This document shows, one piece after another, positions 1 to 35,506 of a stretch of DNA of 35,506 nt. Position 1 is the first letter of the stretch, and every line of letters begins with the position of its first letter. Below the pieces are notes generated by a model. It did not search any database and had not been told where the DNA came from. It worked only from the letters and a program-made list of their open reading frames with translations. The position numbers and the translations under genes are program-made. The stretch is from Deltaproteobacteria bacterium (GTDB taxonomy: Bacteria > Myxococcota_A > Polyangia > Haliangiales > Haliangiaceae): NCBI GenBank assembly GCA_013812655.1, contig JACCTC010000177.1, positions 1 through 35,506 on the forward strand. Direction: 5' to 3'.

Positions 1-2
1 GC

Positions 3-341
3 ACGGCCGTGAACGCGTCGCCGCACGCAGCGCCATCGCCACCGCCGCCTCCGAGCAACGCCGATCTGGCCCGCGAGGTCGAGCTCGTCGACACGGCGAT
101 GGCGGCGCTGCGTCGCCACGAACCGACGGCCGCGCTCGCCGCGGTCCGCCTGCACGCCACCGAGACCGCCGGGCGCGGCCAGCTCGCCGAGGATGCCGCG
201 GCGATCGAGATCGAAGCCCTCTGTCAGCTCCGCGCTCCTCGCGTGGCCGCCCGGATCGACGCGTTCGACGCGCGGTGGCCACAGTCCGCGCAGCGCTCGC
301 GGCTCACCGCCACCTGTTCAAGCTCGGGCCGAAATCGCTGA
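3..341 (+). CDS. C-terminal part of a sigma-factor-associated hypothetical protein (5' end outside window)
   Basis: The frame is open to the left edge, so the gene is truncated; the GTG at position 9 is probably not the true start. What remains is a Pro/Ala linker (about residues 5-17) followed by a helical, TPR-like unit: an LxxEvxLvdxAmaAL helix, an ALAAVRLHA helix, then ALCxLR and a final RWPQSAQRSRLTATC stretch. From family knowledge, this layout ends the membrane-anchored proteins often encoded just after ECF sigma factors in myxobacteria, where the last helix pair finishes with a similar P-x-S...R...C motif. The family assignment rests on pattern recognition only. The next gene begins 112 nt downstream and looks unrelated. 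Confidence 0.6.
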   Translation, partial: TAVNASPHAAPSPPPPPSNADLAREVELVDTAMAALRRHEPTAALAAVRLHATETAGRGQLAEDAAAIEIEALCQLRAPRVAARIDAFDARWPQSAQRSRLTATCSSSGRNR

Positions 342-350
342 GTCGAAGGC

Positions 351-411
351 GGCAGCCAACCATGTTGGCATTTGGCGATGTTCGTAGGCAGCGAACGGGC
401 CCTTGGCTGCC
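351..411. repeat. 9-bp inverted repeat in the intergenic stretch
   Basis: GGCAGCCAA (351-359) is exactly complementary to TTGGCTGCC (403-411), with a 43-nt loop. A nested 5-bp stem, CCAAC/GTTGG, lies at about 356-368. No T-tract follows. It may be a structured leader or a terminator of the upstream gene; function unknown. Confidence 0.4.
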
Positions 412-453
412 GTCCGAGTCCCGAATCTGGCACGTCGGGTGCTGGAGTAGCGC

Positions 454-1806
454 TTGTTGAAGGGCCTCCCGTTCTTGCTCGGCCTGTGCGCTTGCGGCGC
501 CGATCCTGAACCAGCGCCGACCACGCAGATCGTGGAGGTCGCCAGTTTTCCGGCGACCCCGGTGGGAGCACTCGATCTGGTCTTGCAGATCGACGATTCC
601 AACGGCACGGCAGACCATCAGGTCTCGCTCGCGAACGGCATCCTGTCATTGCTCGACGCGGTGAGCTGGGATGGTGGCTTGCCAAGCCTTCACGTCGGCG
701 TGGTGACATCGGATCTCGGAACGTCGGGATCGCTGGATCCGGAGAACCCAGGGCCGCCCGTCGGCGCGCCAGGCCAAGGCGGCTGCGCTGGCAATGGCAA
801 GAACGGCGCGAGCAACTCGCCCGAGACGATCATCGGCCCGTACCTGATCCACGACGAACCACCGTCGCTGTTGCTGCCAAACTATCGCGGCTCGCTGACG
901 AGTGTGCTCGGCCAGCTGCTTCGGGTTGGCTCGACGGGCTGTGGCTTCGAGCAGCCGCTCGCGGCGACCCGCCGGTTCTTCGCGCGCAACCCGCTGTTCG
1001 TCCGCCCGGAGGCGAGCCTCGCGATCATCATGCTGGCCGACGAAGATGACTGCTCGATTCGCGATCCCGCCTTCTTCTCCTCGGACGAGGCGGAGCTCGG
1101 TCCGCTGACGTCGATGCGGTGCACGCGCGAAGGCGTCGAGTGCGACGAATCACTAACGGAAGTGGGGGCCAAGACCAACTGTCGGGCGCGACGCGACTCG
1201 CGTTACGTGGAGGACATCGATGTCTCGAGGACCTTCTTCGAGGCCCTGAAAGCCAGGCCCGATCAGCTGACGGTCTCTGCGATCGTTGGCCCGCCGGCGC
1301 CGGTCGCGATCGAGCTCCGACAGATCAACACCCAGATCGTGATCTCGCTCGCGCACTCGTGCGTGCGGCAACCGACGGGAAGGGTTATCGCGGCTAACCC
1401 GGCCGTCCGGATCGCCGAGCTGGTCGGCGAGTTTCGCAGTCGCGGCGCGTTGACGTCGGTCTGCGACGACGACTTCAGCCCGCAGCTCGCGCACATCGGC
1501 ATGACGATCAAGCGATCGCTCGGGATCGCCTGCATCGACGCCGCAGCGCTCGCCGATGGCCGCGCCGCGCCCGGCGTGCAGCCCTCGTGCGAGGCGCGAG
1601 ACGTCCGCGAAGACGGCACGCCGACAGCGCTACCGCGGTGCCCCGCAGCGCCAGGCGTTGACTGCTTCGAGCTCGTTGCCGACCCGCGCGCTTGCCCGGA
1701 GACCGCGGAGCATCTGCGCGTCGTCATCAGGCGCACGCAGCCTGCCGCAGCCGGCACCCGCGTCGAGGTTGATTGCGAGGCGCCGCTGCCTTCGACTTCA
1801 GGGTAG
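454..1806 (+). CDS. VWA-domain-like outer-membrane lipoprotein
   Basis: Start is TTG at 454, preceded by GGAG (444-447) with 6-nt spacing. The protein has 450 residues. A very short signal peptide ends in a lipobox (L-C-A-C14), so it is probably a lipoprotein. Around residues 40-60 is the first strand of a VWA fold (DLVLQIDDSNGT); myxobacterial relatives usually read DxSxS here, but this copy has DDSNG, so the third MIDAS residue is Gly. Near residue 190 is an AIIMLADEDDCS segment, typical of this lipoprotein family. The C-terminal part is Cys-rich and follows conserved disulfide-type spacing. Function is unknown; relatives are assumed to act in surface adhesion or protein binding. It runs alone, ending just before the promoter of a toxin-antitoxin pair. 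Confidence 0.75.
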   Translation: MLKGLPFLLGLCACGADPEPAPTTQIVEVASFPATPVGALDLVLQIDDSNGTADHQVSLANGILSLLDAVSWDGGLPSLHVGVVTSDLGTSGSLDPENPGPPVGAPGQGGCAGNGKNGASNSPETIIGPYLIHDEPPSLLLPNYRGSLTSVLGQLLRVGSTGCGFEQPLAATRRFFARNPLFVRPEASLAIIMLADEDDCSIRDPAFFSSDEAELGPLTSMRCTREGVECDESLTEVGAKTNCRARRDSRYVEDIDVSRTFFEALKARPDQLTVSAIVGPPAPVAIELRQINTQIVISLAHSCVRQPTGRVIAANPAVRIAELVGEFRSRGALTSVCDDDFSPQLAHIGMTIKRSLGIACIDAAALADGRAAPGVQPSCEARDVREDGTPTALPRCPAAPGVDCFELVADPRACPETAEHLRVVIRRTQPAAAGTRVEVDCEAPLPSTSG

Positions 1807-1813
1807 TGCACAC

Positions 1814-1843
1814 GGTAGGAGCACGCTCCTACCATGCTAGGAT
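1814..1843 (+). promoter_or_regulatory. Palindromic operator overlapping the RHH/PIN promoter
   Basis: A perfect 9-bp inverted repeat, GGTAGGAGC/GCTCCTACC with a 2-nt spacer (1814-1833), is followed directly by a -10-like TAGGAT (1838-1843), 9 nt before the antitoxin ATG. The repeat covers the -35 and spacer region. RHH antitoxins usually bind such palindromes to repress their own operon, so this is the likely autoregulatory operator. No T-tract follows, which argues against a terminator. Confidence 0.6.
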
Positions 1844-1852
1844 CGCGGTGCG

Positions 1853-2137
1853 ATGGCGATCACGGAGAAGATCAGCGTGGCCCTCGGGCGCGACGAGCTG
1901 CGGCTCGCGAAGCGCGCTGCGGAGCAAGACGGCGTGAGCTTGTCGGCGTTTGTCACGGGCGCGGTGCGCTCGCGGATCGAGGAGCGGCGTCGGCTGGAGG
2001 CGGCGCGCGCGGTGCTCGCGCAGTTCGCCCCCGAGGAGCTACCGTCTGCCGGCGAGCAGCGCGAGCTGCTGGCGCTGTGGTCCGGCGGACGACCAGCGGG
2101 ACCCGCGCGGAGCCGCAAGCGGGCACGCAAGCGGTGA
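1853..2137 (+). CDS. Ribbon-helix-helix antitoxin of a PIN toxin module
   Basis: The product has 94 residues. Residues 1-45 look like an RHH DNA-binding fold: an N-terminal strand (ITEKISVAL), then helices around ELRLAKRAAEQDG and VSLSAFVTGAVRSRIEERR. The remainder is a helix and a basic, probably disordered tail (RSRKRARKR) that would contact the toxin. ATG 1853 has no Shine-Dalgarno site but lies 9 nt from a -10-like hexamer, so the transcript has a very short leader or none. It overlaps the PIN gene by 1 nt, or by 4 nt if that gene uses GTG 2134, indicating translational coupling. By family knowledge the antitoxin neutralises the nuclease and represses the operon through the palindrome upstream. 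Confidence 0.7.
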   Translation: MAITEKISVALGRDELRLAKRAAEQDGVSLSAFVTGAVRSRIEERRRLEAARAVLAQFAPEELPSAGEQRELLALWSGGRPAGPARSRKRARKR

Positions 2138-2526
2138 TGGTCGGCTTGACCTTCGATACCGGCGCGCTGATCGGCCTGGAGCGCCGCCGTCACGCGATGC
2201 GCAAGGTGTTCGCGACGGCGGTCGAGCACGGCGTACCGATCGTGGTCCCGACGGTCGTCGTGGCCGAGTGGTGGCGAGGCGGCGCGCACGAGAAGGAGCG
2301 CGCCACGATCTTGCGCACGGTGCGCGTCGAGGCTCTAGGAATGCAGCTGGCCCGCCTCGCCGGCATCGCGGTGGGTCTCGTTCGCGGGGCCGCGACGCTC
2401 GATGCGATCGTGATGGCATCGGCATCGCTCCGCGGAGACATCGTGTACACGTCCGATCCCGACGATCTCGGCGCGCTACGCGACGGTGTCCCCGCGTTCG
2501 CCGACGTCCGGATCCTGGTGGCCTGA
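2137..2526 (+). CDS. PIN-domain ribonuclease toxin (VapC-like)
   Basis: The product has 129 residues, the usual PIN toxin length. The acidic metal-binding residues are visible: Asp near residue 6 in the first strand (LTFDTGALI), Glu in VVVAEWWRG, Asp in ATLDAIVMASA, and a final Asp in YTSDPDDL. By family knowledge such toxins cleave RNA, commonly tRNA or rRNA, when the antitoxin is degraded. Start ATG 2137 overlaps the antitoxin stop; GTG 2134 is equally possible and would give the GTGA overlap seen elsewhere in this window. Together with the upstream RHH gene it forms a complete type II toxin-antitoxin pair. Confidence 0.8.
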   Translation: MVGLTFDTGALIGLERRRHAMRKVFATAVEHGVPIVVPTVVVAEWWRGGAHEKERATILRTVRVEALGMQLARLAGIAVGLVRGAATLDAIVMASASLRGDIVYTSDPDDLGALRDGVPAFADVRILVA

Positions 2527-2584
2527 GCCGCCCGCGTGACATGGTCGCCGCGCGCGAGCGGCTTCCGACGGCGGTCAGCGGGCG

Positions 2585-2590
2585 CTACAC
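2585..2590 (+). promoter_or_regulatory. -10-like element of the DUF6922/AbiEii-like operon
   Basis: TACACT lies 7 nt before the GTG start at 2598, so transcription would begin at or next to the start codon. No convincing -35 was found. Confidence 0.45.
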
Positions 2591-2597
2591 TGGAGGC

Positions 2598-2870
2598 GTG
2601 GAGACGCTACGCGAGCTGGCCGCACGGTACGTCTGGTGGCAGGCGCCAGACGTCACGCTGGCGCGCCGCGAGCACTTCCTGTGTCAGCTGATGACGCTCG
2701 GCACCGCCGACGACGTGCGGACGGCGCGGCAGCTGCTTGGCGACGAGGCGTTTCGCGATGCGCTGAGACACGCGCCGCCGGGCGTTGTCGATGCCCGCTC
2801 CTGGAACTTCTGGCACCTCGTCCTGTTCGGCGAGTCACCGCCGCCGCTCCCCGAGCGGCCCCTGCCATGA
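2598..2870 (+). CDS. DUF6922-like antitoxin partner of a nucleotidyltransferase
   Basis: The product has 90 residues. An N-terminal RYVWWQ motif and a C-terminal RSWNFWHLVLFG motif flank a helical middle (LMTLGTADDVRTARQLLGDEAF). From family knowledge, this combination marks the small DUF6922-type proteins encoded just before AbiEii/DUF1814 nucleotidyltransferases. GTG 2598 was chosen because the conserved LRELAARYVWW segment follows immediately and a -10 hexamer lies 7 nt upstream; the frame is open further upstream only as read-through of the preceding gene in another frame. It overlaps the next gene by 4 nt (ATGA). Confidence 0.65.
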   Translation: METLRELAARYVWWQAPDVTLARREHFLCQLMTLGTADDVRTARQLLGDEAFRDALRHAPPGVVDARSWNFWHLVLFGESPPPLPERPLP

Positions 2871-3520
2871 CGTTCGTCCCGCGCCTCGATATCTTGCCTC
2901 CCGCGCAGCGCGCGGTCTGGCCGGAGCTCGCCGACGTTCCTCGCACGTTCGTGCTCTATGGAGGTACCGGACTCGCACTTCGACTGGGCCATCGCGCTTC
3001 GATCGACTTCGATTTCTTCGCGAGTGCGCCACTCGAGCACGAGGTTCTCGAGCGGCTGGCGTTGGTCCGCGATGGCATCACCGTCCAGCACGGTCCATCC
3101 GAACGCACCGTGCTCGTCGAGCGCGCAGGCGCGACGGTGAAGCTCTCGTTCTTTGGCGCCCTGCCATTCGGCCGCGTCGCCGAACCTACGGCCACCGTCG
3201 ACGGGGTGCTGCGGGTGGCGTCGCTGCTCGATCTGGGCGGCACGAAGATCAAGGCCTTGCTCCAGCGCGTCGAGGCCAAGGATTATCGAGACATCGCGGC
3301 CCTGCTCGCGAACGGCGTGGCGCTGACCGAGATCCTGGGCGCCGGGCAGGCGCTGTTCGGTACCGGCTTCAACCCGCTGATCGCGCAGAAGGCACTCTGC
3401 TACTTCAAGGGCGGCGATCTCGAGTCGCTCGATGCGCTGACGCGTGACCTGCTCGCGACGCACGCCGCACAGGATCTCGACATCGCGCTACTGCCACTCG
3501 CCGCAGCGCGCGTCGATTAG
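2867..3520 (+). CDS. AbiEii/DUF1814-family nucleotidyltransferase toxin
   Basis: The product has 217 residues. The nucleotidyltransferase core is clear: a YGGTGLALRLGHR motif (about residues 28-40), then SIDFDFF carrying the DxD metal-binding pair (about 42-48), and a later LDLGGTKIKALLQRVEAKDYRDIAALL segment containing the conserved Lys and the D-x-x-D-I pattern of this family. Known relatives act as toxins that transfer nucleotides to tRNA or another acceptor, with the small upstream protein as antitoxin. It starts within the stop codon of its partner (ATGA). It converges on the GNAT gene with a 3-nt gap. Confidence 0.75.
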   Translation: MTFVPRLDILPPAQRAVWPELADVPRTFVLYGGTGLALRLGHRASIDFDFFASAPLEHEVLERLALVRDGITVQHGPSERTVLVERAGATVKLSFFGALPFGRVAEPTATVDGVLRVASLLDLGGTKIKALLQRVEAKDYRDIAALLANGVALTEILGAGQALFGTGFNPLIAQKALCYFKGGDLESLDALTRDLLATHAAQDLDIALLPLAAARVD

Positions 3521-3523
3521 CGG

Positions 3524-4210
3524 TCAGCCCATCGATTCGCCGGCATCGCTGTCGTCGGCGACGGGCGCCTCGCCCTTCGCGGGTGGCAGCTCGCGGGGCG
3601 GCAGCAGCTCGGGCTCGATCTCGACGGGGCACGCCATGAAGATCGCGGCGTCGAGCTTCTTGAACGCGCGCTTCTTGTACCAGCCGAGCGCACGCTCGTT
3701 GTTCTCGGCGACCTCGAGGACGAGCGCGTTCAGCCCGTGGACGCGGGCGATGTGGTGCAGCTGCTCGAGCACGAACGAGCCGACGCCGCGCCCGTGGTAC
3801 TCGGGATGGACCTCGAGCTCGTCGACGAACAGCGGCCGCATGTCGCGCTTCTCGAAGTACCGCGGGTTGATCCAGTTGTCGGAGCCGATCACCTCGTAGC
3901 TGCACTCGGCGTACGCGACGATGTCGCTGTCGATCTCGAAGACGAGCTGATCGATCCCCTCTTCCTCGTAGATCTCCTCAAAGCGGTGCTTGCTGCGTGG
4001 ACGCTGGAACTCGACGGTCTCCGCGTTGACGTCGCGGAAGCTCACCTTCAAGAAGTCCCAGACCCGGTTGATGTCGCGGCGCCCCATGTGGCGCACCGTG
4101 AGCATCGGCCCCGCCGCCTTCTTCTTCTTGTCGTTGCGACCTGGCTTCGCGACCGACTGCGGCAGCGGAGTCTTCGCTGCGGTCTTGCGGTTCGGGGGCT
4201 TACGGGCCAT
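3524..4210 (-). CDS. GNAT-family N-acetyltransferase with basic N-terminal tail
   Basis: The product has 228 residues. The first 35 or so are Lys/Arg/Pro-rich and probably disordered. The acetyltransferase domain follows (about 37-190): strand LTVRHMGRRDINRVWDFL, a central FVDELEVHPEYHGRGVGSFVL with the acetyl-CoA-binding R/Q-x-x-G-x-G signature (HGRGVG), then ALVLEVAENNERALGWYKKRAFKKL, the usual last motif. The acidic C-terminal tail is low complexity. Substrate is unknown. The ATG at 4210 gives the shortest frame covering the basic tail; neither a -10 nor a Shine-Dalgarno site is obvious. It is transcribed divergently from the nucleotidyltransferase at 4325. Confidence 0.75.
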   Translation of the reverse strand: MARKPPNRKTAAKTPLPQSVAKPGRNDKKKKAAGPMLTVRHMGRRDINRVWDFLKVSFRDVNAETVEFQRPRSKHRFEEIYEEEGIDQLVFEIDSDIVAYAECSYEVIGSDNWINPRYFEKRDMRPLFVDELEVHPEYHGRGVGSFVLEQLHHIARVHGLNALVLEVAENNERALGWYKKRAFKKLDAAIFMACPVEIEPELLPPRELPPAKGEAPVADDSDAGESMG

Positions 4211-4312
4211 CGGGACGGCAAGGAAACCGCACCCGGACCCGGCGCGGCAAGCTGCTCCGTCGAGAAAACCGCGGCTTGCTTGATCGAGGCAACCCCCTCG
4301 GAGCTCCGCGGG

Positions 4313-4318
4313 TATGAT
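4313..4318 (+). promoter_or_regulatory. -10 element for the MNT-like gene
   Basis: TATGAT lies 6 nt before GTG 4325. This spacing puts the transcription start on the start codon, so the mRNA is probably leaderless. A -35 match is not evident. Confidence 0.5.
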
Positions 4319-4324
4319 CGGCGC

Positions 4325-4798
4325 GTGCAGGTATCCCCGTTCGACGAGCTGACCTTCTTTCGCGCGATCGCGAACAGCGGCGCTCGGGCGGTCCTCATCG
4401 GTCGTCAAGCATTGATCGCCCTGGGCATGCCCGTCATGACGAGCGACTACGACTTCTGGATCGCGGGCGACGACATCACACGATTCAATGACGCATTGAG
4501 GCCGTTCGAAATGTTTCCAACGCGATCCCCCGAGGAGGCGCGCGCGAACGGGCGCTACATCGTCGAGGGCGACGAACACGTCGATGTTCTCGTCGCGAAG
4601 TCGGTCAGCACGATCGACGGCGACATGGTGCATTTCGACGAGGTGTGGGGGCGGCACGTCCGGCTGACGATCACAGAAGGCGTGACCATCGCATTGCCTT
4701 GTATCGACGACCTGATCCGCACCAAGCGGTTTGGCGCTCGCCCCCGCGACGCCGATGACATACGCTGGTTGGAGCGATTGCGAGTCGACCAGCCATGA
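4325..4798 (+). CDS. MNT-like nucleotidyltransferase (possible toxin or antitoxin of a two-gene module)
   Basis: The product has 157 residues. The active-site region is recognisable: VLIGRQALIALGMPVMTSDYDFWI, with the Asp-x-Asp pair in SDYDF (about residues 39-43), and a third acidic residue likely in EHVDVLVAK. The C-terminal part (LPCIDDLIRTKRF...RDADDIRWLERL) carries the conserved Lys and the paired Asp residues found near the end of small nucleotidyltransferases of this kind. The GTG at 4325 follows a TATGAT hexamer and agrees with the conserved region. It overlaps the next small gene by 4 nt (ATGA), which suggests a two-gene module analogous to, but distinct from, the upstream AbiEii-like pair. 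Confidence 0.65.
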   Translation: MQVSPFDELTFFRAIANSGARAVLIGRQALIALGMPVMTSDYDFWIAGDDITRFNDALRPFEMFPTRSPEEARANGRYIVEGDEHVDVLVAKSVSTIDGDMVHFDEVWGRHVRLTITEGVTIALPCIDDLIRTKRFGARPRDADDIRWLERLRVDQP

Positions 4799-5031
4799 GC
4801 TCCGAACCCCGACGGATGACACCCGAGCTACGAGCCGAGCTCGATGCGTGGGAGAACTGTCCGTTGCCGCCGGCGGAGTTCGAGGCGCGTGTTCGAGCAC
4901 CTTGGACCGAACGCGAGACCGAAGACTTCGAGGAGCTCGTCGGGTGGTTCAGGCGGCGCCATCCGGGCGCACTCGAACGGCTTCGAGCGATCCGGCACCG
5001 GGTGCAGATGCTGCGGCAACGCGCGCGCTGA
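4795..5031 (+). CDS. Small helical partner protein of the MNT-like nucleotidyltransferase
   Basis: The product has 78 residues, highly charged and predicted helical: ELRAELDAWENCPLPPAEFE, then a RETEDFEELVGWFRRRHP helix and an RLRAIRHRVQMLRQRAR tail. I do not recognise a family. Start ATG overlaps the nucleotidyltransferase stop by 4 nt, so the two are almost certainly translated together. The small size, charge and coupling fit an antitoxin or regulatory partner; this is inferred from position only. Confidence 0.55.
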   Translation: MSSEPRRMTPELRAELDAWENCPLPPAEFEARVRAPWTERETEDFEELVGWFRRRHPGALERLRAIRHRVQMLRQRAR

Positions 5032-5060
5032 GCGAGTCGCTGTGGAATCAGCGCGCCGGC

Positions 5061-5265
5061 GGCACGCGCGCGATCGTGTGGCCCTGCTCTCGATCGCGCA
5101 GCGCTTCGACCCTCGGCAAGTGTTTGTTCATGGAAAAGGATCGAAGCAGAGCGTGGTGCACTCGCCGTTGACTTGGCTGCGATCCTCGGGGACCTGCTCG
5201 ATGAACGCGGACTCGACCGCCTGCAAAGGTGCCAATGTTCGTCGACGCAAAAGGGAAACGTCTGA
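5061..5265 (+). pseudogene. Frameshifted remnant of a tyrosine recombinase/integrase
   Basis: One frame reads VFVHGKGSKQSVV around 5120-5158. This closely resembles the beta-hairpin motif of tyrosine recombinases (V-x-GKG-x-K-x-R-V-V-P-L). The frame starting near 5158 then continues as ALAVDLAAILGDLLDERG, which matches the segment expected directly after that motif, and stops at TGA 5263-5265. So the hairpin and the following helix are in different frames, consistent with a frameshift. The catalytic C-terminal HxxR and Tyr are absent, so this is a non-functional scrap. It lies at the end of a stack of toxin-antitoxin-like genes, as expected of a decayed mobile element. Confidence 0.4.
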
Positions 5266-5310
5266 CGCGGTTCGGTTTGGCTCACATCGTTCGTCGCTCC
5301 GTCAGCGCAG

Positions 5311-5688
5311 CGTCGGGGTTCAGGCGGACTCGTGATCGTTGAAGCTCCACAAATTCGCCTCGAGGGAGCGACTGCTGGAATCGCAGCTAACGGCGGTGCC
5401 GGCGGTGGCTGCGACCTCATGGGCGCCGACGCGACCCCCAATTCGATTCCAGCCCCCGCACCGAAGTGCACCGATCGCGCCGCAGGTAACGGCGCTACCG
5501 TTGGTGTGCTGCCCGAGTCTGGACAGAACTATTGCACGACCGGTGGATTTTGCGTCGGACCGAAGATGGGGGGCGGTGGAGGTGCGGTCGGACGCGCGCG
5601 TTTCGTGTCGCGTAGCGGCGAGTTCGAGACAGTCGGCACACCGGTCCTCAGTGCCGCTACATCAAAATCGACGCTCGTGCCGCGCTGA
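5311..5688 (+). pseudogene. C-terminal remnant of a Gly-rich surface protein
   Basis: The frame reads GSGGLVIVEAPQIRLEG, then IAANGGAGGGC, Cys residues in SGQNYCTTGGFCVG, and GGGGGAVGRARFV before the stop at 5686-5688. This order (I-x-x-EAP-x-I, AANGGGGGG, GGGGG-x-GRIR) is typical of the end of large Gly-rich secreted or surface proteins in myxobacteria. Only about 125 residues are present, with no signal peptide and no sensible start; a stop at 5263-5265 closes the frame upstream. It is either a decayed gene or a short independent ORF (GTG 5332, 118 residues). I favour decay. It nearly abuts the deformylase gene, stop to stop. Confidence 0.45.
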
Positions 5689-5690
5689 GG

Positions 5691-6263
5691 TTACGAGCCG
5701 ACGCGGGCCACGAGGGCCTGGGCCTGCTCGACGAACGCTGCCCGGTGATGGCGGTCGAACTCGGTCCAGGTCGCGAACGTGCTCGGATCGGCGAGGTCGA
5801 CGAAGATCTTGCCGTGGAGGTGATCGACCTCGTGCTGGTAGGTGCCAGCCTTGAGGCCGTGGACGACCTCGTCGATCGGCTTGCCGTGGCGATCCCAGGC
5901 CTGACACCGGACGTGGACGCTTCGCTTCACGCGGCCGCGCAGGTTCGGGACGCTGAGGCAGCCCTCGTAGTTGTCGAACAGCTCGTCGTCGACGGGCGTC
6001 AGCACGGGATTGACGAGGATCGTCAGCGGGATCGGCGGCTTGTACGGGTAGCGCGGGTTGTTCCGGACCTCGATCGCGCAGATCCGGATCGGCGCGTAGA
6101 CCTGGATCGCCGCGAGCCCCGCACCGTCGGCGTCGCGCATGGTCTCGACGAGGTCATCGATGAACCCCTGGATCTGGGGTGTGACCAGCTCCTCACGCGA
6201 GACGTCGCGCGCGATCTGGCGAAGCACGGGATGACCGATCTGGGCGATCTTGCGGATGGCCAT
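5691..6263 (-). CDS. def: Peptide deformylase
   Basis: The product has 190 residues. It removes the formyl group from the initiator methionine of nascent proteins in the cytoplasm. All three family motifs are present: GAGLAAIQV (GxGLAAxQ, about residues 47-55), YEGCLSVPN (EGCLS, with the metal-binding Cys) and YQHEVDHLHGK (HEVDH, two metal-binding His and the catalytic Glu). The N-terminal IRKIAQIGHPVLRQ is also canonical. Start ATG 6263 lies 6 nt from TAGAGT, so the mRNA is likely leaderless. It is a single-gene unit; no methionyl-tRNA formyltransferase gene is adjacent. Confidence 0.95.
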   Translation of the reverse strand: MAIRKIAQIGHPVLRQIARDVSREELVTPQIQGFIDDLVETMRDADGAGLAAIQVYAPIRICAIEVRNNPRYPYKPPIPLTILVNPVLTPVDDELFDNYEGCLSVPNLRGRVKRSVHVRCQAWDRHGKPIDEVVHGLKAGTYQHEVDHLHGKIFVDLADPSTFATWTEFDRHHRAAFVEQAQALVARVGS

Positions 6264-6269
6264 GCGCGG

Positions 6270-6275
6270 ACTCTA
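6270..6275 (-). promoter_or_regulatory. -10 element for def
   Basis: On the minus strand TAGAGT precedes the def ATG by 6 nt, the same spacing as in several other genes of this window. The start codon would be at or next to the +1 site. Confidence 0.5.
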
Positions 6276-6359
6276 GCAGACCGCGAACGTCGGGTTACAG
6301 GCTCGGTTAGAGCCTGATCTTCCGCGCGGCTACGAGTTGCGAGTATGGTCGCGCCCCAA

Positions 6360-6881
6360 ATGAGCTCAATCTCGTCTCGCCTGCTCGTATCGTTCATCGC
6401 GCTCGCTGCGTCCGCTTGCGGAGGCGAGGGAGGCAGCACTGCGCCTGACGCGACGGTCTTCCAGGATGCGCCGCCGCCGCCGCCCGGCCTCACCGGTCTC
6501 GGTCAGAAGTGCGTGCCCGCGATGATGGGCGCCGACTGTCCGGCGAACGCGGACGTCTGCGTGAGCGTCACCGCGGGTGGCGCCGGGTTCTGCACCCCGC
6601 TCTGCGTGGCCAATGGCAGCGGCATGACGAACGCCCAGGGCCAGTTCACGACGGTGACGCCGGCGCCGAACACCGCGACGTGCACGGGCGCGTATACCGG
6701 CACCGTCGGCATGGCCGCGTGCCTCGCGCTGCTCTCGTACACGCCGATGGACATGCCGCTGATGGCCAGCAAGAACTACACGGGCATCAACATCGCGTGC
6801 GTGATCCGCTGCGGTGCCGGCAACACCTGCGATACCGGGCTGACCTGCAACACGACCTTCGGCGCATGCTTGCCAAACTGA
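6360..6881 (+). CDS. Cys-rich lipoprotein, first of two tandem paralogs
   Basis: The product has 173 residues from ATG 6360. An in-frame ATG 15 nt upstream overlaps the -10-like TATGGT (6344-6349) and would delay the signal peptide, so 6360 is preferred. The signal peptide (about 1-19) ends with an A-S-A-C20 lipobox. A Pro-rich acidic linker (DATVFQDAPPPPP) follows, then a Cys-rich domain opening with GLGQKCVP and containing about ten Cys in pairs. Function is unknown. The linker and opening motif match the next gene ([18 protein letters not shown]), so the two arose by duplication. They overlap by 16 nt. Confidence 0.75.
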   Translation: MSSISSRLLVSFIALAASACGGEGGSTAPDATVFQDAPPPPPGLTGLGQKCVPAMMGADCPANADVCVSVTAGGAGFCTPLCVANGSGMTNAQGQFTTVTPAPNTATCTGAYTGTVGMAACLALLSYTPMDMPLMASKNYTGINIACVIRCGAGNTCDTGLTCNTTFGACLPN

Positions 6882-7369
6882 TCACGGGCGTCGTCGCGCT
6901 CGCGCTGATCGGGTGCGGCGGCGATGACGGCGGCGGCGAGACGCAGCCCGACTCGAAGGTCTTCGAGGACGCACCGCCGATGCAGATCGATGCACCGGTC
7001 TCGACGCAGATGGGCATCGGCCAGCCGTGTACGCCGACGGCGGGTGGTGGTGCGCCGCAGGGCGACTGTCCGACGGGCTACGAGTGCCTGATGCTCAACG
7101 GCGGCAACGGCAACTGGTGCTCGAAGACGTGCACGCGCGGCACGGGCGATCAGTGCTCCGTCGGTTACGTCGGCCCGGGCATCGCGCAGTGCATCTTCGA
7201 CATCATGACGCCGAACAACCCGACCCGGCAGTTCTGCGGCGTCATCTGCATGGACACCACGGGCTCGTGCCCGGCGACGAAGTGCGACGGGATGTGCGCG
7301 GGGACGCTGACGTGCAGCGCGAACCTCACGAACATGGGCGGCATGGTCACCGGCAAGGCCTGCTTCTAA
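6866..7369 (+). CDS. Cys-rich lipoprotein, second tandem paralog
   Basis: The product has 167 residues. The signal peptide ends in L-I-G-C17, a canonical lipobox. Gly/Asp-rich and acidic linker residues precede a domain beginning GIGQPCTP, with repeated C-x(n)-C pairs ([38 protein letters not shown]). Such Cys pairs suggest disulfide-stabilised extracytoplasmic folds. Start ATG 6866 overlaps the preceding gene by 16 nt, implying translational coupling. Its TAA shares bases with the stop of convergent pyrD. No function is known. Confidence 0.7.
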
Positions 7370-8463
7370 CGAGCTTGCTGGGCATCGGCGCCGATTGCCT
7401 GCGCGATCGACGTCAGCCCGGCGGCACGTACCTTCGCGGCGAGCTCGCGATGGATCCGGCGCGGCCACGCGGGCCCGCCGTAGATGAAGCCGGTGTAGCT
7501 CTGCACGAGCGTCGCCCCGGCGCGGATCCGCTGCCACGCGTCGTCCGCGGTCTCGATCCCGCCGACCGCGACCAGCGTGACTCGATCACCGACGCGAGCG
7601 CGCAGCCGGCGCAGCACCGCGAGCGCGCGATCCTTGAGCGGCGCGCCCGACAGCCCGCCGGCACCGAGCGCCGCCACCTCGTCGGCGGGCGTCACGAGCC
7701 CGGTCCGCGCGATCGTCGTGTTCGTCGCGATGATGCCGTCGAGCCCGAGCTCGAGTGCGAGATCGGCGACCGCGTCGATATCGTCATCGGCCAGATCGGG
7801 CGCGATCTTGACGAGCAACGGAACCTTGCGCAACGGCGACGCGCGGTCACATGCGTCACGCACGCCGGCGAGGAGCGGCCGTAGCTTGTCGACCGCCTGG
7901 AGGTCGCGGAGCCCCGGCGTGTTCGGCGAGCTGACGTTGACCACGAGGTAATCGGCGAGCGGCGCGAGGCGCTCGGCACTCGCGGTGAAATCGGCGAGCG
8001 CCTCGGACTCGGCGACCCGCTTGGTCTTGCCGATGTTGACGCCGACGGTGCCCTCCGCGCGATGCGCGAGCCGCTGCGCCGCGGCCACCGCACCATCGTT
8101 GTTGAAGCCCATCCGGTTCACGAGCGCCCGGTCTCGCGGCAACCGGAACAGCCGTGGCTTCGGATTACCCGGCTGCGCCTCGGCGGTCACCGTCCCGATC
8201 TCGACGAACCCGAAGCCGATCGCGAGCAGCGCGCGCACGCCCTTCGCGTCCTTGTCGAAGCCGGCCGCGAGCCCGAGCGGACCGGGCAGGTCACGCCCGA
8301 ACGCCTTCACCCGGAGCTCGTCGGCGCGCGGCGCGAACATCCAGCGCAGCATCGCCACCGCGCCGGGGAGCGCGACGAGCGCGCGCAGCATCGCGAACGA
8401 CACGCGGTGGGTCCCCTCGGCGGGCAGCCGCTGCAGCACCAGCCAGTAGAGGAAGCGGTACAT
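7366..8463 (-). CDS. pyrD: Dihydroorotate dehydrogenase (quinone), class 2
   Basis: The product has 365 residues. It oxidises dihydroorotate to orotate in pyrimidine synthesis, passing electrons to quinone at the inner membrane. The N-terminal helix [19 protein letters not shown] is the amphipathic membrane-binding segment of class 2 enzymes. Core motifs: [42 protein letters not shown], the catalytic-Ser loop [12 protein letters not shown], and the FMN-binding GGLSGAPL and [10 protein letters not shown] motifs. ATG 8463 matches the start in characterised relatives; a TTG at 8475 is also in frame. The 5' leader holds a hairpin (8485-8502). The TAG overlaps the convergent lipoprotein's TAA. Confidence 0.95.
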
Positions 8464-8484
8464 GCGGGCGGCCAAGGGGAAGCG

Positions 8485-8502
8485 CGCCAGCGGACGCTGG
8501 CG
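8485..8502 (-). promoter_or_regulatory. Hairpin in the pyrD leader
   Basis: CGCCAGCG/CGCTGGCG with a 2-nt centre forms a perfect 8-bp stem ending 21 nt upstream of the pyrD start and about 5-20 nt after the predicted +1. In enterobacteria, pyrC and pyrD leaders use a hairpin for pyrimidine control; whether this one works similarly is unknown. Confidence 0.4.
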
Positions 8503-8513
8503 TCGCGGGGCCG

Positions 8514-8519
8514 ACGATA
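8514..8519 (-). promoter_or_regulatory. -10-like element of pyrD
   Basis: TATCGT on the minus strand is the best -10 candidate before pyrD and would give a leader of about 45 nt containing the hairpin. The same hexamer precedes the kinase gene at 22065. Confidence 0.35.
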
Positions 8520-8530
8520 GCAGCCGGAGC

Positions 8531-11500
8531 TCAGCGCGCGAAGCTCATCACGGCGCTCGGACGATGCGGGCGGCGATCGCGCTCGGTATACGCCTCCTCG
8601 AACTCGGCGGGCGTGAACCGCAGACCGAGTGGAGGCGGCGGATCGATCTGGATGAACGCGTTGTCGCGGATCCGCAGCGCGCGGATGCGGGCGAGCACGG
8701 CGTCGGGCGAGGTCGCGCCTTCGGTACGGCCGAGGATGGCGACGGCCGCATCGAGCGCACGCGGCGCGACCGGGATGCCGCTCTCGTCGGCGACGCGGAA
8801 CTCGCACGCGATCAGCGCGATCCGCGCGATGCCCCATGACGGGCTCGTGATCGCAGGCCCCAGGCTGTCGAACATGCCCGCCGCGAGATCGTCGTATGCG
8901 CGGCGTTCCATCGAGCGCTCGCTGCTCGGACGCACTGGCGGTGTCTGCTGCGCGATGATCCGATCCATCGTCTCGATCAGCTCGGCGGCGAGCTCGCCAT
9001 CTGGCTTGAGCTCGGCGGCGGCCTTCGCGTACATGTGCGCGTCGACGTGGCGGCCCTGGCCCGCGAGCGCGCGCGCCATCGCGTGAAGCCCGACGAGTCG
9101 GGTCTCGCGCTGCTTGTCGCCGATCAGCTGCTGCGCGATCTGTTCGCACTCGATGAATTCGCCGAGCCGGTAGAGGCTCGTCGCGAGGCCCCCGAGGAGC
9201 TGCGGGTCCGTGCTGCCGAGCGCGAGAGCCTGGCGGCCGGCGTCGGCGGCGACCGCGTCGTTGTCCGCGCGGATCGCGGCGTTCGCGAGGCTGACCCAGT
9301 CCTCGGCGGACCGGAACCGGTACGCGGCGTAGCGCAGGATCGCCACGGCGTCGACGAACCTGCCGGACTCGACAAGCACGCGTCCGATCAACCGCGGCGC
9401 GTCGGCGCGCTCGTGCGGCGACAGCACGCGGATCGCCTCGAGGCCGCGGCCGATGCGGCCGAGCGCGACGGCAAGGCTCTGCGCCCGCTTGCCATTGCCT
9501 GGCTCGACCGCCGCAGCCCACCGCAGGTGCTGCACGGCGATCGCGAGCTGGTCCTTCGACGCTGCATCGAGACCCGCGTCGAAGGCCGCGTTGCCGTCGA
9601 ACGGCGTCACGATGTTCGCGGCCTTCCACTTCGGCGCGAGTGCGTCGAGCAGGCCGGCGCGCTCCTTCACGGTTGCCGCGGTGAGCGCGCGACAGGCGGC
9701 CGCGAAGCCATCGGCCGGGCGGCCGGCGGCCATGAGCCCGTGCGCGACCTGGCTCCACGGTGCGGCGCAACCAGCGGGATTGGCCATCGCGGCGAGCCAG
9801 TGCACGTCGAGCTGGGCCTGGCGAGGTGCCCCCGCCGCCGCCGCGGTCGACCACGCGAGCTGCACGGCGCCGGTCTCGATGGCGCGTGCCGAGCGCGCCA
9901 TCAGATATGCCGTCTGCTCGTACTGCGTCGGATCGGCAGCGAGATCGTGCGCGAGCCGCAGCTCCCAGCCGATGCGCTCGTCGCCGCGAAGCAACCGGTG
10001 CACCGTCGGCAGGCCCGCGATCATGCCGGCGAGGTACGCGCCGTGCTCGGCCTCGAGATCGAGCGCTCGCTCGATCCGCAGGAGCCAGGTATCGAGCAGC
10101 CACTCCGGTGCCGCGCCGAGCCGATCGACGAGCCGGAGCAGCGCCTGGATCGCGTTGCTATCGATCTGGTAACGCGAGCGCCGCACGAGGTGCAGGGCCT
10201 CGGTCGCGATGTGGCGGTACGCGCCGGCGATCGGCGTCGGTGGCCCAGACGCCGCGCTGAAGTAGCTCGCAAGCGCGACGCCGAGCGCGAGCATCGCGCC
10301 GCCTGCATGCGCGTCACGATCGCGCGCGGGCGGAACGATCGCGGTCCACCATTCCTGCGCGAGCGCGTCGGCAGCCTCGAGCGTGTTCGCCGCCGGTCGC
10401 GCGAGCCGCGCGAGGATCTGCGCGGACGTGTCCTGCACGGCGGGTAGCGCCGCGACCAGCTCGCTGAACCATGCGGGATCGAGCGCGATCGGCTTGCGCT
10501 CGCCGAGTGCACGCCGCACGACGCCGCTATCGAGGCCGGGCACGAAGTCCGCGAGGTCACGCGCGGCATCACGGGCGAGCGTGGTCGCGCCGAGTGCCAG
10601 ACGTCGCTCGAGAATCCGGATCCACTCGGCGGCGGACCGGGTCGCGGCGAGCCGGAGGAGCCGGTTGATCTCGGCTTCGAGCCGGCTCTGACTGCGCCGC
10701 AACTGCACGCTCTGGATCTGATCGAGCGCCTCCTCGAGATCGCCGGTGAGGATCAGTGCCTTGGCCGCGGCGAGCCGGGCCTTGCCGTCACCGAGGACGC
10801 CCGCGCCATCGAGCCCGGCGCATTGCCAGTACGCGATCGTCGCCTGCTCGGGACGGCCGATCGCGAGGAACGCCTCGATCAGCATCATCGCGTCCTCGTC
10901 GTCGGTGATCCGCCCGCGCGTGAGCCCGGCGATCACGCGACCGGGGTCACCGCGGTGGTGGCCCTCCCACGCGTACGCGCGCGCGAGCAGGCCGGCGTCG
11001 GTCTTCCAGTGCGCGATTCGCTTCTTCGCCCACGCGAACCCCTCCTGGACCTGCGCATCGTCGGGCAGCCGCGACATCGTCTCGTCGGCGAGCTCGATCG
11101 CCTCGGTGATCCGACCGACGTCGAGGTGCGCGAACGCGATCAGTAGCGCGGCGTGATGCGGTGCCTGCCAGTCATTCGGGGGAAGCTTGCCGGCGGCTGC
11201 GCGATCGAGGACTTCGCGACACCGATACTGCGCCTCGGCGAAGGCCTGGCCGGGCCGCCCGACCTGGCGCAGCCGCCGCACGCAGTCGAGATGCGCGGCG
11301 CCGAACTGGGGTGCCGCGACCGTCGCGCGATCCGCCCACCGGTAGCTCTCCTCGCGACGCCCGACCTCCGCGAGCTGGAGCGAGTAGTTGTGGCAGGCAT
11401 ACGGGTTCGCCGGCATCAGGCTCGCGGCGATGCCCTGGTGACGGACGCCCATGTTCTCGATCGGGCGGTCCGCGGCGAACGGTTCGCCCCACACCGAGAG

Positions 11501-12301
11501 ATGCGGTTTCGCGTACATCGGGGCGTCGGCGATCACCGGCAGGATCGCGCGGCGCGCGGTGTCACCGTCGATCAGGCCGGACACGTAGCGGTTGCGACGC
11601 GCGACCGGATGCGTCGGGTCGAGCGCGAGGATCGCGGCGTCGAGCGTGCGTGCACCATCGCGCGAGAGCTCGGCGAGCACACGCAGGTACGGGATCGCGA
11701 CATGTGCTGGCGGCTGGCGGATCGCCACAGGCAGCTGCGCGAGGGCCTTGCCGCCGGCGAGCTGTGCCTCGACCTTGCTCAGCCGTTCGGCCGCACCGCG
11801 CAGATCGTCGAGCGTGAAGTCGGCGAGCGCGAGCACCGGTGGCAGCCGTCGCGTCGCGAGCCACTGCGCGAGGCACTGGTCGAGCTGCTGCGACAGCGCG
11901 AGCTCGGGGCTCGAGCTCCAGCCATCCGCGGTGCCATCGGGACGGCGCGATCGCAAGACGGGCGGGGCAGGGCGCGCCGGATCGATCGACAGCTCGAACC
12001 ACAGCACCTCGTGGCGCCGCGAGATCCGGAAGAACCAGTCGATCGAGTCCTCGACTGCCGGGTGGCGCGCATCGAGCGGCTGCCCGGCGTCATCGAGGAG
12101 TCGCTCGTCATCGTGATCGCCGAGCGTCAGGATCGGATGCCGCACGAGGTGATCGAAGACGATCACCGAAACGAGCCTCACGAGCGCCGATGTCACACCC
12201 CCGACGTCCGACTCGCTCTTTTTCGGGCCCGCAAGCGCCGCGGACACCGTGAGGGTGCTGGCGAGGAACGTGGCGCGGTGCGGGTACGGAAGCGGACCCA
12301 T
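8531..12301 (-). CDS. Very large TPR-like repeat protein (1256 aa)
   Basis: The product has 1256 residues. A distinct N-terminal region of about 170 residues (strand [22 protein letters not shown]) precedes a long, almost wholly alpha-helical solenoid. Pairs of helices recur with a TPR-like pattern: [96 protein letters not shown]. No enzymatic motif or membrane segment was seen. Such solenoids usually serve as protein-interaction scaffolds. ATG 12301 is 10 nt from a TATCCT hexamer. It precedes pyrD in the same direction with a 67-nt gap containing the pyrD promoter, so it is probably a separate unit. Confidence 0.8.
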
Positions 12302-12311
12302 GGACTCGCCG

Positions 12312-12317
12312 AGGATA
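12312..12317 (-). promoter_or_regulatory. -10-like element of the large TPR-like gene
   Basis: TATCCT lies 10 nt before ATG 12301 on the minus strand, allowing only a very short leader. Confidence 0.35.
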
Positions 12318-12403
12318 CGGCAAGGAAAGCGCCCGCCTAGGCGGCGTGGAGGGTTTCCGACGGGGAGCCTCCGTTCCCTCGCTCACGAACCCCGCCCGGG
12401 TGA

Positions 12404-12409
12404 TAGGCT
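12404..12409 (+). promoter_or_regulatory. -10-like element of the RRM gene
   Basis: TAGGCT is the best -10 candidate and would leave a leader of about 80 nt, ending in the Shine-Dalgarno AGGAGA (12480-12485) before GTG 12492. Leaders of this length are common for RNA-binding and cold-inducible genes. Confidence 0.3.
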
Positions 12410-12491
12410 AGCGAAGCGCGCCGACGAGGTCGTCGGTTTCCGCGTCCTCTCAACCATCCGCTGTCTGGCTGAATCGTCTAGGAGACCGTCC

Positions 12492-13097
12492 GTGGGAACG
12501 AAGCTCTACGTTGGCAATCTGAACTACAACACGACCGAAGCGTCTCTCAGGGAAGCCTTCGGTGCCAACGGACGAGAGGTCACGAGCGTGTCCATCATCA
12601 TGGATCGCGAGACCGGCCGCCCGCGCGGCTTTGCGTTCGTCGAGATGGCGACCCCCGAAGGCGCGCAGCAAGCGTTGCAGGAGCTCGACGGTCAAAACCT
12701 CGAGGGACGCATGCTGCGGATCAACGAGGCGCGCGAGCGCGAGCCGCGTGGCGCAGGTGGCCCGCGATCGTTCGGTCCACGCCCCGGCGGTGACGGTGGT
12801 GCTGGCGGCTACGGTGGCCCGCCGCGCACCGGCGGTTTCGGAGGTCCTCCCGGAGCACCTCCCGGTGGCGGCTACGCAGGCGGTGGCGGTGGCACCGGTG
12901 GTTTCGGCGCGCGTCCGCCGGGTCCTCCGGGTGGCTTCGCGCCGCGTCCGCCGGGCGCGAACTTCGGTCCGCCGGCCCCTCCGGGCGGTTCGGATGCGCG
13001 CCGCCGCAAGAAGGAAGGCGATCGCGACCGCGACAAGGGCGGTGCGGACCGCGGCAAGAAGGCGCGCAAGCGTGGTATCGACGACGGCGATTGGTAG
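12492..13097 (+). CDS. RRM-type RNA-binding protein with Gly/Pro-rich tail
   Basis: The product has 201 residues. One RRM domain covers about residues 3-80, with RNP2 LYVGNL (5-10) and RNP1 RGFAFVEM (45-52), the aromatic RNA-stacking residues all being present. A long, low-complexity tail rich in Gly, Pro and Arg follows (about 85-170), then a basic KKEGDRDRDKGG...KKARKR stretch and an acidic DDGDW end. By family knowledge these proteins bind single-stranded RNA and act in cold response or RNA metabolism; such tails often drive condensation. Start GTG 12492 is set by AGGAGA 6 nt upstream. The hydrolase gene downstream begins inside its last codons. Confidence 0.9.
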   Translation: MGTKLYVGNLNYNTTEASLREAFGANGREVTSVSIIMDRETGRPRGFAFVEMATPEGAQQALQELDGQNLEGRMLRINEAREREPRGAGGPRSFGPRPGGDGGAGGYGGPPRTGGFGGPPGAPPGGGYAGGGGGTGGFGARPPGPPGGFAPRPPGANFGPPAPPGGSDARRRKKEGDRDRDKGGADRGKKARKRGIDDGDW

Positions 13098-14056
13098 CCG
13101 CTCTTCCCGCCTTCATCACCGCGCAGCTGCCGGCCGACTTTCGCGAACATGACGTCGCGGTCGGCAACGAGCGGATGCATGTCCTCGAGTGGGGACCGCC
13201 CGACGGCAAGCCGGTCGTCCTCGTCCACGGCAACCCGACGTGGAGCTTTCTGTGGCGCAAGGTCGTCGCCGCGGTGCTCGCACGTGATCGCGGACTACGG
13301 CTCGTCGCGCCGGATCTGATCGGGCTCGGCCGCTCGACCAAGCCCGCGACCACGCGTGAGCACACCCTCGAGCATCACGGTGCGTGGCTCGGCACCGCGC
13401 TCGATGCGCTCGTCCCCGGGCCCGGGAGTCGATCAAATCTCCAGGCCCGGTCCCTCCATTTCCGGCCGGGGCCGCTCGTGATGGCGGCCCAGGACTGGGG
13501 CGGCCCGATCGGGCTCCTCGCGATGGCGAGCCGGACCGAGCGGCTGCGCGGGCTCGTGCTCGGCAATACCGCCGTCGGGCCACCCGCCGCCTCGTTCAAG
13601 CCGACACTGTTCCACCGGCTCTCGAACATCCCGATCGCGAGCGATCTGCTGTTTCGCGGGCTCGGCTTCCCGCTCGGCGTGCTGCACCTCTCGCAGGGCG
13701 ATCGCAAGAGCATCCGCGGCGACGTCGCACGCGCCTATCGCTGGCCGCTGCGCGATCGCAAGGATCGTGCTGCGCCGCTCGCGCTCGCGCGGATGGTGCC
13801 CGACTCGCACGACCGCCATCCGTCGGTGCCCGCCCTCGAGCGCACCGCACAGCTGTTCGCGACGATCGACGTGCCGATCGCGATGGTGTGGGGCATGCGC
13901 GATCCGATCCTCGGCCGCGTGATCAATCACCTCGCGCGCGTGCGCCCCGACGCCACCGTCACTCGCACCGAGGCCGGCCACTTCCTTCAGGAAGAGGTCC
14001 CCGACCAGCTCGCTGACGCGATCGTCGAGATCGCGGCACGCGCGGCGTGGAGCTGA
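13091..14056 (+). CDS. Haloalkane-dehalogenase-like alpha/beta hydrolase
   Basis: The product has 321 residues. Alpha/beta-hydrolase features: oxyanion/halide motif VHGNPTWSFLWR (H46, N48), nucleophile D135 followed by W136 (AAQDWGGPIG), acid D271 (WGMRDPILG) and H297 (EAGHFLQEE). An Asp nucleophile with adjacent Trp and the Asn of HGNPT is the halide-binding pattern of haloalkane dehalogenases, which hydrolyse carbon-halogen bonds. A 16-residue insert (about 112-127) interrupts the run-up to the nucleophile. The start is TTG 13091, overlapping the RRM gene by 7 nt; the only other sensible start, ATG 13175-13180, would remove the first strand. Natural substrate unknown. Confidence 0.8.
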   Translation: MVAALPAFITAQLPADFREHDVAVGNERMHVLEWGPPDGKPVVLVHGNPTWSFLWRKVVAAVLARDRGLRLVAPDLIGLGRSTKPATTREHTLEHHGAWLGTALDALVPGPGSRSNLQARSLHFRPGPLVMAAQDWGGPIGLLAMASRTERLRGLVLGNTAVGPPAASFKPTLFHRLSNIPIASDLLFRGLGFPLGVLHLSQGDRKSIRGDVARAYRWPLRDRKDRAAPLALARMVPDSHDRHPSVPALERTAQLFATIDVPIAMVWGMRDPILGRVINHLARVRPDATVTRTEAGHFLQEEVPDQLADAIVEIAARAAWS

Positions 14057-14057
14057 A

Positions 14058-14912
14058 TTGCAGAAGACCGTGTTCGCGGTGGCGGCGGACGAGGCCGGGA
14101 TGCGACTCGATCAGGTCGTGCCGCGTCACGTCCCCGGGCTCTCGCGGCGCAAGGCGCGGGCGGTGATCGACGAAGGCGGCGTGTTCGTCGATCGCACGCG
14201 CGTCAAGGTCGCGGGTCGGCTGGTGCGCGCGGGGCAGCAGATCGAGGTCAACTACGGTGGCGCGGTCGAGCGAACCGAGCCGCCGCTTGCACCACGTGTG
14301 GTCCACGTCGACTCGCACGTGATCGTCGTCGACAAGCCGGCGGGCCTCGTCACCGCGCCGACACCGGAGAGTGATCGCGGTGACCTTCTCGATCAGCTGA
14401 CCGGCACGCACGGCGAGGTCTACCTCGTCCATCGCATCGATCTGCCGACCAGCGGGCTCCTCGTGTTCGCGCGCACGCGTGACGCGAACAAGCGCCTCGG
14501 CGATGCGTTCAAGGCGCACGATGTCGATCGCGAGTACCGCGCGATCGCGCTCGGGGCAGTCGCCACCCAGACGATCGATCGCCCGGTCGGGGATCGGCGC
14601 GCCGTCACCCATGTCTCGACGCTCGAGACGTTCGCGCACGCGACGCTGGTCGCCGCACGCCTCGAGACCGGGCGCACGCACCAGATCCGCATCCACCTCG
14701 CGGGCCTCGGTCACCCGGTCGCGGGCGACACCCAGCACGGAGGTGAGACCGCGCGGACATTTCTGCCGCGCGCGCCTCGCCTCGCCCTCCACGCCGCCGT
14801 CCTCGGGTTCACGCATCCCGCCACCGGCGAGCGCGTGCGGTTCACGAGCGAGCTACCCGACGAGCTCGCTCGCTACGTCGATCGTCTTCGCGACTTCCAG
14901 GGCGCCGGTTAG
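14058..14912 (+). CDS. RluA-family 23S rRNA/tRNA pseudouridine synthase with S4 domain
   Basis: The product has 284 residues. An S4-like RNA-binding domain (about 14-70; MRLDQVVPRHVPGLSRRKAR) is followed by the catalytic domain. The RluA signature HRIDLPTSGLLVFART holds catalytic D128; GRTHQIRIHLAGLGHPVAGD is the second conserved block. The enzyme isomerises uridine to pseudouridine; the exact target (RluD-, RluC- or RluA-type) cannot be told. TTG 14058 is supported by GGAG at 14049-14052, spaced 5 nt, and follows the hydrolase stop by 1 nt, so the two are coupled. Its TAG overlaps the stop of the convergent lipoprotein. Confidence 0.9.
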   Translation: MQKTVFAVAADEAGMRLDQVVPRHVPGLSRRKARAVIDEGGVFVDRTRVKVAGRLVRAGQQIEVNYGGAVERTEPPLAPRVVHVDSHVIVVDKPAGLVTAPTPESDRGDLLDQLTGTHGEVYLVHRIDLPTSGLLVFARTRDANKRLGDAFKAHDVDREYRAIALGAVATQTIDRPVGDRRAVTHVSTLETFAHATLVAARLETGRTHQIRIHLAGLGHPVAGDTQHGGETARTFLPRAPRLALHAAVLGFTHPATGERVRFTSELPDELARYVDRLRDFQGAG

Positions 14913-16090
14913 CCGCCCTTCTTCTCCATCTTCGGGTCGGCCTTCGGCGCGTCGCCCTTCGGCGCGTCGCCCTTCGGCGCGTCGCCGAGGAGGCCGAGCT
15001 GCGCAGCCATCGCCATGCCGTTACGGAAGCGCCAGACCTTGGCGATCTTGCCGTCCTTGACGTGGATGATCTCGGCGTACTGGCCCTGCACCGGCTTCTT
15101 CGTCGCCTTCATCGGGCCGAGCGGCCCGGTGTTGGTGCCCGCGAACGTCCCGAGCACGACCACGTAGTCGCCCGCGGCGAACTCGCCCTGGCTCTCCATC
15201 TTGAGGTCGGGGAACGCAGCGAGGAACATCTTGGCGCCGGCCTCGATGTCCTTCTTGCCGACCGCATCCTTGTCGCCGGCCTGATCCGACTCGACGGCGT
15301 CATTCGTGTAGAACGCCATGTACTCGGCGGACTTCTTGCCAGCGAACGCCGCGTTGGCCTTCTTGACGAGCTCGAGGTTCGCCTTCTCCTTGTCGTCGTC
15401 GGCGGCGACCACGATCACGGGGGCGCCCTCCATGCCCTTCTCGATCGCGGCGCGCATCTGGACTTCCTTCGGCACGAGGCCGAGCTGGCCCATCATCGTG
15501 CCCGGATCCATGTAGGCCCACTCCTCGGTCGCACGGTTCTCCTCGTTGATCGCGAGGCGATGGAAGAACAGTACGCCGACCTTCTTGTTGGTCGCGGGCA
15601 CCTCGCCCATCGGCGTCTTCATCGGGCCCTGGTGCGTGCCGGTCATCAGGTGCACACCGAACACGTTGCGTCCGTTGAGGAGCACCATCTGCGGCTCGAG
15701 CTTCATGTCCGGGAACGCGACGCGGTTCGCTTTGAACATCTCGATCAACGCGTCGGCGCCAACGACCTCGGGACCGTCGGCCTGGTGGCCCTTGTACTCG
15801 CTGGCGATGCAGTTGCCTTTGAACTCGTCGAGTTTGCCGGCGTTGAGCTGGCCGACGCACTCCATGTACTTCGCGACGAGGTCGGCGCCATTCTTGGTCG
15901 CTTCCTTCGCGGGCTCGGCAGCGGAGCCCGCGCTGCCCATCGCGCCACTGCCCATGGCGGTGTCGCTACCGGCTGCGCTGCCGGCCATCGTGCCGGTGCT
16001 ACCGCCAGCCGGCTCCTCCTTCTTCTTCTTGCAGCCGGTGGTCGCGAGACCCAGACCCAACATCACGACGAGCATCGTTCGCATCTTCAT
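14909..16090 (-). CDS. Lipoprotein with two SnoaL-like domains
   Basis: The product has 393 residues. ATG 16090 is supported by AGGGG 8 nt upstream (16099-16103). A signal peptide ends at C20 (TTGC), followed by KKKKEEP and a Gly/Ser/Ala-rich linker to about residue 60. Two copies of an NTF2/SnoaL-type fold follow: MECVGQLNAGKLDEFKG to ATEEWAYMD, and ANAAFAGKKSAEYMAFY to HVKDGKIAKVWRFRN, each with the AFPDMKLE or AFPDLKME segment and a final strand. The tail is a GDAPK repeat. Such folds bind small hydrophobic ligands or are polyketide-cyclase-like; the ligand is unknown. It probably sits in the outer membrane. Confidence 0.75.
   Translation of the reverse strand: MKMRTMLVVMLGLGLATTGCKKKKEEPAGGSTGTMAGSAAGSDTAMGSGAMGSAGSAAEPAKEATKNGADLVAKYMECVGQLNAGKLDEFKGNCIASEYKGHQADGPEVVGADALIEMFKANRVAFPDMKLEPQMVLLNGRNVFGVHLMTGTHQGPMKTPMGEVPATNKKVGVLFFHRLAINEENRATEEWAYMDPGTMMGQLGLVPKEVQMRAAIEKGMEGAPVIVVAADDDKEKANLELVKKANAAFAGKKSAEYMAFYTNDAVESDQAGDKDAVGKKDIEAGAKMFLAAFPDLKMESQGEFAAGDYVVVLGTFAGTNTGPLGPMKATKKPVQGQYAEIIHVKDGKIAKVWRFRNGMAMAAQLGLLGDAPKGDAPKGDAPKADPKMEKKGG
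14941..14985. repeat. Three exact 15-bp tandem repeats in the C-terminal tail of the SnoaL-like lipoprotein
   Basis: CCTTCGGCGCGTCGC occurs three times in a row and encodes the GDAPK pentapeptide repeat near the C-terminus. Copy-number changes would stay in frame. Confidence 0.85.
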
Positions 16091-16191
16091 AAGTGATTCC
16101 CCTGGTTGAAACGTTGCGAGGGTTGCACCGGGCAGGGATCGCACGCAACGGCGATGCACGCCGCATCTGCGAGGCAATGTGCCCCACGGTG

Positions 16192-16479
16192 TCAGCGGAT
16201 CGCGTCGAACGTCCAGGCTTTGACGACCTCGGAACGTGCCGCGAGCTCGTCGAACACCCCCGTCATTGCCGGCAGCATCGCGAGCGCGTTCCACGCCTCG
16301 AGCGACGCCGCGGTGATCACGATCGAGAGGTCCCAGCGCGCCGCGCTGTCGTCGGCCGGCAGTCCGATCACGGCATCGGCACCGGCCGACGTCAACTGGG
16401 CGTGGAGCAGCTCGGCGAGCTCGCCGCGCGTCGCGACCTCGTCGTCGCGGAGTTTCACGAAGCAGAACCGCTGGATCAC
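16192..16479 (-). CDS. Small Dabb/EthD-like alpha-beta barrel protein
   Basis: The product has 95 residues. Predicted strand-helix order is [51 protein letters not shown], which resembles the ferredoxin-like fold of Dabb/EthD stress-response proteins. No catalytic motif is visible and the assignment rests on fold pattern. GTG 16479 overlaps the HAD gene stop by 4 nt (GTGA), so it is the second gene of an operon with that phosphatase. Confidence 0.6.
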   Translation of the reverse strand: MIQRFCFVKLRDDEVATRGELAELLHAQLTSAGADAVIGLPADDSAARWDLSIVITAASLEAWNALAMLPAMTGVFDELAARSEVVKAWTFDAIR

Positions 16480-17318
16480 GGTGCGATGGTAGCGAGCAGG
16501 TAGGTCGGCGCAAGGTCCGCGCCACGGTCATCCCATCGCGAGATGCCCGCGAGCAGGGCGGCGTCGATGCCGGCGCTGCGGGCGCCCGCGATATCGGTCT
16601 CGAGCTGGTCACCGACCATGACGAGGCGCGCGGGCGGCAGCGCGAGGCGGCGTGCCGCAGCGAGGAACAGGTGCGGCTCGGGCTTGCCGAGGCGATCGAA
16701 CACGAGGTTCGCGCCGGGAAACCGCCGGGCGAGCGCGGCCTCGATCAGGAGCGCCATCGCGCCCGCCGTGAACCCGAGCTCGCCGCCGCCCTTCGGGTAG
16801 ACGAGGTCGGGGTTCGGCAACACGAGCGCGGGCCGCCGCCCGGCCTCGACCGCACGCACGATCCCGGACAGCGCGAGCTCGATGCCATCGAGGAACGGCG
16901 TGCCGGCGTCATCGCAGATCGCGACCGCGTCGAGCTCGATCGGCGGGACGAGGTCGATCGGGACGCCGCCGCCCTCGCGCACGAGCGCGAACGAGTCCTC
17001 GGTGCCGAGCACGCAGGTCCGCGCGCCTACCAGCCCACGCTCGCGGAAGTAGCCCGGCAACAGGCTTCCCGACGTGATGATGCGGTCGCCCTCGATCGGC
17101 AGCCCGAGCGCTGCGAACCGCGCGACGTAGGTCGCGACCGACCGCGAGGCGTCGTTCGTGACCACCGCGTACGGCTTCGCGCGGCGGACCAGCAGCTCGA
17201 TCAGCGCGGCCGCGCCCGGCAACGCCCCGCGTGCGTCGACGAGTATGCCGTACGCATCGAGCAGGATCCCGTTGTAATCCTCGACGAGGGCGGCGATCGA
17301 GACGGCGCGCGGTACCAC
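16476..17318 (-). CDS. HAD-family hydrolase, NagD/TIGR01459-like (class IIA)
   Basis: The product has 280 residues from GTG 17318. An in-frame TTG at 17333 lies within the -10 TATGGT, so the later start is chosen. Motif I reads DAYGIL (D21): the nucleophile is present, but the second Asp of DxD is Tyr, as in some class IIA relatives with DxWG. Motif II (VVTNDASRS), motif III (the KPEPHLF Lys) and motif IV ([12 protein letters not shown]) are all present; a cap domain fills the centre. It probably hydrolyses a small phosphorylated metabolite such as a sugar phosphate. It is divergent from thyA and coupled to the 95-residue gene. Confidence 0.8.
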
Positions 17319-17324
17319 GCACGC

Positions 17325-17355
17325 ACCATACAACGTCAGGACGGGGTGCTATATG
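17325..17355. promoter_or_regulatory. Divergent leaderless promoters of the HAD gene and thyA
   Basis: Minus strand: TATGGT (17325-17330), then 6 nt, then GTG 17318. Plus strand: TATATG (17350-17355), then 6 nt, then ATG 17362. Both put +1 at the start codon. The two -10 elements are 19 nt apart, so their polymerases would compete. Confidence 0.5.
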
Positions 17356-17361
17356 CCGGGG

Positions 17362-18153
17362 ATGCGGCCGTACCTGGAGCTGCTCCGCCACGTCCTCGAG
17401 CACGGCGAGCGCCGGACCGATCGCACCGGTACCGGTACGATCTCGCTGTTCGGCGCGCAGACGCGCTACGACCTCCGTGAGGGGTTCCCGCTCGTCACCA
17501 CGAAGAAGGTGCTGTTCCCGGCGGTGGTCCGCGAGCTGCTGTGGTTCCTGCGCGGCTCGACGAACATCAACGACGACCTCAAGCAGCACACGCCGATCTG
17601 GGACGCCTGGGCGGACGAGCACGGCGAGCTCGGCCCGATCTATGGCTATCAGTGGCGGCACTGGGGCGCGACTGGTGACGACCCCGGCATCGATCAGATC
17701 CGCGAGGCGATCGCGACGATCAAGCGTGATCCGATGTCGCGGCGGATCATCGTCAGCGCGTGGAATGTCGCTGACATCCCGAAGATGAAGCTGCCGCCGT
17801 GCCACGCGTTCTTCCAGTTCTACGTCGCGGACGGCAGCCTCGACTGCCAGCTCTACCAGCGGTCCGCCGATCTCGCGCTCGGCGTGCCGTTCAACATCGC
17901 GAGCTACGCGCTCCTGATGGCGATGGTCGCGCAGGATTGCGGGCTCGCGCCGCGCTACTTCGTGCACACCCTCGGCGACGCGCACATCTATCAAAATCAC
18001 GTCGAGGGCGTGAAGACGCAGCTCGCACGCGAGCCGCACCCGCTACCGAAGCTCGTGCTCGCGCCCAAGCCCGTGCTCGAGATGACCTTCGAGGACATCG
18101 CGCTCGAGGGCTACCAGCACCACCCGTTCATCAAGTTCCCGGTCGCGGTCTAG
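17362..18153 (+). CDS. thyA: Thymidylate synthase
   Basis: The product has 263 residues, the usual length. It methylates dUMP to dTMP with methylenetetrahydrofolate in the cytoplasm. The N-terminal [20 protein letters not shown] aligns with characterised ThyA proteins and decides the start: ATG 17362 rather than 17353. Catalytic C147 is in [12 protein letters not shown]; the RTGTGT loop, [18 protein letters not shown], and HIYQNH motifs are all typical. It yields dihydrofolate, which the nearby folA product would reduce. The TAG overlaps the stop of convergent msrA at 18150-18153 through a CTAG palindrome. Confidence 0.97.
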
Positions 18154-18812
18154 TGACCCCGGCGGCCGACGCGCGCGACCAGGTGATCGGCGGCGGCTCG
18201 TGACAGGCCGAAGTCGTCGAGCTCGGCGGCGAGCTGCTCGGGCGTGCCGTGGCCCGCGACGTAGCCGTTGAGCCGGGCGGCGACGGTCGAGTTCACGAAC
18301 ACGTACGGGTTGTAGCGGGCAAGCTCGGCCATCAGGACCGGGTCCTGACGCAGGTGATACTTCTGGTGATAGTCCTCGGCGAGATAGAACCTCGCGCCGG
18401 AGATCACCGGCGTCTCGACGAGGATCCCCTTCGCGGTGATCGTCGCGCGGCTCGCGAGCGCGTCCTCGAGCTGCACGCGGCCGTGGGCGAACACCGCGGC
18501 CATGTACTGGCGGCTGTGGCTCCCGCGCTCCGGCTTGTGGCTCGCCCAGAACAGCTCGAGCAGCGCGGGATAGGAGATCACGCTCGGATCGAAGTCGAGC
18601 TGGAACGCCTCGGTGTGGTCGCCGAGGTTCTCGTAGCTCGGATCGGGATCGGCACCGCCCGCGTAGCCGACGCGGGTACGGACGATGCCGCGGTGACACC
18701 CGAACCGGGCGTCGGGAGTCCAGAATCAACCGAGCGCGAAGGTCGCGGTCTCGGTGACAGGCTGGACCGCATCGAGCGGCAGGCGATCGAGCTTCATCGA
18801 GACGGGCTGCAT
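18150..18812 (-). CDS. msrA: Methionine-S-sulfoxide reductase A with in-frame UGA at the catalytic position (probable selenoprotein)
   Basis: Reading through the TGA at 18726-18728 gives 220 residues. The first 28 end in ATFALG; the UGA is codon 29, followed by [35 protein letters not shown] and AEDYHQKYH. This is the MsrA order, where GCFW holds the catalytic Cys; UGA stands exactly there. The frame is otherwise open. MsrA reduces methionine-S-sulfoxide in proteins using thioredoxin; Cys38 is the other visible thiol. ATG 18812 has GAGG at spacing 6. A stem-loop follows the UGA (18695-18713). A nonsense mutation is the alternative. It lies 54 nt after folA and converges with thyA. Confidence 0.85.
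18695..18713 (-). promoter_or_regulatory. Predicted bacterial SECIS hairpin in msrA
   Basis: Counting from the base after UGA, positions 13-31 form an 8-bp stem: GACGCCCG pairs with CGGGTGTC through one G-U wobble, with a GUU loop at positions 21-23. Loop G followed by U, at about this distance, matches the known requirement for SelB recognition in E. coli-type elements. A competing fold (CCCGA/TCGGG at positions 10-14 and 23-27) is weaker. Confidence 0.6.
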
Positions 18813-18866
18813 CGTTGACCTCACATAACCGTAGCAGCCGACTCGCGCGCTGACCACGCGGCGCCC

Positions 18867-19400
18867 TTAGTTCACGATCGAACGGCGCAGGCGTTCGATC
18901 CGGTACTTCACGCCGTTCTCGTCGCCGATCGCCTCGCCTTCCCACTTCTCGTCGCGGACAAAGCCGAGCGTGTCGAGGTCGGGGATCACGACGTCACATC
19001 CAAACCGGCCCTCGATGCGGGTGAGGTAGATGTAGCGAAGCCGCGGATCGACCAGCGCGCTCTCGAACAGTCCGGCACCGCCGACCACGAAGATCGTCTC
19101 GACTCCCGTGAGCGCGAGCGCCGCGTCGAGCGAGCCCACTGCGATCGCGCCCTCCGGGAGAGTCAGCGCGCCGCGGGTCACCACGACGTTGAGGCGGCGG
19201 GGCAGCGGCTTGCCCGCGACTTCCTTGCTCTCCCACGTCTTGCGGCCCATCACGATCGCGTTACGGGCGCCCTCACGAACCGTCGTCGACGTCACCCGCC
19301 GGAAGTGCGCGAGATCGCCGCGCAGCCGCGGCCACGGCAGGCCCTGGTCCTGGCCAATGCCCCAGTCGAGATCCGCGGCGACGACAACGTCGAAGGTCAC
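18867..19400 (-). CDS. folA: Dihydrofolate reductase
   Basis: The product has 177 residues. It reduces dihydrofolate to tetrahydrofolate with NADPH. Family motifs: VVVAADLDWGIGQDQGLPWPRLRGDLAHF (conserved Trp and LPW region), a mobile VMGRKTWES segment that holds the cofactor, and VVGGAGLFESAL near the C-terminus (GG dipeptide). The Asp/Glu of the substrate pocket is D27-like in RGDLAHF. Start GTG 19400 is 6 nt after TAGCGT. It is followed by msrA after 54 nt in the same direction, and the thyA product that makes dihydrofolate is encoded convergently just beyond. Confidence 0.95.
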   Translation of the reverse strand: MTFDVVVAADLDWGIGQDQGLPWPRLRGDLAHFRRVTSTTVREGARNAIVMGRKTWESKEVAGKPLPRRLNVVVTRGALTLPEGAIAVGSLDAALALTGVETIFVVGGAGLFESALVDPRLRYIYLTRIEGRFGCDVVIPDLDTLGFVRDEKWEGEAIGDENGVKYRIERLRRSIVN

Positions 19401-19406
19401 GCGCGG

Positions 19407-19432
19407 ACGCTAGCATGCCGATCGTGTAGGTT
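19407..19432. promoter_or_regulatory. Divergent leaderless promoters of folA and the SDR operon
   Basis: Minus strand TAGCGT (19407-19412), 6 nt, GTG 19400. Plus strand TAGGTT (19427-19432), 6 nt, GTG 19439. The two are symmetric and only 14 nt apart. Confidence 0.5.
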
Positions 19433-19438
19433 CGCGGC

Positions 19439-19483
19439 GTGGCGACGCTGAGCTTCACTCCCAACCTCGAGCGACACGCGTAG
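19439..19483 (+). CDS. 14-residue leaderless upstream ORF coupled to the SDR gene
   Basis: GTG 19439 stands 6 nt after TAGGTT; the frame reads MATLSFTPNLERHA and stops at TAG 19481-19483. The stop overlaps the SDR start codon by one base (TAGTG), a layout for re-initiation. Its sequence resembles the N-terminus of a MoaD/ThiS-like small protein (xTxxFTxNLxRHV), so it may be a remnant rather than a regulatory peptide. Either role is inference. Confidence 0.4.
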   Translation: MATLSFTPNLERHA

Positions 19484-20256
19484 TGGCGACCGTCGCCGTC
19501 GTCACCGGAGCTGGCCGTGGTCTCGGGCGCAAGATCGCCGAGCGCCTCGCGCGACGCGGCGTCCACGTCGTGTGTACCGATGTCGACGAAGGCGCCGCGC
19601 GCACGACCGCGGCCGTCGTCGATGGAACCGGCATCGGCCAGGATGTCCGCGATCCGGACAGCCATCGCAGCGTCGCCGCCGCGGCGCAGCAGCTCGGAGA
19701 CCTCGCGATCTGGATCAACAATGCCGGCGTGCTCGCGGTCGGTGACAGCTGGGACATGGACGATGCCACCGCGCGGCGCCTCGTCGAGGTCAACCTCCTC
19801 GGCGTGATCTGGGGCTGCCACGCCGCAGCGGCCGCGATGAACCGCGGCACGATCATCAACATCGCCTCGATGTCGGCGCTGGTTCCGGCACCCGGGCTCG
19901 CGGTGTACGGCGCGACTAAACATGGCGTCCTCGGCTACTCGCTGTCACTCGCCGGCGAGCTGCGCCGCGCAGGGCGGCCGATCACCGTGAGCTCGCTGTG
20001 CCCGGATGCGATCGCGGGCGACATGACGAACGCGGTGGCTCACGACGCGTCGGCGGGCCTGCTGTTCTCGTCGGGTCAGCTGCTCGGTCTCGACGAGGTC
20101 GCCGCCGCGGCCGTCGAGCTCGTCGATCAGCCCAAGCTCGTCCGCACGCTGCCGGCCTTTCGCGCAGCGCTGATCCATCTCCTGCGGCCGTTCCCGTCGA
20201 TCGGGCTGCCGCTGCTCGAGCAGTTCGCGAAGCTCGGTCGCAAGCGCCAGCGCTGA
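19483..20256 (+). CDS. Short-chain dehydrogenase/reductase (classical SDR)
   Basis: The product has 257 residues. Rossmann-fold cofactor motif T8GAGRGLG15, with D33 at the end of the second strand, suggesting NAD(H) preference. NNAG is at 79-82. Catalytic Ser (S129, or S131) is in NIASMSAL, Y142 and K146 in VYGATKHG: the full SDR triad. Substrate is unknown; the C-terminal helix RAALIHLLRPFPSIGLPLL is hydrophobic. GTG 19483 overlaps the stop of the upstream 14-residue ORF. It ends in a hairpin that also ends the convergent kinase gene. Confidence 0.85.
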   Translation: MATVAVVTGAGRGLGRKIAERLARRGVHVVCTDVDEGAARTTAAVVDGTGIGQDVRDPDSHRSVAAAAQQLGDLAIWINNAGVLAVGDSWDMDDATARRLVEVNLLGVIWGCHAAAAAMNRGTIINIASMSALVPAPGLAVYGATKHGVLGYSLSLAGELRRAGRPITVSSLCPDAIAGDMTNAVAHDASAGLLFSSGQLLGLDEVAAAAVELVDQPKLVRTLPAFRAALIHLLRPFPSIGLPLLEQFAKLGRKRQR

Positions 20257-20265
20257 CGGGCTGCG

Positions 20266-20274
<9 letters not shown>
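20248..20274. terminator. Bidirectional hairpin whose arms contain both stop codons
   Basis: CAGCGCTGACG (20248-20258) pairs with CGTCAGTGCTG (20264-20274) through 11 pairs, one of them a G-U, around a GGCTG loop. The SDR TGA (20254-20256) is in the left arm and the kinase's TGA (20266-20268 on the opposite strand) in the right. No T-tract, so termination may be Rho-assisted. Confidence 0.55.
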
Positions 20275-22065
<1,791 letters not shown>

Positions 22066-22071
22066 GGCTCC

Positions 22072-22077
22072 ACGATA
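22072..22077 (-). promoter_or_regulatory. -10 element for the kinase gene
   Basis: TATCGT lies exactly 6 nt before ATG 22065 on the minus strand, matching the pattern of folA, def, hemF and others. Confidence 0.5.
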
Positions 22078-22118
22078 CCCGGAGATCGGCCACGCACGCG
22101 GTGCTGCTCCGCGGATCG

Positions 22119-22193
22119 GGTCCCGCTTGCCAGCGTTCGGCTTCGCTGCACGTCGGTCCCGCTTGCCAGCGTTCGCTGGCTTCGCTGCACGTC
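22119..22193. repeat. Two-copy 36/39-bp direct repeat with an internal palindrome
   Basis: Copy 1 (22119-22154) and copy 2 (22155-22193) are identical except for a CTG insertion in copy 2. The insertion completes a perfect hairpin, GCCAGCG-TT-CGCTGGC (22165-22180). The stretch lies between two minus-strand genes and does not code. It may be a REP-like element or act as terminator of the upstream gene. Confidence 0.6.
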
Positions 22194-22196
22194 GGG

Positions 22197-24230
22197 TCAG
22201 CGGGGCGCTTCGAGAATCAGGCGCGGCTTCTGATCGAGGCCCTTGAGCCAGGCCGTGCCGGTCGCCAAGATCTCGACGGTCACCCGAGTGCCGCCGTCCT
22301 CACCTGGAATCAGCTCGGTCGACTGGATCTTGCAGAGGCCGGTGTGGCTCTCGCTGGGCGTCGCCACGACACACGACCAGTTCGCCGCGGGCTTCGCGTC
22401 CTTGACGATCGCGGTCGCAGTCCAGCTGCGCTTGTCGAGCCGCACGCCGAGCGTGCTGCCGACGGTGGTGTCATCGCCGACCTTGACGCGGCTCTCGACG
22501 AGGCCGGCGGCGGGCGCCTTGACCGTGGCAACTTCGACCTTCGACATTCGCTTGAGCTCGCGACGCGCACGCGCGAGTTGCTGATCGTAGTCCGTTGGAT
22601 CGTCGAGGTTGACCGTGCCGTCCTCGCCGACAACGACCGCGGCTTCACCGGGCGCCTCCTTGACCTTCGCTTCGAGCGCGGCGATGCGCTTGAGCAGCGC
22701 CTCCTTCGAGCCGCCTGCCTTGTAGTGGATCGAGAACAGCTGCTCGCCCTTCGCCACGTCGCGCTTCTTGGCGATCGTGATCGACGCGACCTTGCCCTGC
22801 ACCGGGGCCGTGATCTCCTCGAGAACCGGGTGCACGAGCGTGGCGATGTCGGTCGTCGCGTTCGCGGCCTTCAGGGGTGGTTCCGGCGGCACGACGACCG
22901 GCTGCGGCGGCGTCACGACTGCTGGCGTCGCGTCGGGCGACGGTGCGGTCACGACCGGTGCGGTGACGACCGGCGTCTTCGGATCCTCGGGCGTCGGCGT
23001 TACTGGCTGCTTGTCGCGCGCGAAGAACACCCAGCCAAGCGCGAGCCCACCACCGAGCATGACCACGAGGGCCACGAGGCCGATGACCAGCTTGAGGCCA
23101 CCGCGGCGCGGCGGCGCGACCGGCAGCGGCGCGCGCAACAGCCCGGATGCTTCACGGTAGCCGCCCGGTGCGCCGGTCGGGATGTTGCGCACCGAATCGC
23201 GCTGATCGTGCTGATAGGTCGGTGGATAGCTCGCCGGTTCCGTCGGGTCGGGCGTGGGGCGGAATGGCTCCGACCGCGGGTATGGATCGGAATATGCGCC
23301 GTACGGCTCCGGCCGCGGGTACGGCTCGGAGTACGCGCCGATGCTGGACTGATACGGGTCTGCCGGAGGAGCGCTGTTGTACGGATCGTGATGCGGGTCG
23401 GCGTACGGTTGGGAGTGCGTGGGCGGCACGTACGGCGCAGGATCCATCGCGTCGTCCGACGCGTAGCCGAAGCTCTGCCGCGCCGGCGGCTGCCCTGGCA
23501 TCGGCGTGTTCCGGATCGGTGCGTCGGCCGGCACGACCGCGTAGCCGGTGCTCGTCGAGCGACCGCCTGGAATGGGTCGCCCGGGGACCGGCGTGGGTCG
23601 CGACGCGGGCATGGCTTGCGACGGTCGCTCCGAGGGCATCGTTTGCGACGGCCGCGCCGGAGCCATCGCTTGCGACGGAGGCGGCGTCGGTCGCGCCGGA
23701 GCCATCGCTTGCGACGGAGGCGGCGTCGGCCGTCCCGGCGGCTGGCTCGGTCGCGCCGGAACCGGTGTCGGGCGCGTCGGTGTGCCCATCATCGTTCGCG
23801 ACTGCGTGGGTTGCGCGGGTTGCGAAGGCCGCGTGGGTACCGGTGCGTTGCGCGACGGAACCGGGGTGTTGCGTGACGGGGCGGGCGTCGGCCGCTGCGC
23901 GGGAGCCGCGGCGCGAGGTTTACCCGCTGGTGCCTCGAACAGCGACCCGAGCGCACTGTCGACGGCGTCGTCATCGAACATGCGATCCGGTGGCCGTTGC
24001 GGCACCGGCGCCATGATCGATCCAGCCTGCGGTTCCTGTGATTGCTGACGCGGGGCCTGACGCTGCGGTGGCGCCTGCGGGATCTCCTGCGCGACCGTCG
24101 CCTCGTCGAGCCCGAAGTCCATCGCCGCGTTGATGACGGTGTGCTCGTCGTCGTCGGCGAACGCATCCGCGGGACCGTCCGCGTTCTGCGCGGGACCCTT
24201 GCCACCGTCAAGGACCTGAAACCTGGCCAC
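22197..24230 (-). CDS. Pro-rich single-pass membrane protein with HlyD-like periplasmic domain
   Basis: The product has 677 residues. Residues 1-375 are disordered, Pro/Ser/Gln/Tyr-rich, with repeats (ARPTPPPSQAM twice, SEPYPRPEPYGA-like twice). One transmembrane helix follows at about 380-403. The extracytoplasmic part (about 455-677) has a barrel-sandwich/lipoyl-like half (ITAPVQGKVASITIAKKRDVAKGEQLFSI), a coiled coil (KEALLKRIAALEAKVKE, DYDQQLARARRELKRM), and a second half (VKAPAAGLVESRVKVGDD), the layout of HlyD-type adaptor proteins. No partner exporter genes are nearby. GTG 24230 is 9 nt from TATCCT. The kinase gene follows. Confidence 0.65.
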   Translation of the reverse strand: MARFQVLDGGKGPAQNADGPADAFADDDEHTVINAAMDFGLDEATVAQEIPQAPPQRQAPRQQSQEPQAGSIMAPVPQRPPDRMFDDDAVDSALGSLFEAPAGKPRAAAPAQRPTPAPSRNTPVPSRNAPVPTRPSQPAQPTQSRTMMGTPTRPTPVPARPSQPPGRPTPPPSQAMAPARPTPPPSQAMAPARPSQTMPSERPSQAMPASRPTPVPGRPIPGGRSTSTGYAVVPADAPIRNTPMPGQPPARQSFGYASDDAMDPAPYVPPTHSQPYADPHHDPYNSAPPADPYQSSIGAYSEPYPRPEPYGAYSDPYPRSEPFRPTPDPTEPASYPPTYQHDQRDSVRNIPTGAPGGYREASGLLRAPLPVAPPRRGGLKLVIGLVALVVMLGGGLALGWVFFARDKQPVTPTPEDPKTPVVTAPVVTAPSPDATPAVVTPPQPVVVPPEPPLKAANATTDIATLVHPVLEEITAPVQGKVASITIAKKRDVAKGEQLFSIHYKAGGSKEALLKRIAALEAKVKEAPGEAAVVVGEDGTVNLDDPTDYDQQLARARRELKRMSKVEVATVKAPAAGLVESRVKVGDDTTVGSTLGVRLDKRSWTATAIVKDAKPAANWSCVVATPSESHTGLCKIQSTELIPGEDGGTRVTVEILATGTAWLKGLDQKPRLILEAPR
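23653..23730. repeat. 39-bp tandem repeat in the Pro-rich region
   Basis: Two nearly identical 39-bp units (23653-23691 and 23692-23730) encode the duplicated ARPTPPPSQAM segment. Shorter degenerate repeats surround it. Confidence 0.75.
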
Positions 24231-24370
24231 CTCGTGGCAAGGATATCACGCCCCGCCGGGCCGTCGAGAAGTGAGGGAAAGCAGCCACCCAGACGCGAAA
24301 TCGACGGCCTTGCGACGCGATAGCCTTGATCCAGGTCCGGCCCACGATGTCGCGCGGGCGGCTGCCGTCG

Positions 24371-25816
24371 CTAATTCAGCAGCGCTTCGTGCTCGTCGGT
24401 GCCGGACTTCGGCTTGTCGGTCGGCGGCGTCGGCGCGGGCTGCGCGGCAGTTTCCTTCGCGGCGAGGGCGGCTGCATCGGCGAGCCGCTGCGCGTTCTTC
24501 TCCATGATGAACTGCGTGATGTACGGGAAGCCGACGTGGATGCCGTTGAGCTTCGGCGCGAGCGTCGACTGCAGGCCGAACATGATCACGGCTGCACGCT
24601 CGACGTAGAACCAGCCCTCGGGATACGCGATCGACTTCATCAGCTCGCGTAGCTCGTCACGCTTCATGTCGGGATCCGCGAGCTGCTGCGCGACCGCAGG
24701 ATCGATCTTGCCGAAGTCGGTGATGTTGAGGTTGAGCAGCTTCTCGAAGTACTTGCGCACGGTCCGCTCGAGCAGCGCGCGATCGCCGCTCGGCGCCATG
24801 AACCCCATCGTGTTGATGCCCTGGACGACGAGATCATCCTTGCGGGTCATCAGGCCCGACAGGATGTCGAACATGCCGTCGGCGAGGTTGTCGGTGAGCT
24901 GCGTCGCGCTGCCGAGGTCGAGGACGACGATGCGGACCTGGCCCTCGGGGCCACGCTGCACGAAGAAGTTTCCGGGGTGTGGATCGGCGTGGAAGAACCG
25001 ATCGATGAACAGCTGCTTGTAGAACACCTTGACGAGCTTGGTCGCGACGTCATACGGGTCGAGCTGCATCGTCGCGAGCGCATCGCGCTTGGTGATCTTG
25101 CAGCCGTCCATGAACGTCATCGTCATGACCGTCGGGCTCGACCACTCGGGATAGACGACCGGGAACAGCACGTCCGGATCGTTGATGAAGTTCTTCGACA
25201 TCCGCATGATGCAGCGCGCCTCGTTGGCGAGATCGGTCTCTCGCGCGAGCATGTCGGACAGCTGCTCGTGAACGCGACTGATCTGCTGGATCGGGACGAA
25301 CTTCGAGTACACGCTGAGCGCCCAGCCGAGCACGCGAAGGTCGACCTTGATGATCGTCGCGACGTTTGGATAGAGGATCTTGACCGCGAGCCGGTCGCCC
25401 GCGGCGTTCGTGGCCTCGTGGACCTGACCGAGCGAGGCCGCCGCGATCGGCTCCTCGTTGAAGGTCGTGAAGACCTCGTGCGGCTGCTTCTTGAACGAAG
25501 CGACGAACGTCGCCTTGATCTTCTTGTAGCGCTGCGGCGGGACGTCATCCTGCAGCGCCTCGAGCTCCTCGGTGTACTCGCGCGGGAGGAACGTGCCCAT
25601 CACCGACAGGATCTGCCCGAGCTTGATGTACACGCCGCGCAGGCGTACGAAGCCCTTGTACATGCGTCGCGCATTGCGCCGGTTGATCTTCTTCCAGCGA
25701 TCGCGCGAGTCATAGCGAGCCGGCCACAACCGAGCCCAGGACACCTGCCACAGATAGCTGAGGAAGATGACGCCGAACAGGTGCGTCGCTCGCAGGAGTC
25801 GGATCGCGGCGGACAT
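24371..25816 (-). CDS. ubiB: ABC1/UbiB-family atypical kinase/ATPase
   Basis: The product has 481 residues. Family motifs are clear: KxGQ (IKLGQIL, about K65-Q68), the Ala-rich loop AAASLGQVH, AVKILYP with the ATP-binding Lys, HADPHPGNFFV with the catalytic Asp, and VLDLGSATQL as the DxG equivalent. A hydrophobic N-terminal segment (about residues 12-28) suggests membrane anchoring. Such proteins support ubiquinone biosynthesis and lipid handling; the gene symbol is by family only. The C-terminal tail is Ala/Pro-rich and poorly conserved. It is divergent from hemF with a 41-nt gap. Confidence 0.85.
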   Translation of the reverse strand: MSAAIRLLRATHLFGVIFLSYLWQVSWARLWPARYDSRDRWKKINRRNARRMYKGFVRLRGVYIKLGQILSVMGTFLPREYTEELEALQDDVPPQRYKKIKATFVASFKKQPHEVFTTFNEEPIAAASLGQVHEATNAAGDRLAVKILYPNVATIIKVDLRVLGWALSVYSKFVPIQQISRVHEQLSDMLARETDLANEARCIMRMSKNFINDPDVLFPVVYPEWSSPTVMTMTFMDGCKITKRDALATMQLDPYDVATKLVKVFYKQLFIDRFFHADPHPGNFFVQRGPEGQVRIVVLDLGSATQLTDNLADGMFDILSGLMTRKDDLVVQGINTMGFMAPSGDRALLERTVRKYFEKLLNLNITDFGKIDPAVAQQLADPDMKRDELRELMKSIAYPEGWFYVERAAVIMFGLQSTLAPKLNGIHVGFPYITQFIMEKNAQRLADAAALAAKETAAQPAPTPPTDKPKSGTDEHEALLN

Positions 25817-25832
25817 CAGTCAGGGTCGGAAA

Positions 25833-25851
25833 CTACCGACGATGGTAGCAT
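25833..25851. promoter_or_regulatory. Divergent control region between ubiB and hemF
   Basis: An inverted repeat CTACC/GGTAG (25833-25848) overlaps the hemF -10 TAGCAT (25846-25851), which lies 6 nt before GTG 25858. The ubiB start is 17 nt to the left, so the repeat could control both genes. Confidence 0.45.
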
Positions 25852-25857
25852 GCGCTC

Positions 25858-26775
25858 GTGTCGGACCTCTTCGATCGCGCGGCGAAGTTCTTCTCCGAGC
25901 TGCAAGGTGAGCTGTGTCGCTCGCTCGCTGAAACCGACGGAAGCGCAGAGTTCACGACCGACGCCTGGCAGCGTCCTGGTGGCGGTGGAGGTGTGGCAAG
26001 AGTGCTCGAAGGCGGCGCGCTCTTCGAGAAGGCAGGGGTCAACTGGTCCAACGTCGAAGGTGAGCTACCTGCGGAGATTGCCGACCACATGCCGGGGCAA
26101 GGCCGCACATTCCGGGCGAGCGGGATTTCCCTGGTGTTGCATCCGCGCTCACCCATGGTCCCCACCACGCACGCGAACTTCCGGTGCCTGATGAAGGGCG
26201 ACGCGCTGTGGTTCGGCGGCGGCGCCGACCTCACGCCGTACTACTTCTTTCGCGAGGACGCCGAGCACTTTCACCGCACGCTCGCCGAGGCCTGCGACCG
26301 CCATCGCCCGATCGGTGACTACGACCGCTTCAAGGCGTGGTGCGACGAGTACTTCTTCCTGCCGCACCGCAACGAGACCCGCGGCATCGGCGGCGTGTTC
26401 TTCGACTACCTCGGCGCGAAGGACGAGCACCCCGCGGAGGCGGTCTTCGACTTCGTCCGCGATCTCGGTCGCGCGTTCGCCAGCGCCTACATCCCGATCG
26501 CGGGGCGTCGGCAGCCCATCCCATACGGCGACACCGAGCGTGCCTGGCAGCTCCGCCGGCGCGGCCGCTACGTCGAGTTCAACCTCATCTATGACCGCGG
26601 CACGCTATTCGGTCTCAAGACCAACGGGCGTATCGAGTCGATCCTGATGTCACTCCCGCCACTGGTTCGCTGGGACTACGACGTCATGGCGCAGCCGGGC
26701 TCTCCGGAGGCCGAGCTCTTGACCGTGCTGCGTCCGAACGACTGGCTCGATCGCGCGCCGACATCGTCGTCCTGA
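25858..26775 (+). CDS. hemF: Oxygen-dependent coproporphyrinogen III oxidase
   Basis: The product has 305 residues, close to the usual 300. It converts coproporphyrinogen III to protoporphyrinogen IX using oxygen. Family blocks: WQRPGGGGGVARVLEGG, FEKAGVNWSNVEGE, ASGISLVLHPRSPMVPTTHANFR, WFGGGADLTPYYFF, KAWCDEYFFLPHRNETRGIGGVFFDY, and FNLIYDRGTLFGLKTNGRIESILMSLPP. Asp and His residues forming the active site are visible. GTG 25858 is at +1 of the predicted promoter. It shares its upstream region with ubiB; both functions belong to aerobic metabolism. Confidence 0.97.
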   Translation: MSDLFDRAAKFFSELQGELCRSLAETDGSAEFTTDAWQRPGGGGGVARVLEGGALFEKAGVNWSNVEGELPAEIADHMPGQGRTFRASGISLVLHPRSPMVPTTHANFRCLMKGDALWFGGGADLTPYYFFREDAEHFHRTLAEACDRHRPIGDYDRFKAWCDEYFFLPHRNETRGIGGVFFDYLGAKDEHPAEAVFDFVRDLGRAFASAYIPIAGRRQPIPYGDTERAWQLRRRGRYVEFNLIYDRGTLFGLKTNGRIESILMSLPPLVRWDYDVMAQPGSPEAELLTVLRPNDWLDRAPTSSS

Positions 26776-26969
26776 GCGGCGCCGCGTCGCGATGATCGGC
26801 GCGATCACGAGTGATCTTCGATCCTTCTTCGATCGAACGCGGAGCCGTGTCGGTCACCGTGCGTCTGGTGTCAGACAGCGGTGCTAACTGTCTAGGCGTC
26901 CGGGGAACGGGAGTACAGGCCTAGTAGGTCTGACTTGACGATACCCTACCCGTAGCGTACAGAGGAATC
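26776..26969. other. Intergenic region between hemF and the ribbon-helix-helix gene
   Basis: No coding region seen. It holds two small perfect hairpins, GATCAC-GA-GTGATC (26803-26816) and GTCTG-GTGT-CAGAC (26863-26876), and a TTGACG -35-like hexamer at 26935-26940, 17 nt before TACAGA. The last pair may be the promoter of the next gene. Confidence 0.35.
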
Positions 26970-27368
26970 ATGGCCAAGAAGCAGACTCGACGGAGCATCA
27001 GTGTGAGCCGCATGACGTACGAGCGGCTGAAGGCGTTTTGCGAGGCCAACAACATCTCGATGAGCCAGCTCGTCGAGACCCGGGTGAACGACTTCCTGGG
27101 TGAGGGCTCCACGACGACAGTCATCCCGACGAGCACCCCGCGTCCGGCGCCGGCGCCGGCTCGCCCCTCGCCGATGAGCCACACGCCGACCCACACCCCC
27201 AGCAAGCCATCGCACGAGACCTCGGCCCCGCGCCCAGCGATCGTGCCGATGACCTCGGCCGCCGCGCGCTACGCCGTCGAGCCGCCGCCACCGATCATCA
27301 AGCCGAAGCAGGAGACGGCCGCGCCGAAGCCTGCCGAGAAGCGCCCCGAGCAGATCTTCACGTTCTGA
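26970..27368 (+). CDS. Ribbon-helix-helix-like DNA-binding protein with Pro-rich tail
   Basis: The product has 132 residues. Residues 1-48 match a small RHH fold: a basic strand (KKQTRRSISVSRM) and helices TYERLKAFCEANN and MSQLVETRVNDFL. The rest is Pro/Ala/Thr-rich and disordered, ending KRPEQIFTF. By fold it is a dimeric DNA-binding regulator. Start ATG 26970 follows AGAGGA at spacing 3. It is not paired with a toxin; the next gene on this strand is queF, 420 nt away. A strong hairpin terminator follows at 27431. Confidence 0.7.
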   Translation: MAKKQTRRSISVSRMTYERLKAFCEANNISMSQLVETRVNDFLGEGSTTTVIPTSTPRPAPAPARPSPMSHTPTHTPSKPSHETSAPRPAIVPMTSAAARYAVEPPPPIIKPKQETAAPKPAEKRPEQIFTF

Positions 27369-27420
27369 TCGACGACGCTGCGACGATCGACACGCGCCAA
27401 CCGTCGACAGTTTGTCGGCC

Positions 27421-27456
27421 GAAAAAATAGAACGGGCCCCAAGGGCGGGCCCGTTT
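27421..27456 (-). terminator. Intrinsic terminator, strongest for the minus strand
   Basis: AACGGGCCC (27431-27439) pairs perfectly with GGGCCCGTT (27447-27455). On the minus strand the stem is followed by CTATTTTTTC, a full T-tract; on the plus strand only TTTGCT follows. It would end the small minus-strand gene at 27491 and, less efficiently, the RHH gene. Confidence 0.8.
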
Positions 27457-27468
27457 GCTCTGAGTTCC

Positions 27469-27486
27469 CGAGTCCTTTCGGACTCG
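27469..27486. repeat. Perfect 7-bp hairpin between two convergent transcription units
   Basis: CGAGTCC-TTTC-GGACTCG, just after the stop of the small minus-strand gene and before the intrinsic terminator. It may assist termination or protect the 3' end. Confidence 0.65.
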
Positions 27487-27490
27487 AGGA

Positions 27491-27685
27491 TCACTGGGAG
27501 GCTAAGAACGCCCCTCCGTAGAGCTCGGTTTCGTACTTGGCATGTCGTTCATTCCTCCCCTGGCCATAGCCAGAGCCCGACCCATACGGCCCGCCAGCAC
27601 AATTGCAGCGGCTCCCGGGGTCAGGCTTCGTAATGGGCACTCCGGCCCGTTTCGAAGCCATGTTCGTGATGTCCAACCTGGTCAT
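27491..27685 (-). CDS. Candidate small Gly/Tyr/Cys-containing protein (64 aa)
   Basis: From ATG 27685 the frame has 64 codons: MTRLDITNMASKR, then SRCNCAGGPYGSGSGYGQG and KYETELYGGAFLASQ. Support: the stop is followed by a hairpin and an intrinsic terminator on this strand, and a -10-like TATGCT (27723-27728) lies 37 nt upstream. Third-position GC (about 70% by eye) and overall GC are lower than neighbours, suggesting recent acquisition or a non-coding RNA instead. There is no clear Shine-Dalgarno; ATG 27661 or upstream ATG 27727 are alternatives. No family is recognised; the Cys pair and Gly/Tyr motif would fit a small secreted or modified peptide. Confidence 0.4.
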   Translation of the reverse strand: MTRLDITNMASKRAGVPITKPDPGSRCNCAGGPYGSGSGYGQGRNERHAKYETELYGGAFLASQ

Positions 27686-27722
27686 CGCGTCATGTTCTCG
27701 GCGACATGAGGTCGCAAGAACC

Positions 27723-27728
27723 AGCATA
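27723..27728 (-). promoter_or_regulatory. -10-like element for the candidate small gene
   Basis: TATGCT on the minus strand would start transcription near 27716. It is divergent from the queF promoter, 48 nt away. Confidence 0.35.
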
Positions 27729-27775
27729 GGGCAGGACAGCTGATCGCGCCAGCGTTCCGGAGCAACCGGCTGTGC

Positions 27776-27781
27776 TATGCA
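27776..27781 (+). promoter_or_regulatory. -10 element for queF
   Basis: TATGCA lies 7 nt before GTG 27789. An in-frame ATG inside the hexamer (27777) would give four extra residues but would be upstream of +1. Confidence 0.4.
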
Positions 27782-27788
27782 GCCCGCC

Positions 27789-28142
27789 GTGACGACCCGG
27801 CCGACCAAGCAGCTGGACACATTCCCGAACCCGCGAGCCGGGCGCGACTACCACATCGCGTTCGAGGCTCCGGAGTTCACGTGTCTGTGCCCGATGACCG
27901 GTCAGCCGGACTTCGCAACGATCTCGATCGATTACGTCCCCGACGGGCTCTGCGTCGAGCTCAAGAGCCTGAAGCTGTATCTCTGGAGCTATCGCAACGA
28001 GGGTGCGTTTCACGAGGCCGTGACGAACCAGATCTGCGACGACCTCGTATCGGCGATCCAGCCGAGATCGATCACGGTGATCGGCAAGTTCTGGGTGCGT
28101 GGCGGGATCACGACCGCGGTCACGGTCACCCACACCAACTAA
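27789..28142 (+). CDS. queF: NADPH-dependent 7-cyano-7-deazaguanine reductase (single-domain type)
   Basis: The product has 117 residues from GTG 27789. It reduces preQ0 to preQ1 in queuosine synthesis. The catalytic Cys (C34) and Asp (D41) are in the [15 protein letters not shown] block; [17 protein letters not shown] carries the substrate-binding Glu and the family's E-S/K-x-S-L-K-L motif ([10 protein letters not shown]). Length fits the short unimodular class. The start is chosen because the -10 hexamer is 7 nt upstream and no Shine-Dalgarno is present. No other queuosine genes lie in the window. Confidence 0.93.
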
Positions 28143-28149
28143 CGCGGCG

Positions 28150-28734
28150 CTAGCGAGCGCAGGTCTGCCAGCAGGTGAGCTCGGTGCCGCCGGTCGCGCG
28201 CATCAGCTCGGCCGCGGCGGTGATCGCATCGCCCTCGAACACGAGGGCATTGGTCGTGACGATCATGACCTGTGCGCCGATCCGGAATCCCGCCCGCAGT
28301 GAATACGCCTTGTCACGCTCGGGGGCCGCGGGGTTCGGCAGCTCGCGAAACCGCGTGAGCCGGGCGAGGGCGGCGCCGTCGTCTGCGTAGGTCGCGAGGA
28401 CGATCTCGAACCGCGGAAACATCCGCGAGCCGGCGGGTGGCTGCTCGCGGCGCGACTTCGCGGTCCAGCACAGCGAGCCCCGCGCGCCGAACTGCTGCTC
28501 CTCGACGCCGGTGCACGCGTGCGCGACCGACAGCGTGGTCTGGGTGGCGTCCGCCCACCGCGCGAGCGAGCGTTCATGCGCAGAGCTACCAGGTGATGGC
28601 GGAGTCGGTGACGGATCGGTGCACGCCATGACGGCGAGTGTCCCAGCGAGGGACCCAGCGAGTGTCCCAGCGAGTGACCCAGCGAGTGACCCAGCGAGTG
28701 AAAAGACAGCGCGATGCACGCGATGGGAACGCAC
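28150..28734 (-). CDS. Lipoprotein with a signal peptide built of tandem repeats
   Basis: The product has 194 residues. The signal peptide hydrophobic core is SLAG/TLAG repeated six times, encoded by a 12-bp repeat, ending VMAC38 as lipobox. The mature part holds RWADATQTTLSVAHACTG, GSLCWTAKS, RFEIVLATYADDGAALARL and a final ELTCWQTCAR; the Cys pairs suggest disulfides. No known domain was recognised. Start GTG 28734 is 12 nt after the CFA-like gene stop (28747), so it is the last gene of the lipid operon. Its own function is unknown but the position suggests an envelope role. Confidence 0.65.
   Translation of the reverse strand: MRSHRVHRAVFSLAGSLAGSLAGTLAGSLAGTLAVMACTDPSPTPPSPGSSAHERSLARWADATQTTLSVAHACTGVEEQQFGARGSLCWTAKSRREQPPAGSRMFPRFEIVLATYADDGAALARLTRFRELPNPAAPERDKAYSLRAGFRIGAQVMIVTTNALVFEGDAITAAAELMRATGGTELTCWQTCAR
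28634..28693. repeat. Five 12-bp tandem repeats encoding the signal-peptide core
   Basis: GCGAGTGTCCCA-type units run from 28634 to 28693, with a degenerate sixth unit to 28705. Each encodes SLAG or TLAG, so slippage lengthens or shortens the signal peptide by four residues without a frameshift. Confidence 0.85.
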
Positions 28735-28746
28735 GTCTACGCAGCC

Positions 28747-30024
28747 TCATTCCCGGCCGGCAAGCAGCAGCTGGTGGTTCTGCAGCGTGCGCTCGGCGAA
28801 CGCGGCCTCGCTGAACGCGAGATAGAGCAACCAGGTGCGGATGAATGGCTGATCGAAGCGTGCGCGCACGGCCGGCAGCGCGGCGGTGAAGCGCTCGCGC
28901 CAGGCACGCAACGTCGGTGCGTAGTCGGGCCCGATATCGTTGCGGCGCGTGATCCGGAACCCGGCGGCGTCCGCGGCGCGCTCGATCGTGCCGATCGACG
29001 GGATCAGCGAGCCAGGGAACACGTAGGTCTGCATCCAGTCGACCGAGCGACGATAGGCCTCGAAGCGATCGTCGGGCATCGTGATGCTCTGCAGCGCGAG
29101 CCGGCCGCCGGGTCGCAGCAGCTGCGCGCATCGCGCGAAGTAGCCGGGCAGGTACTCGTAGCCGACGGCCTCGAGCATCTCGATCGAGACGAGCTTGTCG
29201 TACGTGCCGTCGATCTGGCGATAGTCACGGAGCTCGATCGAGACGCGATCGGTGAGCCCGGCGGCCGCGACGCGCGCGCGCGCGAGCTGGTGCTGCTCGC
29301 GCGAGACCGTGATCGCGGTGACCCGGCAGCCGCGCGTGCGCGCCGCATGGATCGCCATGCCGCCCCAGCCGCAACCGAGCTCGAGGAGGTGATCGCGCGG
29401 TGACAGCGCGAGCCAGTCGCACAGCTTGTCGAGCTTCGCGTGCTGGGCCTCGGCGAGCGACGCGGCCGGGTTCGCTCCCGCCGGGCTCGCCCCCGCCGGG
29501 TTCGAGTAGATCGCGGCGGAGTACGCGAGGGTCTCGTCGTCGAGGAAGAGCTGATAGAACGCGTTGCCGAGATCGTAGTGCGCGTGGATGTTGCGCGCGC
29601 TGCCGCGTAGCGTGTTCGCGGCGCGCCGGTGGCGGACGAGTGCGGGCAGCTGCGCCATGCGGGTGAGCGCAGACTCGGTCCCACGCGCGCGCGTCGCCCG
29701 GAGGAACAGCCGGATCACCGCAACCAGCTCCTCGGCCGATGCCACCGTCCACTCGCCGGCGACGAATGCCTCGCCGATGCCCATCTCGCCACGCAGCAGC
29801 AGCCGCAGGAACATCCGGTCGTCGTGGATGCGCGCGGTGGCCTCCGCGGTACCGGGACCGCCGAGCCGGACCCGCTCACCACCCGGCATCACCAGATCGA
29901 GGCGGCCGGCCCTCCATCGCGCGCGCAGCGTCGCGATCGCGGCCCAACGCACAGCGCGTCCCGCGGGCGGCACGACCCGCGGCATCGGCACGATCAACGG
30001 ATGAGCCACGTCAGCCCCGGCCAC
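28747..30024 (-). CDS. Cyclopropane-fatty-acid-synthase-like SAM methyltransferase
   Basis: The product has 425 residues. The N-terminal lipid-binding part (RLGGPGTAEATARIHDDRMF...GEAFVAGEWTV) precedes a SAM domain with the LLELGCGWGGMAIHAA loop. HYDLGNAFYQLFLDDETLAYSAAIY matches CFA synthases, but the active-site Cys of E. coli (YSC) is Ala, and the bicarbonate-binding His is Gln (LQSIT). Glu (SIEMLEAVG) and Tyr (GPDY) are kept. The protein may therefore methylate lipids without forming cyclopropane. GTG 30024 is 12 nt after DUF1365. An Ala/Pro-rich insert is made of 15-bp repeats. Confidence 0.85.
   Translation of the reverse strand: MAGADVAHPLIVPMPRVVPPAGRAVRWAAIATLRARWRAGRLDLVMPGGERVRLGGPGTAEATARIHDDRMFLRLLLRGEMGIGEAFVAGEWTVASAEELVAVIRLFLRATRARGTESALTRMAQLPALVRHRRAANTLRGSARNIHAHYDLGNAFYQLFLDDETLAYSAAIYSNPAGASPAGANPAASLAEAQHAKLDKLCDWLALSPRDHLLELGCGWGGMAIHAARTRGCRVTAITVSREQHQLARARVAAAGLTDRVSIELRDYRQIDGTYDKLVSIEMLEAVGYEYLPGYFARCAQLLRPGGRLALQSITMPDDRFEAYRRSVDWMQTYVFPGSLIPSIGTIERAADAAGFRITRRNDIGPDYAPTLRAWRERFTAALPAVRARFDQPFIRTWLLYLAFSEAAFAERTLQNHQLLLAGRE
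29465..29494. repeat. 15-bp repeats in the CFA-like gene
   Basis: Two units (29465-29479, 29480-29494), differing at two positions, and a partial third encode the NPAGASPAGANPA insert, absent from typical family members. Confidence 0.7.
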
Positions 30025-30036
30025 GCGTCCACGACG

Positions 30037-30951
30037 TTACTTCATCGATGCCGAGCGTGGTGCGCGCGAGACGACGTTCGTCGGCGCGCGGATCGGCCGG
30101 TGATCGGCGCCAGGCCGACGGTACGGCACACCGGCAAGCCGCAACTTGAGCGCCTGGTAATGGATGAGGCCGATGACCTGGGCAGTCATCAACGGGAAGC
30201 GCAGCGCCAGGCCTGCGAGCGCGCGATCGGTGAGCGCCTGGCGGGTGCCCGCGAGGTGCGCCACGAGAACGCGGTCGCCGCGGCGATCGGACGGATCCGG
30301 GCCCGCCGTGGCGTCGGTCGTGGCGTCGGTCGTCGCTTCGGTCGTCGCTTCGGTCGTCGCTTCGGTCGTCGGGTCGTGCATCGCGACGTGCATCGTGATC
30401 GCGAGCGTGTCGCCATCGAGCGGGGCGTCGAGCCAGAGCTCGTAGCTCGCGTCACCGTGGAGGAACGGCGATACGAACAGCGTGCGCGGCAGGCGAAATC
30501 CGATGCTCGCGCCGCGGGCGCCGATCCGCTGCGCCGGTCCGAACACGTAGCGGTGGCGGCCGCCGTAGGTGTTGGCGACCTCGGCGACGACCGAGGTGAT
30601 CGTGCCGGTCGCGGCGTAGCCGATGAAGAAGCTCACCGGGTTGAACACGTAGCCGGCGACCTTCAAGTTGGTGACGAGCCGGGAGGCCGCGGGCGGCGTG
30701 ACCGCGTGCTCGGCGAGCAATGCGTGATACGCCGCCGCGACGCCGTGCGTACCGCCCTCGTAGTCGGCGTCGTCGAGCGAATACAAGTTTCGTCCGCGAT
30801 GCGAGAACAGCGCGAGCTCGCGATCGAGCGCGGGCAGCTCGTCGAGATCGAGCACCGCGACGTAGACGGGATAGCGGAACGTGCGCTGCGCGTGGATGTC
30901 GCGCCGCGCGTGCATCACGTTGCCGCGGTAGAGCGCGGAGTGCAGGGTCAC
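30037..30951 (-). CDS. DUF1365-family protein
   Basis: The product has 304 residues. The family signature begins with LHSALYRGNVMHARR, then FRYPVYVAVLDLDELPALDREL, FSHRGRNLYSLDDADY and VTNLKVAGYVFNPVSFFIGYA, which hold conserved Arg, His and Asn residues. The biochemical function is not known. DUF1365 genes almost always stand beside an FAD oxidoreductase and a CFA-like methyltransferase, as here. Start GTG 30951 overlaps the FAD gene stop by 4 nt (GTGA). A TTEA/TTDA tetrapeptide repeat lies near residue 200. Confidence 0.85.
   Translation of the reverse strand: MTLHSALYRGNVMHARRDIHAQRTFRYPVYVAVLDLDELPALDRELALFSHRGRNLYSLDDADYEGGTHGVAAAYHALLAEHAVTPPAASRLVTNLKVAGYVFNPVSFFIGYAATGTITSVVAEVANTYGGRHRYVFGPAQRIGARGASIGFRLPRTLFVSPFLHGDASYELWLDAPLDGDTLAITMHVAMHDPTTEATTEATTEATTDATTDATAGPDPSDRRGDRVLVAHLAGTRQALTDRALAGLALRFPLMTAQVIGLIHYQALKLRLAGVPYRRPGADHRPIRAPTNVVSRAPRSASMK
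30311..30370. repeat. Five 12-bp tandem repeats in the DUF1365 gene
   Basis: GCGTCGGTCGTC or GCTTCGGTCGTC units run from 30311 to 30370, encoding (TTEA)n/(TTDA)n. The insert is low complexity, probably a surface loop. Confidence 0.85.
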
Positions 30952-32210
30952 GACGACACCACGCTCGCCGGCTGGTGCTCGTCGGCGGCGAGCCGCGCGG
31001 CGGCCGCGTAGCCGGACCGCAGCGCGTCCTCGTGGAACCCGAAGCCGAGGTACGACCCGGCGTAGTAGGTGCGGTGCGTGCCGGCGAGCCGCGGAACCTC
31101 GGACTGGGCGGCGAGCGCGGCACTGTCGAGCTGCGGGTGCTCGAACGTGACGTCGTGGAGGATGTTCGCGGGCTCGTGCCGCGGGTTCAACGTCACCAGG
31201 TACGGCACGTCGGGCAGACCCTGCAGGCGCGTCATCGAGTAGGTCACGGAGACCTGCGCGGTTGCCGGATCGGCGACGTAGTTCCACGCGGCGTGCGCGG
31301 CGTCGCTGCGCGGCAAAAAGCCGCGATCGGTGTGGAGCACCGTGCGGTTCGTGCTGTAGCGGAATGCGCCGAGCACGCGACGCTCGACGGCGGTGGGCGC
31401 GGCGAGCAGCTCGAGCGCGGTATCGGCGTGGGTCGCGATGACGACGCGATCGAAGCGATGCTCGCGCCCGGCTGCGCCCAGCGTGACGCCGGTGGCATCG
31501 CGCTCGATCGCGGTCACCGGCGTCGCGAGCGCGAGCGTGAACCGGCCGGTCGTGGCGAGCCGCGCGAGCAGGGCGTCGACGTAGCGCTGGCTGCCGCCGA
31601 CGACGGTGTGCCACGCGAGCGGGCGGACGAGCCGTAGCATGCCGTGCTGATCGAGGAAGCGAACGTAGGTCTCGGCGGGAAAGTCGCCGCAGTGATCGGG
31701 CGCGAGCGACCACAGCGCCGCCGCGAGCGGCACCACGAAGCCGTCGCGCAGCTCGGCCGAGGCGCCGGTGGCCGCGAGGTAGTCTTCGAGCGAGCCGTGC
31801 ACGCGCCCATGCCCGAGATCGCGGCGTGCGCGGCCGAGGAACCGCACGACCTCGACGAGGAAGCGCCAGTGCCCGCGATCGACGAGCCGGCGCCGCTGCG
31901 CGAACACCGCCGCGAGGCTCGCGCTGCCCCACTCGAGGTCGCGATCGGGTAACGCCACCGAGAACGCCATCGTCGACGGTCGGGTTGGCGTGCCGAGCTC
32001 GCCGAGCAACCGGAAGAACAGGGGATAGCGCTCGCGGTTGCAGACGATGAAACCCATGTCGACGGCGACGTCGCCGACCGCGACCGTGTAGACGTGGCCG
32101 CCCGCGCGCGGCGCTGCCTCGAACATCGCGATGTCGTGGCGGCCGGCCTGCGCGAGCGCGTGAGCAGCGCCGAGGCCGGCGATCCCGGAACCGATGATCG
32201 CGATCTTCAT
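30948..32210 (-). CDS. FAD/NAD(P)-binding amine-oxidase-like oxidoreductase
   Basis: The product has 420 residues. The dinucleotide-binding GSGIAGLGAAHAL (residues 7-19) and FEAAPRAGGHVYTV open the FAD domain; AVDMGFIVCNRERYP is typical of the family. The C-terminal GSYLGFGFHEDALRSGYAAA closes the flavin-binding domain. It resembles the predicted flavoproteins (COG2907-like) linked to DUF1365. In Rhodobacter a related set was connected with furan fatty acids; that link is general knowledge and not proven here. ATG 32210 overlaps the lipoprotein stop by 4 nt. Confidence 0.85.
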   Translation of the reverse strand: MKIAIIGSGIAGLGAAHALAQAGRHDIAMFEAAPRAGGHVYTVAVGDVAVDMGFIVCNRERYPLFFRLLGELGTPTRPSTMAFSVALPDRDLEWGSASLAAVFAQRRRLVDRGHWRFLVEVVRFLGRARRDLGHGRVHGSLEDYLAATGASAELRDGFVVPLAAALWSLAPDHCGDFPAETYVRFLDQHGMLRLVRPLAWHTVVGGSQRYVDALLARLATTGRFTLALATPVTAIERDATGVTLGAAGREHRFDRVVIATHADTALELLAAPTAVERRVLGAFRYSTNRTVLHTDRGFLPRSDAAHAAWNYVADPATAQVSVTYSMTRLQGLPDVPYLVTLNPRHEPANILHDVTFEHPQLDSAALAAQSEVPRLAGTHRTYYAGSYLGFGFHEDALRSGYAAAARLAADEHQPASVVSS

Positions 32211-33337
32211 CGCGGCGCGTCGACGAAGATCGGCCCGCGAAAGCGGATCGGTGTGGTGGGTGCCGTGCCATGGGCATCGCGCAGCTCGATGCCGAGATCG
32301 AGCGTCGCGTTGCGTAGCGTGTCGGCCGCGCTGCGGGTGACCGGGATCATGAGCTCGCGCGTGATCGCCGCGCCCTTCGCGACCCGGCCGATGTACAGGA
32401 TGCGACCGTCGATGGCGGGCGTGCCGGGCGCGGTGACCTGGCCGCGCACCGCGAGCGCGTCGCCGGGACCATCGTTCTGGATCGGCAACACGATCCGCAC
32501 GACGGGCTCGCCGTCAAAACTGGTCAGACTCGCGCGCAGCGTGCCGGCGACGATGCCCGGGATGACGCGCAGCGGCTCGATGCGGGCGTCGAAGTCCGCT
32601 CGCGCGAGGAACGCGGCGGCGTGGCGCGCGAGCGCGGGTCCGGCGATCACGGTGTCGATCGCGTGCGGACGCGCCCCGGTACCGGTCTCGATCTTCGCGG
32701 CGATCGCGAGTGGCGATGCGCTCGCCGCGAACGCGTCGACGATCGCGAACGGCGACACCGCGAACACGCCCTCGCGATCGACACGGCCGTGGATCTCGAC
32801 GCCGCGCACGACGAGCGTCGCGGAGTGCACCGCGAGCGGCCGTTCGCCACACGCGGCGCGTGGACCGGCACGGCGAACCGGCGCGCGGTCCGGGAGCGGC
32901 TCGAGCGTCGTGCCGTTGCCGATCCACGGTCCGATCGCGAAGGGCACGCCGGTGGCCACCAGCGCAGCACCTGCAAGCAGCCCCGGATCGCTCGCACTGC
33001 CGTCCGCGGCGACTCCGCGCACGACGAGCACCCCACCGATCGCCGATGCGATCACGCCGACGACGAAGGTCGCGAGGTTCGGTCCGGTGGTGATCTCGAC
33101 CGCGTGCTGCTCGCGAACCAGCTCCTCGGTCGAGCACTCGAGCGGCTCGATGAAGCGCAGTGCTCCGGCCTCGCTCAGCACGAGCATCGGCCTGCCGGGC
33201 GTCGGGTCCGTGCCCTGCCGGATGCGCTCGGTCGTTCCGGGCCGCGTGAGCTCGTCTCGGGTCACGACGTGGCAACCGCCCAATCCGGCCAGCCCGGCGA
33301 GCCCGACGATCACGAGACACCGCGCCTCTCGCTGCAT
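32207..33337 (-). CDS. Lipoprotein heading the lipid-modification operon
   Basis: The product has 376 residues. The signal peptide ends L-G-G-C22, a lipobox. Two hydrophobic segments (about 88-110 and 118-140) follow, unusual for a lipoprotein. The rest is beta-rich with HSATLVVRGVEIHGRV and RFRGPIFVDAPR segments. No family recognised. ATG 33337 is 9 nt from TATCGT (33347-33352), so this is the first gene of a five-gene operon ending at 28150. Overlaps of 4 nt with the next genes support co-transcription. Confidence 0.65.
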   Translation of the reverse strand: MQREARCLVIVGLAGLAGLGGCHVVTRDELTRPGTTERIRQGTDPTPGRPMLVLSEAGALRFIEPLECSTEELVREQHAVEITTGPNLATFVVGVIASAIGGVLVVRGVAADGSASDPGLLAGAALVATGVPFAIGPWIGNGTTLEPLPDRAPVRRAGPRAACGERPLAVHSATLVVRGVEIHGRVDREGVFAVSPFAIVDAFAASASPLAIAAKIETGTGARPHAIDTVIAGPALARHAAAFLARADFDARIEPLRVIPGIVAGTLRASLTSFDGEPVVRIVLPIQNDGPGDALAVRGQVTAPGTPAIDGRILYIGRVAKGAAITRELMIPVTRSAADTLRNATLDLGIELRDAHGTAPTTPIRFRGPIFVDAPR

Positions 33338-33346
33338 GCAACATGG

Positions 33347-33352
33347 ACGATA
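33347..33352 (-). promoter_or_regulatory. -10 element of the lipid operon
   Basis: TATCGT on the minus strand, 9 nt before ATG 33337; the same hexamer precedes the kinase and pyrD genes. Confidence 0.4.
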
Positions 33353-33382
33353 CAGCGGCTCGCGTCGCCGCGCGCGACCCGC

Positions 33383-35077
33383 TCAGTCGTCAGTGATCCG
33401 CACGAGCCGCGTCCCGAACGAGGCCGCCCACAGCGCGGCGGCCGCGGATCGGAGCTCGGTCGTCGAACGCTCGGCGAGCGGGATCGCGAGCGCGGCCAGC
33501 CGATCGCGATCGATCGCGCCGTGATGGATCACCGGGCCTGGGCTCGGGATCCCGAGCTGCCTGGCGAGGCCTTCGATGACGTACACCGCCACGTAGGCCT
33601 CCTCGACGCGCTTCGGGGTCCGCCGGAAGGCGTGGCGCGACAGGTTCCAGAGCGTCAGCTGCGGTAGCCAAATGTCACTCGCGAGCTCGCTGAGATACCC
33701 CGACAGCTCGTAGCGCGTGCGCAGCGCGAGCGGCGACGAGGCCGGGCCGGCGTGCGCGAGCCCGGGCGGGTAGGGCAGATCGCGATCACGATCGAAGCCG
33801 TGCTGCGCCTCGTGATGCCGCACCGACGACGTCACGAGCTTGCGACAGCGCGCGGTGGCCCGCTCGAGCGAGCCGACGTCGAAGCCGAGCGCGGTGTGCA
33901 GCTCGCGGCGGATCGCCTCGCTCGCCGCGAGCGCGACGCGGCGTCCCTGCGTGGTGCGCGCCCAGCTGTCGTCGCCGACGAGGTACGGCTGGCCGCCGAG
34001 CACCGGCAAGATCTGGGTGCGAACCTTGTCGTCGACCTCGTCGAGCAGGACGATCGGATCGCGTGATTCTTGGCGCTCGCCGGCGGTCATGCCGAGGATC
34101 GTCACCTCGTCGGTGAGGTGATCGAGCCGGCGCACGCCGAGCACGCGCTGCCGTGCGGTGCCGGCACGCACGAAGCCGACCTCGTCGACGCGGAACGCGT
34201 AGATGCCCGCGCGCTGGCGCGGATCGTCACCGACCTCGACGTCGAGCACGTAGCCAAGGCCGACCGCGGCGAGCTGATCGGACATCACGAGGACCCGCGC
34301 GCGGAGCTCGCGCGAGGCGATGGCGGCGCGCCGGTGTGTCGAGTGCACGGACGAGCCGAGCTCCTGCCAGTGCGCGAAGGTGTCGACCAGGTTGCGCCAC
34401 GCGGCGGCGAGGTCGGAGCCGTGGTTCGAGAAGGCGCGATGATCGCGCAGCGACGCGACGCGGCTCTTGCGACCCGGCTCGTCGGTGACCCGGTGCGCGT
34501 CGAGCGCCGGCAGCTCGACCGCGAGCACGCGCTCGATCGCGCTGTTGTGGAGCGGAGCACCACCGGTGCGAAACGCGCCGGCGACCGGTGGCGGCGACGG
34601 CCGCCGGAACTCGCCGTTTGCGGCCCCGACGGTGACGACCCGGACCATCGCGAACACGAGGACCATCGCGCAGGCCATCGTCGCGACCGCTGCGAGTCCG
34701 GTGACGATCGGCAACCGCGGTGGCGCCGGTACCGCAACATCTGCGTATGCGGCGGTGACGGCGTCGCGATCGGCGAGCTCGCATGGCGGCGCGTTGGCGA
34801 CGATCAGCACGGCGGCACGCAGCCGGTGACGGACCGCGCGTACGTCATCGCCGGCCGCGGCGCCGACCGCGATCGTCGCGTCGAGGAGCGCGGCCTCGAG
34901 CCGGCGGCGCGCCGGAAACCGGAGCACCCAGTCGATCGCGGCGAGGCTGGTGCGCGCGACGTCCTCGTCGCCAGCTTCGATGCCAGCGGTGAGCGCGGCC
35001 AGGACATGTCGCCGGATCACGGGGCTTCGACACCACCGCGCGCGACCGGTTTCGAGTATTTCTTCGTACCGTGCCAT
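33383..35077 (-). CDS. Membrane protein with HExxH metalloprotease-like motif
   Basis: The product has 564 residues. Residues 1-120 are helical and cytoplasmic; a single hydrophobic segment lies at about 123-148; the large rest is probably extracytoplasmic. HEAQH (422-426, in VRHHEAQHGFD) is a zincin-like motif, and Glu residues at 457 or 464 (YELSGYLSELASD) are candidates for the third zinc ligand. No inhibitory or cap domain was recognised, so protease activity is inferred. ATG 35077 overlaps the start of the divergent hydrolase by 7 nt, with neither a Shine-Dalgarno nor a -10; GTG near residue 20 is an alternative. Confidence 0.65.
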   Translation of the reverse strand: MARYEEILETGRARWCRSPVIRRHVLAALTAGIEAGDEDVARTSLAAIDWVLRFPARRRLEAALLDATIAVGAAAGDDVRAVRHRLRAAVLIVANAPPCELADRDAVTAAYADVAVPAPPRLPIVTGLAAVATMACAMVLVFAMVRVVTVGAANGEFRRPSPPPVAGAFRTGGAPLHNSAIERVLAVELPALDAHRVTDEPGRKSRVASLRDHRAFSNHGSDLAAAWRNLVDTFAHWQELGSSVHSTHRRAAIASRELRARVLVMSDQLAAVGLGYVLDVEVGDDPRQRAGIYAFRVDEVGFVRAGTARQRVLGVRRLDHLTDEVTILGMTAGERQESRDPIVLLDEVDDKVRTQILPVLGGQPYLVGDDSWARTTQGRRVALAASEAIRRELHTALGFDVGSLERATARCRKLVTSSVRHHEAQHGFDRDRDLPYPPGLAHAGPASSPLALRTRYELSGYLSELASDIWLPQLTLWNLSRHAFRRTPKRVEEAYVAVYVIEGLARQLGIPSPGPVIHHGAIDRDRLAALAIPLAERSTTELRSAAAALWAASFGTRLVRITDD

Positions 35078-35506
35078 TGGCGAAGCCCGCCGAGACCGAG
35101 ATCGTGCTCGACGGCCGACCAGCGCTGGTGGTCGCGCCCGCCCGCGCCCGCTGGCTGTACGTGTTCGCGCACGGTGCCGGCGCCGGGATGCGGCATGCCT
35201 TCATGCAGATCATGGCGTCGGCGCTCGCCGACCGCGACGTCGCGACCGTGCGATGGGAGCTCCCCTACATGGCGGCGGGGCGACCGCGGGTCGACGGTCC
35301 AGCGATCTCCGAGGCTGCGGTGCGCGCGACGTGGCTCGCAGCGCGTGCGCAGCTCGGCACCCTACCGATGTTTGCCGGTGGCAAATCGTTCGGCGGGCGC
35401 ATGACCTCGCGGGCGCACGCCGCCGAGCCGCTCCCGGGGCTCGCGGGGATCGTGTTCCTCGGATTCCCGTTGCACCCCGCCGGCAAGCCTGGGCCCGAGC
35501 TGGAGC
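35071..35506 (+). CDS. KANSL3/TEX30-like alpha/beta hydrolase (3' end outside window)
   Basis: At least 145 residues are visible. The opening (FAHGAGAGMRHAFM) and nucleophile elbow GGKSFGGRM (Ser), followed by GIVFLGFPLHPAGKPG, match a bacterial alpha/beta hydrolase family related to KANSL3/TEX30. Substrate is unknown. GTG 35071 or TTG 35077 may be the start; a TATTTC hexamer lies 8 nt before 35071. The window ends before the acid and His are reached. Confidence 0.8.
   Translation, partial: MPLAKPAETEIVLDGRPALVVAPARARWLYVFAHGAGAGMRHAFMQIMASALADRDVATVRWELPYMAAGRPRVDGPAISEAAVRATWLAARAQLGTLPMFAGGKSFGGRMTSRAHAAEPLPGLAGIVFLGFPLHPAGKPGPELE

Follow-up and report, generated by a model that had tools for sequence, protein, structure and literature searches.

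A probable selenocysteine-containing MsrA of the helical-domain family in a deltaproteobacterial genome, with a SECIS-like hairpin behind its in-frame UGA

The window, that is, the whole stretch of 35,506 nucleotides analysed here, carries a single msrA frame of 220 residues when its in-frame UGA is counted as selenocysteine (Sec), with 28 residues ahead of the TGA and the frame open from there to a TAG. This TGA, at codon 29, is the sole interruption of the frame and takes the place of the catalytic Cys of the GCFW motif. A first-pass annotation of the window had proposed both the stop at the catalytic position and an intact MsrA on its two sides with no other lesion, and the sequence and its translation bear this out. 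The placement of msrA behind folA, from the same annotation, also holds, since a folA-like gene lies upstream on the minus strand and ends at 18867, although the best NCBIfam score of this ORF (73 bits, E 2.4e-20) is below the model cut-off of 350. On the other side, the last 4 bases of msrA also belong to the convergent thyA gene (Table 1). TGA ends 8 of the 14 long window ORFs taken as genes, some of which were labelled by eye, and thus looks like a normal stop in this genome. An annotation that stops at each UGA would truncate msrA to 28 residues or begin it downstream, as a plain ORF list does (GTG at 18581), and the selenoenzyme would be missed. Elsewhere in the window, an ORF at 2636-3520 on the plus strand matches an AbiEii nucleotidyltransferase model (50.8 bits, cut-off 22.5).

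Table 1. Positions in the window of msrA, its neighbours and its predicted recoding features
Feature	Positions	Strand	Basis
thyA, thymidylate synthase, convergent neighbour	17353..18153	+	NCBIfam 401.5 bits, cut-off 327
msrA, predicted Sec-containing peptide methionine-S-sulfoxide reductase	18150..18812	-	translation and Pfam
SECIS-like hairpin, 8-bp stem (18713-18706 with 18702-18695), loop GUU (18705-18703)	18695..18713	-	comparative pairing
Cys39 codon TGT, three bases paired in the 3' arm of the hairpin	18696..18698	-	coordinates and hairpin pairs
In-frame UGA, codon 29, catalytic Cys position of GCFW	18726..18728	-	TGA shared at this column by 20 distinct genes
GAGG, plausible Shine-Dalgarno sequence ahead of the ATG at 18812	18819..18822	-	by eye
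folA-like dihydrofolate reductase, upstream neighbour	18867..19400	-	NCBIfam dihydrofolate reductase models

The protein falls within an already known family, the helical-domain selenoprotein MsrA of the Clostridium oremlandii type. It matches Pfam PMSR over residues 22-155 (105.9 bits, cut-off 23.7) and MsrA_helical (PF20939) over residues 174-204 (26.7 bits, cut-off 23.7), the latter model matching 15 of the 25 members of our alignment A3. By NCBIfam TIGR00401 (msrA, equivalog domain) it is divergent, scoring 93.3 bits against a cut-off of 108.1, while it lies far above the Pfam PMSR cut-off. An AlphaFold2 model of the protein (mean pLDDT 93.9) has C-terminal helices at residues 176-185, 191-201 and 205-218, and the best PDB match of the predicted fold is the C. 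oremlandii enzyme, CoMsrA (4lwj, 40% identity over 207 columns). The seven top matches are all CoMsrA chains (E 6.6e-21 to 2.1e-19), and ordinary MsrA structures start after them at E 2.3e-12. Both the window protein and CoMsrA (PDB 4lwj, 4u66, 7c13) have a catalytic domain, a C-terminal helical domain and, at the catalytic position of GUFW, Sec (predicted for the window protein), but the motif reads GUFWT in the window protein and GUFWG in CoMsrA, and the window protein has one Cys, at residue 39, where CoMsrA has none. According to published work, CoMsrA carries Sec at residue 16 and no Cys, is 20-fold more active in its Sec form than in its Cys form, takes its electrons from glutaredoxin and not from thioredoxin, and requires the helical domain for activity (PMC4333827, PMC4479559). 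Another paper lists MsrA among prokaryotic selenoproteins with the motif GUFWG/H, and a title in its reference list states that the Sec-glutaredoxin of C. oremlandii reduces its MsrA (PMC13188914). In contrast to C. oremlandii, the present assembly offered no Sec-glutaredoxin partner among its five glutaredoxin-family (PF00462) matches, which are all without internal stops.

Other bacteria are already known to have selenium-containing MsrA, and a study of the ocean selenoproteome tabulates MsrA with the numbers 9, 7 and 4,678 (PMC2398784); the window gene is most likely a further, well-supported example. The first-pass annotation had called it a probable new selenoprotein. The selenoprotein part of this proposal stands on the sel genes, the TGA-bearing relatives and the hairpin described below, but a new selenoprotein family it is not, because CoMsrA has been characterised and the Pfam helical domain is named after selenoprotein MsrA. 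A literature search combining Myxococcota or Myxococcales with selenocysteine and selenoprotein, largely outside subscription papers, returned no report for this lineage. The gene extends the helical-domain selenoprotein MsrA to large genomes that have same-genus relatives titled Deltaproteobacteria and Myxococcales.

As contig C492, the window forms part of an 8.1-Mb assembly of 508 contigs (93.5% complete, 3.04% contamination), in which selA, selB, selC and selD, proposed as a check by the first-pass annotation, were all found. Contig C133 carries selA (585.8 bits) and selD (319.6 bits), both above cut-off, and selC (69.3 bits, gathering score 47), which ARAGORN also called as tRNA-SeC with anticodon TCA. 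On contig C500, selB matches profile positions 1-341 above cut-off (290.8 bits), with a weak second match at profile positions 528-578 within one open frame of 769 aa. Because msrA and the sel genes are on different contigs, their joint origin rests on binning. The selD locus (G000:C133:12125-13087, minus strand) has one in-frame TGA of its own, in YARGGGU, the usual Cys/Sec site of SelD at its active site; selD is itself probably a selenoprotein gene, on the contig that holds selA and selC. In a same-genus assembly, selA was matched as two overlapping pieces (G005:C1208:4168-5411), a pattern suggestive of a frameshift or of faulty assembly.

As to relatives, 115 genomes were searched, the genome of the window included, and 101 had an MsrA match at E <= 0.001. 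At least 11 genomes contain a close homologue bearing one TGA, each aligned to residue 29 (L017-L027), a lower bound since it covers the matches read singly among the stronger ones, and 19 further loci (L028-L046) have Cys at residue 29, one of them (L041) with one stop elsewhere within the alignment. In the genus, at least 5 of 16 genomes have the TGA form, so its distribution there is patchy. A scan of genome contigs added 36 loci, with TGA at residue 29 in 12, Cys in 22 and the site uncovered in 2; as 3 of these 12 TGA loci repeat genes of the genome search, the TGA stands in one shared column of 20 distinct genes, window gene counted, from at least five phyla. Their records are labelled Deltaproteobacteria, Myxococcales, Desulfobacteraceae, Nitrospirae, Chloroflexota with Anaerolineae, Planctomycetota with Uabimicrobium, and Syntrophomonadaceae. 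Close relatives, which the first-pass annotation had wanted aligned at this codon, share the TGA without other lesions; a second stop occurs in L050 and L053 alone, and there it falls at the C-terminal limit of the aligned region. Five other MsrA matches with internal stops (three TGA, two TAG or TAA) were rejected as candidates, catalytic Cys being present in all (L095 and L096 have the stop at the C-terminal alignment end, and the aligned part of L094, L097 and L098 is without a stop).

Among the 115 genomes, selA was found in 71 (67 above cut-off), including all 11 with the TGA form, an association with a hypergeometric p of 0.0036 or 0.0018 that ignores relatedness and is optimistic because the genomes are related. 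Comparison of five same-genus TGA genes gave dN below dS in all 10 pairs for the part after the TGA, the dN/dS values being modest (about 0.31-0.54); before the TGA, the 11-12 comparable codons are too few, with dN above dS in one pair and one dS that could not be computed. Viral contigs gave no match to the search patterns, and a plasmid search returned 1075 records, all under 60% identity and the top ones haloarchaeal. When 26 loci were searched with eight proteins of the window, only L023 had thyA and folA beside msrA; it comes from a distant relative (G085) whose Sec-type msrA is next to thyA (2230-3063) and folA (3130-3498). A protein kinase like that of the window lies beside msrA of G006 (L019, L048 and L087, which are one gene), and L051 has a weak kinase match, but such comparisons say little, since most loci carry short flanks only.

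For comparison with the TGA genes, a set of 16 Cys-form helical-domain genes was used (L056 and L060-L074), consisting of seven haloarchaeal and five Thermoplasmatota genes and one each from Dehalococcoidia, Acetothermia, Nanohalarchaeota and Paenibacillus. L075-L080 were excluded because the match ends near residue 155, so that the helical domain is not seen, and L081 and L082 because the site is not covered. These Cys forms, mainly of haloarchaea and Thermoplasmatota, make up one family with the window protein by sequence and tree and are 39-53% identical to it, but have Cys for Sec and no sign of the hairpin. Ordinary Cys-type MsrA (E. coli, bovine, and the copy on C79 of the same assembly) share the PMSR domain and the fold, whereas the six placed in the tree form a separate clade with support of 100/99.

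The context of the UGA, another check put forward by the first-pass annotation, was analysed by comparative pairing, and a SECIS-like hairpin follows the codon, with the stem starting after 12 nt past the UGA and the loop starting at nt 21. This position agrees with that given in a published account, which places the bacterial SECIS stem-loop just 3' of the UGA (PMC9312934). The folding energy of the window hairpin alone is not significant, being not unusually stable relative to shuffles (z = -0.00 for 42 nt and 0.41 for 62 nt), and the comparative test was used for this reason. When every gene was recoded with its own synonymous codons in 2000 trials, the TGA rows, with 136 of 160 stem cells paired, far exceeded the recoded mean of 97.9 (sd 4.0) and were matched by none of the 2000 recodings, whereas the Cys rows showed no excess (53 of 128 paired against 50.9, with 640 of 2000 as high). 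Furthermore, stem cells changed on both sides numbered 16 in the TGA rows, a count that averaged 5.9 in shuffles and was reached in none of 500, and pairing fell from 85% to at most 55% when the partner was slid by 1 to 3 columns. Of five covariation measures, two did not rise above shuffles, namely pairs changed on both sides (3 against 2.8) and further pair types (7 against 6.5), and nothing stood out in the covariation tests of the Cys rows. The pairing is not uniform among the 20 TGA rows: 6 of the 8 stem positions are paired in four (L049, L052, L054, L055) and just 4-5 in three (L022, L023, L050), and the bare GUU-loop hairpin is the most stable simple hairpin in 14. SECIS loops are expected to open with a G. 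GUU occupies the loop position in 20 of 20 TGA rows and in 6 of 16 Cys rows. In addition, position 36 is R (13) or Q (7) in all TGA rows and R, Q, L, Y, I or T in the Cys rows, a limit that would be expected if the loop constrains the codon. Judged from these comparisons, the hairpin is very likely a bacterial SECIS element. Sec forms with the hairpin and Cys forms without it provide a useful case of an RNA element in a coding region that constrains the protein.

From the frame, the machinery, the conservation and the hairpin, all of which can be read in the sequence, we infer Sec insertion and a catalytic cycle, and we put the probability that the gene product is a functional helical-domain (CoMsrA-type) selenoprotein MsrA, with UGA29 read as Sec via the downstream hairpin, at roughly 0.95. 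Codon 29 would be read by tRNA-Sec and SelB under the direction of the hairpin, the Sec selenolate would attack methionine-S-sulfoxide with release of methionine, and the oxidised Sec would then be reduced by an outside thiol, perhaps glutaredoxin by analogy with CoMsrA. The gene could instead be an ordinary Cys MsrA that suffered a nonsense change at the catalytic codon, as a pseudogene or by sequencing error, and the second MsrA of the assembly, a Cys type without stops on C79 (211 bits), means that the window copy could in principle be dispensable. However, the shared TGA and the hairpin speak strongly against such damage: the same position is TGA in 20 distinct genes, the hairpin signal is absent from the Cys forms, the frame has no further lesion and dN stays below dS after the TGA, which together make this explanation very improbable. 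Insertion of Cys, not Sec, at the UGA through a tRNA-Sec-like tRNA deserves similarly little credence. Cys-inserting tRNAs of this kind exist, and a further sequence resembling tRNA-Sec, with anticodon TCA, lies on contig C200 (39.1 bits against a gathering score of 47), but that copy matches selC over its 3' 69 nt only (88% identity; the other match is 20 nt, E 0.38) and adjoins an ORF resembling a tyrosine recombinase, and the complete set of selA, selB, selC and selD is present. The arrangement of the partial copy (L084:4698-4766) and this 403-aa ORF (L084:4787-5998, minus strand), whose likeness to a recombinase was judged by eye, resembles that found where an integrative element uses selC for attachment, and the copy seems to be what is left of an attachment site.

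A further possibility concerns the chemistry of a Sec-containing MsrA, in which Cys39 might be the resolving thiol and form a Se-S bond with Sec29, in a two-residue cycle unlike that of CoMsrA. The first-pass annotation had suggested a second thiol of this kind under the number Cys38; the residue is Cys39, and the suggestion does not hold up well. In this reading the protein contains Sec29 and a single Cys, Cys39, which is found in four of the five same-genus TGA genes and in L024, but these make up just 5 of the 20 TGA rows. In the AlphaFold2 model, residue 29 precedes the helix 31-38 and residue 39 just follows it, so the two would stand at opposite ends, their distance being deduced from the helix. 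Moreover, the Cys39 codon lies wholly inside the hairpin stem, which offers another reason for its presence. A resolving role of Cys39 is therefore unlikely, and the two-residue cycle as a whole is improbable, though somewhat less so than a pseudogene or Cys insertion.

A tree of 36 helical-domain rows and the six ordinary MsrA requires 6 changes of the Sec label, 2 of them forced by starred branches, with weak deep branches; a root on the ordinary clade might fit one gain of Sec and several losses. We offer tentatively, as a conjecture of rather less than even odds, that helical-domain MsrA was ancestrally a bacterial selenoprotein, that archaea (haloarchaea and Thermoplasmatota) may have received it with replacement of Sec by Cys and loss of the SECIS element, and that the hairpin may have shaped the protein of the Sec form, so that R or Q at position 36 (20 of 20) would derive from the hairpin and Cys39 in the clade of the window would have arisen as a side effect of stem pairing. 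The tree can accommodate this scenario, but its deep branches are weak. As a separate observation, the NCBIfam model NF041383 (VPGUxxT thioredoxin-like) matches, below its cut-off, the N-terminal part of the window protein (18540-18809) and of the C79 MsrA (G000:C79:10434-10664), which suggests that this model contains an MsrA-like piece.
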